A stretch of 64,000 bases of DNA, from positions 1,922,001 to 1,986,000 of the forward strand of contig CP065590.1 of assembly GCA_016025055.1 (NCBI GenBank), in the 5' to 3' direction. Numbering within the stretch: the first letter of the stretch is position 1; the number at the start of each line of letters is the position of its first letter. Positions 1 to 64,000 of this stretch are shown in pieces. The notes below the pieces were generated by a model, which saw only the letters and a program-made list of their open reading frames with translations, searched no databases and had not been told where the DNA came from. Position numbers and translations under genes: made by a program. The DNA is from Chryseobacterium indologenes (GTDB lineage Bacteria > Bacteroidota > Bacteroidia > Flavobacteriales > Weeksellaceae).

Positions 1-414
1 AAAGATGTCAAAGATAAGATTGATACATTCATAATGAATGAATTTACGATAATGCAGCTCTTGCGGGTTTTTATTAAGATGGCGAATAAGAGAATAATTG
101 ACAATTTCTAATAGGGTATCCGTCTCATCCTTGCTATTGCTGATAATTTGTAATGTGTACTTGTAGACCTGATCATCCACATCCTCCAATATTTCATCAC
201 TATCGATATCTATATATTCCTGATAGTGCAAATAAGCTACCAGCCAGCCAAATCCTATAATTCCATTTTCAAAGCTATAGTCATCTGATTGAGAAATGCT
301 TTCAGCAATTGTATTTAGAATGCTTTCACCTTCTCCGAATTGCGATCTTTCATTACTTAGAAATAAACGCAGAGCAATGATGGCTAGTCCATTATCTGTT
401 AATCCTGTGTTCAT
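1..414 (-). CDS. LanC-like (lanthionine cyclase-like) protein, N-terminal part, runs off the left edge
   Basis: The frame is open from ATG at 414 to the window edge (138 codons). The start overlaps the stop of the upstream glycosyltransferase-like gene by four bases (ATGA), so the two are probably translationally coupled. The protein begins MNTGLTDNGLAIIALRLFL. Around residues 49-62 it has an ENGIIGFGWLVAYL stretch, which resembles the helical-barrel repeats of the LanC-like family (GLAGIGW-type motif). The zinc-binding Cys/His residues that define LanC lie in the C-terminal half, which is not in the window, so cyclase activity cannot be judged. In Bacteroidota such proteins occur beside double-glycine-leader peptide genes, as here. 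Assignment is by resemblance only; another alpha/alpha-barrel protein is possible. Confidence 0.55.
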   Translation of the reverse strand, partial: MNTGLTDNGLAIIALRLFLSNERSQFGEGESILNTIAESISQSDDYSFENGIIGFGWLVAYLHYQEYIDIDSDEILEDVDDQVYKYTLQIISNSKDETDTLLEIVNYSLIRHLNKNPQELHYRKFIHYECINLIFDIF

Positions 415-1778
415 AAGAGTAAAAATATAGGGTCTTCTACTTGTATAAGAGATTGAAAGTCTGTAGTTGTGGAACCTTCAGCTTTTTGGATGGTTGTTGC
501 AGTTTCGTATCTTGAGAATTTGCCAATATTTTGTGTTAAAATATCACCATCCAAAACTTTAGAAAAAGCAGTGTCGAAAAGCTGATCAATCTTGTAATAT
601 ACAGGAAACTGGTAATAAGTATAGGGAAATTCGACAATTTTCATAATACTTACAATAGGAATAAGTACAGGGCCTGGAATCCTGATTGTCGTTTTTTCCC
701 GATTATCGCCCGAAAATTCGGCAGCATCAATTACCTCGGTGTCCAGGTGCTTTAATAGATATGCTTTGATCTTATTAAATGTACTTTCGGTTGTATTTTC
801 TACCACAAACAAGGAATTTCTTAATTCAATCCGGTCTCGATCCAACTCCTGTTTTCTCATTTTTATATGCTTTATCAGAGGATAGCTGCAGTTGGTATCC
901 GGAATTGCATATAGATTATTGTCATACCACGGAGCATATTGGATGTAATCTCTTTTGTAAAAGAATAATTCTCTTTCCTGATGACTTCCTGAGTAATGAA
1001 GAATAGCTTTTTCGTGATAATCATGAATCGGATCAGTTGGCCAGCAAAAATCCAACTCAGGATGTATCTGTACCTTCTTATTAAAATACCAGAGATTATA
1101 CAATACAGCCCACATGTCAGCGCACCAGGCTTGTACTTTTTTAGGCATATATTCCGGATTGCCGATCAGTTTCTGTTGTTCATCATTATTAAAATCTTCA
1201 AGTAAACAGAATATTGATTCCGAATCCTCATACACTTTTTCCCAAAACTCCTTTGTAATATGTTTTAATAAATATTGTGCTCCACCAGTGTGAGAATCAT
1301 TTTCTATTACAGTGTCTTCCGAAATTCCTACAATAGAACACATCTTTTTTAAAATTTTTTTGTTCGTGCTTTTTACAACGTAATTTGAATCCAAATAAGA
1401 GCGTGTGTCTGATACATAATTAATCTCATCTGTTTCTACGGATGGAATTCTGCTAAAAATAATATCAGAATCGTGATAAAAAATTATCCGATTATTCAAG
1501 GAAGGAAATTGTTCCCAGTGTTTTGTTAACAAATGAGGACGTATCGTAGAAATGTATTGGTTCCGGGAGCGGGTGTCCGGATATAAAAAGAAGCTTGCAA
1601 ATGTGTGATTGTCTTGTACAAACTGATTGAACTCTTTCTTAAGACCTATAACAGGATTAAATCCAATTACAATGTGTATATCCTTTTTTGATATACCAAG
1701 TTGGCTTAGATTTCTTATCAGAACCTCTAATTGCCAGATAAAATAAATGTCATCAGGTTGAGCGGAAAGAAAAAGCAT
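411..1778 (-). CDS. Putative GT-A type glycosyltransferase in a peptide-modification locus
   Basis: 455 aa, cytosolic, with no signal peptide or membrane segment. The N-terminal ~300 residues look like a GT-A nucleotide-sugar fold: a first strand (MLFLSAQPDD), a metal-binding DxD in a hydrophobic setting (FYHDSDIIF, D103-x-D105) and later CADMWAVLYNLW and EKAILHYSG segments, where GT-A enzymes place acceptor and C-terminal metal-binding residues. The last ~150 residues are a separate region I do not recognise. The gene follows two double-glycine peptide genes after a terminator-like hairpin and overlaps the LanC-like gene. A role in sugar modification of the peptides is therefore reasonable inference, not shown. 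I chose the first ATG, which gives the strand-start MLFL. The exact GT family is uncertain. Confidence 0.6.
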   Translation of the reverse strand: MLFLSAQPDDIYFIWQLEVLIRNLSQLGISKKDIHIVIGFNPVIGLKKEFNQFVQDNHTFASFFLYPDTRSRNQYISTIRPHLLTKHWEQFPSLNNRIIFYHDSDIIFSRIPSVETDEINYVSDTRSYLDSNYVVKSTNKKILKKMCSIVGISEDTVIENDSHTGGAQYLLKHITKEFWEKVYEDSESIFCLLEDFNNDEQQKLIGNPEYMPKKVQAWCADMWAVLYNLWYFNKKVQIHPELDFCWPTDPIHDYHEKAILHYSGSHQERELFFYKRDYIQYAPWYDNNLYAIPDTNCSYPLIKHIKMRKQELDRDRIELRNSLFVVENTTESTFNKIKAYLLKHLDTEVIDAAEFSGDNREKTTIRIPGPVLIPIVSIMKIVEFPYTYYQFPVYYKIDQLFDTAFSKVLDGDILTQNIGKFSRYETATTIQKAEGSTTTDFQSLIQVEDPIFLLL

Positions 1779-1806
1779 ATTTAAGGTATCAGATTTTATA
1801 AATGAG

Positions 1807-1839
1807 AAAAAAATCTGATAGACAAAACCTGTCTATCAG
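1807..1839 (-). terminator. Strong hairpin plus T-run between peptide genes and glycosyltransferase-like gene
   Basis: A perfect 10-bp stem (CTGATAGACA / TGTCTATCAG) with a 5-nt loop is followed, in the minus direction, by seven T. It sits in the 72-bp gap between the upstream six-Cys peptide gene and the glycosyltransferase-like gene. It would end most transcripts after the peptide genes and let a minority through to the modifying enzymes. Confidence 0.85.
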
Positions 1840-1850
1840 AAACCAGCTTG

Positions 1851-2054
1851 TTAGATTTTTAAACATCTTAAACAAGAGTAAAATATGCCGCAGGCAGTTC
1901 CCTCAGGGCATTCTGAATTTGAATGGCACATATCTCCGCCACCACAGTATTGATCTGTCGGGTCGTGAAGTCCGCCAAATAAATTTTTCAGTTGTTCTCT
2001 ACTAAGTTTTTCATTAACACCTGATTTAAGATGTTTTAAACTAATTTTTTTCAT
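1851..2054 (-). CDS. Double-glycine-leader six-cysteine peptide precursor (copy A)
   Basis: 67 aa. The leader (residues 1-28) is MKKISLKHLK then EKLSREQLKNLFGG, typical of Bacteroidota bacteriocin-like/natural-product precursors, with predicted cleavage after Gly27-Gly28 by a C39-type peptidase. The 39-residue core has six cysteines (QYC, DMC, SEC, TAC, SC, RC), three prolines or fewer and several Ser/Thr. It could be disulfide-bonded, thioether-bridged or glycosylated. It is paralogous to the next gene upstream: the leaders differ at only a few positions while the cores share only the cysteine number. No transporter or C39 peptidase is visible in the window. A pseudoknot-like element lies 23 nt upstream of the ATG. 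Start: first ATG, matching the paralog. Confidence 0.8.
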   Translation of the reverse strand: MKKISLKHLKSGVNEKLSREQLKNLFGGLHDPTDQYCGGGDMCHSNSECPEGTACGIFYSCLRCLKI

Positions 2055-2077
2055 AGTTGCTAATAATTTGATGTTGT

Positions 2078-2110
2078 AGTGACTACATAAGCCCAGTCAC
2101 TTTAGGCTTA
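2078..2110 (-). promoter_or_regulatory. Candidate H-type pseudoknot leader element, copy A
   Basis: In the sense strand, stem 1 is AAGCC (2109-2105) with GGCTT (2093-2089). Stem 2 is AGTGACT (2101-2095), lying in the loop of stem 1, with AGTCACT (2084-2078) downstream. Connecting loops are TAA, G and ATGT, lengths compatible with an H-type pseudoknot. It ends 23 nt before the copy A peptide ATG. It matches copy B at 2407-2438 in all loops, with compensatory stem changes. Function is inferred; it could act on translation or mRNA stability. Confidence 0.65.
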
Positions 2111-2172
2111 GATCTGGATAGCTTTTGTGTAAGGTGCTTTATTCAATGGGTGATTGCTCAAACTGTGATTGA

Positions 2173-2385
2173 TTATTCACATTTTGGTCCACAACATTCG
2201 TAACCACCTCTTCCATTACTTCTTGCATCTCCTGTACAATTGTAATTCCAACATAAAGGTTGGCTAAATACACATGCTCCGTTCCCTGTGGCAGCAGCAA
2301 TTCCACCAAACACATTTTTCAATTGTTCCCTTGTAAGTTTTTCATTCACCTCTGCTTTAAGATGTTTTAAATTAATTTTTTTCAT
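2173..2385 (-). CDS. Double-glycine-leader six-cysteine peptide precursor (copy B)
   Basis: 70 aa from the ATG at 2385. An in-frame ATG ten codons upstream (2415) is rejected because 2385 reproduces the leader start of the paralog (MKKINLKHLK) and because the earlier start would place coding sequence inside the pseudoknot element. Leader residues 1-28 end EKLTREQLKNVFGG. The 42-residue core is rich in Gly/Ala/Asn and has six cysteines, including a CC pair near the C-terminus (ECCGPKC). The core is unlike copy A apart from cysteine number, the usual pattern of a leader-conserved, core-diversified precursor family. It is the first gene of the locus and lies 118 bp upstream of copy A. The likely product is an exported, cysteine-rich bacteriocin-like peptide of unknown activity. 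Confidence 0.8.
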   Translation of the reverse strand: MKKINLKHLKAEVNEKLTREQLKNVFGGIAAATGNGACVFSQPLCWNYNCTGDARSNGRGGYECCGPKCE

Positions 2386-2406
2386 GAAAATTGATTTATT
2401 AGTTTT

Positions 2407-2438
2407 AGCAGCCACATAAACCCGGCTACTTTAGGCTA
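2407..2438 (-). promoter_or_regulatory. Candidate H-type pseudoknot leader element, copy B
   Basis: Same layout as copy A. Stem 2 is AGTAGCC (2430-2424) with GGCTGCT (2413-2407), seven pairs including one G-U. Stem 1 is AGCC (2437-2434) with GGTT (2422-2419), including one G-U. Loops TAA, G and ATGT are identical to copy A. The element ends 21 nt before the copy B ATG at 2385. An extra AGTAGCC at 2440-2434 could offer an alternative partner for the 3' arm. Confidence 0.65.
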
Positions 2439-2789
2439 CTGCATAGTACATAAATTCTCTGCAGATTTTATCAAGTATTTTATAGCTAAGGTCATTGTTG
2501 TTTTTGAAAATGGAAGTGGTACTTTCCTAACAAACATATCCAATAGTCCCCGATTTTAAAAAATATAATCCATCAGATTTATAAAATTGGATATTTGAAT
2601 ATCAATATTTTTTACATGTAAATTATTGATTGTCAGTTGGTAGTATTTGCTGTCTTATGTATGTCTCAATTTTTTTATTTCTCTGCATTATTAATTGACA
2701 ATAGCTGTTTTTTATTAATTTAAAAGCTTTGTTGAGATAAATAAATCCCGAAATTCACTCAAAAAGAATATGCTTGCCTACTAAAACAA
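2439..2789. other. AT-rich intergenic stretch upstream of the peptide genes
   Basis: No supportable gene on either strand. On the minus strand a TATGTTTG (2538-2531) fits the flavobacterial -7 box TAnnTTTG and could serve the peptide genes, but I found no TTG at the right distance, so I do not call a promoter. Confidence 0.5.
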
Positions 2790-2820
2790 AAAAAACAGCA
2801 TTTCTTCAATGCTGTTTTTA
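2790..2820 (-). terminator. Terminator of the HMA/TonB receptor gene
   Basis: AAACAGCATT / AATGCTGTTT stem with a short TCTTC loop, flanked by A and T runs on both sides, immediately after the stop of the TonB receptor gene. It is symmetric, so it could also work in the other direction. Confidence 0.85.
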
Positions 2821-2840
2821 TAATTTTCTATTAGATAAAT

Positions 2841-5521
2841 TTAGAATGTCACGTCCAGTCCGACATAAAAATTAGCTTTCATAATCGGGGCATATACCAT
2901 TCCGCCATCAAAATAATTTCCAAAAGGATTTCTAAAATCTACAATCGCATTTTTTTGATAATAGGAAGTAAGGTTTTCACCACCTACATAAGCCCTGATC
3001 TTTTTATTGAAATTTCTGGAAATCTGAGCATTCAGTACTGCGTAAGAATCAGAATAGGCAGGTAGCTGGAATTCGGCAGGATTGCTTGCGGTATCAGGTA
3101 ACCTTTGTTTTCCTACCCAATTCAAAGTGGTATCAAAACTCCAGAATCCGCCTTTATCATTTTTATTGGTTGCATAGGCCAGATTTACAAAACCTCTATG
3201 TTTTGCCATGAAAGGAACCTCTCTTCTTCCTCCTAGATAATCTGCCTGTACATCATAATATTTATACGCCAATCTTACATCAAAGTTTTTAAACGGAGTA
3301 AAATCCCATTGCGTCTGGAATGAGTTGGCAAATGATTTTCCTTCAAGATTATAGAAAGTCAGCTGTTGGGGAGAACGGTCCAGATCCACCAATACCTGGT
3401 CCTGGAAGTCTGTTCTGAAGAAATCTGCAATAATTGTTGATTTTCTTCCGAAAAGCTTGAATTCCTGTTGTAAACTGGCTCCATAATTCCAAGCGATTTC
3501 TGGTTTTAAACCATAAATATTTCCTCCGTTAGGCAGAATATTAATCGTTCTGTTGGACGCAAAATACTGTTGGCTCTCGGCAAAAACATTCGCTGTTCTG
3601 AATCCTCTGCCGGCAGAAAGCCTTAAGATCGTTTGCGGCGTAAAGTCGTATTTGAAATTAAGTCTTGGGGTAAACTGGGTTCCTGCCAAATTGTGAAAAT
3701 CTACCCTTGTGCCTGCCACTAAGGTATATTTTAACCCTGTAAGTGTATATTCTGCAAAAATACCGGGAACAATCTCGTTTCTTCGAAGATCATCCGTTAC
3801 ATAAGTCTCTTTATAGCCATCATATAAAAAGCTTGCACCGGCTTTATATTTGTGATTGGTATTTCCGATAATACTTTCAAAAATTAAATTTGAATAATAG
3901 GTATGTTGCTGTCCCGCATAATTTCGCAGTCCGAAAAAGCTGTCCTGCTGGTGGTATACGTACTGATTCATCCAGCCAATACTCTGGTAAGGTTTTCCTT
4001 TGAAAACATACCCTGTTTTATTCCAGACCTGAAATCTCGATATATCAATTCCTACCCCATATGCAGGCTGCTTATCCTGCGCCAGCTTTTTATCAAAACC
4101 AATTTGTCCTGCAGTTCTTTCGTCTCTGATGAAATTAATTCCAAAATGAGATCCGAATCCCGATTTCTCAAGATCATTGTAGTTTAAAAGGTAAGCTGCG
4201 TTAATTTGTGTTCCCTTCGGTCTGTCAAGAAAACCATCATGATTCATATCCGTATTCCCAAAGGTACCGTTTCCGTGTAGCAGAAAGGTTTGTGACCATT
4301 TGTCATTAATCGGGGATACGTGGGTAATGTTGGCTTCAGCTCTTCCGTTAAAATCAGAAAAAAGATTGAGGGAAGTTTCCGGTGATTTAGCATTTTTCAG
4401 AAGCTCAGTATTGATCTGTCCTGTAATGCTTTCGTAACCGTTGGTTACTGTACTTCCTCCTTTTGTTAATTGGATACTTTCAATCCATCTTCCAGGAATG
4501 AAATTCAATCCGTACGCAGAAGCAAGACCCCGGATTTCGGGCAGCTGTTCTTTCGTGAGACTTGTGTATTTTTGATCTAATCCCAGCATTTTCAACTGCT
4601 TTGTTCCTGTAACCGCATTACTGAAAGAAACATCCACTGTTGCATTGGTCTCAAAACTTTCAGATAAATTACAACACGCAGCTTTTAATAATTCTTTTTA
4701 TCAATATTGAAAACCAGTCCTGCTTCTTTTTTACTTACGGAGGTTGCTGCTTTGGATCCTGTCACTACGACACCTTCAATTTTTTTTTCAGTTGTACTCT
4801 CTGAATCGCGATGAGAAGGCATTTCGTGATCTTCATGTTTTGTTGCTTCATCATCATGTACATTCGGGTTGGCCTCTCCGAAAGGAACGTCCCTGTCGTA
4901 TAGACAACATCCCGGAAGGTTTTTATAAGTGGCATCGGTCGTTTTATACTTTTCATTGTCGTGACCGGCATCAGCGATGGATTTTAAAATTCTGTCAGGA
5001 GACGTTTTTGAAGAATCGAATTGCAGGACGACAGTCTGTTTTTCAGCACTCCATTCTGCATGGTCTGCTCCTGCTTCTTTTGCAGCCTTCTCAATTCTGG
5101 CCTTACAAGAAGCGCAGTTTCCTTTTACGAAAAACTCATTTTCATTTTTTTTATGATGTTCATGAGCTTCTGTCTGTGAAGATGCCGGCTGCAGGTTTCT
5201 TTCGTAATGACAACACCCCGGAAGCCCTTCATACGTTTCATTGGATGCTTTGAACTTCTCGTTATCGTGTCCTGCTTCGGCAACCTTTTTTAGAATGTCT
5301 TCGGCAGAAGTTTTGTCGGTTTCAAATGTTAAAGTCTGAAGATCAATAGAATAGTCCGCTTTTTTTGCTCCTGCTTTTTTTGCGGCAGTCTCAATTCTTG
5401 TCTTGCACATCTCGCAGTTCCCTTTTACTTTGAACTGGTTTTTTGTAAGATTTTGTGCAGCTATTAATTGAGTAAATAAGAATAATGTACCAAGTAGTAA
5501 CTTGGAAATATATAATTTCAT
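2841..5521 (-). pseudogene. TonB-dependent receptor with two N-terminal HMA (heavy-metal) domains, split by a one-base frameshift
   Basis: Two frames (4685-5521 and 2841-4637) join into one 893-aa protein if the A-run at 4695-4699 (plus strand T5) is one base longer. Domains: signal peptide 1-22; HMA-like domain with GNCEMC (C36, C39) and a PGCCHY motif; second HMA-like domain with GNCASC (C136, C139) and PGCCLY; a His/Asp-rich linker (about 212-240); plug domain from IEGVVVTGS; then a beta-barrel ending in a TonB-receptor C-terminal strand. In this family it would bind and import a metal or metal complex across the outer membrane; CxxC suggests Cu(I) or similar. The upstream genes encode two more Cys/His-rich exported proteins. 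As given the gene is broken, but the break is in a homopolymer and may be a sequencing error. Confidence 0.85.
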
Positions 5522-5542
5522 TTTGTTTAAAAGTTTAGATTA

Positions 5543-5576
5543 ATTAAAAAAGGGTTCATTACGTTATATAATGAAC
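5543..5576 (-). terminator. Hairpin terminator upstream of the HMA/TonB receptor gene
   Basis: Perfect 8-bp stem GTTCATTA / TAATGAAC with a 7-nt loop. On the minus strand it is followed by CCC and a run of six T. It separates the small Cys-rich gene from the receptor gene, so the receptor may be made at a lower level or from its own start. Confidence 0.7.
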
Positions 5577-5589
5577 AGGCTGTATGTAA

Positions 5590-5949
5590 TTATCCTATCT
5601 TCGGCGGCTGCCAGATTTCTTTTAAACGATCTGATAAATAAGGATCTGAGTATTGAAACTGCGGGTTCTTATTGGCTTTGTAATAAGACAGTTCCAGACG
5701 TAAATTTTTTGAAAAAGGAGTTTCTATAAAGGTGAAACAGGCTATACAGGATGAGCAGCAGTCATCATTACAGGAAGATTCTTTTCTGTCTCCTTTATGT
5801 TCTTTTGAAGAGTGGTTTTTACAGCAATCACTCTTTTGGGTTTCTTCCTTGCAGCAGGTTTTCTGCATAGATTCTGCATAGAAGCTGTCTTTAGGAATCA
5901 AGAAAATTCCTAAGCAAAAAACTATCGTCAATAGGTGAAACAGCTTCAT
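5590..5949 (-). CDS. Small cysteine-rich exported protein of the metal locus
   Basis: 119 aa from ATG at 5949. The frame is open to an ATG at 5988, but that start would add 13 residues before an otherwise normal signal peptide (MKLFHLLTIVFCLGIFL) and would overlap the upstream gene. After the signal the mature part has paired cysteines (KTCC, DCC, DDCCSSC) among Lys/Asp/His-rich sequence (residues about 30-75), then a C-terminal segment ending WQPPKIG. The cysteine pairs next to an HMA-bearing receptor suggest periplasmic metal binding. It recalls small Bacteroidota proteins with CC and PP motifs, but the usual N-terminal HYC is absent, so I do not assign the family. It lies 19 bp after the His/Cys-repeat lipoprotein gene and is probably co-transcribed with it. 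Confidence 0.65.
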   Translation of the reverse strand: MKLFHLLTIVFCLGIFLIPKDSFYAESMQKTCCKEETQKSDCCKNHSSKEHKGDRKESSCNDDCCSSCIACFTFIETPFSKNLRLELSYYKANKNPQFQYSDPYLSDRLKEIWQPPKIG

Positions 5950-5968
5950 GTCTGCAAAATTACGAAAT

Positions 5969-6601
5969 TTATGGTAAAGGATCACCAACTTTTATAGAGC
6001 AACTGTGCCAAGGTTCACCATGGGCCGGATTTACTTTAGGTTTTTCTCCCATGGCAAGATTCTGTTGTGCGGGAGACGGTGGAGGTGTTACCTGTGCTGT
6101 ATTCTGAACGGGCTGAGAGGCGGGTGCAGGTTTGCTGTTCAATGGTTGCCCTACCGGGATATCACAACGATGGCCTGGCTGTCCGTGAGGAGGGTTCATG
6201 CCCGGGGCTGTTTTTACTTGTTTAGCGTTGTTGTCAATTGCTATTTTGCCCGGTGAAACTGCATTAGGATCAATCTGAACAGTGTTATTACTGCCAACTG
6301 TTATATTTTGTGTCGCAGAGTTTGTGGGTTGGCTATTTAAAGGCTGTCCTACAGGAATGTCACAACGGTGACCCGGCTGTCCGTGCGCAGGATTCATTCC
6401 TGCAGCTGTTGCTACGGGAGCAGGATTAGGATTTGATTGAATTCCGGCCTGATCCATCAAAGCTGTTTTTGAAGTTGTATTTGTGGTTACAACAGATTGC
6501 TGAACACTGGCTTCTTCTTTAATATAAGTAGCTCTTTCATCTTTCCTGCAAGACGTTGCGAACAAGGATAGGGCTGCCAGGTCTAAAAATGTATTCTTCA
6601 T
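5969..6601 (-). CDS. Lipoprotein with three NPxHGxPxHxC repeats, probable metal binder
   Basis: 210 aa. Signal sequence with a lipobox ending at Cys18 (LFATSC), so it is membrane-anchored on the periplasmic side. The rest is low-complexity (Pro/Asn/Gln/Thr/Ala) carrying three near-copies of a ~21-residue motif, GMNPAHGQPGHRCDIPVGQP at about 69-90 and again at 135-156, and a diverged copy NPAHGEPWHSC at 190-210 at the C-terminus. Each copy offers two His and one Cys. That pattern next to a Cys-rich protein and an HMA-fused TonB receptor suggests capture or buffering of a thiophilic metal such as copper; this is inference. First gene of the apparent metal operon. Confidence 0.7.
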   Translation of the reverse strand: MKNTFLDLAALSLFATSCRKDERATYIKEEASVQQSVVTTNTTSKTALMDQAGIQSNPNPAPVATAAGMNPAHGQPGHRCDIPVGQPLNSQPTNSATQNITVGSNNTVQIDPNAVSPGKIAIDNNAKQVKTAPGMNPPHGQPGHRCDIPVGQPLNSKPAPASQPVQNTAQVTPPPSPAQQNLAMGEKPKVNPAHGEPWHSCSIKVGDPLP

Positions 6602-6620
6602 TTATTCATGGGTATAAAAC

Positions 6621-6659
6621 AAAATTAGCAAAACATTTTCAAATGCTTTGCTAATTTTA
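6621..6659 (-). terminator. Terminator of the two-component operon
   Basis: AAAATTAGCAAA / TTTGCTAATTTT long stem with an ACATTTTCAAATGC loop that itself contains a short pairing. It starts 23 bp after the response regulator stop and ends in T-rich sequence on the minus strand. Confidence 0.75.
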
Positions 6660-6681
6660 TATTTATAATCCGGTTTTGGGC

Positions 6682-7368
6682 TTAATTTTTTACCAAAAGT
6701 CTGAATCCTTCTCCGTGCACGTTGATGATTTCCAATCCTTCATCATCTTTCAATAGCTTACGAAGTTTAGCGATATATACGTCCATACTTCTCGCTGTAA
6801 AGTAGTTTTCTTTCTTCCAGATCTTTCTTAACGCAAGATCTCTGGGCATGAAATCGTTTCTGTGGATACATAGAAGCTTTAACAGCTCATTTTCTTTCGG
6901 AGAAAGTTTGTATTCTTTATCACCCACTTTAAGCTGTCTCAGCATAGAGTCGAAGAAAATATTGCTGATTTTGAATTGTTCCTGTTCTTCATTTTCCAGG
7001 GTAGAGCTTCTTTGTAGAATAGCTTTGATCTTATATAAAAGAAGTTCAGTATCAAAAGGCTTTGTAATGTAATCATCAGCTCCCAACTGATATCCTTTCA
7101 AGATATCTTCTCTCATATTTCTGGCAGTAAGGAATATGATAGGAGTATTTTTATCAATCTTTTTTACGTCCTCAGCTAATGAGAATCCGTCTTTTTTAGG
7201 CATCATGACGTCGAATATACAGATGTCGAATTCATTTTCCGTAAATTCTTTCAATCCTTGTTCTCCATCCGTTGCAAGGGTAACTTCAAAATTATTGATC
7301 GTTAAATAATCTTTAAGTACCGCCCCGAAACTCTGATCGTCCTCTACTAATAATATTCTGTTGCTCAT
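6682..7368 (-). CDS. OmpR-family response regulator
   Basis: 228 aa. Receiver domain 1-120 with the acidic pair E9/D10/D11, phospho-acceptor D53 (CIFDVMMP), T81 (FLTAR) and K103 (YITKPFD). A winged-helix DNA-binding domain follows at about 130-228, with the usual KLSPKENELLKLL and MDVYIAKLRKLL helices. It is phosphorylated by the histidine kinase encoded just upstream (gap 110 bp) and acts as a transcription factor. The order kinase-regulator and the sequence type resemble the RprX/RprY pair of Bacteroidota, whose targets vary between species. The full family length is present and no residue is missing. Target genes cannot be read from this window. Confidence 0.92.
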   Translation of the reverse strand: MSNRILLVEDDQSFGAVLKDYLTINNFEVTLATDGEQGLKEFTENEFDICIFDVMMPKKDGFSLAEDVKKIDKNTPIIFLTARNMREDILKGYQLGADDYITKPFDTELLLYKIKAILQRSSTLENEEQEQFKISNIFFDSMLRQLKVGDKEYKLSPKENELLKLLCIHRNDFMPRDLALRKIWKKENYFTARSMDVYIAKLRKLLKDDEGLEIINVHGEGFRLLVKN

Positions 7369-7478
7369 AATTTTAATAATTAAATTAATAATTAAGAATG
7401 AACTTCTTCACTCTATCTTCTTATATATTGTTATTTGGTTTATTAGATGTCCAGTCTTTTTTATTTTTTATATCACGT

Positions 7479-9022
7479 TTAGCTCATGGGCAGTTTTATG
7501 ATAAATGTACTTCCCTTACCTTTATGGGAATCTACGATAATCTGTCCTTTATGCAGCTCTACAATTTTTTTAACATAAGAAAGGCCTAAACCTTGCCCTT
7601 TTACGTTATGGATATTTCCGGTCTCTTCCCTGAAGAATTTTTCGAAAATTTTGGTTTTATTCTGGGTTTCCATTCCCATTCCTTTGTCAGAAATTTCTAT
7701 CACATACCAATGGCCTTCATTTCTTGTTTCAATATGAATTTCCGGTGCTTCAGGCGAATATTTGTTCGCATTATCCAATAGGTTAACCAGCATATTGGAG
7801 ATGTGGAACTCATCTATTTTAAAATTGTACTGGGTCGCATTAAATTGTTGGGTAAGTGAACCGTTTCTCTGTTGTACAATCAGATTGAAAGATTCGGTAG
7901 TCTTTTTAATGAGCTCTCTTACATTGGTTTCCTTTAAAAATAATTCAACCTCATTTCTTTCCAGTTTAGACATATTAAGGACATTTTCTACCTGTTTTTT
8001 CATCCTTAAATTTTCCTGTTTAATGAGCTCCGAGTAATATTTTACTTTATCAGGATTGGTTGCAATTTTGTCATTGGCTAAAGAATCTGTTGCCACTGAA
8101 ATTGTTGCAAGCGGTGTTTTGAATTCATGAGACATATTATTGATGAAATCTGTCTTTACTTCCGCCAGTTTTTTCTGTTTCATCATATAATTGATGGAAA
8201 TAATATAAATTCCAAGAATCGTAAGCAGAGAAAGAAAAGTTCCTAACAGCATCGGCCAGTTATTCATTGCGAGAGAATATTCTTTCTTAGGGAACACCAG
8301 GGCCAGACTGTATAAGGTGTTCTTTTTATCTGTAAAAAGGGGATAACTGTAGGTGCTATTATCTTTTTCTCTTTGTATGCTTTGTTCACGATGCTGGTCA
8401 GCTTGCTGTTCTTATCGAGAACTCCATATCCGAATTTTGCCGTAATTCCCCTGATCTTTAATTCCTTGGTAATCACAGAATCCAGTACGGTAGGATCCAC
8501 TCTTTTGGTAATGGGAAGATTATTCCCGTATACCTTTACAAACTCTTTCATAGAGTAATCGCCCGTTTCAATATCCTGGTTGATATCTGCTGTTAAAAGC
8601 TCACGGTTGGTCGTGTCTTTTTTTATTTTATAGGCGGCTTCGTCAGTATATAAAGTGGTCAGTTTTACAGAATCTCCCTTTTGAGAAATAGGAAGCTGGG
8701 TTTTGGAAATGATATTTTTTGAATAAATAATCTGCCTTTGTGTCCCGGAATCTTCTACCTGTTGAATGGTTGTCAGAGATGGCTCTTTGCTGTTGGCAAC
8801 AATATTATTCCTGAAATTTTTATAATCCTGATTCAAATATTTATCGGCTTCAATCTCCTCTATACTTTTCGAAGTACTTTCCAGTACCGAGTAGACTTTG
8901 TTTGAAAAGTCCTGTTCCAGAGCACCATAATAGCCTTTCAGCCAATAAAATTGGAGCGTAACGAAGACAATCAGCGAGATTGTCATAAACACCGAAATTA
9001 TTGGGATGAATTTGTTATTCAT
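7479..9022 (-). pseudogene. Membrane sensor histidine kinase, split by a one-base frameshift
   Basis: Frames 8264-9022 and 7479-8297 join into a 514-aa kinase if the run at 8364-8368 (T5 on plus, A5 in the gene) is one base longer; the restored reading is KEKKDNSTYSYPLFTDKK. Layout: first membrane helix at about 8-28, a ~225-residue extracytoplasmic sensor region, second membrane helix (LLGTFLSLLTILGIYIISI), HisKA dimerisation domain with the H-box MSHEFKTPLATI, then HATPase with N-box LLDNANKYSP, DKGMGM and GQGLGLSYVKKIV. The ligand is unknown. It is the partner of the response regulator downstream. As given, the sensor half stops before the second membrane helix; the homopolymer position suggests a sequencing error rather than decay. 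Confidence 0.88.
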
Positions 9023-9281
9023 TATGTAATTATATATGTTTTGGAAAAATGAATGTTAAAATTAATTGTTTTAAGACTACGTAAACAAAAAACGAGCCAA
9101 AAAATTGTATTTTTTTTTCTTAAAAGAGTGTTTTTTAACATTTATTTATGAATTATTACCATTGTAAGCTACAAATCCGTTTTAAATAAAGGGATTTCTT
9201 TTTTATTCCCATCGTGTAACCTGAATTTAATTTTTCCGCCAAAATAGCTTGCCTTGCTGGTTAACATAATAAAAAAAAACT
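9023..9281. other. Divergent intergenic region between kinase and RiPP operon
   Basis: AT-rich, with no supportable gene. I could not find a full TTG/TAnnTTTG promoter for the kinase on the minus strand. The plus-strand promoter of the RiPP operon begins at its right end. Confidence 0.5.
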
Positions 9282-9310
9282 TTGAAGTATGAATTATATT
9301 TATAAATTTG
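9282..9310 (+). promoter_or_regulatory. Flavobacterial promoter of the radical-SAM RiPP operon
   Basis: TTG at 9282-9284 and TAAATTTG at 9303-9310 with an 18-bp spacer, an excellent match to the Bacteroidota sigma-A consensus TTG-N17-20-TAnnTTTG. The predicted transcript has a 5' leader of about 80 nt before the precursor ATG at 9395. Confidence 0.8.
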
Positions 9311-9334
9311 GCACTTATAATTAAAACTAATAAC

Positions 9335-9354
9335 TCATCTCTGCTTTGAGATGA
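9335..9354 (+). promoter_or_regulatory. Hairpin in the 5' leader of the precursor gene
   Basis: Perfect 7-bp stem TCATCTC / GAGATGA with loop TGCTTT, midway in the predicted leader and 40 nt before the start codon. There is no T-run, so it is not a terminator. It could affect mRNA stability or translation; the role is unknown. Confidence 0.4.
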
Positions 9355-9394
9355 AAACTAAATAATTTATTAACATTTTAAATTTTTATTGTTT

Positions 9395-9567
9395 ATGAAA
9401 ACAAGAACAGAAAAAAGCAATTAAACACCGTTGAGAAAAAAGCATTAAAAAAAGACCTGTTATCTTTCGTAATGGGAGGAACTGCAGCTGGAAGATGTAG
9501 CGAGGTAGGTTCAAAGTATGCAGATTCTATTTATGTAAAACGTCCTGGTGAGGAATTAGAGGGGTAA
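9395..9567 (+). pseudogene. Double-glycine RiPP precursor, broken by a one-base frameshift near its start
   Basis: From ATG 9395 the frame stops after nine codons. Adding one A to the A6 run at 9411-9416 restores a 57-aa peptide: MKTRTEKKQLNTVEKKALKK, then DLLSFVMGG (Gly28-Gly29), then a 28-residue core of TAAGRCSEVGSK, YADSIYVKRP and GEELEG. The MGG end is a classic leader boundary. The only two aromatic residues of the core sit in YAD and YVK, the aromatic-X-X(Asp/Lys) pattern used by radical SAM enzymes that make three-residue cyclophanes. The gene directly precedes such an enzyme, separated by a terminator-like hairpin. Precursor identity is inferred from position and leader. The frameshift may be a sequencing error, as in eight other genes here. 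Confidence 0.65.
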
Positions 9568-9590
9568 TTAATATCTTATCTGTAAATAAA

Positions 9591-9629
9591 TTGGCTGTTC
9601 GTTAGTAGTAAGGAACAGCCAATGTTTTT
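9591..9629 (+). terminator. Terminator or attenuator between precursor and radical SAM gene
   Basis: Perfect 10-bp stem TTGGCTGTTC (9591-9600) / GAACAGCCAA (9613-9622), 12-nt loop, followed by TGTTTTT. The radical SAM ATG is at 9635, so read-through is needed to make the enzymes. This would give more precursor than maturase. Confidence 0.75.
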
Positions 9630-9634
9630 AAAAC

Positions 9635-10753
9635 ATGAAAATAGAATCATTTATCTTGAAAATTGCAAGCCACTGCAATTTAAACTGTTCTTATTGCCAT
9701 ATGTACAATATGGGAGATCTGACCTATAAGAATCAACCTAAATTTATAAGCAAAGAAAATCTTCTCAATTTTTCTACAAAACTACGGAGTTATACAGGGA
9801 AATATTCGATTCCTCACGTTTTTATTTCTTTCCATGGCGGAGAGCCGTTGTTGACCAATAAGGAATATTTTGTGGATTGTATTGAAACCATCAAGGCAAT
9901 CAATCAAGATCTTGAAATTACTTTTCTTATGCAGACCAATGGAGTGCTGCTGGATAAAAAGTGGGCGGAAATTTTGAAAAAATATTCTGTGAATGTTGGG
10001 ATAAGCCTTGATGGTGAAAGAAAAATTAATGACCTGTTCAGGAAAAAGCATAATGGAAAAGGGTCGTATGACGATATTATAAGAAATCTGAAGTCAATAC
10101 AGGATTTTGATGTCGTGAAAGGGATAATTTCTGTGGCCAATCCCGATGTTGATCCTTTTGATTTTTATTATCATATGAAAAAGGTGAATCATCATCAGCT
10201 TAATATTTTGCTGCCGAATATCAATTATTCGAATATTCCAGCTTTTTATCTGCCGTTGGACAAATTTATTCCTGAAACATCATCATGGCTCATCAGTCTG
10301 TATGAAACCTGGAAAGAAGATACGAACAGATTATCAATACCTTTTTTTGAACTTATCATTCAGTTGATTTCAGGATATGAAAATTTTGGGAATCATCTGA
10401 TCGGAAACTGTGAAAATGGAGTTGCTGTTATTGAGACCAATGGCGATATTGAAGTTATAGATGCTTTAAGGACTTCATTCAGCGGGGCAACAAGAGGAAA
10501 CATCAATGTAGCTGATCATGATATCGACGAATTGCATCATATTGGGCTTTTCAAAAAATATTACTTTGCTCACACGACCGATTTGCCCCATGATTGTCAG
10601 AAATGTGAGATAAAAGAAGTTTGTGGCGGAGGATTTTTGGTTCACCGATATAATAAAAACAGTAATGACTTCAATAATCCTTCAATATATTGTGAGGTTC
10701 TTACTGACTTAATAACATACATCAAAAAAGATTTGTTTTATGAAACTGCTTAA
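9635..10753 (+). CDS. Radical SAM/SPASM peptide-modifying enzyme (FxsB/XyeB-like)
   Basis: 372 aa. The radical SAM cluster motif CxxxCxxC is C14-C18-C21 (CNLNCSYC) and the SAM-binding GGEP is at 68-71. A C-terminal SPASM-type auxiliary cluster region carries C259 and then C321, C324, C330 (CGGG) and C353. The CGGGFLVHRY...NPSIYC ending is close to the FxsB/XyeB-type maturases that form carbon-carbon crosslinks (three-residue cyclophanes) in RiPP precursors. Likely reaction: SAM-derived 5'-deoxyadenosyl radical attack on the precursor encoded just upstream. The next gene overlaps by 14 bp, so the operon is tightly coupled. Confident as radical SAM/SPASM; the specific chemistry is inference. 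Confidence 0.85.
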   Translation: MKIESFILKIASHCNLNCSYCHMYNMGDLTYKNQPKFISKENLLNFSTKLRSYTGKYSIPHVFISFHGGEPLLTNKEYFVDCIETIKAINQDLEITFLMQTNGVLLDKKWAEILKKYSVNVGISLDGERKINDLFRKKHNGKGSYDDIIRNLKSIQDFDVVKGIISVANPDVDPFDFYYHMKKVNHHQLNILLPNINYSNIPAFYLPLDKFIPETSSWLISLYETWKEDTNRLSIPFFELIIQLISGYENFGNHLIGNCENGVAVIETNGDIEVIDALRTSFSGATRGNINVADHDIDELHHIGLFKKYYFAHTTDLPHDCQKCEIKEVCGGGFLVHRYNKNSNDFNNPSIYCEVLTDLITYIKKDLFYETA

Positions 10754-11570
10754 AGGAATTAATGTATTACCCAATATAGATATAGAAAGCATTGAAATCA
10801 ACGGAGGTTCAGTACACCACTCAGCAATGGAATTTGCCGAATTGGATTTTCCTTTCAGAGATAATGCCTTTATACCCAAATCCGACTGGAGAAAACTGGA
10901 TGAGCATGAAAAGGACCTTATTATTTCTGATCAGTATCAACATTCAGATTATTTATCGATTGGTAAATTGCCTGAAAATCTCATAGATCTTATTAAAAAT
11001 TTTGACATCCATTCTTTACACGAAAGAGAAGTCGTTTTTGAGAGACTGAAAGAAAACTCTGAGATCCTTGAGTTGTTTAATGAGAAACTGAATTCTTTTG
11101 TAGAAGATCTTTGCCCCAATACCGATACGCTGGAATTTCACAGGCTTTCAGTGATACCCAGCGGGCGTTATGTTACCAGTATTAACCTTAATATGGATGA
11201 TTTTGAGTACATAGGGCTTCACATTGATCACAGTACGGTTTTCAATATTGAATCTGCCCATGCCTCACGAAACAGAATGTGTATCAATATAGGAAACGAG
11301 GACCGGTATTTGTTTGTAATTAATCTGACATTGCTTCAGATTAAAGAGATGCTAAGTCAGGTGATGGATAGTAATACTTTAAATGTTGAAAATATTTCGG
11401 ATTGTTTTTTTAAATACTTCCCGGATTATCCTGTGCTTAAAATCAGACAAAGGCCTTTTGAGTATTATATTGCACCTACGGACAATTGTATTCACGACGG
11501 CTCTACCTTTGAAAATAATTATTTAGATATAACGGCTACTTTTTTAGGTAATTTTGAAGTAAATAAGTAA
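10740..11570 (+). CDS. Putative non-heme iron (2-oxoglutarate type) oxygenase of the RiPP operon
   Basis: 276 aa, cytosolic, overlapping the radical SAM gene by 14 bp. In a region of predicted beta strands there is an HxD (H161-I-D163, GLHIDHS) and a distal histidine (H252, NCIHDGST), the iron facial triad layout of cupin-fold 2-oxoglutarate/Fe(II) dioxygenases. It is followed by a strand pair, DITATFLGNF. I see no clear arginine at the usual 2-oxoglutarate position, so cofactor use is uncertain. Its place between a peptide-modifying radical SAM enzyme and a secreted hydrolase suggests a second tailoring step (for example hydroxylation) on the same peptide. I do not recognise a named family; it could instead be a non-catalytic partner. 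Confidence 0.5.
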   Translation: MKLLKGINVLPNIDIESIEINGGSVHHSAMEFAELDFPFRDNAFIPKSDWRKLDEHEKDLIISDQYQHSDYLSIGKLPENLIDLIKNFDIHSLHEREVVFERLKENSEILELFNEKLNSFVEDLCPNTDTLEFHRLSVIPSGRYVTSINLNMDDFEYIGLHIDHSTVFNIESAHASRNRMCINIGNEDRYLFVINLTLLQIKEMLSQVMDSNTLNVENISDCFFKYFPDYPVLKIRQRPFEYYIAPTDNCIHDGSTFENNYLDITATFLGNFEVNK

Positions 11571-11572
11571 GA

Positions 11573-12547
11573 ATGAAATTTAGGTTTTCTCTATTGGCCC
11601 TTGTAATCTATACCATTGCCTGGACCCAGAATACAGAAATAAAGGAGTATAAAGACATCTATAAAAATACAATTGTCAATTATATTGTATGCTCTGTGAA
11701 AGGAGAAGAAAATGTAAAAAAACCTGTATTCTTTTTCTGTCAGGGAAGCCTTGCCAGACCTTTAGAATATGTCACAAAAAAAGGAACATTTCCTACGTTT
11801 CTTCCTTTTGACCTGGATATTATTGTCAAAAAATATCATTTGGTCGTTGTCAGCAAGCCGGGAATTCCTATTAAAGAAAATCTGAAAAACCTACAGGAAG
11901 ATCTAAGCTATCCGAAAGAAGGCCTTCCTCCTGCAGAATATATTTCAAATAATAACCTGGAATACTATTACCAACGAAACAACGCCCTGTTAAAAAAATT
12001 GTTAAAACAAACCTGGGCAGATCCGAAAGAAGTAGTAGCAGCGGGACATTCTGAAGGTTCTTATGTTGCATTGGAAATGGCCTCACACAACAATAAAATT
12101 ACACATCTTATTTATTCCGGGGGAAATCCTTTGGGAAGGATGATGAGTATTATTAACGAAAATCGTCAGAGTGCTGAAGAAAAAGAGAACTGGACCGGTG
12201 AAAGTCTTGATTTTTGGAAAAAAATTGTAGCAAATAAAGATAAAAAAGAGACGGATAAAGAAAATACCAGTTTTTATCATTACACGCTTTCTCAAAATTT
12301 TACCCCTACATTATTAAAAATTAAAATTCCGGTTTTGGTTACCTATGGCACAAAAGATCAAAATGGTATTTTTAACGATTATCTTCAGGTGCTGGCTATT
12401 CAGAATCATAAAGCAAACTACTCCTTTACATCTTATTTTGATTGTGATCATAATTTTTTTCCGGTGAAAAACGGCGTTGCGGATCATGAGGTGGATAACT
12501 GGACTGTGGTTGCCAATGATTGGATGAAATGGCTTGAAAAGAAGTGA
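11573..12547 (+). CDS. Secreted alpha/beta-hydrolase fold serine hydrolase
   Basis: 324 aa, starting 2 bp after the previous stop. Residues 1-19 form a signal peptide (LLALVIYTIAWTQ), so it probably acts in the periplasm. The nucleophile elbow is GHSEG with Ser160, the acid is D262 (TYGTKDQNG) and the histidine is H293 (CDHNFF), in the correct order and spacing for an alpha/beta-hydrolase. The substrate is unknown: an esterase or peptidase. As last gene of the RiPP operon it could process or inactivate the mature peptide (maturation or self-protection), or simply be a passenger. No terminator hairpin follows directly. Confidence 0.75.
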   Translation: MKFRFSLLALVIYTIAWTQNTEIKEYKDIYKNTIVNYIVCSVKGEENVKKPVFFFCQGSLARPLEYVTKKGTFPTFLPFDLDIIVKKYHLVVVSKPGIPIKENLKNLQEDLSYPKEGLPPAEYISNNNLEYYYQRNNALLKKLLKQTWADPKEVVAAGHSEGSYVALEMASHNNKITHLIYSGGNPLGRMMSIINENRQSAEEKENWTGESLDFWKKIVANKDKKETDKENTSFYHYTLSQNFTPTLLKIKIPVLVTYGTKDQNGIFNDYLQVLAIQNHKANYSFTSYFDCDHNFFPVKNGVADHEVDNWTVVANDWMKWLEKK

Positions 12548-12644
12548 ATATACCGGCAAAATAAGTGATGATCATTTCGTTTACTTGTCCTATGAAAAGT
12601 GCCGTCAGTAAATAAAGCATTACCTTTATTAAAAATAATTACTT

Positions 12645-13130
12645 ATGGAATCTAATATCACTTTCAACAAAGATTTTGAGGCAAATAGTGCTTATGTAAT
12701 GAAAATTTATAACGCTGATGTTTCAAAAGTATGGAACTATTTTACCCAATCTCAATTATTGGATCAGTGGTGGGGTCCTCAACCCTGGAGATGTGAGACG
12801 ATAAGGCAGAATTTTGAAAAAGATGGAATTTGGTTATATGCCATGGTAGGCCCCAATGGTGAAAAATCCTATTCACAATCAAAATATGGCGAGATTATAG
12901 AACACAGAAGCTTTGACTGGATGAGTGCATTCTGCGATGAAGACGGGAATGTCAATGAAGATTTTCCATCATCAAAGTGGCTGATAGGTTTTACTGGTGT
13001 TGAAGAAGGCACAAAGGTTACCATAAATATCCACTACCAGTCTCAGGAAGTCATGAAAAAAATGTTTGATATGGGCTTTCAGGAAGGCTTTACTATGGGA
13101 CTGAACCAACTTGAGGAGATTCTGAAATAA
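12645..13130 (+). CDS. SRPBCC (AHSA1-type) domain protein
   Basis: 161 aa covering a single START/SRPBCC helix-grip domain of the AHSA1 group: an N-terminal strand followed by SKVWNYFTQSQLLDQWWGP, the characteristic WW(G)P of these proteins, and a C-terminal long helix with the GFTMGLNQLEEIL pattern. Members bind hydrophobic ligands or assist proteins, and most are uncharacterised. It is monocistronic, with about 100 bp upstream and a strong terminator after the stop. Full family length. Confidence 0.85.
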   Translation: MESNITFNKDFEANSAYVMKIYNADVSKVWNYFTQSQLLDQWWGPQPWRCETIRQNFEKDGIWLYAMVGPNGEKSYSQSKYGEIIEHRSFDWMSAFCDEDGNVNEDFPSSKWLIGFTGVEEGTKVTINIHYQSQEVMKKMFDMGFQEGFTMGLNQLEEILK

Positions 13131-13154
13131 AGAATCATAAACTCTTTACCACAT

Positions 13155-13188
13155 AAAAAAGCTTGGAAAATATCCAAGCTTTTATTTT
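13155..13188. terminator. Bidirectional terminator between convergent genes
   Basis: AAAAGCTTGGA / TCCAAGCTTTT 11-bp stem with an AAATA loop, and A/T runs on both flanks. It serves the SRPBCC gene (plus) and the small gene at 13188-13529 (minus). Confidence 0.9.
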
Positions 13189-13529
13189 TATAGTAATTCT
13201 TCCTCCTGGAAATACTGAATAATAGCCTTTTTCATCAGCAAACTTTGCTCATTGGGCCTTAATTCAGGAAGGTCTTCCAGTTTGTCAAACTGTGGCCACC
13301 CATCTTCATAATGAGTGAATTTATAATATCCAAACGGCTCCAGCAATCTGCATACCGCTATATGAATCAGGTTGACTTTATCCTCTTTGGTATATTTTTG
13401 TTGTCCGCTTCCTAGTTCCTGAAGTCCTATCAGAAACAACAGCGTTTCAATAGGAGGATTCTTCTCAGTTTGAAAATTATCTTCAAAGAATTGTTCTATT
13501 TTTTTCCAGTATTCTGCTTCGTTGATCAT
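13188..13529 (-). CDS. Conserved hypothetical protein, 113 aa
   Basis: Acidic, mainly helical, soluble, with no signal peptide, membrane segment or recognisable motif. It begins MINEAEYWKKIEQFFEDNF and contains a GLQELGSGQQKYTKEDK segment and a WPQFDKLEDLP segment. It lies 10 bp after the stop of the oligopeptidase gene and is probably co-transcribed with it. I recognise it only as the kind of small hypothetical seen in flavobacterial genomes. Confidence 0.6.
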   Translation of the reverse strand: MINEAEYWKKIEQFFEDNFQTEKNPPIETLLFLIGLQELGSGQQKYTKEDKVNLIHIAVCRLLEPFGYYKFTHYEDGWPQFDKLEDLPELRPNEQSLLMKKAIIQYFQEEELL

Positions 13530-13539
13530 CGCTTATCTC

Positions 13540-15584
13540 TTATCCGTTACCATTTATCTTCAGCAAAAATGCATATTCCAGCGCATCTTCCTTCAGAGAT
13601 TCAAATCTTCCGCTTGCCCCTCCGTGCCCGGAACTCATGTCTGTTTTAAAGACCAGAATATTCTGATCGGTCTTTAATTCCCTTAGCTTGGCAGTCCATT
13701 TTGCAGGTTCCCAGTATTGTACCTGCGAATCATGGAATCCTGTAGTGATCAGCATGTGAGGGTAATCTTTTGCCTCTACATTATCATATGGAGAATAGTC
13801 TTTCATATAACGATAATATTCCTCATCATTTGGATTTCCCCATTCATCATATTCTCCCGTTGTCAAAGGAATAGTGTCATCCAGCATCGTGGTAACAACA
13901 TCTACAAAAGGTACCTGCGCAACAATTCCGTTGAATAATTGTGGTTCATAGTTGACTACAGCGCCAACCAAAAGACCTCCTGCACTGCCACCCATCGCAT
14001 ACATATGTCTGGAAGAAGTATAATTTTCTTTAATCAGATATTTCCCGGCATCAATAAAATCGAAGAACGTATTTTTCTTAAACAGCATTTTTCCGTCCTC
14101 ATACCATTCTCTCCCCAGGTATTCTCCTCCCCGGATGTGAGCAATTGCATACATAAATCCTCTGTCCAGAATAGACAATCTTACGTTGGAAAAACTTGCG
14201 TCTACAGTGTGTCCGTAGCTTCCATATCCGTACAGAAGAAGAGGAGTGTCTGCTGATTTTTTTGTGTCTTTGTGATACACAAGTGAAACGGGAATTTTTG
14301 TTTTTCCATCCCTGGAATCTGCCCATATCCTTTCGGAAATATAATTTTCAGGAAAAAATTTTCCCCCAGCACTTCCTGTTGTTTCAGAAGTTTCGTGGTT
14401 TTATCCTTCATATTATACTCGTAAGTAGAGCTTGGTTGAGTTAATGAAGTATATCCGTAGCGTAAAACTTCTGTGTCAAATTCAAGATTAATACCGATAT
14501 ACGTTGTGTAGGTTGGATCTGAGAAAGGCAGATAATGAGATTCCTGTGTTTTCTCATCTATAATTTTGATCTGTAAAAGACCTCTTTCTCTTTCTTCCAG
14601 TACCAGATAATCTTTAAAAATTTCAAAACCTTCCAGCAAGACTTCAGCACGGTGAGGGATCACATCTACCCAGTTTTCCATACCACAGTTGTCGATCTTC
14701 GTTTTTACAATCTTAAAGTTGATGGCATCGTCAGCATTGGTGATGATATAGAACTCATCTTCATAATGTTCTACAGAATATTCAAGATCATCTATTCTTG
14801 GCTGAATTATGGTCCAGTCTGCAAAAACATTGTCAGAAGGAATAAAACGATGCTCATCAGAAATTGTACTGGAGCTTGCAATAAAGATATATTGTAATGA
14901 TTTTGTTTTAAAAACGTTGACATCAAAAGTTTCATCCTTCTCATGAAAAATAAGGACGTCTTCCGAAGAATCCGTTCCCAGCTCATGTCTGTAAACCTGA
15001 AATGCACGGAGGCTTTTATCTTTTCTGATGTAAAAGACATGCTTATTATCATTGGCCCAAACTGCCTTTCCTGTAGTGTTGGGAATGATGTCCGGAAGAA
15101 TCTCTCCGGTCTTTAAATTTTTGAAGTTTAATGTATAAATTCTTCTTCCTACGTTATCGGCAGAAAAAGAAGCCATTTCGTTATCAGGGCTTACTGCTAC
15201 ACTTCCTACTTCAAAGAAACTTTCCCCTTCTGCTAAGATATTGACATTCAGAACGATTTCTTCTTCATTGTCAAGGCTGCCTTGTTTTCTGCAGAATATA
15301 GGATATTCTTTACCTTCTTCATAGCGTACAATATACCAGTATCCGTTAAAGAAATAGGGTAGCGATTCATCATCTTTTTTGTAGCGGGCTTTCATTTCTT
15401 CGAAAAGCTCTTCCTGAAGCTCTTCAGTATCCTTCATGATGAATTCTTCATACGCATTTTCTTCCTCAAGATATTTGATGACATCGGGATTTTCCCTTTC
15501 GTTGAGCCAGAAGTAGTTATCTGTCCTTCTGTCGCCGTGTATTTCTAATATTTTCTCTATTTTTTTTGCCTGTGGAGCTTTCAT
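13540..15584 (-). pseudogene. ptrB: S9 family oligopeptidase B-like serine peptidase, split by a one-base frameshift
   Basis: Frames 14202-15584 and 13540-14280 join into a 681-aa protein if the run at 14353-14358 (A6 on plus) is one base longer, restoring [20 protein letters not shown]. The N-terminal part is the beta-propeller gate (DNYFWLNEREN, typical of S9A/oligopeptidase B). The C-terminal catalytic domain has GYGSYG, nucleophile GGSAGG, acid [14 protein letters not shown] and histidine SSGHGG. The family cleaves short peptides after basic residues. There is no signal peptide, so it is cytoplasmic. As given, the propeller and the catalytic domain are in different frames; a homopolymer sequencing error is the likeliest cause. 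Confidence 0.88.
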
Positions 15585-15673
15585 CCGAATATTTTAATTT
15601 GTTCCGTCTTTGTATTCTACCTTTAGTAAATACGGAGGTTTTATTTCAATGTTAATTCTTGTTCAAATATAAG

Positions 15674-15702
15674 AAAGGCTATCAAATTTTTGATAGCCTT
15701 TT
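15674..15702 (-). terminator. Terminator of the T9SS type A protein gene
   Basis: Perfect stem AAGGCTATCAAA / TTTGATAGCCTT with a tiny loop, 22 bp after the stop of the gene at 15724-16863, ending in TTTCTTAT on the minus strand. Confidence 0.75.
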
Positions 15703-15723
15703 CACTAATATTGGAGAATAAGC

Positions 15724-16863
15724 TTATTTTTTTATGGTTTTTATTGTTTTGATACTACCATATTTCATTTTTAAAGTAATGAAATATAACCCTTCTTTTA
15801 AATCTTTCAGCTCTATTGAAGAGGTCGGCTTTTCAATTGTTTTGATCAATTTTCCTGAAGTATCTATAATCGAAATTGATTGTACACCGGATATGTCAGA
15901 GATGGTAAGCTGATCAGTAAAAGGGTTTGGAGATGCGGTAATTTCCTTTTTGTTGTCGGCTACTTCATGAGTGGATAGCGGAGTGTCATCGTAGGCTGAA
16001 ATTTGAAATTCTCCACTACTTATATCAGAGTTATATTTCCAGACGCTGACGTATAAGGTTGTTCCCGGAGTTTGCCCGGTCAGTAAAATAGATGAGAAGG
16101 CATCCTGGATATTGTCATCATTACAATCGATTTCTGTTAAAGATCCACAGGTACCACTATAAACGCTCAAAACAGTGTCGTCAAAATCAGAACCTGGAGC
16201 TTGTTGAGTTTCTATCTTCAGATTTCCACTTTGTGGTACTGTTACTGTAAACCAAACATTTTCAATAGCATAGGGATTGCATGAAGGGAGAGAGCCGTCA
16301 GTAGTTGCGTTTGTATTGCCTTTTGTAATTGCTCCCGATGCGAAATCATTACCAACATTGAGAGGGATTGCCTCCGAGCAATCATCATTGACTGGTAAAA
16401 TTGGGTCATAGGCTGAAATTTGAAATTCTCCACTACTTATATCAGAGCTATATTTCCAGACGCTGATGTATAAGGTTGTTCCCGGAGTTTGTCCGGTCAG
16501 TAAAATAGACGAGAAGTCATCCTGACTATTATCATCATTACAATCGATTTCTGTTAAAGATCCACAGGTACCACTATAAACGCTCAACACAGTGTCGTCA
16601 AAATCAGAACCTGGAGCTTGTTGAGTTTCTATCTTCAGATTTCCACTTTGTGGTACCGTTACTGTAAACCAAACATTTTCAACAGCATAGGAATTGCATG
16701 AAGGGAGAGAGCCGTCAGTGGTTGCTCCGGTATTGTCTGCTGTGATTGCTCCTGATGCGAAATCTGTTCCAACACTTAAGGAGGTTGCTTCTGTACAATT
16801 GTCATTTTGCGCATTTACAAATACAATTGTGAATAAAAATAAACAAAATAATAATTTTTTCAT
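15724..16863 (-). CDS. Secreted protein with two tandem PPC-like modules and a T9SS type A sorting domain
   Basis: 379 aa from ATG 16863; an upstream in-frame start at 16938 would put 25 residues before a normal signal peptide (MKKLLFCLFLFTIVFVNAQ). The mature protein has two ~139-residue modules, nearly identical to each other, beginning DNCTEA and DDCSEA, with FTVTVPQSGNLKIETQQ and VYSGTCGSLTEIDCNDDN. These are beta-sandwiches like bacterial pre-peptidase C-terminal domains. The C-terminal ~75 residues (ASPNPFTDQLTIS... to the end, Lys-rich) are a Por secretion type A signal, cleaved on export by the type IX system and attached at the cell surface. No catalytic domain is visible, so an adhesin or surface protein is likely. 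Confidence 0.85.
   Translation of the reverse strand: MKKLLFCLFLFTIVFVNAQNDNCTEATSLSVGTDFASGAITADNTGATTDGSLPSCNSYAVENVWFTVTVPQSGNLKIETQQAPGSDFDDTVLSVYSGTCGSLTEIDCNDDNSQDDFSSILLTGQTPGTTLYISVWKYSSDISSGEFQISAYDPILPVNDDCSEAIPLNVGNDFASGAITKGNTNATTDGSLPSCNPYAIENVWFTVTVPQSGNLKIETQQAPGSDFDDTVLSVYSGTCGSLTEIDCNDDNIQDAFSSILLTGQTPGTTLYVSVWKYNSDISSGEFQISAYDDTPLSTHEVADNKKEITASPNPFTDQLTISDISGVQSISIIDTSGKLIKTIEKPTSSIELKDLKEGLYFITLKMKYGSIKTIKTIKK
15992..16810 (-). repeat. Tandem 417-bp direct repeat inside the T9SS type A gene
   Basis: The block starting at 15992 recurs at 16409 (offset 417 bp, 139 codons) with very few base differences over long stretches. It encodes the two PPC-like modules. The DNA-level identity, not only protein similarity, points to recent duplication or gene conversion, and makes assembly collapse or copy-number variation possible. 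Confidence 0.85.
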
Positions 16864-16970
16864 AGGGTAGGTTTTCAACAAATATATAAAAATCCCCATT
16901 AAGTGAAAAAAATATTGCTGTAATATTTTGTTTTTCAATGTATAACCAATGAGTGTGTCTTTTTTTTAAT

Positions 16971-17003
16971 AAAAAAACCATCTTTCCTGTATGAAAAGAT
17001 GGT
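16971..17003 (-). terminator. Terminator of hemD
   Basis: ACCATCTTT / AAAGATGGT stem, 8-nt loop, followed by seven T on the minus strand, 22 bp after the hemD stop. Confidence 0.85.
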
Positions 17004-17025
17004 AATGTTTATTCTTGTATTAAAA

Positions 17026-17769
17026 CTATTTATGAAGAGCTTTAATATATTTTTCCAGGGCCATGGTCATAGAAGGAGTTTCCTTCGTAGGAGCCATTAA
17101 ATCCACCTTTAGTCCAGCTTCTTCTGCTGCTGCTAAAGTGGTGTTTCCAAAAACCCCTATTTTTGTTTCATCCTGCTTGAAATCCGGGAAATTCTGCTGC
17201 AAAGACTTGATTCCTTGTGGGCTGAAGAAGATCAACATGTCATAATCTTTAATGTTGATATCTGTAAGGTCACTACATACCGTTCGGTACATGATGGCTC
17301 TTGTCCACTCCACGTTAGCAGAATCCAGGGTTTTTACAATATCCGGACTTAAAACATCTGAAGATGGCAACAGATACTTCTCAGTTGGGAATTTTTTGAA
17401 CAAAGGAAGCAGATCAGAGAAATTTTTCTCGCCGAAGCTGATCTTTCTTTTTCTGTACACAATATGCTTTTGAAGATAGTTGGCAATTGCTTCCGACTGG
17501 CAGATGTATCTCATCGTATCCGGCACTGCAAAACGCAGTTCTTCTGCAAGTCTGAAGTAATGGTCAATCGCATTTTTACTGGTAAAAATGATACCGGTAT
17601 ATTGCGTTAAATCAATTTTTTGTGTTCTAAGTTCTTTGTTGTCAACTCCTTCAACGTGGATAAATGGACGGAAATCAATCTTTATTTTTTCCTTCTTCGC
17701 TATATCCAAATATGGAGAAGACTCACTAGGCGCTGGTTGAGAAACCAATATGGACTTTATTCTCATCAT
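17026..17769 (-). CDS. hemD: Uroporphyrinogen-III synthase
   Basis: 247 aa, full family length. HemD cyclises hydroxymethylbilane to uroporphyrinogen III in heme and siroheme synthesis. HemD sequences are weakly conserved. Supporting features are the two-lobed alpha/beta pattern, IIFTSKNAIDHYF in the first lobe and the C-terminal lobe DMLIFFSPQGIKSLQQNF...IGVFGNTTLAAAEEAG, which is the recognisable HemD signature. The neighbouring DUF4271 membrane protein 9 bp upstream is the usual Bacteroidota partner. Start: two ATGs in a row (MMRIKS), so the true start may be one codon later. Confidence 0.88.
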   Translation of the reverse strand: MMRIKSILVSQPAPSESSPYLDIAKKEKIKIDFRPFIHVEGVDNKELRTQKIDLTQYTGIIFTSKNAIDHYFRLAEELRFAVPDTMRYICQSEAIANYLQKHIVYRKRKISFGEKNFSDLLPLFKKFPTEKYLLPSSDVLSPDIVKTLDSANVEWTRAIMYRTVCSDLTDINIKDYDMLIFFSPQGIKSLQQNFPDFKQDETKIGVFGNTTLAAAEEAGLKVDLMAPTKETPSMTMALEKYIKALHK

Positions 17770-17778
17770 TGACTTTTA

Positions 17779-18447
17779 TTAAAAAAATAACAACTTCCAA
17801 AGCAGTAATAATGGTGCGATTTGGAGGGTGCAAATATACAAAAATTTATAATACCATTTCTCCGGAAGAATCTTGTTCTTGTGAAATAAATAGAAAAAGA
17901 CCTTGAAAACGAATACAAAAGAAAAGAAGAAAATGTAATACAAAAACATTTTATTTCTGTCTATGGGGAAGTAATAGTGGGTTACACACAGAATTATTAA
18001 CAAAAATGACAGAATAAAGTAAAATTTTGTGGAGGTGAAGTAAAATATTGTCCATTTTTTTCCATCTCCTATACTTTGATAAAATAAAAACCCTAATGTC
18101 GATTTTATAAGATAAAAAAACAGTACGGCCAATAAAGTATACCCAAATTTATTCAACTGGTACCCGAAAAGCTGAAGATCTGCAATATATTTCGGAACTA
18201 TAGGAATATATTGGGAAATTAAAACCGATAAAGTCAGGGTCGTCACACATGAAGTGATGATCCAGCTCGGCAGGTTGTTGCTCGCATCAAAATATTTTTG
18301 AAGCAGGAAATCTTTAAGGGTGGCATCTCTTTCTATAATGTTCATCATAAAAACATACAAAAATATACACCCTACGAGTATAAAAATTACCCAATCATTA
18401 TTTTCAGGTATTCTTACATGATTAACAAAGTTTTGTGACGACAGCAA
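17779..18447 (-). CDS. DUF4271 integral membrane protein
   Basis: 222 aa with about six membrane helices (for example VIFILVGCIFLYVFMM, YTLLAVLFFYLIKS and FILSFLLIILCVTHYYF). It matches the Bacteroidota DUF4271 family, of unknown function, routinely encoded directly upstream of hemD as here (9-bp gap). A role linked to heme synthesis or envelope function is only suggested by that linkage. The start at 18447 gives a short soluble N-terminus before the first helix. Confidence 0.8.
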   Translation of the reverse strand: MLSSQNFVNHVRIPENNDWVIFILVGCIFLYVFMMNIIERDATLKDFLLQKYFDASNNLPSWIITSCVTTLTLSVLISQYIPIVPKYIADLQLFGYQLNKFGYTLLAVLFFYLIKSTLGFLFYQSIGDGKKWTIFYFTSTKFYFILSFLLIILCVTHYYFPIDRNKMFLYYIFFFSFVFVFKVFFYLFHKNKILPEKWYYKFLYICTLQIAPLLLLWKLLFF

Positions 18448-18687
18448 AATTTAATTTTTTAATGTTTTTGGTCTTACGCTTTATAACATGGATATGGCAT
18501 AGGTTTTATTATGCTTAATCAATGATTGGATGGCAAAATATATTATTCTCCGGATTTTGCCTACCCCAGAAACTGTTGAATAAAAGTCTCTGTGTCAATG
18601 GCATTATCTTTCGAAAATATTTTTGCAAAATTATAGATTATTTTGTATAAAATAAAAAGGTTAAATAAACTATCTTTGCAAACTGAA

Positions 18688-19404
18688 ATGAAAAAACTAG
18701 TCATTATCCCAACCTATAACGAAAAGGAAAATATTGAAAATATTATTTCCGCGGTTTTTGCATTGGAAGATGACTTTCATATCTTGGTAGTGGATGACTC
18801 ATCTCCGGATGGAACTGCAGAGATCGTAAAGGAATTACAGAAAAGGTATCCGCACTATTTGCACTTGTCGATAAGACATGTAAAAGATGGTTTGGGAAAA
18901 GCGTACATCCATGGCTTTAAGTGGGCCATCGAGAATAAATATGATTATATTTTCGAAATGGATGCAGATTTTTCACATAATCCCAATGACCTGCCCAAGC
19001 TTTTCGAAGCCTGCCTGAACGCAGATATGGCTATCGGATCCCGCTACTCAAAGGGAGTGAATGTGGTCAACTGGCCGATGGGGAGGGTTTTACTTTCTTA
19101 TTTTGCATCAAAATATGTGAGATTTGTTCTGGGGCTTCCGATTCATGATACCACAGCCGGTTTCGTGTGCTTCTCAAGAAAAGTCCTTGAAGAAATTGGC
19201 TTGGATAATGTGAAATTAAAAGGATATGGATTTCAGATAGAAATGAAATTCAGAGCGTATAAAAAAAGTTTCAGAATTGTAGAGGTTCCTATTATATTTA
19301 CCAACAGAATTCTGGGAGAAAGTAAGATGAATGGAGGAATTATCCATGAAGCTGTTTTTGGTGTCTTAAACTTAAAGTGGAAGTCCATCATCAACAGGTT
19401 ATAA
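18688..19404 (+). CDS. Polyprenol monophosphomannose synthase-type glycosyltransferase (GT2)
   Basis: 238 aa from ATG 18688; a TTG 15 codons upstream is rejected because MKKLVIIPTYNEKENIENII is the canonical start. It is a GT-A/GT2 domain with the nucleotide-binding VVDDSSPDGTA and the metal site EMDADFSHNP (DAD). It lacks C-terminal membrane helices, as in single-domain dolichyl/polyprenyl-phosphate mannosyltransferases (DPM1-like). Such enzymes move a sugar from a nucleotide donor to a lipid phosphate carrier for protein or glycan assembly at the inner membrane. TATCTTTG at 18671-18678, ten bases before the start, fits a -7 box; the nearest TTG (18643) is spaced too far (25 bp) for a firm promoter call. 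Confidence 0.88.
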   Translation: MKKLVIIPTYNEKENIENIISAVFALEDDFHILVVDDSSPDGTAEIVKELQKRYPHYLHLSIRHVKDGLGKAYIHGFKWAIENKYDYIFEMDADFSHNPNDLPKLFEACLNADMAIGSRYSKGVNVVNWPMGRVLLSYFASKYVRFVLGLPIHDTTAGFVCFSRKVLEEIGLDNVKLKGYGFQIEMKFRAYKKSFRIVEVPIIFTNRILGESKMNGGIIHEAVFGVLNLKWKSIINRL

Positions 19405-19483
19405 AATGGAGCATAATTTGTTCTTCTAAGCAAGAGAAATAGATGTAAAGTTCTAAGACCTTTAAAAATAATGAGATAAACTG

Positions 19484-19852
19484 ATGAGAAAGCTGATTCT
19501 TGTTTTTGTTTTGCTGGGCCTGTTTTCATGCAATGATTTTATCGATAAGCCTAAAAACCTTATCGATGAAAAAGTGATGGCTGAAGTGATTGCAGATCTT
19601 ATGCTCAATGAGCAGGCTACTTTTATGTATCAGGACAGGAATATGGAGGCAGGAACAAGATTTGTTCTGAACACTCACCATATAAAACCGGATGATTTTG
19701 TTCAAAGCTTTAAATATTATATCATTAAAGAAAAAATGGAAGGCATCACCAATGATGCCCAGGAGATCCTGATGAAAAAAGATCCGAAAGCAGATAAATA
19801 TATAAAGGACAAATTGAAGCAAAACGGAAACATGACGCCTTTAGTGAGGTAA
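19484..19852 (+). CDS. DUF4296 lipoprotein
   Basis: 122 aa. Signal sequence MRKLILVFVLLGLFSC with lipobox Cys16, then a helical domain with KVMAEVIADLMLNEQATF, the recognisable start of the Bacteroidota DUF4296 family, of unknown function. In this phylum it is often next to a lipid-linked glycosyltransferase, as here (80 bp downstream), and followed by tgt. Probably a periplasm-facing envelope lipoprotein. Confidence 0.8.
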   Translation: MRKLILVFVLLGLFSCNDFIDKPKNLIDEKVMAEVIADLMLNEQATFMYQDRNMEAGTRFVLNTHHIKPDDFVQSFKYYIIKEKMEGITNDAQEILMKKDPKADKYIKDKLKQNGNMTPLVR

Positions 19853-19918
19853 ATTGGGAAACGGGTTTTCCCGGAGCAAAAGATAATCACTGGAAGCAGC
19901 AAAGAAAAAGTAGTACGA

Positions 19919-21049
19919 ATGAAATTTTTTAATATAGAAAAAACCTCTGAAGGAAAAGCTAGAGCAGGGGAAATCACCACAGATCACGGGAAAATTCAGA
20001 CTCCTATTTTTATGCCTGTGGGAACTGTAGCAAGCGTGAAAACAGTTCATCAGAGAGAATTAAAAGAAGACATAAAAGCCCAGATTATCCTGGGTAACAC
20101 CTACCACCTTTACCTTCGTCCCGGTATGGAAACCATGCAGGCAGCAGGTGGATTACATAAATTCATGAATTGGGATCTTCCCATTCTTACCGATTCAGGA
20201 GGCTTTCAGGTGTTCTCGCTAGCTAGCAACAGAAAAATGACAGAAGAAGGAGCGAGATTCAAATCCCATATTGACGGAAGCTATCATATGTTTTCTCCGG
20301 AAAGATCAATGGAGATCCAAAGACAGATCGGAGCAGATATCTTCATGGCTTTTGACGAATGTACACCGTATCCTTGTGAATATAACCAGGCAAAATCATC
20401 TATGGAGCTGACACACCGTTGGTTGAAGAGATGTATTGAATGGACGAATGACAATCCTGAATTGTATGGCCATAAGCAAAGACTTTTCCCGATTGTTCAG
20501 GGGTCAACCTACTCAGATTTAAGAAAAATTTCCGCAGAAGTGATTTCCGAGGCAGGTGCTGAAGGTAATGCTATCGGAGGCTTATCTGTTGGTGAGCCTG
20601 AAGAAGAAATGTACAGAATCACCGATGAAGTGACAGATATTCTTCCTAAAGAAAAACCAAGATACCTGATGGGCGTGGGAACACCATGGAATATTCTGGA
20701 ATCTATAGGGTTGGGAATTGATATGATGGATTGTGTGATGCCTACAAGAAATGCGAGAAATGCAATGCTTTTCACATGGCAAGGCGTAATGAACCTCAAA
20801 AATGAAAAGTGGAAGCAGGACTTTTCGCCTTTAGATGAATTTGGAACCAGCTTTGTAGATCGTGAATATTCAAAAGCGTATCTTCGTCACCTGTTTGTAT
20901 CCAAAGAATATCTGGCAAAACAGATTGCTTCTATCCATAACCTTGCATTTTATCTGGATTTGGTGAAAGTAGCAAGAGAACACATTATCGCAGGAGATTT
21001 CTACGAGTGGAAAAACTCCGTGGTTCCTGTTCTGAGACAAAGACTATAA
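19919..21049 (+). CDS. tgt: Queuine tRNA-ribosyltransferase (tRNA-guanine transglycosylase)
   Basis: 376 aa, full length. It exchanges G34 for preQ1 in tRNAs with GUN anticodons (queuosine pathway). Seen: LTDSGGFQVFSL with D92, the substrate-binding VQG and GGLSVGE loops, and DCVMPTRNAR with nucleophile D271. Odd: the zinc-site segment, usually CxCxxC followed by a His, reads EFGTSFVDREYSKAYLRHL (about 308-324). All three cysteines are missing while the RHL histidine remains. This may be a Bacteroidota variant rather than a defect, because the remainder is intact. It is 8 bp upstream of the LptF/G gene and likely co-transcribed. Confidence 0.93.
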   Translation: MKFFNIEKTSEGKARAGEITTDHGKIQTPIFMPVGTVASVKTVHQRELKEDIKAQIILGNTYHLYLRPGMETMQAAGGLHKFMNWDLPILTDSGGFQVFSLASNRKMTEEGARFKSHIDGSYHMFSPERSMEIQRQIGADIFMAFDECTPYPCEYNQAKSSMELTHRWLKRCIEWTNDNPELYGHKQRLFPIVQGSTYSDLRKISAEVISEAGAEGNAIGGLSVGEPEEEMYRITDEVTDILPKEKPRYLMGVGTPWNILESIGLGIDMMDCVMPTRNARNAMLFTWQGVMNLKNEKWKQDFSPLDEFGTSFVDREYSKAYLRHLFVSKEYLAKQIASIHNLAFYLDLVKVAREHIIAGDFYEWKNSVVPVLRQRL

Positions 21050-21056
21050 GAAAATT

Positions 21057-22169
21057 ATGATCAAAATTGTAGACAAATATATCATCAAAAAATACCTTGG
21101 AACTTTCAGTTTCATGCTGGTGCTCTTGTCTATTGTAGTACTGGTTATCGATGTTCAGCAGAAAATTCCTAGAATAGAAAATGCAAAAGCAATCGATCCC
21201 AAGCTTGACCTTACGTACTTCCTGATTCATTTTTATCCTTACTGGATTATTAATCTTGTAGTCACTTTTCTCTCTATTCTGGTATTTATCACGGTAATTT
21301 ACTTTACCTCCAGGATGGCCAATAATACCGAAATCGTGGCGATTATCAGTAGTGGGGCAAGTTTCCACAGGTTCTCAAAACCTTATCTGTATACTTCGAT
21401 TTTAATTGCGGTGATGTCACTTTTGGTATATCACATGATTCTTCCCTGGGCGAATATTAAAAAAAATGAATTAGAAGCCTATACCTATAATGCCGCTAAT
21501 AAAGAGAGAATTCTCGGAACCGCACCCGCTTCTTCACAGCTCAGTAAGACAGAATACATATTTGTCGATTCATGGAACAAAAGAGAAAGAAGAGGCTCCA
21601 GCTTCGTGTATCAGAAGTTTGATAAAGACAGAAAAATGGTATACGAGCTTAAAGCAAGTGAAGTATATTGGGACAATACAAAAAAACAGTTCGTCTTAAA
21701 TAATTACTATGAAAAGACGATCAATAAAGATAATTCTGAAAAATTAAGCAATGGTGTAGAGCTGAGGAAAAATTATAGCCATTCTCCGGAAGAACTATTT
21801 CCTAACGAACTTCTCGGGCAGAATAAAACCACACCTGAACTTCTGAAGTTTATTGAAAGAGAGAAGGCGAGAGGAAACAGTAACCTCAATTCTTATCTGA
21901 ACGAGCTTCATCAAAGAACTTCAATGCCTGTTTCCATCATTATTTTAACGTTCCTTGCCCTTTCGCTTTCATCTCAAAAGAAGAGAGGAGGACTGGGGAT
22001 TAACCTTGCAATAGGAATTTCACTGGCGTTTCTTTTTGTTTTCTCCTTTGAGGCCTTAAAAGTCGTGTCAGAAAATAAGAGTTTGCCGCCTGCTTTAGCC
22101 ATGTGGCTTCCGAATCTGGTATTCCTGCCGCTTACCCTGTATCTTTACCTTAAAAGAGCTAATCAGTAA
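21057..22169 (+). CDS. LptF/LptG family lipopolysaccharide export permease
   Basis: 370 aa with the YjgP/YjgQ architecture: three N-terminal membrane helices (residues about 12-110), a ~170-residue periplasmic beta-jellyroll-like domain, and three C-terminal helices (about 285-365). The N-terminus IVDKYIIKKYLGTF and TEIVAIISSGASFHRF are family hallmarks. With LptB it extracts LPS from the inner membrane and passes it to LptC/LptA. I cannot tell LptF from LptG by eye. Its 3' end overlaps the convergent birA gene by 7 bp. Confidence 0.9.
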   Translation: MIKIVDKYIIKKYLGTFSFMLVLLSIVVLVIDVQQKIPRIENAKAIDPKLDLTYFLIHFYPYWIINLVVTFLSILVFITVIYFTSRMANNTEIVAIISSGASFHRFSKPYLYTSILIAVMSLLVYHMILPWANIKKNELEAYTYNAANKERILGTAPASSQLSKTEYIFVDSWNKRERRGSSFVYQKFDKDRKMVYELKASEVYWDNTKKQFVLNNYYEKTINKDNSEKLSNGVELRKNYSHSPEELFPNELLGQNKTTPELLKFIEREKARGNSNLNSYLNELHQRTSMPVSIIILTFLALSLSSQKKRGGLGINLAIGISLAFLFVFSFEALKVVSENKSLPPALAMWLPNLVFLPLTLYLYLKRANQ

Positions 22170-22879
22170 AGTAGCTTTACTTCCTTGTGATAAAAAGAGC
22201 GTAATCCGTCATTTTCCAGTTCGATCCAGAGTTCACCCTTTTCATCGGCATAACGGATGATGCCATTTTGTCGCTCTTTTTCAATTTCAAAGACCGATAT
22301 TTCGTCCCTACGGAACAAATTTTTGTTGAAGTTATCAAGAATTTCCTTTTCAGAAGGTATATTTCTAAGTTTTTCACACAAAAATTCATGAAGATGTAAA
22401 CTAAAGTCTTCCAGGTTAAATTCTTTACCCGTTTGGGTCAGCAGTGATCCTGCATTCGTTATTTCATCAAATTTTTCCTGAAGAATATTGATTCCTGCCC
22501 CGATAATGAAATAATTATTTTGATTAATTCTTTTCTTTTCAATCAGAATTCCAACGATTTTTTTACCTTTAAGGATAATATCATTCGGCCACTTAATTTT
22601 TACGTCAGAATCAGCCAAATTGGCAAGGAAATCCCTGATCATATTTGCGGTATAATAATTGAATATAAAGTCGGAGCACAGAATGTTGTGAGTATTCACT
22701 GCCAGCGTATATGCCAGGTTTTTTCCGGCAGTCGGAATCCATACATTTCCATACTGACCCCGGCCTTTTGTTTGGCTAAAAGTATGAAGTCCTATAAAAT
22801 TCGAATTTTCATAAAGTAAAAACTTTGATATTTCGTCATTAGTAGAAGAGCATTCTTTCAGGTAGAATAGTTGACTCAT
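22163..22879 (-). CDS. birA: Biotin--[acetyl-CoA-carboxylase] ligase
   Basis: 238 aa, the single-domain (non-repressor) form with no N-terminal helix-turn-helix. The catalytic core has the biotinyl-AMP loop GRGQYGN (GRGRRG-type), the KWPNDI motif, and VGILIEKK with the catalytic lysine. A small C-terminal beta domain follows. It attaches biotin to the carboxyl carrier protein of acetyl-CoA carboxylase in the cytosol. It is divergent from rsfS (87-bp gap) and convergent with the LptF/G gene. Confidence 0.92.
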   Translation of the reverse strand: MSQLFYLKECSSTNDEISKFLLYENSNFIGLHTFSQTKGRGQYGNVWIPTAGKNLAYTLAVNTHNILCSDFIFNYYTANMIRDFLANLADSDVKIKWPNDIILKGKKIVGILIEKKRINQNNYFIIGAGINILQEKFDEITNAGSLLTQTGKEFNLEDFSLHLHEFLCEKLRNIPSEKEILDNFNKNLFRRDEISVFEIEKERQNGIIRYADEKGELWIELENDGLRSFYHKEVKLLY

Positions 22880-22966
22880 TTAAGAAAACTTTAAGACATT
22901 AAGGGGGTAAAAGTAAGGTTAAAGTAAAGAAAAAACAATAAATTTGCAGATTATAGTATTTTTTTA

Positions 22967-23329
22967 ATGAATAAAACAGCAGAAAAACAAGCACTAATAG
23001 ATAAAATCGTTGAAGCTCTTCAAGATGTAAAAGGAGAAGATATTATGATCTTCGATCTTTCAAACATTGAAAACTCTGTAGCAGAGACGTTCGTAATATG
23101 TAGCGGAAACTCAAATACACAGGTGGCCGCATTAGCTGGAAGTGTAGAGAAAAAAGTAAGAAACGATCTTAAAGACAGACCATGGCACGTAGAAGGTACC
23201 GAAAACGCGATGTGGGTCCTGGTAGATTACGTTTCAGTAGTGGTTCATATATTCCAGAAAGACGTACGTGAGTACTATGATATAGAAGAGCTTTGGGGTG
23301 ACGCAGTCATTACCAAAATTGAAAATTAA
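22967..23329 (+). CDS. rsfS: Ribosomal silencing factor RsfS
   Basis: 120 aa, the usual length. RsfS binds uL14 on the 50S subunit and blocks subunit joining when nutrients are low. Signature regions seen: KGEDIMIFDLSNIENSVAETFVICSGNSNTQVAAL and the C-terminal WVLVDYVSVVVHIF...YYDIEELWGDA. A -7-like TAAATTTG is at 22939-22946, 20 bp before the ATG, without a clear TTG partner. The gene is 21 bp upstream of ftsH, an arrangement common in Bacteroidota. Confidence 0.95.
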   Translation: MNKTAEKQALIDKIVEALQDVKGEDIMIFDLSNIENSVAETFVICSGNSNTQVAALAGSVEKKVRNDLKDRPWHVEGTENAMWVLVDYVSVVVHIFQKDVREYYDIEELWGDAVITKIEN

Positions 23330-23350
23330 TATAAATTTTAAAAAGTATAA

Positions 23351-25371
23351 ATGAATAATAAAGGATTCAACTGGTTCTTTCCTATTGCAATCATAGCTCT
23401 TTTGCTATTTTTTGGCTCCAATTTTTTAGGAGGTGATAGTGCAAAATCTATTGATGAAGATGGTTTCTTTAGAGAAATGCAGGCGGGGAAAGTCCAGAAT
23501 ATAATTATATACAAAGACACAGAGAAAGCTGACGTTTTCCTTACAAAAGCAGCAAAGACGGCAATGGTAAATAAAAATGCCAACCAAAACAACCCTCTTT
23601 CTGCATTCGAAATGGCTCCAAAAGCAGATTTTTCTGTAAAATATGGAGACCTTCAGCTTTTCCTTCAAAAATTTGAACAAATTAAAGCAACCAATCCGGC
23701 GATTACCACAACAAAAGATTACGGAGCAGGTAAAAATCCTTTCATGGATATCCTGGTTTCTGCATTGATCTGGATTGCTATTTTAGGATTATTCTACTTC
23801 CTTCTTTTCAGAAAGATGGGTGGTGGCGGAGGTCCTGGCGGACAAATCTTCTCTATCGGAAAATCGAAAGCCAAGCTTTTTGACGAAAAAGAAAGAATTC
23901 AGGTAACATTTAAAGATGTTGCAGGACTGGAAGGTGCTAAAGAAGAAGTACAGGAAGTTGTTGATTTCTTGAAAAATTCTGAAAAATATACCAAATTGGG
24001 AGGTAAAATTCCTAAGGGAGTCCTTTTGGTGGGGCCTCCGGGAACCGGTAAGACCTTATTGGCTAAAGCTGTTGCCGGTGAAGCTAAAGTTCCGTTTTTC
24101 TCACTTTCAGGTTCTGATTTTGTAGAAATGTTTGTGGGAGTAGGAGCTTCAAGAGTAAGAGATCTTTTTGCCCAGGCAAAAGCAAAATCTCCTGCAATTA
24201 TCTTCATTGACGAGATTGATGCCATCGGACGTGCAAGAGGAAAAAACAACTTCTCCGGCGGAAACGACGAAAGAGAAAACACCCTGAACCAGCTTCTTAC
24301 TGAAATGGATGGTTTCGGAACAGATACGAATGTGATCGTAATGGCAGCGACCAACAGAGCAGATATCCTTGATAAAGCTTTAATGAGAGCAGGACGTTTT
24401 GACCGTTCTATCTATGTGGACCTTCCGGAATTACATGAAAGAAGACAGATCTTTGACGTTCATTTAAAGAAAATCAAGCTGGATGATAATGTAGACAGGG
24501 AATTCCTTGCAAAGCAGACACCTGGATTCAGTGGGGCCGATATTGCGAACGTATGTAACGAAGCAGCTCTTATTGCGGCAAGAAATAACCATACTTCAGT
24601 AACAAAACAGGATTTCCTTGATGCCGTAGACAGAATCATCGGTGGTCTTGAAAAGAAAAATAAAGCAATCAAACCTTCTGAAAAAGAAGAGTGGCTTACC
24701 ACGAAGCAGGTCACGCAACAATTTCATGGTTGGTAGAACATGCTTCACCACTTCTAAAAGTGACGATCGTTCCAAGAGGACGTTCATTAGGGGCGGCATG
24801 GTATCTTCCGGAAGAAAGACAGCTTACGACGACTGAGCAGATGTTGGACGAAATGTGCGCAACACTGGGAGGGAGAGCAGCAGAGCAGGTGATTTTCAAC
24901 AATATTTCAACAGGAGCACTTTCTGACTTGGAAACAGTAACGAAGAGAGCTCAGGCCATGGTGACGATCTACGGATTAAGCCCGAATATCGGTAATATTT
25001 CTTACTACGACAGCTCAGGTCAGTCTGAATATTCTTTTGGAAAACCTTATTCTGAAGAAACAGCCACAAAAATTGATGCTGAGATTAAAGCCATCATCGA
25101 AAATCAATATGAAAGAGCTGTAAGAATTCTTGCAGAAAATAAAGATAAGCTTGATGCATTGGCCAATAAGCTTTTAGAAAAAGAGGTGATCTTCCGTGAA
25201 GACTTAGAAGAAATTTTCGGAAAGAGAGCATGGGATCCTGAATTGACAGAGAAACCGGTTACCAATACCATTCCTGAAAAAGAACAACAGGAAATGTTGG
25301 AAACTCCTCAGATTAAAGAAAAAGAAGAGGAAAGCGAAATACAGGCGCCTGAAAGCCCTACGCAACTTTAA
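23351..25371 (+). pseudogene. ftsH: ATP-dependent zinc metalloprotease FtsH, split by a one-base frameshift
   Basis: Frames 23351-24736 and 24691-25371 join into a 673-aa FtsH if the A5 run at 24681-24685 is one base longer, giving [13 protein letters not shown]. Parts: N-terminal membrane helix, periplasmic domain, second helix (about residues 135-155), glycine-rich linker, AAA+ domain with Walker A GPPGTGKT, Walker [12 protein letters not shown] and the SRH ([12 protein letters not shown]). The M41 protease follows, with zinc site HEAGH and the helix EQMLDEMCATLGGRAAE. The break falls exactly at the protease start and would remove all proteolytic activity. FtsH is normally essential, so this is most likely a sequencing error, and is the best argument that the other homopolymer frameshifts here are too. 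Confidence 0.93.
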
Positions 25372-25396
25372 AAAACCTCTTAAATAGGATAAATAA

Positions 25397-25428
25397 AACC
25401 TGACAACTGTAAAATTGTCAGGTTTTTT
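25397..25428 (+). terminator. Terminator of ftsH
   Basis: AACCTGACAA / TTGTCAGGTT stem, 8-nt loop, six T, 25 bp after the ftsH stop. Confidence 0.9.
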
Positions 25429-25507
25429 CATATTTAAAGAGACATTTTTGGAATCTATTGTAATTAATTTTCTATTTTTGTATAAAGTTGACTAAAAATA
25501 GATTAAG

Positions 25508-26089
25508 TTGAATTTATTCAAGAGGATTGTAAGCAAACTTACCAACCAGCCTGAGGAAGAGGAAAAACAGAGTCTGGAGAAGCTTGGGGATTCGCTCAAA
25601 AATGCGGATCTCGACTATAAGTTTGCGCAATTATTTACGCATTCGGGAGGATTTTTTAATTATTGTGCAGATGAAGCGGAGGCTCTACAAACTTTAAATC
25701 AAATTATTAAAATAGAAGGTATAAGAAACCTTTTCTGTTGGGACAAAGAACTTCAGAACTTTTTGAATGTTGTGAAGTCTCCCTATACGTCAGAATTGCA
25801 ACCGTCTAATGATGCAGCATTCATTACCTGTGAATACCTGATCGCTTATGACGGAAGAATTATGCTTTCTCATAATAATATTCTCCATTATCATTCTTCA
25901 AGGCTGCCGGATAGAATTATCATTATTGCCAATGTTTCACAGATTGTAAACAACCTGAATGATGCCATGGGGAAAATAAAAAGGAACGGAAATATCAAGA
26001 ATCTTACTTCCATCAGCGGAAGCCAGTCAAAAATGGATAGTTCTTCGAATTCCAATACCAAATTGTTTTTATTACTGCTTGAAGATTAA
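25508..26089 (+). CDS. LUD-domain (LutC/YkgG-like) protein
   Basis: 193 aa starting at TTG 25508; no ATG gives the conserved N-terminus MNLFKRIVSKL. It resembles the LUD domain of lactate-utilisation protein C: an open alpha/beta with SNDAAFITCEYLIAYDGRIML and a RLPDRIIIIANVSQIV strand-helix near the end. The rest of a lut operon is missing, and in Bacteroidota this short form is usually found between ftsH and cdsA, as here. Its function is unknown and need not involve lactate. A possible promoter is TTG 25448-25450 with TATTTTTG 25473-25480 (22-bp spacer, weak). It is 24 bp upstream of cdsA. Confidence 0.75.
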   Translation: MNLFKRIVSKLTNQPEEEEKQSLEKLGDSLKNADLDYKFAQLFTHSGGFFNYCADEAEALQTLNQIIKIEGIRNLFCWDKELQNFLNVVKSPYTSELQPSNDAAFITCEYLIAYDGRIMLSHNNILHYHSSRLPDRIIIIANVSQIVNNLNDAMGKIKRNGNIKNLTSISGSQSKMDSSSNSNTKLFLLLLED

Positions 26090-26113
26090 GCAGCCACTTC
26101 TAAATTGTAAATT

Positions 26114-26986
26114 TTGGACAAAAACCTTATTCAAAGAACCATTTCAGGCCTGGTGTATGTAGCCGTTATCATTCTTTGTACCACTCCGTTGGGAGCACAG
26201 CTCATCAACAGTATCGTTCCCGGCCTTATTCAACAGCAGTACCTATATCATGGATTAATGAGCCTTTTGCTGGTTGTAGGAACCTGGGAATGTATCAAAA
26301 TCATGAAATTCGGGAAAGGATATGAGAAATGGGTCGTTTTTCCGTTGGTCATTTTTATATTTTATATTTTTTCCAAAAGATATTTCCACCACGATTTCTT
26401 TTTTGATTTCAGACTGAGTGAAATCCTTGCTCTTGCATTGATAGGGATCGCTGTGGTTACTTTATTTAAATTTCCCAACGAATTATACTTTGACAGTGGT
26501 AAACTTATTTTTACAGTCATTTACGTAGCGCTCCCGTTCAGTTTCGCATTAGGATTACCAAAGTTCTCCAGCTATAACGATAACTTCTCTCTGGAAGTTC
26601 TTTTCCTGTTTATTTTAATATGGAGTAGCGATACCTTTGCTTATCTGGTAGGGAAATTCTTTGGAAAACATAAAATGGCCCCTAAAATTTCCCCTAAAAA
26701 GACATGGGAAGGATATGCAGGTGGAGTAGTGCTGACACTGGTTTTATCTTACTTTATCGAGCATTATCAGCCGGAACTGAGAGGAAACTGGATGGTTGTT
26801 GGATTTCTTGTTGCTGCCTTTGCCCCACTGGGAGATCTGGTGGAGAGTCAGCTGAAAAGAAATTTCGGCGTAAAAGACAGTGGAAACATCATTCCGGGGC
26901 ATGGTGGTGTATTAGATAGGTTGGATAGTTTCATAATCTGTGTTCCTGTCGTATATTTGTACTTTATTTTAGAAAAATTTATATAG
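26114..26986 (+). CDS. cdsA: Phosphatidate cytidylyltransferase
   Basis: 290 aa from TTG 26114, placing MDKNLIQRTISGLVYVA at the N-terminus; the RTISGLVY pattern is the usual CdsA start. About seven to eight membrane helices. The family signature is near the C-terminus: SPKKTWEGYAGG, then GDLVESQLKRNFGVKDSG and PGHGGVLDRLDS. It makes CDP-diacylglycerol from phosphatidate and CTP at the inner membrane. The next gene, 4 bp downstream, is psd, so the two form a phospholipid-synthesis pair. Confidence 0.95.
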   Translation: MDKNLIQRTISGLVYVAVIILCTTPLGAQLINSIVPGLIQQQYLYHGLMSLLLVVGTWECIKIMKFGKGYEKWVVFPLVIFIFYIFSKRYFHHDFFFDFRLSEILALALIGIAVVTLFKFPNELYFDSGKLIFTVIYVALPFSFALGLPKFSSYNDNFSLEVLFLFILIWSSDTFAYLVGKFFGKHKMAPKISPKKTWEGYAGGVVLTLVLSYFIEHYQPELRGNWMVVGFLVAAFAPLGDLVESQLKRNFGVKDSGNIIPGHGGVLDRLDSFIICVPVVYLYFILEKFI

Positions 26987-26990
26987 TCTC

Positions 26991-27644
26991 ATGAAATTGC
27001 ATAGAGAATCAAAAGGAACAATCACCGTAGCGACGATCCTTTTTTTGTTAGTGGGAGCGCTGGCGATTTACTTCCTTAAAATATGGTCACTGGTGATCAT
27101 CATGCCTTTGTTGGTTATTTACTGTCTTGTATTCTGGTTTTTCAGAGTTCCGGATCGTACTATTCTCGATCACAAAGAAAATGTAATCGCACCGGTCGAC
27201 GGAAAAGTTGTAATGATCAAGGAAGTAGAAGAGAATGAATTCCTTCAGGGAAAGGCCATTCAGGTTTCTATTTTCATGTCTCCACTGAATGTACACATTT
27301 GTAGATATCCGGTGACCGGAAAAGTGATCTACAAAAAATATCATCCGGGGAAATATCTCGTAGCATGGCACGAAAAGTCTTCTACAGAAAATGAAAGAAC
27401 GACGGTAGCAGTAGAAACGCAGACGAACCATAAAGTGGTCTTCAGACAGATTGCGGGATATGTTGCCAGAAGAATTGTTTTTTACTGTAACGAAGGAGAT
27501 CAGGCAAAAGCCGGACATGAATTCGGTTTCATCAAGTTCGGATCAAGAATGGATGTATTCCTTCCTCTGGATACTGAAATTGTGTGTCAGATCGGAGATA
27601 TCACAAAAGGGGGTCTGGATGTGATCGCCAAACTGAAACACTAA
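26991..27644 (+). CDS. psd: Phosphatidylserine decarboxylase-related proenzyme
   Basis: 217 aa, the short (type II) form. Two N-terminal membrane helices (about 10-50), then the catalytic fold with VIAPVDGKVV and MSPLNVHICRYP. The self-cleavage motif FIKFGSRMDVFLP, where Gly-Ser is cut to give a pyruvoyl group on the serine, marks the end of the beta chain. It converts phosphatidylserine to phosphatidylethanolamine, the major flavobacterial phospholipid. It is co-transcribed with cdsA and followed by a strong terminator. Confidence 0.95.
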   Translation: MKLHRESKGTITVATILFLLVGALAIYFLKIWSLVIIMPLLVIYCLVFWFFRVPDRTILDHKENVIAPVDGKVVMIKEVEENEFLQGKAIQVSIFMSPLNVHICRYPVTGKVIYKKYHPGKYLVAWHEKSSTENERTTVAVETQTNHKVVFRQIAGYVARRIVFYCNEGDQAKAGHEFGFIKFGSRMDVFLPLDTEIVCQIGDITKGGLDVIAKLKH

Positions 27645-27663
27645 GATTTATCATCAATCATAA

Positions 27664-27695
27664 AAAAGATCGTTCTCAAAAGGACGATCTTTTTT
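27664..27695 (+). terminator. Terminator of the cdsA-psd operon
   Basis: AAAAGATCGT / ACGATCTTTT stem with a 10-nt loop and a T-run, 20 bp after psd. Confidence 0.9.
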
Positions 27696-27754
27696 ATTGT
27701 AAATCCACAGATTGTCACCTGTGAGGAGAGAGTATCTGAACCTATTATTTGATC

Positions 27755-28103
27755 TTAAGCTTTTATATATGGTTTTATTTCATCCAGAAGCCTTAATATC
27801 AGCTCCAGTGGCAAATCTTGCTCGGCGTCAATTAAAAGGATTTTAAACTTCTTTCTGCCATCCTGGGTCAATTCAGGATAGTCCAGTTTATCACCGTGGT
27901 AAAAACTGATGTAATGCTTCCGGTACTTTTTGCTGTAATAAAAATAACAGAGCATTTTTTTTTGTATTTGATAAAGGGAAGACCAAAGCTGAAGGTTTCC
28001 GTAATGTTTTCTGTATCAGAAGCCAGTATCTTTTCCCTTAAAAAAGAAGAGCACTTCTTTCAGGCTCTTCGATTCTGTAGAAATACTCTTGTATAGGGTT
28101 CAT
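27755..28103 (-). pseudogene. DUF1801-like small protein broken by two homopolymer frameshifts
   Basis: From ATG 28103 the frame MNPIQEYFYRIEEPERSALL stops early. Lengthening the A6 at 28040-28045 and the T9 at 27955-27963 (plus strand) by one base each gives a 116-aa protein with LREKILASDTENITETFSFG, LPFIKYKKKMLCYFYYSKK and a C-terminal LLIDAEQDLPLELILRLLDE segment. That pattern is the DUF1801 / YdhG-like fold, small proteins of unknown function (one Bacillus member binds iron/frataxin-like). Without the repair only the C-terminal 66 residues form a frame. It stands alone between two terminators. The family call rests on pattern only. Confidence 0.6.
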
Positions 28104-28125
28104 ATTTTGAAATTCTTGAAATACA

Positions 28126-29965
28126 TTAGTCGAAATTCTGAAGTTCGACAAGCTTATTATACATTCCTTTTTTAGCGATAAGATCGTGGTGGGTACCTTG
28201 TTCTACAATGTCTCCTTTTTCCATTACCACAATCCAGTCTGCTTTCTGGATGGTCGAAAGTCGGTGGGCAATCACCAGAGAGGTTCTGTTTTCCATCATT
28301 TTTTCTAAAGCATCCTGTACAAATCTTTCGGATTCGGTATCAAGGGCTGATGTTGCTTCATCAAGAATCATGATTGGAGGGTTCTTTAGGACAGCCCTTG
28401 CGATAGAAACTCTTTGTTTCTGTCCTCCCGACAGCTTGTTTCCGTCATCCCCGATATTGGTATCATATCCTTCCGAAAGATTGGTGATGAAATCGTCTGC
28501 ATTGGCTATTCTGGCTGCTGCAATTACTTCTTCTCTCGTGGCGTCAGGTTTACCCATCAAAATATTATTGTATACCGAATCATTGAATAATACGGACTCC
28601 TGGGTTACCATTCCTAAAAGCTGACGGTATTCCTGTAATTTCAAATGTTTGATATCTGTACCGTCGATAAGAATTTCTCCTTCTGAAACATCATAAAATC
28701 TGGCTAAAAGGTTAGCTATGGTCGTTTTTCCACTTCCGCTTTGCCCGACTAATGCTACAGTTCTTCCTTTCGGAATCGTCAGGTTGAAATTTTTAAGGAT
28801 AAGATTGGATTTATCATAGTAGAATCCAATATTTTTAAATTCAATATTATTTTGTAAGGTAGAAATAGAAACCGGTTCTGCAACTTCTTCGATTTTTACA
28901 TCAGCATCCAGGATTTCCAATACTCTTTTCAGAGAAGCTTCCCCTTTCTGTACGTTGGAAATGGAAGTGGATAAACTTTTTGCAGGAGGCAGGATCTGGA
29001 AGAACAATCCAAGGAAAACAAGGAAATCTGCAGGAGAAATACTTTGTTCAACAATAATCTGTTTTCCTCCGTACCAGGCAATGATTAAGAACGTAATAGA
29101 ACCTAGGAATTCGCTCATAGGAGAAGCTAATTCTTTCTTCCTTCCTAAACTGATGGAGCTCGAGATCCACTTGTTCATGGATCTCATAAAACGATTATCC
29201 ATGATCTTCTCCGCATTAAAGATTTTAATAACTTTTGAAGATTTTAAAGTCTCATCTACAATAGAGAAGATCGTTCCCATTTCATTTTGTGCTTCGTGAG
29301 AATCTTTCTTAAGACTTTTTCCTACCAAAGCGATCATGGTTCCCATAACGGGTAAAACCAATAGAGAGAAAAGGGTCATTTCCGCACTTAAAAAGAATAA
29401 ACTTACCAAAGTACTGATCAGCATAAAGGGTGCATTGATAAGTTCCACTAAACTTCCCAGAATATTTCCTTCAACTTCTCCAACATCATTAGACATACGG
29501 GACATCAGATCTCCTTTTCTGCTTTCTGTGAAAAATGAAACCGGTAAAGAAAGTATCTTTCTGTACATCGCGCCACGAAGATCTTTTGTAACGCCAACAC
29601 GGTAGTTGATCAACAGGAAAGCACCAAAATATCTGAACATATTTCTCAGTAAAAACATGAACGCAGTGATGATACACAGCCATGCAAGGACTTTCAGGGC
29701 ACCATATTCACCTACAAGGTTCTGGATATAGTAGTTGGAATAGTCTTTTACATAGGTGAAAAAAATCAAGAAACTCACCGGAATAAACGGGTGCGGTCTC
29801 ATATTTTTCCGGTTTAATGGTGCCAAAAAGCATTCCCAGTACCGGTAAAATAGTACCTAAGGAAGCAATCTGAAATACGGAGTACAGGATATTGAAAAAT
29901 AAACTTCCGTAGATGTATTTTTGATGCGGTCTCGCGAATTTCAGGATTTTTTTATATTCGTTCAT
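28126..29965 (-). pseudogene. ABC exporter (MsbA-like, fused permease and ATPase), split by a one-base frameshift
   Basis: Frames 29708-29965 and 28126-29826 join into a 612-aa half-transporter if the A7 run at 29759-29765 is one base shorter, restoring GEFLDFFTYVKDYSNYY. The N-terminal six-helix permease domain (about 1-330) is followed by an ATPase domain with Walker A GQSGSGKTTI, signature LSGGQKQR, Walker B IMILDEATSALD and H-loop IAHRLST. It resembles the lipid flippase/multidrug group (MsbA, Sav1866) and works as a homodimer in the inner membrane; the substrate is unknown. A CAAAATTA at 29986-29993 fits a minus-strand -7 box, without a matching -33. Confidence 0.9.
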
Positions 29966-30140
29966 TCAATGAAAAAATTGGATAGCAAAATTACGTAAAA
30001 TTACAAGATAAGACGTTCTTAATCCTATTTTACTTTAATTAATATGTTTTAAAGGATTTGTTTTTGTTACAACTAAATATAATCTGCCAATGTTTTTTTA
30101 TTATTATAGAATAAGATACCGTATCGCACAGATATTGATG

Positions 30141-30171
30141 AAAAAAACAAACCGTCCTCAGGACGGTTTTT
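30141..30171 (-). terminator. Terminator of the M28 peptidase gene
   Basis: AAACCGTCC / GGACGGTTT stem with a TCA loop, followed by seven T (interrupted by one G) on the minus strand, 13 bp after the stop. Confidence 0.85.
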
Positions 30172-30183
30172 ATGGCAATGAAA

Positions 30184-31107
30184 TCAATTAAAATTTACCT
30201 GGTCATTATATTTCGGACTGAAATTATGAGGATTTAATTTTTCCAGTGTTTTCCCGAAATTGTTGATGATTTGCGTCATATTATCAAAGTCAACGATGTT
30301 GATGTCATCATTTTCATGATGATAATGCGTCGCCTTACTCATATCTACTGTTGAAAATGAATGAGCAATGATTTTCTTCTTTACAAAACTTACGTTGTCT
30401 GAACGATAAAATAATTGCTCTCTTGCATAAGGGTCTGCGTTTATTTTTAATCCGTTTGCGGCACTTTTGTTAAATAATTCATCCAAATCCGAAAAGCTGT
30501 CGCCTGTCATATACAGTGCATTTTTCCCCCATTGAGATTCTGTGGCAACCATTTCAAAATTGAAAAGAGCGGTCATATTCTGATAGATTTTGTCAAGGTT
30601 TTTATCCTGTGAGATAGCTGTAGAACCCAGCATTCCTTTTTCCTCGCCATTAAAAGCCATAAAAACCATAGAAAAATCCGGTTTTTTATTTTTAAAATAA
30701 TCTGCAATACCTACCAGAGTGGTAATTCCGCTGGCGTCATCATCTGCACCGTTGTAGATATTGTCTCCCGTTTTATTGCTGGTTCCGATATGGTCAAAAT
30801 GTCCGGAGAATCCAAGGTATTTATCATTTTTTCCCTTTTTAACACCACATACGTTATAGGCCTTTTTTCCTTTGTATTCAAAAGGAATCAGATAAGAATT
30901 TCCAGTGCAGTAATCGAGATTGTTTTCCTTGAAAAGAGTGGCTATATATTGGGCGGCATTCTCATTTTCCGGTGTCCCAATCTCTCTGCCTTTCATTTCA
31001 TCTGATGCTAATGTTGAAAGAATAGTCTTTACTCTTTCTTTTGAGATTTCCTGTGCAAAAGTACAGATGGAGAATAGGGATACTATAAGATAACTTAGTT
31101 TTTTCAT
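30184..31107 (-). CDS. Secreted M28 family zinc aminopeptidase
   Basis: 307 aa with signal peptide MKKLSYLIVSLFSICTFAQ. The co-catalytic zinc set is visible in order: SGHFDHIG (His), YNGADDDASG (bridging Asp), NGEEKGMLGS (catalytic Glu and Glu ligand), FNFEM (Glu/Asp ligand position) and a late YHHENDD histidine. Members remove N-terminal residues from peptides. Lacking a T9SS signal, it is probably periplasmic or outer-membrane associated. Single gene with its own terminator. Confidence 0.9.
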   Translation of the reverse strand: MKKLSYLIVSLFSICTFAQEISKERVKTILSTLASDEMKGREIGTPENENAAQYIATLFKENNLDYCTGNSYLIPFEYKGKKAYNVCGVKKGKNDKYLGFSGHFDHIGTSNKTGDNIYNGADDDASGITTLVGIADYFKNKKPDFSMVFMAFNGEEKGMLGSTAISQDKNLDKIYQNMTALFNFEMVATESQWGKNALYMTGDSFSDLDELFNKSAANGLKINADPYAREQLFYRSDNVSFVKKKIIAHSFSTVDMSKATHYHHENDDINIVDFDNMTQIINNFGKTLEKLNPHNFSPKYNDQVNFN

Positions 31108-31213
31108 TGGCTTTCAATTAAAGATTATAAGATCTGTCGTAGTTTAGACCGAAACGTTGCAGGAAGGTACGTAATTTAATTGATTGGTCTGAAGAAAAGG
31201 AAGTGCACCAAAT

Positions 31214-31242
31214 AAAAAACAGCTCCTGAAAAGGAACTGTTC
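31214..31242 (-). terminator. Terminator of the DUF4293 gene
   Basis: AACAGcTCCT / AGGAAcTGTT stem with a GAAA-type loop and six T on the minus strand, 24 bp after the stop; one mismatch pair in the stem. Confidence 0.7.
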
Positions 31243-31265
31243 TCACTCAAAAAATCGTTGTAAGG

Positions 31266-31655
31266 CTATCGAAGTCTGTCTACAGATTTTACGAGCCTCT
31301 CATCTCTGCGGATAAATACGTTTGCAATAAACAAACAGATTACCGCGATCAATGGGAAAATCGGCTCAATACCCTTCTCAGGAAATTGAATTCCTCCGGA
31401 TAAGTTTAGTAACCAGTACGCCAATACACCAATCAACAAAGCGTTTATAATAATGCTGATGGTATTCAGCAGAATTTGTCTTTTTCTGTTTTTAAAACTA
31501 AAAATACTTAATGCCCCGGTTAAAACCAATATAATACAACCGATATTAAGTACCGGAATAGTACCAAATACAGCGACATCCTGTCCTGTAATGAAAAGAA
31601 AAACAGCAGCTAATAGCGCCAGTAATGTCCAAATAGTTTGTATTCTTTGTAGCAT
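31266..31655 (-). CDS. DUF4293 membrane protein
   Basis: 129 aa with four membrane helices: TLLALLAAVFLFITG, IGCIILVLTGALSIFSF, ISIIINALLIGVLAYWL and IFPLIAVICLFIANVFI. It starts MLQRIQTIWTLLA, the usual beginning of the Bacteroidota DUF4293 family, and ends with a basic tail RRDERLVKSVDRLR. It is typically divergent from rho in this phylum, as here. Function unknown; no enzyme motif. Confidence 0.8.
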   Translation of the reverse strand: MLQRIQTIWTLLALLAAVFLFITGQDVAVFGTIPVLNIGCIILVLTGALSIFSFKNRKRQILLNTISIIINALLIGVLAYWLLNLSGGIQFPEKGIEPIFPLIAVICLFIANVFIRRDERLVKSVDRLR

Positions 31656-31673
31656 TGAATATTAAATTCTTGG

Positions 31674-31703
31674 CAAAAATAACATAAATTTTGCACAATT
31701 CAA
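31674..31703 (-). promoter_or_regulatory. Promoter of the DUF4293 gene
   Basis: On the minus strand TTG (31703-31701), a 19-bp spacer and TATTTTTG (31681-31674). Full consensus match. It overlaps the rho promoter on the other strand. Confidence 0.75.
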
Positions 31704-31720
31704 AAATAAGTGTAGATTTG
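31691..31720 (+). promoter_or_regulatory. rho: Promoter of rho
   Basis: TTG (31691-31693), a 19-bp spacer and TAGATTTG (31713-31720). Full flavobacterial consensus. It leaves a leader of about 75 nt before the rho ATG at 31800. Confidence 0.8.
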
Positions 31721-31799
31721 CATTATACAATGTACTTGAAAACAAAAGTCACCGGACTTACTTTTCTTACTCACAATTAATTACATTTTTACATTAAGT

Positions 31800-33620
31800 A
31801 TGTTTAACATAGAAACGTTAAGGTCAAAATCCGTAACGGAACTGACTAAAATCTTAAAAGATTTGGGCGTTAAAGTTGCAAGAAACAGCAATGAAAATGA
31901 CAAGATCTTTGCTATTCTTGACTTTCAGGCTTCCAACCCCAAAGTCTCAAAAGATTATTTCAATGCCACAGAAACTACCAGTATAAATACTGAAGAGGCT
32001 GCCGCAGAAAAACCTGCTAAAGCCCCGGCAAGAAAAGCTGCTGCCCCTAAAAAGACTGCAGCCAAACCTAAGACAACAGCAAAAGCCCCGGTAGAACCAA
32101 AAGTAGAGGAAAAAGTAGAAGAAAAAATACCGGATTCCGAAGAAGTAAAAACCGAAGAGCCTAAAGCAGAAACAGCCCTAGCCACCGAAGAAACTTCTAC
32201 TCCTTCAGCAGCAGCTAAGAAAAAAAGAAAACGGGTTTCCACCAACACAGGCAATACTGAGGTAGCTCAGGAAAAACCGGAAACTCCTAAAAACACAGAG
32301 TCCCAGGAATCTTCTCCGATAGAAGAAAAGCCTAATCACCCTCAGCAACAGGCTAACAACAGACCTCAGAAAGGACACAACCATCCGCAGAACGGCGGAA
32401 ACCAAAATAAAAATCAAAACCAACAACATCAGCACCAAAACCAGAACCAGAACAGACATTCTGAGAAGGCAGAGGAAGCACAGGACCATAAGAAAGAATT
32501 CAATTTTGATGGGCTTGTGAGCATTGAAGGAGTGCTGGAAATCTTACCTGATAACTATGGATTCTTACGTTCATCAGACTTCAGTTATATTTCTTCTCCT
32601 GATGATGTGTATGTATCTACCGCGCAAATCAGAAATTTTGGTTTAAAAACCGGCGATACCGTTAAAGGAATTGTAAGGTTACCAAAAGAAGGCGAAAAGT
32701 ATTTTTCATTACTAAGACCTACTGAGGTTAACGGACGTGATCTGGCCTTCATCAAAGACCGTGTTGCTTTTGAATATCTGACTCCTCTTTTCCCGGAAGA
32801 AAAATTCAATCTTGCAGGAAGCGGATCTACTGTTTCTACCAGAATCGTAGATTTATTTGCTCCTATCGGAAAAGGGCAAAGAGCGATGATTGTTGCCCAG
32901 CCTAAAACGGGTAAGACCATGTTGCTGAAAGATATTGCCAATTCTATTGCTGCCAATCACCCTGAAGTTTATATGATGGTCCTTCTGATCGACGAACGTC
33001 CTGAAGAGGTTACCGATATGGAAAGAAGTGTAAATGCAGAAGTAATTGCCTCTACATTTGACGAAGCCGCTGAAAAACACGTGAAAGTAGCAAACCTTGT
33101 TCTTGCGAAAGCTCAGAGAATGGTGGAATGCGGACATGATGTTGTGATCTTGCTTGATTCTATTACAAGATTGGCAAGAGCTTATAACACCGTTACTCCT
33201 GCATCCGGTAAAGTACTTTCCGGTGGGGTTGATGCCAATGCTCTTCATAAACCCAAAAGATTCTTTGGAGCTGCCAGAAAAATTGAAGGAGGAGGTTCAT
33301 TGACGATTATTGCAACTGCATTGATTGATACAGGTTCTAAAATGGACGAAGTAATCTTTGAAGAATTCAAAGGTACAGGGAACATGGAACTTCAGCTGGA
33401 TAGAAAAATCGCTAACAGAAGAATTTATCCTGCTATTGACCTTGTGTCGTCAAGTACACGTAGAGATGATCTTCTTCTTGATGAAGTTACTTCGCAAAGA
33501 ATGTGGATTTTAAGAAAATACCTTTCTGAAATGAATCCGGTGGAAGCGATGGAATTTGTAGATAAAAACATCAAAGGAACCCTGAATAATGAAGAGTTCC
33601 TGATGTCTATGAATAAATAA
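31800..33620 (+). CDS. rho: Transcription termination factor Rho with a long disordered insert
   Basis: 606 aa, much longer than the ~420 aa of E. coli Rho. An N-terminal Rho-N helical domain (about 1-60) is followed by a ~175-residue low-complexity insert, first Ala/Lys/Pro/Glu-rich and then Asn/Gln/His-rich (runs such as [18 protein letters not shown]). The RNA-binding cold-shock-like domain follows ([15 protein letters not shown]), then the RecA-type ATPase with Walker A PKTGKT, the [16 protein letters not shown]alker B region and the R-loop. It is an RNA-translocating hexamer that ends transcription. Inserts of this kind are normal in Bacteroidota and have been tied to condensate formation in Bacteroides. 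It ends in an unusual terminator shared with the dapB 3' end. Confidence 0.96.
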
Positions 33621-33636
33621 TAAATTAAATTTTCAT

Positions 33637-33705
33637 AAGCCGGGCTTCTATACTTTGAAATAAGGATGCAACAAATCCTCAAATTTATAGAAGCCCGGTT
33701 TTTTA
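33637..33705 (+). terminator. rho terminator built from the 3' coding end of the convergent dapB
   Basis: CCGGGCTTCTATA and TATAGAAGCCCGG arms about 33 nt apart, followed by a six-T run (33699-33704). The right arm and the loop lie inside the dapB coding sequence; the left arm spans its stop codon. Confidence 0.75.
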
Positions 33706-34397
33706 TGGATAAGATGTTCGGCAGCAAACAAAGCTCCGTTGCCAAAGGCATCCCTGGAGATAGATTCGTGGATAAGCCTTACCGTCTGAAAAGGAAATCC
33801 AAAAATAACTTCATGTTTTCCTACAATTCCTCCTGCTCTGATGGTATTGATATTCTCATCCTGCACATCCAATGCGTCGGCGATACGAATAGCCGTTCCT
33901 GAAATTCCTTCTTTGTCTTTAAAATGTTCCTCAACAATTTCTATATCTACTGAAGGGGCAATCTTTTTTAAAAACCGCGCAGCATACAGTAAATAATTAA
34001 TTCCCAGGGTAATATTGGGAGACCAGAAAACCGTCGCATTTTTTGCCAGCTTATGAAGGAGGCCAACTTCTTTATCTGTATAATGGGAAATGGCAGAAAT
34101 GATTTTTACTTCATGTTCAGCAGCAGATTCTCCATACATATAAATACCGTCTTTAGAAGAGAAGTCAATGATAGCATCTACCGGATGCTCTTTCAGCAAT
34201 TCCCCCACAGATATCTTTTTCTCTGAATAAAAATGACCGGGATCATCACTTTCTATGCCTAAAAAATCTGCGGCATCCCTTGCTGTCAGTCTATTAGTTT
34301 TTCTGTAAATCCACTGCAAGGTATGATCCTTATTCTGAAGTATTACAGAGGCCACTGCCTTTCCTGCTTTACCAAATCCAAAAAGTCCTATTTTCAT
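33648..34397 (-). CDS. dapB: 4-hydroxy-tetrahydrodipicolinate reductase
   Basis: 249 aa. NAD(P)H-dependent reduction step of the diaminopimelate/lysine pathway. N-terminal Rossmann motif GLFGFGKAGKAVA, AIIDFSS in the cofactor domain, and SPNITLGINYLLYAARFL, which corresponds to the conserved SxNxSxGV segment. Then EIVEEHFKDKEGISGTAIRIADAL, the substrate loop, in which the usual HHxxKxDxPSGTA is partly altered (EHFKDKEGISGTA). It is slightly shorter than E. coli DapB. Convergent with rho; its last codons form the rho terminator. The altered loop leaves some room for a related function. Confidence 0.88.
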   Translation of the reverse strand: MKIGLFGFGKAGKAVASVILQNKDHTLQWIYRKTNRLTARDAADFLGIESDDPGHFYSEKKISVGELLKEHPVDAIIDFSSKDGIYMYGESAAEHEVKIISAISHYTDKEVGLLHKLAKNATVFWSPNITLGINYLLYAARFLKKIAPSVDIEIVEEHFKDKEGISGTAIRIADALDVQDENINTIRAGGIVGKHEVIFGFPFQTVRLIHESISRDAFGNGALFAAEHLIHKKPGFYKFEDLLHPYFKV

Positions 34398-34622
34398 AGT
34401 AAAAGTATTTTAAGTTAAACATTCAGTGAGAGAATATTCTGATTCGGAATATTGCTCATATTGTGTAAGTTACAAAATTGAAAATAAAGTAGGTTTTGAA
34501 TACTATCATTGAGGGTTGAAGCGAATGCTTATTTTAATCAGCTTGAAAAAAATATTTTAAAATTTAATTCATTCTAAATCAATGTATCAATGTTAAAGAT
34601 TTATTAAAGTAATACCCAATCT

Positions 34623-34653
34623 TTGATTATCCCTTAAATATTGGCTAATTTTG
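34623..34653 (+). promoter_or_regulatory. Promoter of the superoxide dismutase gene
   Basis: TTG (34623-34625), a 20-bp spacer and TAATTTTG (34646-34653), with the ATG at 34678. Good consensus match. Confidence 0.75.
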
Positions 34654-34677
34654 GGTATAACATTAAAAATAAAGATT

Positions 34678-35274
34678 ATGTCATTTGAATTACCAAAATT
34701 AGGATATGCATACGATGCATTAGAACCTACGATCGATGCTAAAACTATGGAAATCCATTATACAAAACATCACCAGGCGTATATTGACAATTTAAATAAA
34801 GCAATCGAAGGTACTGATTTAGCAGGAAAAACTATCGAAGAGATCTGCCAGACAGGTACTGATAAGCCGGCAGTAAGAAATAACGGTGGTGGTCACTTCA
34901 ACCACTCTTTATTCTGGGAAATTCTGACTCCCGGAGGAAGCAAAGAACCAGTAGGAAATGTAAAAGCTGCTATTGAAAACTATGGTGGTCTTGAAAAATT
35001 CAAAACTGACTTTTCTGATGCTGCTAAAACAAGATTTGGTTCAGGATGGGCTTGGTTGGTAAAAAATGCTGACGGTTCTGTTTCTGTTTCTTCTACACCA
35101 AACCAGGATAACCCGTTAATGCCTGTTGCAGATGTTAAAGGAACTCCGGTTTTAGGATTAGATGTTTGGGAGCATGCTTATTACTTAAACTACCAAAACA
35201 GGAGACCTGATTATGTTTCTGCATTCTTCGATGTAGTAAACTGGGATAAAGTAGAGGAATTATTCAACAAATAA
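34678..35274 (+). CDS. Iron/manganese superoxide dismutase
   Basis: 198 aa from ATG 34678. An in-frame TTG/ATG-like start nine codons upstream would lie in the promoter and is rejected; [17 protein letters not shown] is the normal start. Metal ligands in order: H27, H76 (HFNHSLFW), D162 and H166 ([12 protein letters not shown]). It converts superoxide to hydrogen peroxide and oxygen in the cytosol. Residue types around the metal fit the Fe/Mn family without deciding the metal. Monocistronic with its own promoter and terminator, as expected for an abundant stress protein. Confidence 0.95.
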
Positions 35275-35296
35275 TTGTCCGGCTATTATAAAAGTA

Positions 35297-35325
35297 AAAG
35301 GTTCAGAATTTTCTGAACCTTTTTT
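35297..35325 (+). terminator. Terminator of the SOD gene
   Basis: AAAGGTTCAGAA / TTCTGAACCTTT near-perfect 12-bp stem followed by T-run, 23 bp after the stop. Confidence 0.9.
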
Positions 35326-35348
35326 ATGTACATTTTATAGCCTGTTAA

Positions 35349-35768
35349 TTATCTTATCGCGTCGCTTCCTGACAGTCCTTGCATTTTGAGGCCATATTTC
35401 CATTTTACATAGGCAAATACCTGATAGAGTTTATACTCAAATTTTATCCCATAGTTTTCACGGGGGTCATAGTCGATTCCGGATTCTATAATGTTTCTGT
35501 ACTTTCCTGAATTATAATATCCGTTCCATTCATTCACAAGGAAGGTGTTTTTCGTTTTCAGATATGATTCGGAATATTGGCTGATAGGTCTGGCGATAGC
35601 ACTTAAAAAATAATCAAACTGGGTATCTATCACAGTGAGATCCCATTCTCCGTCATCATTTTTAGATGGTTTCATTTCATTTTGCTCCTTATCTTTCTTT
35701 GAGTTATCCTGTGAGAAACAACTAAAAGGAATAAAGGCTATGAAGAGTATTATAATGATGTTTTTCAT
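35349..35768 (-). CDS. Small exported hypothetical protein
   Basis: 139 aa from ATG 35768; an upstream frame start at 35795 only adds residues ahead of a normal signal sequence. The signal MKNIIIILFIAFIPFSCFSQ could be read as a lipobox ending at Cys17. The mature part starts with a charged, Lys/Asp/Glu-rich stretch and then a region with WDLTVIDTQFDYFLSAIARPISQYSE and YNSGKYRNIIESGIDYDPRENYG. I recognise no domain. It lies downstream of the nuclease-family gene across a terminator, so it is probably separately expressed. Confidence 0.6.
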   Translation of the reverse strand: MKNIIIILFIAFIPFSCFSQDNSKKDKEQNEMKPSKNDDGEWDLTVIDTQFDYFLSAIARPISQYSESYLKTKNTFLVNEWNGYYNSGKYRNIIESGIDYDPRENYGIKFEYKLYQVFAYVKWKYGLKMQGLSGSDAIR

Positions 35769-35784
35769 ACTCATAAAGTTACAT

Positions 35785-35817
35785 AAAAAAAGCACTCTAT
35801 GCGAGTGCTTAATTTTT
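35785..35817 (-). terminator. Terminator of the nuclease-family gene
   Basis: AAGCACTC / GAGTGCTT stem with a 5-nt loop and a T-run on the minus strand. It overlaps the stop codon of the gene at 35816. Confidence 0.85.
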
Positions 35818-37003
35818 ATGGTTCTTTCTGGAGGACTACAAATGCCGGAAAGTGGTCACTGTAGCCTCCTGTAAACTGATCTCCGTTCCAGGACCTGAAA
35901 GGATATCCTTTATAATTTCCTTCTTTGTTTACAAGGTATGCCGGAGCAAATATTTCAGTTTTATAAACGGAATATTCTTTTGTTACCTGCTCTGAAACGA
36001 GGTTTTTTGAAACAATGATCTGGTCAAATAAGTTCGGCGCATCCTGATACGCTAGAGAAGCAACTCCTTTTTTATATAAAGGGTACATTAAATTAAGGTA
36101 TGGAGTTTCTTCACTTAAATCTTTTGAATTAGCCTGAGCTTTCAGATAATTTTTTAAACTTGAGCTTACGGGATCATCATTGAAATCCCCCATTGCGAAG
36201 AGTTTTGTTGAAGGATCTACTGCTCTCACACTGTCCATTTGTTGTTTTAATAAAGCCGCAGCAGCATTTCTTTTAGGTAAAGATACCGCTTCGCCTCCTC
36301 TTCTCGAAGGCCAGTGGTTCATAAAAAAAGCAACTTTTTCATTATCTAAAAATCCGGTTACTACCAAAATATCTCTGGTGTATTCTCTTCTTCCGTCACC
36401 ACCAAAAATTTTCAATTCCTTTTTTAATGAATTGCTCGGGGTGAATCGTCTTTTCTGATAGATTAATGCAACATCGATACCTCTGTAGTCATATGAATTG
36501 TAATGAATAATTCCGTAATCATATTTTTTCAGGGCAGGCTCGTTGATAAGATCTTCAATAACCTGCCTGTTCTCAACTTCAATCAGACCGACCACGGCAG
36601 GAGCCGTTTTGGTATATTGCGCTCCCATTTCAGAAATTACTTTGGCTTCATTCGCTAATTTTGCTTTATATATTTTAGAACCGTAATTCTTAGCACTTTT
36701 TGGAGTGAATTCTTCTGAGCCACTTTGGTATCTGACAACTTTTTTCCCCTTTAAGGCTCCATCACTCCAAGGACCGTCGTATTTTTCCACATCCAGAAAA
36801 TTAACGGAATCGATTGGAATACTTCTATGGAAAGCCGGGTTTTTGATATCTTTAGTTCCGTCAATATAATCTGCAGAGCGAATTGTGTCCCAAAGGTTTT
36901 CTACATTCAAAAAGCCAACAGTAGCCACTTTTCTAAGTTTTCCCTGTTGCGCAAAAGCCATAATTGAAAAAATGATGGCCATAAAACTCATAAATCTCTT
37001 CAT
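35816..37003 (-). CDS. Secreted endonuclease/exonuclease/phosphatase family protein
   Basis: 395 aa with signal peptide MKRFMSFMAIIFSIMAFAQ. EEP fold motifs in order: VGFLNVENLWD (metal Asn/Glu), LIEVENRQ (Glu), NHWPSRRGG (catalytic His), AMGDFNDDP (Asp/Asn) and the final GGYSDHFPAFV (Asp-His pair). It is a Mg-dependent phosphodiesterase or nuclease acting in the periplasm or outside. It is divergent from a TonB receptor and DUF5689 lipoprotein pair, each side with a consensus promoter. Such neighbours suggest extracellular nucleic-acid use or phosphate scavenging, which is inference. The substrate cannot be read from sequence. Confidence 0.88.
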   Translation of the reverse strand: MKRFMSFMAIIFSIMAFAQQGKLRKVATVGFLNVENLWDTIRSADYIDGTKDIKNPAFHRSIPIDSVNFLDVEKYDGPWSDGALKGKKVVRYQSGSEEFTPKSAKNYGSKIYKAKLANEAKVISEMGAQYTKTAPAVVGLIEVENRQVIEDLINEPALKKYDYGIIHYNSYDYRGIDVALIYQKRRFTPSNSLKKELKIFGGDGRREYTRDILVVTGFLDNEKVAFFMNHWPSRRGGEAVSLPKRNAAAALLKQQMDSVRAVDPSTKLFAMGDFNDDPVSSSLKNYLKAQANSKDLSEETPYLNLMYPLYKKGVASLAYQDAPNLFDQIIVSKNLVSEQVTKEYSVYKTEIFAPAYLVNKEGNYKGYPFRSWNGDQFTGGYSDHFPAFVVLQKEP

Positions 37004-37033
37004 CCTCTAGAGTATTTAAAATTATTAAAACGA

Positions 37034-37061
37034 CAAATTTACTTCTTTTTAATTCATTCAA
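37034..37061 (-). promoter_or_regulatory. Promoter of the nuclease-family gene
   Basis: Minus strand TTG (37061-37059), a 17-bp spacer and TAAATTTG (37041-37034), 30 bp before the ATG at 37003. Confidence 0.75.
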
Positions 37062-37159
37062 TTTTAAATATTTGTAAATTTAAAACAGCATAAATATAAT
37101 ACTTTTACTTAATGATTCATAAAAGCTTGCAATGTTAAGAAAAAATAATGTCAAAAAAG

Positions 37160-37188
37160 TTGTTAATTGCAAATTTTGACTAAATTTG
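37160..37188 (+). promoter_or_regulatory. Promoter of the TonB receptor/DUF5689 operon
   Basis: TTG (37160-37162), an 18-bp spacer and TAAATTTG (37181-37188), giving a leader of about 55 nt before ATG 37251. Confidence 0.8.
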
Positions 37189-37250
37189 TGCCCCCAACTT
37201 TTAAACTGTTGAGAATTAAGAAGAAAAGTATTAAAAAAAATAATATACTC

Positions 37251-40115
37251 ATGATTAAAAAACTATCATTAGTCTCTTTATTTACTTTACTGCCTGCTTC
37301 CTATTATTTTGCACAGACCACCGTGTCTGCGTATCTTAAAGATGCAGATGGAAAGCCTGTTGAAAGGGCACAAGTAGATTTAAAAGGGAGCGAAAATGAT
37401 GTAACGGCTGACAAAATTGGATACTTCCAGTTTGTAGATCTTCAGCCGGGCCATTACCAAATTGTGATTACGAAACCAAACTTCGAAACTAAGTTGATGG
37501 AGTTTGACGTAGCTGATGAGAAAAGAAAGGATTTAGGAGTTATTACCCTTTATTCTGCTCTTACAAGCGCTGATCAAGGTCTGGCGATTATAGACAATGA
37601 TGATGATGATAGCAATAGCAGTGGACAGGCTTCAACTGTTGGTTTGCTTCAGTCGTCTCAGGACATTTTTAGCAGAATTGCCGCGTTTGATCTGGGATTT
37701 TACTGGTTCCGTCCGAGAGGAATCGACGGAAGAACCGGTGAAAACATGCTAAACGGGGTTTCTATGGTGAAATCTGATAATGGTAATGTTGACTTCAATA
37801 ACTGGGGTGGGCTTAATGAAATTACAAGATATCCTGAAATTTCGTCCAACCATTCACCCTCCGAGTACACATTTGGGGGAAACAGCTCAGTTGTTTATAA
37901 AAATACAAAGGCCAGTGAGTATAGAAAAGGATTCCAGTTTACCCAATCTTTAACAAACAGAAATTACAGAAACAGGACTTCTTTACGTTATTCTTCGGGA
38001 ATGAGTAAGAAAGGATGGGCATTTACTGTAATGGGAACGAGAAGATGGGCCGAAGAAGGAATCCAGGAAGGAACTTTCTATGATGCTTACGGAGCGTACC
38101 TTGGTATTGAGAAAAAACTTAGTGATAATCATACTGTGACGTTCAACTTTATTGGTGCTCCTTACAGAAGATCTACTGCAAGCCCGAGTACTCAGGAAGT
38201 GTATGATTACAGAGGTGTACATTATAATTCATACTGGGGATACCAGAATGGCGAACAAAGAAGTGAAAGGGTGAGAAAAGGCTTCCAGCCGATTTTTCAA
38301 ATCCAGGACTTCTGGAAAATCAATAAAAAATCCAGTCTTTGGACATCGCTTTCCTATCAGTTTGGAAAAGACAAAGGTTCCCGTTTAGACTGGCAGAACG
38401 TTCAGAATCCATCTCCGACATACTACAGAAACTTACCAAGCTACTATGATTCTTTAGATCCTAATGCTTCAGTTATCAATGCTGATGGTTCAGTAACCAC
38501 TTCGCAAGATGCTTACAGAACTGCATTGTCAGCATGGCAGTCAGGAGATCCAAAAGTTACCCAGCTGGATTGGGACAGATTATACAGAAGAAATATGTCA
38601 CAAGCTGTAGGATCATATTATGGGCAGACAGGTAAAAGAGCTTTATATTATATGGTAAATGATGTAAGCGACGATAGAATCTGGAATGCCGCAACACACT
38701 TCGTACATAACTTTACTGATACAACCAAGTTTTTATTCAATGTATCTTACCAAAATTATTATTCTGAGCAATACAGAGAAGTAAATGATTTGTTAGGAGC
38801 AGATTTTGTTTTGAACAGGGATCCGTTTGCCGCTACGAATCAGCCTGGAAAATCAGGATTATTCAATGATGGTGAAAATGGTGTAACGAAAAGGGTTGGA
38901 GATAAAATGGGATACGATTACATTTTCAGAAGACAGGAAGTGAAAGTAAACCCGGGATTAAAATTCTCAACCGGAAAGTTTGATGTATTTGTTTCTGCAA
39001 TGGCAGGATATTCATCTTCCAGCAGAGAAGGATTGTTCCAACACTACTTATATAAAGATTCTTTCGGGAAAGGCGCAGACTATAATTACTGGAATTTTGG
39101 TCTTAAAGGGCAGCTTATTTATAAGCTAAACGGAAGAAACTTCTTTGTTTACAACGGTGCTTACTACAATCAGGCTCCTTACCTGGAGGATTTATTTGTA
39201 AATCCTAGAGTGAACGGCTCTGTAGCTCCGGGAATAAGAAGTATGGTGGTTAATGCTAATGACCTTAGTTATGTTATTGCTACCCCTTTCTTAAAAATGA
39301 GATTAACAGGTTATTTGATTGATACGAGTAATGAAACTACTGTTCAGAGATTCTTTGCGGATGGTCTTAAGTTGAATGGTGTGGATGCAGACGGAAACAT
39401 GACCAATGTTCAGAGTGCCTTCGTTTCTCAGATCATGACGGATGTGAAGAAGAGAAATATGGGATTAGAAATGGGTGTTGATGTAAAAGTATTACCTACA
39501 TTATCGGTACAAGGTCTAGCAAGTATAGGGCAGTATACCTATAGAAATGATCCAACGACTTATTTTGCTTCGGATGCTGTAGGTGTTTTTGGTAACGGAC
39601 TTCCTTATACAAGTGTGGGGAAAGCTTATATTAAAAATTACCGTCAGGGAGGAACTCCTCAACAGGCATTTTCATTAGGATTCCGTTACAATAACCCTAA
39701 ATACTGGTGGGTAGGTGGAAACTGGAATTATTTTGATGATAATTATCTGGATCCTGCTGCATTAGTAAGGACGGAATCATTTGTACAGAATGACAATACT
39801 TCTACTCCTTATTATGGTTTAACGGAATCTGAGCTAAGAAGAGTTTTACAACCTAATAAATTACCTTCATCTTTCTTCTTTAACGTGAATGCAGGTAAAT
39901 CATGGGTGATTGGTAAGTACTACGTATTGCTTTCCGCAACAGTAAATAACGTTCTTGACAACAAAAAGTATATTACCGGAGGGTTTGAGCAGACAAGAAG
40001 CGCTAAATACCCTGACTATTCTCAGGACCTAGGTAGAGAAACTACTTTATTCGCTCCAAAATACTGGTATACTCAGGGAAGATCTTATTTCGTAAACCTA
40101 CAATTCAGATTCTAA
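37251..40115 (+). CDS. TonB-dependent receptor with N-terminal carboxypeptidase-like domain
   Basis: 954 aa from ATG 37251; upstream in-frame starts lie in the promoter/leader and are rejected. Signal peptide MIKKLSLVSLFTLLPASYYFAQ, then a CarboxypepD_reg-like beta-sandwich (about 25-110, VSAYLKDADGKPVERAQVDL), plug region (about 150-270) and a long beta-barrel ending VNLQFRF with a terminal Phe. The substrate is unknown. The downstream DUF5689 lipoprotein, 40 bp away, is probably its surface-exposed partner, and a secreted nuclease-type enzyme is divergently encoded. This receptor-lipoprotein-enzyme set suggests import of an enzymatically released product. Confidence 0.92.
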   Translation: MIKKLSLVSLFTLLPASYYFAQTTVSAYLKDADGKPVERAQVDLKGSENDVTADKIGYFQFVDLQPGHYQIVITKPNFETKLMEFDVADEKRKDLGVITLYSALTSADQGLAIIDNDDDDSNSSGQASTVGLLQSSQDIFSRIAAFDLGFYWFRPRGIDGRTGENMLNGVSMVKSDNGNVDFNNWGGLNEITRYPEISSNHSPSEYTFGGNSSVVYKNTKASEYRKGFQFTQSLTNRNYRNRTSLRYSSGMSKKGWAFTVMGTRRWAEEGIQEGTFYDAYGAYLGIEKKLSDNHTVTFNFIGAPYRRSTASPSTQEVYDYRGVHYNSYWGYQNGEQRSERVRKGFQPIFQIQDFWKINKKSSLWTSLSYQFGKDKGSRLDWQNVQNPSPTYYRNLPSYYDSLDPNASVINADGSVTTSQDAYRTALSAWQSGDPKVTQLDWDRLYRRNMSQAVGSYYGQTGKRALYYMVNDVSDDRIWNAATHFVHNFTDTTKFLFNVSYQNYYSEQYREVNDLLGADFVLNRDPFAATNQPGKSGLFNDGENGVTKRVGDKMGYDYIFRRQEVKVNPGLKFSTGKFDVFVSAMAGYSSSSREGLFQHYLYKDSFGKGADYNYWNFGLKGQLIYKLNGRNFFVYNGAYYNQAPYLEDLFVNPRVNGSVAPGIRSMVVNANDLSYVIATPFLKMRLTGYLIDTSNETTVQRFFADGLKLNGVDADGNMTNVQSAFVSQIMTDVKKRNMGLEMGVDVKVLPTLSVQGLASIGQYTYRNDPTTYFASDAVGVFGNGLPYTSVGKAYIKNYRQGGTPQQAFSLGFRYNNPKYWWVGGNWNYFDDNYLDPAALVRTESFVQNDNTSTPYYGLTESELRRVLQPNKLPSSFFFNVNAGKSWVIGKYYVLLSATVNNVLDNKKYITGGFEQTRSAKYPDYSQDLGRETTLFAPKYWYTQGRSYFVNLQFRF

Positions 40116-40155
40116 TAATCAGTTTATTAACTACTTTAATTAAAAAAATATCAAA

Positions 40156-41547
40156 ATGAACATAAAGAAATACTTAAGTCCGGTAACAGGAATTGCATTC
40201 GCTGTAATTGCTCTTACTTCTTGTGTACAAAAAGACGAATGGGACACTCCACCTATTAAATGTGAGAATAAGTTTGCTGCTCCCAATATCTCCCTTGCAG
40301 ACTTTAAAGCTCAGGCTCCTGCGACAGGATATAAACTGATTACCACAGATCAGATCTTTGACGGGTACGTAATTTCTTCAGACGAAAACGGAAATTTCTA
40401 TAAAACCATCTCTTTCCAGGATAAAGCTGAAAACCCTACTGCAGGTCTTCAGATCGAGGTTGATAAATCAAGTAACTACGCAGATTTCCCTGTAGGTGCA
40501 CATATCAGAATTAATGCAAAAGGACTAAGACTAGGTCTTGACAGAGGAACTGTGAAAATCGGTTCTGTAGATCCTACATATTCAATTGGAAGGGTTCCGG
40601 CTTCTTTGCTTAGCAGATATGTAGCTGGAGTTTGTAATGGAAATGGGCTTGAAGTCGTTTCTATTAAGCCAGTTGAATTGCCAAACCTTAATGCAGCTAA
40701 GAGTGATCAATATATCAATACTTTGGTTAAGGTTCCCAACTCTCAGTTTGCAATCAGTGATATCTATCCTGTAAACAAGACATTTATTGATTACGTAGGA
40801 GGAGCGGGTGTAGATACAGACAGAGGTTTGGAAGATGGGACAGGAGGTTCTGCTACGTTAAGAAATTCAGGGTTTTTCTCTGAAGGTGCTTCCTTATTGC
40901 CAACAGGTAACGGAGATATTACTTTTGTAGTAAGCCGTTACAATACCACATGGCAGATGCTTATCAGAAATACAAAAGATATTAATTTTAAAGGAAACAG
41001 AGTAGATGCAACTCCGCCTAAAGGAGGTACTGATATTGTTTATTCAGGATCTTTCCTTGAAAACTTTGAAAGCTATCCTGCATCACCGGCCAACCTTGAG
41101 ATCTATCCTAAGTATGTAAATGATGCTGTATTAGGAAACAGATACTGGCAGTTAAAAACGTTCAGCGGTAATAAATATATTCAGCTGGGAGCAAATTCAG
41201 GTTCCGGAAGCTACTTAACTTATTTTGCGGTACCGGTAAACTTTACAGATGCTAATACATTGAAATTTGATGTAAATGTTGGGTTCTGGAATGGTAATGC
41301 TTTAAAAGTATACTATACAACAAACTATACACCCCTTGGAGATATCACAACGGCTACTAAGGTAGATATTACTTCTGCGTTTACGATTCCACAAGCACCA
41401 ACGGGAGGTTATGGAACATTAACTCCTGCGGGAACTTATAACATTCCTGCGAGTGTAACGGGTAATGGATTTATCCTGTTTGAGTACTCCGGATCTTCTG
41501 CAGGTGTAACGACTTCAATACAGTTAGATAATATTCAGGTTCAATAA
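40156..41547 (+). CDS. DUF5689 lipoprotein, probable partner of the TonB receptor
   Basis: 463 aa. Signal with lipobox VIALTSC (Cys23). The first ~280 residues match the DUF5689 pattern, an OB-fold-like region with TTDQIFDGYVISSDENGNFYKTISFQDK, LQIEVD and VGAHIRINAKGL. The C-terminal ~160 residues form a beta-jellyroll like choice-of-anchor/adhesion domains (SFLENFESYP ... SIQLDNIQVQ). It is the last gene of the receptor operon and likely sits on the outer membrane surface. Precise ligand unknown. Confidence 0.82.
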   Translation: MNIKKYLSPVTGIAFAVIALTSCVQKDEWDTPPIKCENKFAAPNISLADFKAQAPATGYKLITTDQIFDGYVISSDENGNFYKTISFQDKAENPTAGLQIEVDKSSNYADFPVGAHIRINAKGLRLGLDRGTVKIGSVDPTYSIGRVPASLLSRYVAGVCNGNGLEVVSIKPVELPNLNAAKSDQYINTLVKVPNSQFAISDIYPVNKTFIDYVGGAGVDTDRGLEDGTGGSATLRNSGFFSEGASLLPTGNGDITFVVSRYNTTWQMLIRNTKDINFKGNRVDATPPKGGTDIVYSGSFLENFESYPASPANLEIYPKYVNDAVLGNRYWQLKTFSGNKYIQLGANSGSGSYLTYFAVPVNFTDANTLKFDVNVGFWNGNALKVYYTTNYTPLGDITTATKVDITSAFTIPQAPTGGYGTLTPAGTYNIPASVTGNGFILFEYSGSSAGVTTSIQLDNIQVQ

Positions 41548-41571
41548 TTGACCTGCTATTTAATAATATAC

Positions 41572-41600
41572 AGGCCGTCTTGAAAAAGACGGCCTTTTTT
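41572..41600 (+). terminator. Terminator of the receptor/DUF5689 operon
   Basis: Perfect AGGCCGTCTT / AAGACGGCCT stem, GAAA loop, six T. Confidence 0.93.
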
Positions 41601-41668
41601 ATATTGTTCTTATCAATATAAACTATAACAAAACCACCGCACATCCGCAGTGGTTTAATACTATCTGT

Positions 41669-42269
41669 TTATTCAACTGTAATCGTCGGATCCCAGCAGC
41701 AATAGCTGTAAAGTATCTGCCTGTCGCTGTTATTGGGGTCTAAAGTATACAAAGCAAAGTTAAGAGTATAATTTCCTATTCCTGTGCGTCCTATCGTAGC
41801 ATCATAGCTGTAAAAATTGACATTGGCAGGTATAGCGGGAAGCCCGTCTTTTTTGTATGATCCGGTACAGCAGCCAGTTTTCTGTCTACAACATCGTAAT
41901 ACATGGGGTTACCATTAAATATTTCATCTCCCGAATACTTTTGAAAACCGTAGATAATGACTGCGTCATCCGAATTCTGATAAATTGAACTTCCCCTGAA
42001 GGATACCCTGTCTCCGTTTCTTGCTTTTAGATTTAAATCTCCTGTTGCCTGGCCCAAAAGAGCGTTTCCACTTGGGACGATCATATATTTGGCGATGTGG
42101 TCAATAGGTACCGGGTTGTCACTTTTTGTACTGGGAGAAAGATTTCTTTTTTCATGTAGTCTTTTACATAATCTGTGTCGATAACGACCATAATGTCGAT
42201 GACCTGGCTTGATGATAATTGTGATGTGTCCATGTTATTATTATTTTCGTTTGGTTTTTTCCTACTCAT
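41669..42269 (-). pseudogene. AidA/PixA (inclusion body) family protein, broken by two homopolymer frameshifts
   Basis: Frames 42081-42269 and 41791-42084 plus the DNA down to 41669 join into a 200-aa protein if the T6 runs at 42147-42152 and 41849-41854 are each one base longer. The result reads VIDIMVVIDTDYVKDYMKK, then HIAKYMIVPSGNALLGQATGDL, FRGSSIYQNSDDAVIIYG and a C-terminal CCWDPTITVE. That is the PixA/AidA inclusion-body protein pattern (beta-sandwich, known as crystalline inclusions in Xenorhabdus and in quorum-dependent loci elsewhere). The role here is unknown. The start may be the internal ATG giving MDTSQLSSSQ. It is followed by nothing obvious before the DUF5689 terminator. Confidence 0.75.
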
Positions 42270-42444
42270 TTGGCTTTTCAGATTCCGCCCCGTGATTATA
42301 GGTGATACGGCTTCACTGTTGAGTTGTAATTACATCACAAATTTATAATGACACCCATATCTGCCCAAGAGTATAAATGCTGAAATTGAGAGCTAGGTAT
42401 TTATACTTAATTAATCTCTTTATGGTGATATGTTTTTGTTTTAT

Positions 42445-42482
42445 AAAAAAATACCCCGAAAAGCTTTACTTTTCAGGGTACC
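42445..42482 (-). terminator. Terminator of the amgK-to-DUF6702 operon
   Basis: TACCCCGAAAAG / CTTTTCAGGGTA stem (one mismatch) with a CTTTA loop and a seven-T run on the minus strand, 30 bp after the DUF6702 stop. Confidence 0.88.
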
Positions 42483-42511
42483 CATTTATAATGGAGTAAA
42501 TCTAATTTCGT

Positions 42512-42982
42512 TTAGAAAGATACTTCATTCACCTCTTTTCCTCTTTGGAAGTTCATTGTTTTCTGGCTGCCTTTATAGGCAATATTTACCAGATTGATCT
42601 GCTTAGGAAAAGCGCTTAGGAGGATCGTGTTTTTAATCTTTAAGGTACTGATATCCGAAACACCTCCGGTTTCGAAATATACCCATACAGTTTCTCCGCT
42701 TACCTGGCTTCCTGTGAAAGTTATTGTTTTGGGAGCACCATTGACAAATACATCAAAATTATTGTTCACATATTTTTTCACTTCTGCTTCGAATCCGGCA
42801 GTATTCGGATTGATTTTAATAGCATCAGAGATATGGCTTGTATTCATTTTTGTGGTAAACTTCAATGTTTTGCTTCCATCAATATAATCCACCTTGGTCA
42901 TTGAAGAGAAAAAGTCTACATACATAAAACTCATTAACACAAAAAATGTTAAAATTCCTGATATATATAAAAGTTTTTTCAT
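42512..42982 (-). CDS. DUF6702 family exported protein
   Basis: 156 aa from ATG 42982; the frame start at 43006 adds eight residues before the signal segment MKKLLYISGILTFFVLMSFM. The mature part resembles DUF6702 of Bacteroidota: MTKVDYIDGSKTLKFTTKM near the start, then VFVNGAPKTITFTGSQVSGETVWVYFE, all beta. Function unknown; these proteins often accompany metallopeptidase or envelope genes. It is the last gene of the minus-strand operon, 58 bp after the LOG gene. Confidence 0.75.
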   Translation of the reverse strand: MKKLLYISGILTFFVLMSFMYVDFFSSMTKVDYIDGSKTLKFTTKMNTSHISDAIKINPNTAGFEAEVKKYVNNNFDVFVNGAPKTITFTGSQVSGETVWVYFETGGVSDISTLKIKNTILLSAFPKQINLVNIAYKGSQKTMNFQRGKEVNEVSF

Positions 42983-43040
42983 CTTAATTAATAGATTTAC
43001 AATCATACTTGCTAGTTATAGGTCACAAATAATATGCCAA

Positions 43041-43793
43041 TTAAAAATTAACATTCACAGAATATTTATCATAAAATGCTTTAATATGCGCTACTGCCTC
43101 ATCTGCAGTGTCTACCACTCTGTAAAGATCAAGATCATCTTCTGCAATCATCCCGTCTCTTAAGAGTGTTGCTTTGAACCATTCCAATAATCCGCCCCAA
43201 AATTCGCTTCCTACCAATACAATTGGAAATTTACCTATTTTATTGGTCTGAATCAGGGTAAGAGCTTCCGTCAGCTCATCTAAGGTCCCAAATCCCCCGG
43301 GCATCACTATGAAACCTTGAGAATATTTTACAAACATTACTTTTCTTACGAAAAAGTAATCAAAGTTCATGGAATAAGACTTGTTGATATAAGGATTAAA
43401 ATGCTGTTCAAAAGGAAGATCAATATTCAATCCGATAGATCTGCCTTTAGCATTGAATGCTCCTTTGTTGCCGGCTTCCATGATTCCGGGACCGCCGCCG
43501 GTAATGATTCCGAAGCCTAATTTGGTGATTTTTTCGGCTATTTCTACAGCCATTTCGTAGTATTTATTCTCCGGTTTCAGACGTGCGGATCCAAAGATAG
43601 AAACACAAGGTCCGATCTTAGCGAGTTTTTCATAGCCATCTACAAATTCAGCCATTATCTTGAATACCATCCAACTATCCTTGGTGATGGTTTCATCCCA
43701 GGTTTTTTGTCTGAAGCTGTTATGTAATTTTGTTTCGTTAACGTCAAGTTCCGGATTTACTAAACTTTCATCCCTAGTTCCATCAAGTTCCAT
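43041..43793 (-). CDS. LOG family (TIGR00730) Rossmann-fold protein
   Basis: 250 aa. The two hallmarks GGGPGIMEAGNKGAF and PGGFGTLDELTEAL are present and in order. LOG proteins hydrolyse nucleotide 5'-monophosphates carrying N6-modified adenine (cytokinin phosphoribohydrolase) or related nucleotides; in non-plant bacteria the role is mostly nucleotide salvage. An N-terminal ~60-residue extension precedes the Rossmann core. It lies 8 bp after the murU-like gene. Confidence 0.9.
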   Translation of the reverse strand: MELDGTRDESLVNPELDVNETKLHNSFRQKTWDETITKDSWMVFKIMAEFVDGYEKLAKIGPCVSIFGSARLKPENKYYEMAVEIAEKITKLGFGIITGGGPGIMEAGNKGAFNAKGRSIGLNIDLPFEQHFNPYINKSYSMNFDYFFVRKVMFVKYSQGFIVMPGGFGTLDELTEALTLIQTNKIGKFPIVLVGSEFWGGLLEWFKATLLRDGMIAEDDLDLYRVVDTADEAVAHIKAFYDKYSVNVNF

Positions 43794-43801
43794 TGCACAA
43801 A

Positions 43802-44515
43802 TTATTTAAAATATTTTTCGGCTTCTATTACAGATTCCGGTCTTCCGACATCGATCAAAATACTGTCGTGTACAAAACCGTGAATATGCTCGGTCTGCAT
43901 CAGATCCAGATATTCTTCCATAACAGAAAATTTGCCTGTTCTTTTAATTTTTTCAAAGATGACAGGATTGATACAGTGAACGCCACTGAAAGCAAGTGCC
44001 CTGAATCCTTTGTTGAATTCTGCAAGCCTTTGTTCTCCTGTCTGTACATTCAGCCAACCTCTTAAAACCATGTCATCATTGAAAAGAAGTTTTCTCGAAC
44101 TATCACGGTCCGAAACTGCTAAAGTAGCAAAATCTTTTATCTTTTTATGATATTCTACCAACGTATTGATGTTTATATTGGTTAAAATATCAGCGTTCAT
44201 GATCAGGAAATCTTCTCCATGATCGAGAAATTTTCTAGCAAAAATCAAGCCGCCTCCTGTTTCCAGCAATTCACCGGTCTCATCGGAGATTTCAATCTTA
44301 CAGCCGAAATTATTATTTTTATGTAAAAAATCAACTATCTGATCGCCAAAGTGATGAATGTTGATCACAAAATCTGTAATTCCGAAACTTTTCAGATAAT
44401 TGATATTCCTTTCCAAAAGCGGAATCTCATTTACCTTAGCCAGAGCCTTAGGATGATGGTCTGTAAAGGGCTTAAGCCTTGTACCTTTTCCTGCTGCAAA
44501 AATAAGAGCTTTCAT
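43802..44515 (-). CDS. murU: Nucleotidyltransferase, probable MurNAc-1-phosphate uridylyltransferase
   Basis: 237 aa, the short sugar-1-phosphate nucleotidyltransferase fold. Start MKALIFAAGKGTRLKPFTDHHPKAL with the G-x-G-T-R-x(n)-P-K signature, GELLETGGGL for sugar binding and MNADILTNI with the metal Asp. With an AmgK-like kinase two genes upstream, it fits the MurU step of the anabolic MurNAc recycling route (MurNAc-1-P to UDP-MurNAc), which bypasses early peptidoglycan synthesis. Other NDP-sugar pyrophosphorylases share these motifs, so the substrate rests on context. Confidence 0.82.
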   Translation of the reverse strand: MKALIFAAGKGTRLKPFTDHHPKALAKVNEIPLLERNINYLKSFGITDFVINIHHFGDQIVDFLHKNNNFGCKIEISDETGELLETGGGLIFARKFLDHGEDFLIMNADILTNININTLVEYHKKIKDFATLAVSDRDSSRKLLFNDDMVLRGWLNVQTGEQRLAEFNKGFRALAFSGVHCINPVIFEKIKRTGKFSVMEEYLDLMQTEHIHGFVHDSILIDVGRPESVIEAEKYFK

Positions 44516-44573
44516 AATAGTATAAATAATGGCTATAACGGGTGATCTTGAATCGCCTGTTGCTTATTACTGA

Positions 44574-45041
44574 TTACTTGATATTAAGTTGTGGTTGTTC
44601 GTCATGACTGAGGGTAACTTCCGTTCCTTCAGGGTATTTTTCTTTAATGAATTCTGCAATTTTTATTGCAGAGTATACAGACCTGTGTTGCCCGCCTGTA
44701 CATCCGAAGTTGATCTGAAGGTTTTCAAACCCTCTGGCCAGATAGTCTTCAATATTGATGGAAATAATTGATTTTACGAGTTCCAGAAATTTAGGCATTT
44801 CAGTTTGAGTTTCAAGGTATTCCTGAACTCCGATATCATTTCCGGTCTGGCTTTTATATTCTTCTATTCTTCCGGGGTTTAAGATTCCTCTGCAGTCGAA
44901 GGCAAACCCTCCGCCGTTTCCTGACTGGTCTTTGGGAATTCCTCCTTTCTTGTATGAAAAACTGTGGATGTCGATGTGTAGCATTTTCTTCTTTTTATTT
45001 TTTAAAACCATTACGGTATTGTAATCCTTAGATCTTAACAT
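44574..45041 (-). CDS. Stand-alone RapZ C-terminal domain protein
   Basis: 155 aa. The sequence HIDIHSFSYKKGGIP, GGFAFDCRGILNPGR and FGCTGGQHRSVYSA is the RapZ C-terminal domain, the part that binds GlcN6P and RNA in enteric RapZ. The N-terminal Walker-motif kinase-like domain is absent. In E. coli RapZ controls the amino-sugar enzyme GlmS. Here the domain sits between the kinase and uridylyltransferase of MurNAc salvage (12 bp after one, 58 bp before the other), so an amino-sugar-sensing role is attractive but inferred. The first ATG at 45041 is followed by a basic stretch (KNKKKK); the ATG giving MLHIDIHSF is an alternative start. Confidence 0.82.
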   Translation of the reverse strand: MLRSKDYNTVMVLKNKKKKMLHIDIHSFSYKKGGIPKDQSGNGGGFAFDCRGILNPGRIEEYKSQTGNDIGVQEYLETQTEMPKFLELVKSIISINIEDYLARGFENLQINFGCTGGQHRSVYSAIKIAEFIKEKYPEGTEVTLSHDEQPQLNIK

Positions 45042-45052
45042 GATTAAAAAAC

Positions 45053-46078
45053 CTAATGGTTGAAATTTAATATTTCTTCAATTTTTAAGGTTGCCTTTTC
45101 AGAGGTAAGCTGTTGAATAACCTTTTCAAGCTCGGGATAATTTTTCATCTGGTCCCATGCAGCAGCAAACCCTGTGATGTTTTGGATTCCTTTTTTCAGA
45201 CTTGCCATGAAATGTTGCTTTCTTTGAATAAGACCTCTGAAACCATAGGCTCCGAGTACCTGCAAAAATCTCATCATCTGTATAGGCCTCACCGAATGAT
45301 ATAGTTGAATTTTAACTTCCTGGTCATCAAACTGCTGAATGTAGGATTCCAGCATTTCATTTTTAAAATCTTCAGGGAAATCTGCTTTAGCCTGAAAAAG
45401 AAAAGAAATCACATCATACATCAATGGCCCTTTCATGGCAGACTGATAATCGATGAATGAGACTTCATTATTTTCATTCACCATAATATTTCTGGCCTGG
45501 AAGTCACGAATCATAATTCCTGTAGGCTGCAGGCCTTCGATAAGAGCAGCAATATGTTTGAATTCTTTGAGCAGTTTTGATTTGTTGTACTCCAGTTCCA
45601 GAACGTCAGCCACAAAGTTTTTAAAATAATAAAGGTCATGGATCACGGGGAGCTCATCATAGCTTTCGTACTCAAACGTCTTTGAGAAATCTATTTTCCC
45701 TTGTGTTTGAACCTGCAGCTGATAAAGTTTTTCCAAGGTTTGTTGTACCAGAGATTTTGTGTGAGATGACAGACCTTCTTTTGTAATTATTTCTGAAAGG
45801 GTGTGGTTCCCTAAAAATTCCTGTATATAGGTTGTCCGGTCTTCGGATACCTCCAGAATAGCCGGAGTATTGAGTTGCAGATCAGAAAACAGGCTGGAAT
45901 AGTAGAGGAAAGTTTCGTTTTCTGCAAGGTTTTCATTGTATGTAATGATGTATTTTTCATTGCCTGCAGTAGCCAGAAAATTCACTCTAGCAGAGCCGCT
46001 TTGAGCCAATGTCACGAATTCGGAAGATTTTTTTCCCAGACGGTTTTCGAAAAATCGTTTTGCGTTTTCAGAAGTCAT
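45053..46078 (-). CDS. amgK: Aminoglycoside phosphotransferase-fold sugar kinase, probable AmgK-type
   Basis: 341 aa from ATG 46078 (MTSENAKRFFENRLG); the open frame reaches 46195 but the added part is unlike the family and covers a likely promoter. Kinase motifs: catalytic loop GIMIRDFQARNIMV (the RDFQxxN form typical of AmgK) and metal-binding SFIDYQSAMKGP. AmgK phosphorylates MurNAc/GlcNAc at the anomeric carbon. The downstream RapZ-C and MurU-like genes support a cell-wall sugar recycling operon. The upstream CAAATATA at 46089-46096 fits a minus-strand -7 box without a clear -33. Confidence 0.85.
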   Translation of the reverse strand: MTSENAKRFFENRLGKKSSEFVTLAQSGSARVNFLATAGNEKYIITYNENLAENETFLYYSSLFSDLQLNTPAILEVSEDRTTYIQEFLGNHTLSEIITKEGLSSHTKSLVQQTLEKLYQLQVQTQGKIDFSKTFEYESYDELPVIHDLYYFKNFVADVLELEYNKSKLLKEFKHIAALIEGLQPTGIMIRDFQARNIMVNENNEVSFIDYQSAMKGPLMYDVISFLFQAKADFPEDFKNEMLESYIQQFDDQEVKIQLYHSVRPIQMMRFLQVLGAYGFRGLIQRKQHFMASLKKGIQNITGFAAAWDQMKNYPELEKVIQQLTSEKATLKIEEILNFNH

Positions 46079-46264
46079 AATATGAAAACAAATATAGTAA
46101 TTTAACATGAGTTGGGTAATAATGTTTCTCATGTTAAACTGCAAACCGCAACAGAAATTTCTGCAGTGCATGAAATAGGTTTTGAGCTCATTCAACTGCT
46201 GTTTCAGATTTGGCCTTCCCTTTTTTGTGATTTAAAATTTCTCTTTCTTCGCTCAAAATCAGTT

Positions 46265-46291
46265 TTGTTTGCAGCCGAATTTTTATATTTG
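46265..46291 (+). promoter_or_regulatory. Likely promoter of the xrtF pair
   Basis: TTG (46265-46267), a 16-bp spacer (slightly short) and TATATTTG (46284-46291). The ATG at 46296 is only 4 bases after the -7 box, so the mRNA would be leaderless or nearly so. Confidence 0.55.
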
Positions 46292-46295
46292 TAAC

Positions 46296-46826
46296 ATGTT
46301 AAAGGACTTTAAGCCGGTTTTAGGAATTTTACTGCGTTTCATCATCATCTATCTGGTGTTGCTCTTTGCGTATCAGTTTTATCTGAATACCAGTAAAGCC
46401 GGTGGGCTCGATCCTTTTTCAAGATTAATTGCAGATCAGGTCACCAGTGTACAGAATAAGGTAGGATATCCTACAGAGCTGTATGATGATGTCAAGAATG
46501 AGCAGGTATGGTTTTATGTCAAGAATGATTATGTAACCCGAATGGTGGAAGGATGTAATGCGATTTCTGTCATCATTTTATTTGTGTCTTTTGTCTTTGC
46601 CTTTTATAAGGGAAGCAAGACGTTTTTGTTTGTAGGAGTGGGGCTGCTTTTACTGTATGTAATGAACCTCCTGAGAATTGCAGGGTTGAATATTGTGATG
46701 TCCGATTATAAAGAATATGGAAAAATGTTCCACGATTTTATTTTTCCTGCGATTATTTACGGAACGGTGGTGGTGCTCTGGTTAGTCTGGATTAAATTCT
46801 TTGCTTTGCGACATGAAAATGCTTAA
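46296..46826 (+). CDS. xrtF: Exosortase family protein XrtF
   Basis: 176 aa from ATG 46296; an in-frame non-ATG start nine codons upstream would overlap the promoter. About four to five membrane helices. The exosortase catalytic triad is present: C87 (VEGCNAISV), R127 (NLLRIAG) and H146 (MFHDFIFP). Exosortases act as inner-membrane sorting transpeptidases, cleaving C-terminal anchors and handing proteins to surface glycans. The XrtF type is compact, flavobacterial and encoded with one small partner membrane protein, as here (14-bp overlap). No sorted target with a matching tail is evident in this window. Confidence 0.88.
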   Translation: MLKDFKPVLGILLRFIIIYLVLLFAYQFYLNTSKAGGLDPFSRLIADQVTSVQNKVGYPTELYDDVKNEQVWFYVKNDYVTRMVEGCNAISVIILFVSFVFAFYKGSKTFLFVGVGLLLLYVMNLLRIAGLNIVMSDYKEYGKMFHDFIFPAIIYGTVVVLWLVWIKFFALRHENA

Positions 46827-47256
46827 CTGGTTCCTGGTTGTGGCAGGGGTTTGCGGGCTTGTGGGGGTAAGGATTCTGGAGGATCAGCTCTTTTATGATC
46901 CTTTTCTTGGTTATTTTCACGAAGCCAATAAAAATATAGAATTTCCGCCATTTGAGTGGAGCAGATTAGTAGCAGGGCATCTTTTCAGGTTTGGTTTAAA
47001 CCTGCTTTTTTCCTGCCTGATTATCTATGGCCTTTTTAAAAACAAACAATGGACATTCCAGGGTGTAGTGATGATGGTGATCGTTTTTGCTATTGCGTTT
47101 CCGATTTACCTGTACTGTATTGATGACCGGTTTCAGATAGGTTACCTTTTTTCTTTTTATATGCGAAGGTTTGTGATTCAACCTTTGATTATCCTGTTGA
47201 TTGTTCCGATGTTTTATTATAGAAAACAGATGATGGAAAAAGGGAAAGAAAGCTAA
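46813..47256 (+). CDS. Exosortase F-associated membrane protein
   Basis: 147 aa from ATG 46813 (MKMLNWFLVVAG); a second ATG two codons on is also possible. The start overlaps xrtF by 14 bp, so translation is coupled. Four membrane helices: an N-terminal one, HLFRFGLNLLFSCLIIYGLF, VVMMVIVFAIAFPIYLY and FVIQPLIILLIVPMFYY. It has PPFEWSRLVAGH between the first two. It matches the family always found with XrtF; its role is not known, presumably as partner or scaffold of the exosortase. Confidence 0.82.
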   Translation: MKMLNWFLVVAGVCGLVGVRILEDQLFYDPFLGYFHEANKNIEFPPFEWSRLVAGHLFRFGLNLLFSCLIIYGLFKNKQWTFQGVVMMVIVFAIAFPIYLYCIDDRFQIGYLFSFYMRRFVIQPLIILLIVPMFYYRKQMMEKGKES

Positions 47257-47280
47257 GGGCTCTACCTTCCCGTTTTTTGT

Positions 47281-48282
47281 TTATTCTGCGCAGTGTTTTT
47301 CTACACTTGTTACATTCTCGGCTGTCCATTCTACACGTTTGATAAAATCCCTTTCGCGGACAGGGCATTCCTTGATCTGGCAAACGGTACATGAAACGGG
47401 TTTGCAGTCATCCATATGAAAATTGAATTCTATTGTACGTTTTATATTTTTGGCGAGAAGAAGTATGACCTTTTCCATTTCATTATGGGCATCCCTAAGG
47501 CTGTAGTACCATGGTAAGGTGATATGGGCATCAATATGAAGTGAAGACCCGAATTGCTGGATTTTCATATTGTGTACGTCGATCCATTCGGTTCTTCTGT
47601 TTTCTTCAAGAATCCTGATCACCTGATGTAAGATTTCAGGATCCTGCTCATCCATAATGCCACTTAGAGATTTCCGGACGATTTTGTATCCTACAAATAT
47701 GATATAAAGCCCAAATACTAAGGCTACAACAGAATCCAGCCAATAAATCTTGGTAAAATACACTATAATTAAACTGCCCACCACACCAAGGGTGGTAATG
47801 GTATCCGACTGAAGGTGTTTTCCGGATGAAATAAGAACTAATGAGTTTTCCCGTTCTCCTTTTTTAATGGAAATATATCCCAGAAGATAATTGATAACAG
47901 CGGTGGCGGTGATGATCCAGATCCCAAGATCAATTTTGCTTAACGTTTTTCCGACAATCAGACTGTGAATACCCTCATAAATGATCATAAGACCTGCAAT
48001 AGCGATCAGGGCTCCTTCAATACCGGAGGTAACAAATTCAACTTTTCCGTGGCCATAAGGGTGGTCCTCGTCCTTAGGTTTTGCTGCCAGATGAAGAGAG
48101 TAAAGTCCCATAAAAGCACTGATGACGTTTACGATACTTTCCATCGCATCTGAGAATACGGCATCAGAGTTCGTCAGTTTCCAGGCAATAATCTTTCCGA
48201 CAAAAAGGATCACTCCAAATATGGCAATAAGCTTTTGGAATCCTATTTTATCTTTGTGGGTATTCTTTGAAGTATTTTTCAT
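47281..48282 (-). CDS. Cation diffusion facilitator family transporter
   Basis: 333 aa. Six membrane helices (about 15-235), with the metal site pattern SDAVFSDAMESIVN in helix 2 and the DHPYGHGKVEF loop typical of CDF proteins, and SDTITTLGVVG in helix 5. A cytosolic C-terminal domain follows (HIDAHITLPWYYSL). The last ~45 residues are Cys/His-rich (DDCKPVSCTVCQIKECPV), an uncommon extension that may sense metal. It exports divalent ions such as Zn, Fe or Mn by proton antiport; the metal is not decided by sequence. Confidence 0.9.
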   Translation of the reverse strand: MKNTSKNTHKDKIGFQKLIAIFGVILFVGKIIAWKLTNSDAVFSDAMESIVNVISAFMGLYSLHLAAKPKDEDHPYGHGKVEFVTSGIEGALIAIAGLMIIYEGIHSLIVGKTLSKIDLGIWIITATAVINYLLGYISIKKGERENSLVLISSGKHLQSDTITTLGVVGSLIIVYFTKIYWLDSVVALVFGLYIIFVGYKIVRKSLSGIMDEQDPEILHQVIRILEENRRTEWIDVHNMKIQQFGSSLHIDAHITLPWYYSLRDAHNEMEKVILLLAKNIKRTIEFNFHMDDCKPVSCTVCQIKECPVRERDFIKRVEWTAENVTSVEKHCAE

Positions 48283-48294
48283 ATTCTGTTTGAT

Positions 48295-48327
48295 AAAAAA
48301 AAGAATCTCAATTTTGAGACTCTTTTT
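48295..48327 (-). terminator. Terminator of asd
   Basis: AAGAATCTCAA / TTGAGACTCTT stem (one mismatch) with a short loop and a T-run on the minus strand, 12 bp after the asd stop. Confidence 0.8.
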
Positions 48328-48338
48328 ATTTTGTTAGT

Positions 48339-49331
48339 TTATACTAAGTTGTTTGCTACAAGGTATTCTGCGATTTGTACAGCGTTCGTTGCTGCTCCTT
48401 TCCTCAGATTATCTGCTACAATCCAGAGATTAAGCGTCTTGGGCTGTGACAGATCCCGTCTTATCCTTCCTACGAAAACTTCGTCTTTTCCTTCCGAATA
48501 TAAAGGCATTGGATAATGATTATTTTTCACGTCATCCATTACAACTACTCCGGGAGTTTCGGATAAGATTTTTCTTACTTCATCCAACTCAAATTCATTT
48601 TCAAATTCGATATTTACACTTTCAGAGTGACCACCCTGAACAGGTACTCTTACTGCTGTTGCCGTTAAATTGAATGTATCATCACCTAAAATTTTCTTAG
48701 GTTCTTTCATCAACTTGATTTCTTCTTTTGTGTAATCATCATCAGCAAATACATCACAGTGTGGCAATGCATTTTTGAATATCTGATATGGATATACTTT
48801 TGCAGTAGCATCGTCTCCGCTGATTTCACCATTTAACTGGTCTACGGCAGCTTTACCCGTTCCTGTTACAGATTGATAGGTAGATACGATTACTCTTTTT
48901 AAATCATATTTTTTGTTCAGAGGTCCTAAAACCATTACCAGCTGAATGGTAGAACAATTCGGATTTGCAATGATCTTATCTTCTTTCGTTAACACATCAG
49001 CATTAATCTCGGGAACCACAAGTTTTTTATCAGGATCCATTCTCCATGCGGAAGAATTATCGATTACCGTTACTCCGGCTTCTGCAAATAAAGGAGCATA
49101 TTCAAGAGAAGTAGAACCTCCGGCAGAAAAGATAGCAATATCCGGTTTGGCAGCTATAGCGTCCTTCATGCTTACAATCGTAAATTCCTTCTGTTTATAC
49201 TTCACCTTTTTACCTACAGATCTTTCGGATGCTACCGGGATTAATTCTGTTACAGGGAAGTTTCTCTCCTCCAAAACTTTAAGCATGACTTGTCCAACCA
49301 TTCCTGTTGAACCTACTACAGCTACTTTCAT
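48339..49331 (-). CDS. asd: Aspartate-semialdehyde dehydrogenase
   Basis: 330 aa, full length. NADP-binding start MKVAVVGSTGMVGQVML, active-site Cys126 in NPNCSTIQL, and RVPVQGGHSESV with the catalytic histidine. It makes aspartate semialdehyde from aspartyl phosphate, the branch point to lysine/diaminopimelate, threonine and methionine, and feeds the DapB encoded elsewhere in this window. Monocistronic, with a terminator directly after. Confidence 0.96.
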   Translation of the reverse strand: MKVAVVGSTGMVGQVMLKVLEERNFPVTELIPVASERSVGKKVKYKQKEFTIVSMKDAIAAKPDIAIFSAGGSTSLEYAPLFAEAGVTVIDNSSAWRMDPDKKLVVPEINADVLTKEDKIIANPNCSTIQLVMVLGPLNKKYDLKRVIVSTYQSVTGTGKAAVDQLNGEISGDDATAKVYPYQIFKNALPHCDVFADDDYTKEEIKLMKEPKKILGDDTFNLTATAVRVPVQGGHSESVNIEFENEFELDEVRKILSETPGVVVMDDVKNNHYPMPLYSEGKDEVFVGRIRRDLSQPKTLNLWIVADNLRKGAATNAVQIAEYLVANNLV

Positions 49332-49397
49332 TGATTTAATTAAAAATTTAAGATTAAACTATTTATAAATTATAACGCATATAATTTCTTTATCTTT

Positions 49398-49829
49398 TTA
49401 AGCCCCAAAGACTCTTGTCCAAGGAAACGCGAATGCAAATAAACCTACTGCGATCAATCCCATAATAACCACTCCTAAAGAGATGGTATCATTAGATTTT
49501 ACTTTTTTGTTGACAATAGTCATCAATACTGCTGCAATAAGCATAGAGAATGGATGTTCAACATATTGGAATCTTAATGCCGCGTTTTTCATTACTTCGC
49601 CCATATTCAGACCTTTGGTAAAATTGGTGATCAACATAATGATTCCAATTAAAAACTGAACGTGGAAGAAAATCATTGTGAAAAGGGTGGTCTTCTTTAA
49701 AAACTTATTCACTTTTCCACTGAAACCGAACATGGTTGCTAAAAGCGCGATGATAAATAAAGCTACTAAAAGAAGTTCAAGATACCCGAATCCTTTGTGG
49801 GCATTAAGCAAAATGTTGTAAAAATCCAT
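49398..49829 (-). CDS. Four-helix membrane protein of unknown function (cytochrome-b-like family)
   Basis: 143 aa from ATG 49829; the longer frame to 49943 runs through the receptor terminator. Four membrane helices: LLLVALFIIALLATMFGFSG, FTMIFFHVQFLIGIIMLI, HPFSMLIAAVLMTIV and LGVVIMGLIAVGLFAFAF. Histidines near or within helices (NAHKGFGY, FFHVQF, YVEHPF) are conserved in this Bacteroidota family, which databases sometimes label cytochrome B, so heme binding is conceivable but unproven. A -7-like CAAAGATA on plus (49849-49856) lies just upstream on the minus strand. Confidence 0.7.
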   Translation of the reverse strand: MDFYNILLNAHKGFGYLELLLVALFIIALLATMFGFSGKVNKFLKKTTLFTMIFFHVQFLIGIIMLITNFTKGLNMGEVMKNAALRFQYVEHPFSMLIAAVLMTIVNKKVKSNDTISLGVVIMGLIAVGLFAFAFPWTRVFGA

Positions 49830-49860
49830 AATCCTATTTTTTTGTAGACAAAGATAACAA

Positions 49861-49883
49861 AATCCCGGCTCAAAGCCGGGATT
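49861..49883 (-). terminator. Terminator of the second TonB receptor gene
   Basis: Perfect 10-bp stem AATCCCGGCT / AGCCGGGATT with a CAA loop, followed by TTTTGTT on the minus strand, 30 bp after the receptor stop. Confidence 0.8.
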
Positions 49884-49912
49884 GATATTGAGAAAATCTA
49901 ATATTGTGATAA

Positions 49913-52589
49913 TTAGAAGTTGAATGATAAGGTTGCAGCCCAAGTTCTTCCGAATCCGAATAGTACACGGTTGTCGGTTGCAACACCTTTGTACATATAT
50001 CCTAACTCTTCGTAAGTTTTCTTAGCTGTATTGTTTGAACCGTCAGCAAGTTTAGAAGGAGCATCAGATCCGAACACGTTTGTTGACGCATCAGAAATAT
50101 AGAATGTATCAAACAAGTTGTAAACGTTTGCCCCGATAGTGAAATACTGTGAAGCATCTTTTAACTTGATCTTATATGAAATACCTAGGTCAAAAAGATT
50201 GAAGTCTGGTAATTTTAGTACTCCTTTATCCTGTGCTGCCTGGTTAGAGAAAGTAGCAATATCAATAGATGAGTATACTTTTCCTACATATCTCCATGTT
50301 CCAAAAATGCTTAAATCTTTTACCGGTTTAATTGTAGCTCCTAATGAAGCAGTCATTTGAGGAATACTGTTGTTGCTTGTTCCTCCTACTTTTACTTTGT
50401 CTAAGTATAGAGTTGAAGCAGAGGAAGATGATGCTCCGGATAATGAAAGAGGGTTATTATTGTCATCAAATGCAGATCCACTAGCATTTCCTTTGTAATA
50501 ATAATCTCCCCAAGAGAACATACCCTGGAATTCTAAGAAACTTGTTGGTTTGTAAACTGCATCAAATTCAACACCCTGGTGAACTTCAGTAATACCACTG
50601 ATTTCTGCATAACCGGTAGTTGTTGTATTATCAGCCAGTGTAAATGTCTGGTTTGTTCTTCTTAGCCATCTATCTCTCCATTCAGTTCTGTACAAGTTAA
50701 CATTTGCGCTAAACTTTTGAGATCTGAAACCATATCCTACTTCAGCGGAGAAGATTTTTTCATTGGTTAAGCTAGGGTTTACCACCTGGAAATTACTTGG
50801 ATACACAGAGTTCATGAATGGCTGCTTGCTGTAATATCCGATATTAGCAAATACATTGTGGTGCTCATCAATGTTATAGTTGGCTCCCCCTTTAATATTG
50901 TATCCGAAAAGATTTTTGAAACCGGTTTTTGTATTAACAACTTGACCTTGCTGTTTAGTTACTCCGTCTTTCACGAAGTTATCGATTCTTTGATATCCTT
51001 GGTTGGATACTGATCCCTGGAGGAACGCAGATAGCTTATCTTTAGTATATTCAACCTGACCGAATGCGCTATACCAGATAACTTCACCGTCATTACTATA
51101 TCCGATTTGCTCGTTCAGAGGAGCTTGTTTTTCCACCGAACGGGTTCCAAGCCAGCTTCTGATAATCATATGTTCTTGTAACATTGTAAGGTGCTACATT
51201 GTTATTAAGGATTTCCTGATAACTTTTTGCTCCATAAAGATCAGAAACTACCTGATAGTGGTAACCATAATAATATCTGTCATCTGTACCGATTGAGAAG
51301 TTCCAGTTGTCATTAAGTTTGTGCTGGAAGTTGGCCAAGATACCATACCAGTTGTGAGAGTTGATGCTTGATCTTCTGATGATACCATCTCTTACCTGAT
51401 ATTGTTTTCCGTTAGCCGGGTTAGTTACCATATAAGGAGTACCAGCCATTAAACCGTTGTTTAATGCGAAGATTTTATCATAATCAAAAGTTCCGTCTGT
51501 TCTTCTGTATGAGTTGATGTTGTTGGTAGTTGGAGTTCCATTGCTATTGAATTTTCCATTCCAGAAGCTTCCAAGGTCTCCTGTTCCACCACCTCTACCA
51601 TTAGACATATATAGAACAGTACTTAATTTAGACTTTTCATTCATTGTCCAGTCCCAGTTGAACATTATTACTGGTTTTGAGTAATAATTAGCTCTGTTGG
51701 CAAGTGAAACTGATCGTCCTTCTGCATTGGTATAATATCCCCAGTCGGAGTTATATGTTCTGTCAGGAGTATTATCACGATCCGGATTATACGTAATATA
51801 GTCTTTAATAAACGGAGAGTAAGTTCTTTGGTTATGCCATTGTGGAGATCCTGTTATAGTAAACTGGAAATTATGTTTTTTATTTGGCTCCCAACCTAAA
51901 GCGAAGTAGTAAGCATATGATTCATAATCTGTGTTTTGAATATATGTACTTCCTGCCTGTCTGCTCAATAAGAATGAGCTAGACCAACCTTGGGCAGATT
52001 TACCGGTATTGTAGGCAAAAGATGTTTTTAAATAGTCATTGTTACCAACTCCTAATCTGATCACACCTCCTTGTTTCATATCTGCTGATCTTGTTAGGAA
52101 GTTCATTGTACCTCCTACGGAAGCAATAGCAAGCTTAGAAGATCCAAGTCCTCTTTGCACCTGCATAGTACTTGTTACATCGGACAGACCTGTCCAGTTT
52201 GACATGTATACGGTACCACCTTCCATGTCATTTACAGGCATACCATTTACCATTACGGCAATGTTTCTTGATTCGAATCCTCTGATTACAATTTGTGAGT
52301 CTCCGAAACCACCACCTCCTTTAGTTGCATATACGGAAGGTGTAGTGTTCAAAATTTCAACAAGCTCCTGATTTCCTTGTCTTTCAAGAATTTGTGCAGC
52401 TTTGATTGTAGAAACTGCTACCGGTGTCTTTCTATCTTTTGCGATATCGGTTACACCTTTTAGAATTACCTCTTCAATCTCTTTAGACTGTCCTGCTTTT
52501 ACAGTGTCCTGAGTTTGTTGAGCATAATAAACACTAGCTGTAGATAAAGTAATAACCGCAGTTAGTATTGATTTGTTGATTAATTTCAT
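49913..52589 (-). pseudogene. TonB-dependent receptor, split by a one-base frameshift
   Basis: Frames 51096-52589 and 49913-51184 join into an 891-aa receptor if the T5 run at 51128-51132 (plus) is one base shorter, restoring NPFGGKQAPLNEQIGYSND. Signal peptide MKLINKSILTAVITLSTASV..., TonB box/plug from EVILKGVTDIAKD with RQGNQELVEILNTTPSVYATK and QRGLGSSKLAIASVGGTMNF, then a barrel rich in aromatic residues ending ATLSFNF. There is no carboxypeptidase-like domain. Ligand unknown; a siderophore-type receptor is possible, but no iron gene is adjacent. It has its own consensus promoter. The frameshift is most likely a sequencing error. Confidence 0.88.
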
Positions 52590-52630
52590 AATCGTTAGTA
52601 ATAATTAGATTTAATTTTCTGCAAAATTCG

Positions 52631-52660
52631 CAAAATTAAATTTAACTATTATTAACTCAA
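52631..52660 (-). promoter_or_regulatory. Promoter of the second TonB receptor gene
   Basis: Minus strand TTG (52660-52658), a 19-bp spacer and TAATTTTG (52638-52631), 41 bp before ATG 52589. Excellent consensus match. Confidence 0.8.
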
Positions 52661-52797
52661 TGTTAATTTTTAATCAATCTTAATAATATTAAGTAATTGA
52701 TTCTCAATATTATAAATAAAAGTTGAATTTTTGTATGAAAAAAGTCATGTTGTTGAATTTTTAACAAAGGCGGGGTGTTTTTGTTAAAAATTCAAAA

Positions 52798-53658
52798 CTA
52801 TTTCACTGCTTTGAGACTCAGATCTATATTTTCTGCCGAGTGTGTAAGGGCGCCTACAGAGATGTATGTAACACCTGTAGAAGCAATCTCTTTCAACATG
52901 TCACGGGTAATTCCGCCTGAGGCTTCAGACTCACAAGAACCATTGATCATTTGTACAGCTTCTCTCATTGTTTTCACATCCATATTATCAAGCATGATTC
53001 TGTCAACTTTTGCTTTGATGGCTTCCTTTACCTCCTCAAGGTTTCTGGTTTCAACCTCTATTTTTAACTTTTTCTTATTCTTTTTAACATAGTCCTTGGC
53101 CATAGCGACAGCATTGGTGATGCTTCCGTTGTAATCAATGTGGTTGTCTTTAAGCATAATCATATCGTAAAGACCATACCTGTGATTTGTTCCACCACCT
53201 ATGGCAACAGCCCATTTTTCGCATATTCTGAAGTTAGGAGTTGTTTTTCTGGTATCCAGTAATTTGGTTTTTGTTCCTACCAATCTCGAATCCCATTCAT
53301 GCGTAAGGGTGGCAATACCACTCATTCTTTGCATGCAGTTCAGAAGTAGCCTCTCTGTAGAAAGGATGGATCTGGCACTTCCGGTTACGGTTAGTACAAT
53401 ATCTCCTACTTTTGCTGCATCACCATCTTTAAGAAAAGTTTCAACTTTTAAATCTTTGTCAAAAGTTTTGAAAATAATTTCTGCCAATTCAACACCGGCC
53501 AGAATACAATCCTGCTTTACCAAAAGCTTTGCACTTTGTACAAGATCCTTTGGAATCGTAGAAAGGGTAGAGTGGTCTCCATCCTGGATGTCTTCTTCCA
53601 AAGCACTATTTATAAAAGTCTTTAATGCCTTATCTGTTACGTAGCTTGGTCTTTTCAT
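52798..53658 (-). CDS. nadC: Nicotinate-nucleotide diphosphorylase (quinolinate phosphoribosyltransferase)
   Basis: 286 aa, full length. It joins quinolinate and PRPP to give nicotinate mononucleotide and CO2 in de novo NAD synthesis. Motifs: EDIQDGDHST, LNCMQRMSGIATLT, LLDTRKTTPNFR (PRPP/quinolinate arginines), KDNHIDYNGS, EVETRNLEE and DRIMLDNMD, then EASGGITRDM. It lies 12 bp downstream of nadB, so the two form an operon; nadA is not in the window. Confidence 0.96.
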   Translation of the reverse strand: MKRPSYVTDKALKTFINSALEEDIQDGDHSTLSTIPKDLVQSAKLLVKQDCILAGVELAEIIFKTFDKDLKVETFLKDGDAAKVGDIVLTVTGSARSILSTERLLLNCMQRMSGIATLTHEWDSRLVGTKTKLLDTRKTTPNFRICEKWAVAIGGGTNHRYGLYDMIMLKDNHIDYNGSITNAVAMAKDYVKKNKKKLKIEVETRNLEEVKEAIKAKVDRIMLDNMDVKTMREAVQMINGSCESEASGGITRDMLKEIASTGVTYISVGALTHSAENIDLSLKAVK

Positions 53659-53670
53659 TATGGTATGCTT

Positions 53671-55242
53671 TTAAACTAAATCTTTATTGTAAAATGCTCC
53701 TTTATTTTCTTTCATTTCCATCGATTGGGTGATGATAAGATGGGCAACGGTCGTTAGGTTTCTTAATTCTGATAATTGAGGCGATAAGATAGAGTAGTGG
53801 TAAATTTCATCCACGGCTGCGGCAATTTCCTGATGTTTTTGCAGGGCCATACTCAGACGTCTGTTGCTTCTGACAATACCCACCAGATCACTCATCATTT
53901 CCTGAAGCTGTTTTCTGAGATAGCTGACAATAACCATTTCATCCATGATTTTCATGCCTTCCTCATTCCACTCCGGAACTGCCTTCAGATCATCGAAATT
54001 AAAATTATTTTCTTTTAATAAATCAACGGTTTTCATGGCAGCATTATGCCCGAATACCAATCCTTCAAGCAGAGAATTGGAAGCAAGCCTGTTGGCTCCA
54101 TGTAATCCGGAATTGGTACATTCTCCCACAGCAAAAAGGTTTCTGATAGAAGATTGCCCGTCCCGGTCTACTTCGATACCACCCATAAGATAATGACAGG
54201 CAGGAACTACAGGGATGAGTTGCGTGAAAGGATCAATGCCTTCATCTTTGCATTTTTTGTAAATATTGGGGAAATGCTCCAGGAATTTTTCCCGATTCAT
54301 CTCACGGCAATCAAGACCGACATACTCATCTCCCGAAATTTTCATTTCATTGTCAATGGCTCTTGCTACGATATCCCGGGAAGCTAATTCTTCACGCTCA
54401 TCATATTTCTGCATGAATTTTTCGCCTCTTTTTGTCCTTAATTTAGCACCGTCACCTCTTACGGCTTCGGAAATAAGAAACAACATCCCGTCAATCTTAT
54501 TGTATAAAGCAGTAGGATGGAACTGATAGTACTGCATATTGGAAACCTTTCCTTTGGCACGGGCTACGAAGGCAATTCCGTCTCCTGTTGCAATTGTAGG
54601 ATTAGTTGTGTTTTTATACACATGGCCAGCCCCTCCTGTAGCGGCTAATGTAATCTTGGAAGTTATTTTTTTGATTGTTTTAGACTTCTCGTCCAGAATA
54701 TAAGCACCATAGCAATGGATGTCTCCTTCGTTAAGTTCTTTTCCCGGAACATGGTGCTGAGTAATGATATCAATGACGTAATGATGATCCAGGATTTCGA
54801 TATTCGGGCTGTTATTGGCTGTTTCCAGTAAAGCTCTTTCGATTTCGAAACCTGTAATATCTTTATGATGTACAATTCTGTTCTCGGTGTGTCCGCCTTC
54901 TCTTCCCAGGGCAAATTTGCCGTTTTTCATATCAAACTGAGCACCCCATTCTACAATTTCATTGAATCTTGCAGGTGCTTCTTTCACGACCATTTCCACA
55001 ACATCGCGTTTATTTTCGCCATCACCGGCACGCATGGTATCTTCAATATGTTTCTCAAAATTATCTTTTTGAAAGTCTGTTACGACGGCCAGCCCACCCT
55101 GTGCATATTTGGTGTTGCTTTCATCTTCATCAGATTTTGTCACAATGATGATTTTGGCATCAGGGAACTGTTCAGAAACTTTAATGGCATAGGAAAGTCC
55201 GGAAATTCCGGAACCGATTACTAATACATCCGCTTTTATCAT
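53671..55242 (-). CDS. nadB: L-aspartate oxidase
   Basis: 523 aa. FAD-dependent oxidation of L-aspartate to iminoaspartate, first step of NAD synthesis. FAD-binding GSGISGLSYA at the N-terminus, the TKYAQGGLAVV loop, GREGGHTENRIVHHKDITG near the active site, HPTALYN and the conserved CHYLMGGIEVDRDGQ and GECTNSGLHGANRLASNSLLEG segments. The C-terminal helical domain is shorter-ended than in fumarate reductases, fitting NadB. It is the first gene of nadB-nadC. Confidence 0.95.
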   Translation of the reverse strand: MIKADVLVIGSGISGLSYAIKVSEQFPDAKIIIVTKSDEDESNTKYAQGGLAVVTDFQKDNFEKHIEDTMRAGDGENKRDVVEMVVKEAPARFNEIVEWGAQFDMKNGKFALGREGGHTENRIVHHKDITGFEIERALLETANNSPNIEILDHHYVIDIITQHHVPGKELNEGDIHCYGAYILDEKSKTIKKITSKITLAATGGAGHVYKNTTNPTIATGDGIAFVARAKGKVSNMQYYQFHPTALYNKIDGMLFLISEAVRGDGAKLRTKRGEKFMQKYDEREELASRDIVARAIDNEMKISGDEYVGLDCREMNREKFLEHFPNIYKKCKDEGIDPFTQLIPVVPACHYLMGGIEVDRDGQSSIRNLFAVGECTNSGLHGANRLASNSLLEGLVFGHNAAMKTVDLLKENNFNFDDLKAVPEWNEEGMKIMDEMVIVSYLRKQLQEMMSDLVGIVRSNRRLSMALQKHQEIAAAVDEIYHYSILSPQLSELRNLTTVAHLIITQSMEMKENKGAFYNKDLV

Positions 55243-55272
55243 ATGCTTGCTTTAGGTACAACCGTTTAAATA

Positions 55273-55899
55273 TTAAATAAATTTAAACAATTTTTCGTTT
55301 GGTTTTCTCACTTTTTTCATGTACTGGAAGTAATCTTCTTCGGAGCGGTAGCCCAAAGCGAGGGTAACGGTTACTTTTTCCGTTTCAGGATTGATATTCA
55401 GAATCTCTTCGATCAGGTCTTGTCGGAAGCCTTCCATCGGACAGGAGTCTATATTTTCAATAGCGGCAGCATACATGAGATTGGCCAGTACAATATAAGA
55501 CTGTTTTTCTGCCCAGTTAAAGATTTCATCCTGTGTTTTTTGACTGATATGTTGCCTGATGCTATTTTTAAAAGGATCAAGTTGTTCTAAAGGTGTTTCT
55601 CTGACTTCAGAAATGTGATTGAAATATCCACGGATATAATGTTCTTCAATTGTTTTTTTGGATATAATAACAACGAGATGAGAACAGGTGGAAATCTGAG
55701 ATGGATTATAAAAAGCAGGAATTAATTTCTGTTTCATTTCCTCACTCTCCACAACAATGATTTTATAAGGTTGAAGTCCCAGCGAACTTGCAGACAGTTT
55801 TCCTGACTCAAGAATATTGTGTAATGTCTCCTGAGGAATGATTTGATGATTAAATTTTTTTACAGAATATCTTCTGCTTAAAGCCTCCAAATAATTCAT
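55273..55899 (-). CDS. NAD(P)H-dependent nitroreductase-family oxidoreductase
   Basis: 208 aa. FMN-binding nitroreductase fold: N-terminal RRYSVKKFN (the RRSxRxF-type FMN phosphate site), SASSLGLQPYKIIVVES, and late PMEGFRQDLIEEIL with LALGYRSEEDYF near the end (the G-Y/R FMN region). It resembles NfsB-like enzymes that reduce nitroaromatics or quinones; the natural substrate is unknown. Homodimer expected. A TAAATTTG (minus, 55911-55904) sits just upstream of the start, without a TTG partner. Confidence 0.88.
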   Translation of the reverse strand: MNYLEALSRRYSVKKFNHQIIPQETLHNILESGKLSASSLGLQPYKIIVVESEEMKQKLIPAFYNPSQISTCSHLVVIISKKTIEEHYIRGYFNHISEVRETPLEQLDPFKNSIRQHISQKTQDEIFNWAEKQSYIVLANLMYAAAIENIDSCPMEGFRQDLIEEILNINPETEKVTVTLALGYRSEEDYFQYMKKVRKPNEKLFKFI

Positions 55900-55966
55900 A
55901 AGGCAAATTTAAGGATTGAATATGAATAAAAAGTCTTTAAAACAAAATATATCCTATTAATCATAC

Positions 55967-55995
55967 AAAAATCACCCCGACTGGCGGAGTGATTT
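55967..55995 (-). terminator. Terminator of the first T9SS type B gene
   Basis: AAATCACcCCG / CGGaGTGATTT stem (mismatches in the middle), GACTGG-type loop, T-run on the minus strand, 25 bp after the stop. Confidence 0.7.
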
Positions 55996-56019
55996 CTTTA
56001 TAATAGATGAAATTGGTGA

Positions 56020-58284
56020 TTATTCTCTGTTTTTTACAAGGATCCAACCTGAGAATTTAACAGGAGTGTTGGAGGTATTGTTTTTATTATTTTCATCCCA
56101 TGAAATAGAGTACCAGTAGCTTCCCGTCGGAACTCTTCTTCCGTTGGCAGTTCCGTTCCATGTGTATTTATTGGATTTATCAGCTCTGAAAAGTTGTACA
56201 CCATACCTGTCATAAATGTTAATTTCCAGGTTTCGTTTACGGGCCAGTGCAGAGTAGTCAATGATATCATTGATTCCGTCATCATTCGGTGTGATTACAT
56301 TGATCAGGTTAGGAACCGTGATGATAACTTCCACAGGAACACAATTATAGCTGTCTTTTACGTATATTTTAGCTTCGCCCCGGGGAACATTAGGAAATAC
56401 ATTAGAGTCCTGCCAGCTAACGTTGTCCATAGAGTATCGGTAAGGTGGCTTTCCTCCGTTAACAAATACCGTCACATTGTTTCCTGAAATATCAATGCTG
56501 GATATTACCGGATTTTCAGCGGCAAAAACCTTTACGGTCTGTAGAGCAGTACATTCCCCTGTTTTCAGTTTTACCCAATAGGTTCCGACTCCCACGTTAG
56601 TAATAGTCTGGGTTGTAGCTCCCGTGCTCCATTCATAACTTTTGAATCCGGCACCGGCGTCTAAGGTTGTCTTACTTTCAATACAGATCGTTTTGTCTTG
56701 CAGAACTCTGGAAAACACCGGTGGTACCACTGTAAGAGTCACTTTCGCAATAGAGTAACATCCATTTGCGCCGAATACTTTTATGTATGCCACTCCGTTA
56801 GGCGCAATATACGCTCCCGGATTAGGGATGGGGTTCGTTCCGTTAAGAGCATCGGTTAAAGAAGGATAGTATTCTTTTGTAAGTCCTCCCTGAGAAACTA
56901 CAGCAGACGAAATATTGAAAAGTGCCATTGATGGCGTGGCTTCAATAAAGCAGGATTTTAATTCAGTGTCATTCACTACTACGACAGGATAGATGTTCAG
57001 AGTTATTTTAGCCGTGCTTATGCAGCCTTGTGCAGTTGTTACCCTTACATATACTGTGCCTGCGCCTGCTGCATAAGCGGTAGGGTTGGTGATTTGATTA
57101 GTTCCGGCATTCATGTCAAATAAAGTAGGGTAGAACTCTTTGGTTGTACCGGTTAAAGTCGTTACAGCAGCAGTGGTGAGGTCAAAAGTTGCTGTTCCTG
57201 CATTGTTATTATTACATCCGCTGAGGCTGGCATCGGTAGCGGCAAAAGGGGTCGGGTTGAGCTGTATGACCCCGTCTCCGTTGTCGCAAAGCGTTGAAGT
57301 AGGATCTTTTATGACAACTTTGATGGTTGTATTGCCTGAATATTGGAAACTAGCGGGATTGGCAATAGGAGTTGCATTTCCTAAAATATAATAGGTGAAA
57401 ATATAGTTACCGGGGTTATTCACAAACTGCGAATTGTAAGAAGTAAGGTCCACAACACCATTTCCGGTAGCAGGATTAGTACAAACAAATGGAGTGACGG
57501 TGTTATTTAAAATAGGAACTTTATCTACAAATACCTTTGCATTCTTGATAGAGTGTCTTGCGCTTGCTCCGCCGGTTGCAGCAGAGAAACCGAAATACCC
57601 CTGCGTCATCCCTGCCGCACCGCCTGACGGGGCAAAAGACTGGTCAACAATAAGTACACCATCAATTTTTATTTTAATAATCCAGCTCGTCGGATTGGAA
57701 AGATCGGTTTCACCATTTACCTCGACGTGCTTATAGGTATCTCCTACGAATGGCTGTGTGGCAATAAGGTCAGGAGAGTGGAAGGTACTTCCCGGTGTAT
57801 TGTTGAATTCAATATTATTCCCGGCGGTATTATTGGTACCATATAAAAGATGTACTTTGCTCATCTGACCTTCGGTAGTATTGTTGAAAATGTCAAAACC
57901 CACCATTAGTCCCGAAGCATTAGCCGGTATTCCCAGGCCTCCTCCCGATACGAATCCTGTAGGAGGATTGGCCAGATACCAGAAGGTAAACCCGTCACCT
58001 CTCCCAAATTGAGTAGTTCCGTTGCCGTCAATTCTAAAATCAAATTCTACTTTCCATTTGTCACAGTAGCTTAACGTAATAGGATCGGCCAGCGTTATCG
58101 CTCCAAACCTACTGGTCTGATCGGTTGTAAGTCTAATAAAATCAGTGCTTACGACAGCATCAGATACCAGGTTCCATCCTGTGGTATTTACCGGATTTCC
58201 GCTGAGCTGATAGGTTTGTGAAGCTAATTTTAAAGGAGTTCCTAATAGAATGATTAATAAATAAATAAGTATATTTTTTCTCAT
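56020..58284 (-). CDS. Large secreted lectin-like protein with T9SS type B (gliding-type) sorting domain, paralog 1
   Basis: 754 aa from ATG 58284; a longer frame to 58323 adds residues before the signal MRKNILIYLLIILLG. An L-type lectin-like beta-sandwich spans about 25-260 (VEFDFRIDGNG, GRGDGFTFWYLANPP, VGFDIFNNT). Several ~90-residue modules of the form 'NNAGTATFDLTTAAVTTLTG ... YYPSL ... GCxSxAKxTL' follow, then a KTTLDAGAGFKSYEWSTG Ig-like module. The C-terminal type B domain begins NVITPNDDGINDIIDYSAL and continues NIYDRYGVQLF to the end VKNRE. Surface adhesin exported by the type IX system; carbohydrate binding is inferred. First of three paralogs here. Confidence 0.88.
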   Translation of the reverse strand: MRKNILIYLLIILLGTPLKLASQTYQLSGNPVNTTGWNLVSDAVVSTDFIRLTTDQTSRFGAITLADPITLSYCDKWKVEFDFRIDGNGTTQFGRGDGFTFWYLANPPTGFVSGGGLGIPANASGLMVGFDIFNNTTEGQMSKVHLLYGTNNTAGNNIEFNNTPGSTFHSPDLIATQPFVGDTYKHVEVNGETDLSNPTSWIIKIKIDGVLIVDQSFAPSGGAAGMTQGYFGFSAATGGASARHSIKNAKVFVDKVPILNNTVTPFVCTNPATGNGVVDLTSYNSQFVNNPGNYIFTYYILGNATPIANPASFQYSGNTTIKVVIKDPTSTLCDNGDGVIQLNPTPFAATDASLSGCNNNNAGTATFDLTTAAVTTLTGTTKEFYPTLFDMNAGTNQITNPTAYAAGAGTVYVRVTTAQGCISTAKITLNIYPVVVVNDTELKSCFIEATPSMALFNISSAVVSQGGLTKEYYPSLTDALNGTNPIPNPGAYIAPNGVAYIKVFGANGCYSIAKVTLTVVPPVFSRVLQDKTICIESKTTLDAGAGFKSYEWSTGATTQTITNVGVGTYWVKLKTGECTALQTVKVFAAENPVISSIDISGNNVTVFVNGGKPPYRYSMDNVSWQDSNVFPNVPRGEAKIYVKDSYNCVPVEVIITVPNLINVITPNDDGINDIIDYSALARKRNLEINIYDRYGVQLFRADKSNKYTWNGTANGRRVPTGSYWYSISWDENNKNNTSNTPVKFSGWILVKNRE

Positions 58285-58378
58285 AACAGTTGGAGGGTTA
58301 GTTATCTTATTGATGTAATACATATTGTTTAGAATGTGAGTGAGATGCGGAGATTTTTTTTCATTATAATTTCATATA

Positions 58379-58409
58379 ATAGGCTGTCTTCTTATAAAAA
58401 ACAGCCTAT
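58379..58409 (-). terminator. Inverted repeat after the second T9SS type B gene
   Basis: ATAGGCTGT / ACAGCCTAT arms with a 13-nt loop, 9 bp after the stop of the gene at 58418. The T-run is in the loop rather than after the stem, so terminator function is less certain. Confidence 0.5.
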
Positions 58410-58417
58410 ATCATATT

Positions 58418-60679
58418 CTATTCTCTATTTTTGACCAATACCCAACCGGAATATTTTGTTTCGGTATTGTTTTTATTATTTTCGTTCCATGAAATGGTAT
58501 ACCAGTAAGTGCCCGTAGGAACCCTTTTACCGGATGCCATCCCATTCCATGTGAAATTCCTCATTTTATCTGCTTCGTACATCTTGTTGCCATATCGGTC
58601 ATATACCGTAAACACTAAATTTTTCTTATATCCTAATGCAGAATAGTCAATGAAATCATTAATGTTGTCCCCATTGGGAGTAATGGCATTCACAAGATTA
58701 GGAACCGTGATTTGGACTTCCACGGGTGAGCAATTGTATAAATCTTTCACATAGACTTTTACTTCCCCTCTTGCCAGACCGGTAAAAATATTGGATGTCT
58801 GCCAAGTAGCTCCGTCTAAAGAATATTGATACGGTGGTGTTCCTCCGGCTACATAGACCGTAATTGTATTGTGGTTAATATCAATGCTTGCAATAACAGG
58901 ATTGGGTGCCGCCATTACTTTTACAATCTGAGTGGTAATACAGTTTCCGGTTTTAAGCTTTACCCAATACTCTCCAACCCCAACGTCTTTGATAGACTGC
59001 GTGGTTTCCCCGGTGCTCCACTCATATCCGTTAAATCCAGGGCCGGCATCAAGATTCGTCTTTTCACCGATACAAAGAGTTTTATCCTTTAAAATTCCGG
59101 ATTTTACGGGAGGAAGAACTATAAGGTTGATTTTAGCAATAGCAAAACATCCGTTGCTGTCGGTTACTTTAGCATATACTGTTGTGCTTGCTGATATGTA
59201 TTGAAGGAAACTTACAATTTCATTAGTGCCGCTTAGAGCGTTGGCTACTGAAGTGTAGTATTTTTTTGTAAACCCGCTGGTTAAAGAAGTTACGTCTGCA
59301 GAGTTTAAATCAAATACAGCGTTGGTGATATTATTTTCAATAAAACATGCTCTCAGGGTTGCTTCTTTTACGGGAGTTTCAGCGTAAAATGCGAGGGTTA
59401 TTTTAGCATTACCAGTACAGCCCTGTGGGGTGGTTACTTTTACATAAACAACGCCAGGGACTGATAAATAACTGTCAGGATTTAATATTTCGTTGGTGTC
59501 TGCATTCAGGTCATTTAAGGTCTTGTAATATTTTTTAACAGAACCCGGAACGCCAGTGACGGCAGCCGTATTCAGATTGAAAGTGGCGGTGCCGATTTTA
59601 TTATTATTACAGGCAAGAATTGTTTTGTCCTCCGCTTTAAAAGGAGCAATGCTCAACTGAATTTTTCCATCAGGATTATCACAGAGTATTCCCGCATTAT
59701 CCTTTATTACGACTGTGACGGTAGTATTTGTGTTAAATTGGTAATTAGTGGGATTCGCAATGGGAGTAGAACTTCCTAAAGGATAATAAGTGAATGTATA
59801 ATTAGAAGGATTGCTGACAAACTGGGAATTATATGAGGTCAGGTTTACGCTTCCATAACCGGTTGTAGGATTGGGGCAAAAAGACTGAGATATAGAATTT
59901 AACAGGATAGGGACTTTGTCCGTATATATTTTTACATTTTTGATTGAATGTCTCGATCTGGCGCCTCCTGTAGATGCTGAGAAGCCAAAATATCCTACCG
60001 TCATTGCAGCTGCTGTACCTGCAGGTGCAAAAGACTGATTGCAGATTACATTACCGTCTATAGTTATTTTTACAATCCAGTTGGCAGGAGCGGCAGGGTC
60101 TACCTGAGCGGTTACTTCAACATGTTTATAGGTGGTTCCCTGGAAAGGTTGGGTAGTATTGAGGTCAGGTGAGTGGAAAGAACTTCCGGGAACATTGAAG
60201 AATTCTACATTATTACTGTCTGTTGTGTTGGCCACCTGCCCATACGCAACATGCACTTTGCTCATTGTAGCTGTCGTTGTGTTATTGTAAGTATCAAATC
60301 CGACAATAAATCCGACGGCATTTTGGGAAACTCCAAGGCCGGACCCTAGTACACTTGCAATAGGTGGGTTGGCAAGATACCAGAATGCAATACCGTCTCC
60401 GTTGGAGTTTTGGTTGGAATCCATTCTGAAGTCAAATTCGACCCTCCATTTGTCACAATATTTTAAATTGATGGGATCATTGAGTCTGATGGAACCTGAT
60501 TGATTGTTCGTATCAGGGGTGAGTTGGATGAAATCAGTATTTACTGTAGCAGTAGGAACTACAGTCCATCCTGTGGTGTTTACAGGGTTCCCGGCCAGCT
60601 GGTATGTTTGTGCCCGTGAATAATTCCCCGAAATACATAGTATAATAATGAAAAAACAAAACGGTAGTATTTTATTCAT
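58418..60679 (-). CDS. Large secreted lectin-like protein with T9SS type B sorting domain, paralog 2
   Basis: 753 aa with signal MNKILPFCFFIIILCISG. It is co-linear with paralog 1 over its whole length: TYQLAGNPVNTTGW start, lectin-like domain with VEFDFRMDSNQNSNGDGIAFW, the same repeating modules (KIGTATFNLNTAAVTGVPG ... KYYKTLNDLN), the Ig-like LCIGEKTNLDAGPGF module, and the type B C-terminal domain (NAITPNGDNINDFIDYSAL ... YWYTISWNENNKNN ... VLVKNRE). Tandem duplication is clear. Likely a cell-surface or released adhesin. Its own start is 164 bp downstream of the rnhA 3' end. Confidence 0.88.
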   Translation of the reverse strand: MNKILPFCFFIIILCISGNYSRAQTYQLAGNPVNTTGWTVVPTATVNTDFIQLTPDTNNQSGSIRLNDPINLKYCDKWRVEFDFRMDSNQNSNGDGIAFWYLANPPIASVLGSGLGVSQNAVGFIVGFDTYNNTTTATMSKVHVAYGQVANTTDSNNVEFFNVPGSSFHSPDLNTTQPFQGTTYKHVEVTAQVDPAAPANWIVKITIDGNVICNQSFAPAGTAAAMTVGYFGFSASTGGARSRHSIKNVKIYTDKVPILLNSISQSFCPNPTTGYGSVNLTSYNSQFVSNPSNYTFTYYPLGSSTPIANPTNYQFNTNTTVTVVIKDNAGILCDNPDGKIQLSIAPFKAEDKTILACNNNKIGTATFNLNTAAVTGVPGSVKKYYKTLNDLNADTNEILNPDSYLSVPGVVYVKVTTPQGCTGNAKITLAFYAETPVKEATLRACFIENNITNAVFDLNSADVTSLTSGFTKKYYTSVANALSGTNEIVSFLQYISASTTVYAKVTDSNGCFAIAKINLIVLPPVKSGILKDKTLCIGEKTNLDAGPGFNGYEWSTGETTQSIKDVGVGEYWVKLKTGNCITTQIVKVMAAPNPVIASIDINHNTITVYVAGGTPPYQYSLDGATWQTSNIFTGLARGEVKVYVKDLYNCSPVEVQITVPNLVNAITPNGDNINDFIDYSALGYKKNLVFTVYDRYGNKMYEADKMRNFTWNGMASGKRVPTGTYWYTISWNENNKNNTETKYSGWVLVKNRE

Positions 60680-60843
60680 TTATTTGGGATTTAGATTAAT
60701 AAGTAAAGATATTAAATCCTGATAAATAAATGTATATTTAATGTTAATTTTACTAAAAAAATATAATATTAATCAAAAAATATTATTTCTTATGATAAAA
60801 TAATTAAAGTTATAACCGTAAATGTAGAATTGTATTAATTATG

Positions 60844-61320
60844 TTAAAAAAGAGAATTACTATCTAATCCTTCAAAATACGCATCGATTTCTAAATCGGC
60901 AGAGTTGGCGGCAGCTACTGCAAGTTGATCACAAAGCTCGTTTTCGAAATGACCTGCGTGACCTTTTATCCAATGCATCGTGGGTGTGTGTTTGTTGTAA
61001 AGCTCAATGAATTTTTTCCAGAGATCCGGATTTTTTACATTTTTCCAGCCTCTCTTGATCCATCCCTGGATCCAGTTTTGATTAACGGCATCAGCTACAT
61101 ATTTACTGTCTGTATAAACATGGATCTGATTTTCTGTAGATTTTAATTTTTCCAATGCGGAAATAACAGCAAGAAGCTCCATCCTGTTGTTGGTTGTTTT
61201 TCTGAAGCCTTTGGAAAACGTTTTCTGATAGTTTTTTTCAGGAACGCGCATAAGGATTCCGTAACCGCCTTTTCCGGGGTTTCCGCTGCAGGCTCCGTCG
61301 GTGTAGATTTCGATTTTCAA
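60844..61320 (-). CDS. rnhA: Ribonuclease HI
   Basis: 158 aa. Cleaves RNA in RNA-DNA hybrids. Catalytic acids in the expected places: D7 (YTDGACSGNPG), E48 (NNRMELLAV), D70 (YTDSKYVADA) and a late Asp (ENELCDQLA). The basic HWIKGHAGH motif with the active-site histidine is also present. Full E. coli-like length. It lies 53 bp downstream of dnaB on the same strand. Confidence 0.96.
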   Translation of the reverse strand: MKIEIYTDGACSGNPGKGGYGILMRVPEKNYQKTFSKGFRKTTNNRMELLAVISALEKLKSTENQIHVYTDSKYVADAVNQNWIQGWIKRGWKNVKNPDLWKKFIELYNKHTPTMHWIKGHAGHFENELCDQLAVAAANSADLEIDAYFEGLDSNSLF

Positions 61321-61373
61321 ATCTATTATAAAAATGAATTATTTAATTTTAGCTTAAATCCTGTCAATACGGA

Positions 61374-62960
61374 TTAAAACGGAAAGTCATCATCATCGTC
61401 AAAGTCATTCATTGATGACCCTGAAAGTTTTGAGCTGTCCGGAAGGTCAAATGCAGCACCCGGCTGAATGGTTGTTTTAATTTTATCAAAACCACTTGGT
61501 TCACCAAAGTTGGAAGGATAGCCACCTCCGGCACTCCCATCAAGAGCGGCTTCAATATCTCCAAACTTTGCAAAATGCTTCAAGAATGACAATCTCACAT
61601 CTGCAGTAGCACCATTCCTGTGCTTGGCAATAATAAGCTCAGCCTGGTTTTCTGTAGAAGTTTCCTGGCCTTCCTCATCATTATCCCAAACTGTGATTTT
61701 GTAATATTCAGGTCTGAAAATAAAAGATACGATATCGGCATCCTGCTCAATTGCTCCGGATTCCCTAAGGTCCGAAAGCTGAGGTCTTTTGCCGGGACGT
61801 GTTTCCACACTACGGGAAAGCTGGGAAAGTGCAATAACCGGTACATTCAGTTCTTTCGCAATAGCTTTTAATGAACGTGAAATCATTGAAATTTCCTGTT
61901 CACGGTTTCCAACTCCTTTTCCGCTGCTCCCTGCGGTCATCAGCTGAAGATAATCGACCATGATCAGTCTTACTCCATGTTGCATAACGAGTCGTCGACA
62001 CTTTGCACGGAAGTCGAATATAGAGAGAGAGGGAGTTTCATCAATGTACAAAGGAGCATTTTCCAGTTCAGAAACGTTAGAAAACAATCGCTGCCATTCT
62101 TCATCATCAAGAGTACCCTTTCTAAGTTTCTCCGACGAGATTCTTGTTTCAGAAGCAATCATCCTGGTGATAAGCTGTACAGATGCCATCTCGAGAGAGA
62201 AAAGGGCCATTGGGATTTTGTGACCTACGGCAATATTTCTTGCCATCGAAAGAAGGAAAGCGGTTTTTCCCATTGCGGGACGGGCTGCGATAATGATGAG
62301 GTCAGAATTCTGCCAGCCACCGGTTTCTTTATCCACATCCCTGAAACCTGATGGAACTCCTGAAAGTCCTTGCTTGTCCTTTAAAGACTTGATTGTATCG
62401 ATAGCCTGTTTTACCAATGAATTGGCTGTATCGAATCCCTTCTTAATCGTTCCGTTGGTGATTTCAAAAAATGACTGTTCAGCCTTATCCAGAAGTTCGA
62501 AAACATCTGTAGATTCTTTGTAAGAGGAATCGATCACATTGGCTGAAACATTAATGAGACTTCTTAAAATATATTTTTCAAGAATAACACGAACGTGATA
62601 TTCTATATGGGCAGATGAACTTACTCCCATGGTCAGGTCGATGATGTAATGATCGCCTCCTGCCTGGCTTAGCTTGTCATTTTTCTTTAAATCCTGGATC
62701 ACCGTCATTAAATCTACCGGATGATTCCCTTCATAAAGCTTTAGAATGGTAGAAAAGATGCATTGGTGTCTGGGGTCATAAAATACTTCCGGGGTAAGGA
62801 GGTCAATAGAATGGTCGAGACCTTTTTTGTCAATCAAAAAAGTTCCTATAACAAGCCTTTCAAAATCCACTGCATTGGGAGGCATTTTTCCATCCGCAAT
62901 AGACAATTCTTTTGCAAAGTTTCCGTGTGTCAGGGATGATAATGTTTCTTTCTGCGCCAT
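61374..62960 (-). CDS. dnaB: Replicative DNA helicase
   Basis: 528 aa. N-terminal helical domain (about 25-125, PPNAVDFERLVIGTFLID), then the RecA-like helicase domain with Walker A ARPAMGKTAF, the SLEMASVQL and MVDYLQLM (Walker B) motifs and the DLRESGAIEQDADIV signature. A C-terminal acidic tail (NDFDDDDDFPF) resembles SSB-type tails and may contact other replication proteins. Hexameric motor of the replication fork. A TATCTTTG (62972-62965, minus) directly before the start fits a -7 box. Confidence 0.96.
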   Translation of the reverse strand: MAQKETLSSLTHGNFAKELSIADGKMPPNAVDFERLVIGTFLIDKKGLDHSIDLLTPEVFYDPRHQCIFSTILKLYEGNHPVDLMTVIQDLKKNDKLSQAGGDHYIIDLTMGVSSSAHIEYHVRVILEKYILRSLINVSANVIDSSYKESTDVFELLDKAEQSFFEITNGTIKKGFDTANSLVKQAIDTIKSLKDKQGLSGVPSGFRDVDKETGGWQNSDLIIIAARPAMGKTAFLLSMARNIAVGHKIPMALFSLEMASVQLITRMIASETRISSEKLRKGTLDDEEWQRLFSNVSELENAPLYIDETPSLSIFDFRAKCRRLVMQHGVRLIMVDYLQLMTAGSSGKGVGNREQEISMISRSLKAIAKELNVPVIALSQLSRSVETRPGKRPQLSDLRESGAIEQDADIVSFIFRPEYYKITVWDNDEEGQETSTENQAELIIAKHRNGATADVRLSFLKHFAKFGDIEAALDGSAGGGYPSNFGEPSGFDKIKTTIQPGAAFDLPDSSKLSGSSMNDFDDDDDFPF

Positions 62961-63063
62961 GATGCAAAGATAGTTTATTTAAAAAAATAATAAAAAATAG
63001 TATTCAACAAATTATTAGCAGTCTTTCTGAAAATGCTGTCAGCAGGCGATTGCTTTTGTTGAT

Positions 63064-63096
63064 AAAAAAATCACCCCGGGTCGGGGTGATTTTTTT
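63064..63096 (-). terminator. Terminator of the third T9SS type B gene
   Basis: AAAATCACCCC / GGGGTGATTTT 11-bp stem with a GGGTC-type loop and T/A runs on both sides, 19 bp after the stop. Confidence 0.9.
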
Positions 63097-63115
63097 ATCA
63101 TATTAAGATATACAA

Positions 63116-64000
63116 TTATTCTTTATTTTTTACCAATATCCATCCTGAATATTTTGTCTCGGTGTTATTTTTATCATTTTCGTTCCAGGAGATTGTATAC
63201 CAGTAGGTTCCTGTTACTATTTTTTTGCCGGATGCGGTTCCGTCCCATGTGAAGTTTCTTGTTTTGTTGGCTTCATACAGTTTGTTTCCATATCTGTCAT
63301 AAACTGTGAATATCAGATTTTTCTTATAGGCTAATGCAGAATAATCTATATAATCATTAATGTTATCTCCGTTGGGTGTAATCGCATTGATCAGGTTTGG
63401 AACGGTAACGGTTATCTGGATCGGATTACAGTTGTATGTATCTTTTACATAGACTGTGTTTTCACCTCTCGGAAGCCCTGTGAATGAGTTGGAATCCTGC
63501 CATGTAACACCGTCCACAGAGTATTTGTAAGGTGGCACTCCTCCCGTAGCAGTCACGGTAATGTTGTTATTGGTGATGTCTATTGAAGTAATCACCGGCT
63601 GCAGGCTTGCGCGTACATGTACTTCCTGTACGGTGAAACATTTTCCGGTCTGAAGTTTTACCCAATATGCACCTATTCCCACATTGCTGATAGACTGAGT
63701 CGTTGCTCCCGTACTCCATTCGTAGCTTACGAATCCAGGTCCCGCATCCAGTGTTGTTCTGTTTTCGGCACAGATAATTTTATCTTTTAAAACACTTGAT
63801 TTTACCGGTGGCAGAACCTTTAAAGTGATTTTGGAGATCGAGTAGCAATGTTTATCATTTTCAACCCTTACATATACTATTGTATTTTCAGAAACATAAG
63901 CTGAAGGATTTAAAATAGGGTTAGTCTGGTTTTTAGCATCTCCCAATGTCTTGTAATATTTGATGACCGTATTGGCAGGAACCGGGTTTGGAAGTCCGAT
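63116..64000 (-). CDS. T9SS type B lectin-like protein, paralog 3, C-terminal part, runs off the right edge
   Basis: The frame is open from the window edge (64000) to the stop at 63116, 294 residues; any internal start is not the real one. It matches the C-terminal third of the two paralogs at 56020-60679: a repeat module (IKYYKTLGDAKNQTNPILNP, then NDKHCYSISKITLKV), the Ig-like module CAENRTTLDAGPGFVSYEWS, then TNNNITVTATGGVPPYKYS and the type B sorting domain (NAITPNGDNINDYIDYSAL ... YWYTISWNENDKNN ... ILVKNKE). Closest by eye to paralog 2. Separated from it by rnhA and dnaB. Confidence 0.88.
   Translation of the reverse strand: MGLPNPVPANTVIKYYKTLGDAKNQTNPILNPSAYVSENTIVYVRVENDKHCYSISKITLKVLPPVKSSVLKDKIICAENRTTLDAGPGFVSYEWSTGATTQSISNVGIGAYWVKLQTGKCFTVQEVHVRASLQPVITSIDITNNNITVTATGGVPPYKYSVDGVTWQDSNSFTGLPRGENTVYVKDTYNCNPIQITVTVPNLINAITPNGDNINDYIDYSALAYKKNLIFTVYDRYGNKLYEANKTRNFTWDGTASGKKIVTGTYWYTISWNENDKNNTETKYSGWILVKNKE

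Follow-up and report, generated by a model that had tools for sequence, protein, structure and literature searches.

Two short elements on the minus strand, each placed upstream of a paralogous gene for a double-glycine precursor peptide, can be drawn as the same H-type pseudoknot, and the substitutions that separate the two copies have preserved every pair of the longer helix. We think it moderately probable, judging from sequence and predicted pairing, that each element is a short cis-acting pseudoknot which borders the ribosome landing site and from there sets the translation of its precursor. This reading starts from what has been directly established, i.e. the position of the elements, their potential pairing, the compensatory change in stem 2 and the similar placement of two other pseudoknot families.

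Structure and genetic context of elements A and B

Both elements are 33 nt long, with element A at 2078..2110 and element B at 2407..2439 (minus strand) of the window, i.e. the whole 64,000-nt stretch of DNA analysed. They end 23 nt (A) and 21 nt (B) before the ATG codons of the peptide genes. Element A has the order S1-UAA-S2-G-S1'-AUGU-S2', with stem 1 (S1, AAGCC/GGCUU) formed by 2105-2109 with 2089-2093, stem 2 (S2, AGUGACU/AGUCACU) by 2095-2101 with 2078-2084, and the loops L1 TAA at 2102-2104, L2 G at 2094 and L3 ATGT at 2085-2088. The corresponding parts of element B, also on the minus strand, are stem 1 (AGCC/GGUU; 2434-2437 with 2419-2422), stem 2 (AGUAGCC/GGCUGCU; 2424-2430 with 2407-2413) and the loops L1 TAA (2431-2433), L2 G (2423) and L3 ATGT (2414-2417).

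When aligned, the 33-mers agree in 23 of 33 columns. Seven of the ten differing columns fall in stem 2 and one in a retained stem-1 pair; what remains is a column of the lost outer stem-1 pair, on one side only, and the column before it. All seven stem-2 pairs form in A and in B, with columns 13-30, 14-29 and 16-27 altered on both sides and 12-31 changed from U-A to U-G. Stem 1 comprises five pairs in A and four in B; one G-C has become G-U, the outer pair is absent in B and there are zero double-sided changes. The eight loop columns (TAA, G, ATGT) are the same in both copies. In ungapped comparison the A and B leaders share 1/12 and 2/12 positions in the 24 nt upstream of the elements and 5/12 and 2/12 between element and ATG; at 25-48 nt upstream the values rise to 6/12 and 7/12, so the divergence of the flanks is uneven. 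The initial annotation of this DNA was thus accurate about the two elements and their 23- and 21-nt gaps, the identical loops, the three doubly changed stem-2 pairs with the fourth going from U-A to U-G, and the single G-C to G-U change and lost outer pair of stem 1. Its claim of a selected RNA structure is supported for stem 2, where the compensatory changes lie; stem 1 is weak and the complete knot only plausible.

The 24-nt core AGCCTAAAGTNNNNGGGYTTATGT occurs at two places in the window at zero mismatches, and shuffled sequence gave zero matches at up to three mismatches. Knots of such geometry number 14 in the window (A and B included) and 8.7 on average in 20 dinucleotide shuffles (range 2-16): taken singly, a knot of this kind is no rarity by chance. 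The pattern of change from A to B is unlikely by chance. When the observed 3+4 arm substitutions were placed at random, all seven pairs survived in 1024 of 400000 trials (0.0026). Sliding the 3' partners of stem 2 by 1-3 columns left 20-55% of cells paired with zero double-sided changes, against 95.8% and three in the true register. A column shuffle on the two rows, A and B, was not significant (59/500). A 4-bp helix at the stem-1 position is expected by chance in 15.9% of cases, or 1.7% when two G-C pairs are demanded, and stem 1 by itself is weak evidence. Folded alone, both 33-mers adopt one and the same 8-bp hairpin, that of stem 2, with energies of -9.5 and -11.2 kcal/mol. In folds of longer leaders A takes the stem-1 hairpin and B takes stem 2; stem 1 of B is weak (-0.8 to -2.0 kcal/mol). 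We regard the stem-2 hairpin of A and B as well supported and the whole pseudoknot, as predicted from sequence, as plausible.

The gene behind element A (1851..2054, minus strand) encodes a precursor peptide of 67 aa that matches the TIGR04149 domain with 25.5 bits (cut-off 25). Peptide B (70 aa from the ATG; 2173..2385, minus strand) gives no TIGR04149 match and scores 19.8 of the 23.5 bits needed with NF047798. In the clustered protein P0002 (2173-2415) peptide B begins 10 codons further upstream, with a GTG that lies within element B. Such a start would make the 3' arm of stem 2 coding, and the ATG start fits the leader better. Element A may lie on one transcript with B, since it starts only 62 nt past the stop codon of peptide B. 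A terminator-like hairpin with a T-run (1814..1840, minus strand) separates the peptide genes from those downstream. A scan for sigma-70 consensus promoters found four sites versus 5.4 expected, the consensus not being suited to this phylum. The first gene after the peptides (411..1778, minus strand) encodes a 455-aa protein with no Pfam match above cut-off; it is followed, as seen whole in locus L123, by a gene for a 274-aa protein, again without a Pfam match above cut-off, and by a GT2 glycosyltransferase gene. These neighbours hint at a glycosylated product but do not prove it. Folding predicts a hairpin CTGCA/TGCAG immediately 5' of element B (2439..2464, minus strand), which may be due to chance; it has no counterpart before A.

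Distribution of the elements

In its own genome the covariance model R1 finds only A and B at E <=10. The element was found in none of the other genomes searched, namely 172 of the same genus (pattern search) and 319 of the family and 394 of the order (model R1), these sets overlapping; the covariation between A and B therefore rests on two copies and one comparison. The core pattern was present, at up to three mismatches, in 84 of the 173 same-genus genomes (own counted) and, at zero mismatches, in the two places of its own genome only. None of the 49 foreign pattern loci that were viewed had the same knot before a recognised peptide gene, and the remaining foreign matches were judged on their 24 letters alone. 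Some of the foreign loci, e.g. L013 and L052, show other possible pairings. Model R1 at E <=10 gave matches in 26 of 320 family genomes (own included; run with stricter filters), the best foreign E value being 0.094; three of the four family loci viewed in context lie inside long open frames. At E <=1 there were matches in 11 of 395 order genomes (own included), and the six of ten foreign loci viewed all overlap long open frames.

In viral contigs a protein scan and both strict pattern scans yielded zero matches, and a relaxed scan gave five stretches, none of them with the A/B knot. The three pattern matches in GTDB contigs also lacked this knot, and plasmids and phages gave zero pattern matches. 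A word-based search of 5.8 billion proteins, which reaches only relatives sharing short words, returned a single foreign protein related to the peptides, P0003, which is 64% identical to B. As far as the genomes were searched, A/B is a two-copy feature of one species. The comparison with Rfam proposed in the initial annotation was carried out: Rfam 15 gave zero matches in the window at gathering score, and the 611 bases of 1950-2560 gave at E <=10 three chance-like matches to unrelated families, so the opinion that the elements are not a known riboswitch or leader holds as far as Rfam 15.

Pseudoknot leaders of other double-glycine peptide genes

The Rfam family DUF805b (RF02914, clan CL00115), which reportedly goes back to a paper of 2017, was detected by Rfam scan in seven of 12 loci of other same-genus double-glycine peptide genes, picked by eye from 30. 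Its Rfam model contains one helix, and a second, crossing helix can be read in the sequences. In alignment A4 (27 distinct copies from 30 loci) 98.4% of cells are paired, and double-sided change is seen in four of the seven pairs. The C-C/G-G pairs of the crossing stem 2 are fixed by the expression used to locate the copies, which leaves only its outer pair free; this outer pair, absent from the Rfam model, is one of the four. DUF805b is present in 59 of 60 sampled genomes of the genus, with 13 copies in the genome carrying A and B (G000), where many other double-glycine genes have, by eye, neither an A/B-type element nor DUF805b. Among the 30 best-scoring loci of a longer list (L171-L200), the end of DUF805b lies 16-26 nt before an ATG open reading frame of at least 30 codons in all 30, and the downstream genes are of leader-peptide type in about 21 cases by eye, or 13 by a strict expression. 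On account of this distance and these genes, mostly of the leader-peptide type, a common leader of such genes in the genus is a short pseudoknot, placed at a distance close to that of A/B. A search of the open-licence PMC literature found no paper linking DUF805b to this gene type, which is weak evidence that the tie is new.

DUF805b resembles A/B in being a short (35 nt) H-type pseudoknot before a peptide-gene start. It differs in sequence, in a stem 2 of only 3 bp and in longer, A-rich loops. What A/B has in common with it is the architecture only, an H-type pseudoknot about 20 nt before the start codon; as members of DUF805b the elements were rejected, falling below the 35.6-bit threshold and giving no match to it even at E <=10 in 1950-2560.

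Another leader came from a peptide search with three peptides in 395 genomes of the class. It revealed two leaders in genome G909 (L311:6433-6488 and L311:8203-8258), each composed of a helix P1 and a pseudoknot before a double-glycine peptide, with the core AGCCUAAA, a stem of seven pairs in one leader and six in the other, and a GGGC loop. Peptide searches of genus g210 (the distant family f55, same class) added further leaders at about 30 places. In this GGAGCAUGC leader the segments GGAGCAUGCACUUU..AUACAUGC form P1, after which the knot follows; its S1 occurs as AGCC, CGCC, CACC, CGUU and GGCUC, and its S2 as UUGCCG/CGGCAA, UACCG/CGGUA, UUGCCU/AGGCAA and UUGCUGU/ACAGCAA. An alignment of 21 leaders, 19 of them distinct (set A6, chosen by helix P1 and a double-glycine ORF only), has 15 pairs in three helices, 89.5% paired, nine pairs being changed on both sides; none of 500 shuffles reached either the paired percentage or the covariation score. 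A knot-only subset of 17 rows (set A8, those of 31 places with an ordinary loop 1) agrees. The S1 helix shows double-sided change in three of four pairs in the larger set and in two of four in the subset; its outermost pair is unpaired in 9/19 and 10/17 rows, respectively. The 31 places represent 29 distinct sequences, and the 32nd is an identical copy without an ATG within 60 nt; weaker or unfetched model matches are outside this count. A double-glycine ORF follows the leader in 28 of the 32 places, a biased association because most places were reached through peptide searches; the gap is 9-30 nt, all but one of these 28 gaps falling within 17-30 nt. In a second genus one copy was found (g319, L372), and in 40 genomes of the leader's taxonomic family three had matches below E 1e-5. 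No Rfam family matched the leader at gathering score in the scanned loci, and at E <=1 there were chance-like matches only. The GGAGCAUGC leader, whose three helices all covary, is not catalogued as an RNA family and merits one of its own.

The pattern AGCCTAAANNNNCNGGG was counted separately in 61 g210 genomes, with 51 places versus 13 for the reversed pattern. Apart from the two of L246 and L257, 46 of the 49 places lie in frames of at least 150 codons and none before a double-glycine ORF, for which reason the excess, mostly coding, was rejected as g210 leader RNA.

The likeness of the GGAGCAUGC leader to A/B consists in the topology S1-L1-S2-L2-S1'-L3-S2' before a double-glycine peptide, with an S1 of about 4 bp, a UAAA-like L1, an S2 of 6-7 bp, a short L2, then S1' and a short L3; the distance to the double-glycine ATG is in most cases 17-30 nt. 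AGCCUAAA and GGGC also recur in several of its copies, as in A and B. Unlike A, the leader carries the extra 5' helix P1 (GCAUG/CAUGC), which the fold predicted upstream of A lacks; upstream of B folding gives another hairpin, of 5 bp. The family model R2 ranked A first and B second of eight matches over 1.5 kb around the elements. Over the whole window it placed A sixth of 20 (7.4 bits, E 3.3) and did not list B, and the knot-only model R3 returned neither at E <=10. In the reverse search of 24 loci with R1, four of 17 matches fell on GGAGCAUGC elements (best 13.7 bits, E 1.1), and the top match (17 bits) lay off them. Common descent is not supported by these values, nor by the missing P1 before A. 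As the family models fail over the whole window, we claim only similar architecture and placement, and the shared AGCCUAAA may reflect chance or convergence.

A possible role in translation and competing explanations

According to PMC6847099, mRNAs of this phylum are without Shine-Dalgarno sequences and structure tunes their initiation; in Flavobacterium johnsoniae pairing is lowered at -20 to +20, structure in that stretch is tied to lower translation, and AUG is avoided at -21 to -1. Given such mRNAs in Bacteroidota, a pseudoknot at near-constant distance before many peptide genes offers a directly testable answer, for one gene class, to how the translation of single genes is set. We infer that A and B lie within a transcript, that their knot is formed in vivo and influences translation, and that the loops are conserved for recognition. 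Stem 1 (4-5 bp) and stem 2 (7-8 bp) would form the H-type pseudoknot in the precursor leader, its end 21-23 nt before the AUG lying just outside the weakly structured -20 to +20 stretch. From there it could act on 30S loading, slowing or helping it with the AUG left unburied, either unbound or in complex with a protein or a small ligand that recognises the loops UAA, G and AUGU; the constancy of the loops while the stems vary is in keeping with their being recognised, whether by a protein, a ligand or the ribosome. How much precursor is made in proportion to the other products of the gene cluster would thereby be set, and peptide synthesis would come under the control of A/B. A leader H-type pseudoknot is also known from the preQ1-I riboswitch, described in PMC11625349 as among the smallest riboswitch folds; in contrast to it, A/B have no Rfam match and their genes are unrelated to queuosine. 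Loop 3 of both elements contains an AUG (2085-2088 and 2414-2417), which in A is a start-stop (AUG UAG) and in B opens an 11-codon frame whose stop overlaps the start of peptide B (AUGA). Kept in both copies near the -21 to -1 zone, this upstream AUG may matter.

The structure might affect the life of the mRNA in place of translation, folded barriers before B and between B and A protecting the precursor messages and the terminator-like hairpin after A limiting read-through, so that precursors would exceed the modification enzymes. An excess of precursor is general in such peptide clusters; the hairpin after A and the position of element A 62 nt past the stop of B, perhaps inside one transcript, would suit this explanation. 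Protection needs neither a set distance to the AUG nor conserved loops, both of which A/B show, and a similar distance recurs in the DUF805b and g210 leaders, which makes us doubt it while granting it some weight. That stem 2 alone is real, as a plain hairpin or as one of two competing hairpins forming a switch, we consider unlikely: in A, stem 2 has a rival in a stem-1 hairpin of up to 8 bp, the longer A leader folds into this rival hairpin while that of B folds into stem 2, and stem 1 of B is weak, but stem 1 is retained in both copies with its G-C to G-U change, and the equivalent g210 helix covaries (three of four pairs, or two of four in the 17-row subset).

Absence of any function, i.e. 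an ancestral duplication whose copies came to differ in this way by chance, would agree with the 8.7 such knots expected per shuffled window and with the lack of the element in related genomes; it is made very improbable by the 0.0026 chance of all seven pairs surviving and by loops that stayed unchanged while the adjoining flanks diverged. We give still less credit, and very little indeed, to a DNA-level operator bound by a regulator at two interleaved inverted repeats. The element does consist of two interleaved dyads, but a DNA-binding protein would be expected to preserve its half-sites, which in stem 2 changed sequence and stayed complementary, and the genome holds no further copies.

Pseudoknot leaders at near-constant distance before exported-peptide genes thus come in three or more sequence forms, of which one had not been catalogued, and such differently spelled knots at a similar place before the same kind of gene hint at common control. 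The two other leader families with covariation support the idea of pseudoknot leaders, yet they are no test of A/B. The analysis also connects DUF805b with a gene type and contributes an RNA family that is missing from Rfam and has covariation in three helices. It is conceivable, though we would not rate the chance highly, that Bacteroidota control exported double-glycine peptides through a post-transcriptional RNA regulon of lineage-specific pseudoknots, unlike in sequence and alike in fold and AUG distance, with a single conserved factor or the 30S subunit itself as their reader; A/B would be the species-level form, DUF805b the form common in the genus and the g210 leader another.

Conserved leaders of other kinds were seen as well. 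In L314 (genome G897) a leader reading GGGCCTAATGATCGGAAGTGCCGATCAAGATCATTA in most copies stands about 24 nt before the ATG of six paralogous double-glycine peptides and allows, by eye, two mutually exclusive hairpins; it has no Rfam match, and neither has the GGGCAACAGCAAACTGAA-like stretch conserved before several double-glycine peptides in L319 and L320 (genome G689). A small ATGTCAATARTGACAT-like hairpin precedes same-genus peptides of the MKKINLKKMKG type in L105, L110, L127 and L133, one of them in the own genome of A and B. In L102 (the same place as L126) and L124 (genus g9) a AAGATGGC...GCCATCTT hairpin lies about 15 nt before the ATG of a MKKIKLNQVNL-type peptide.
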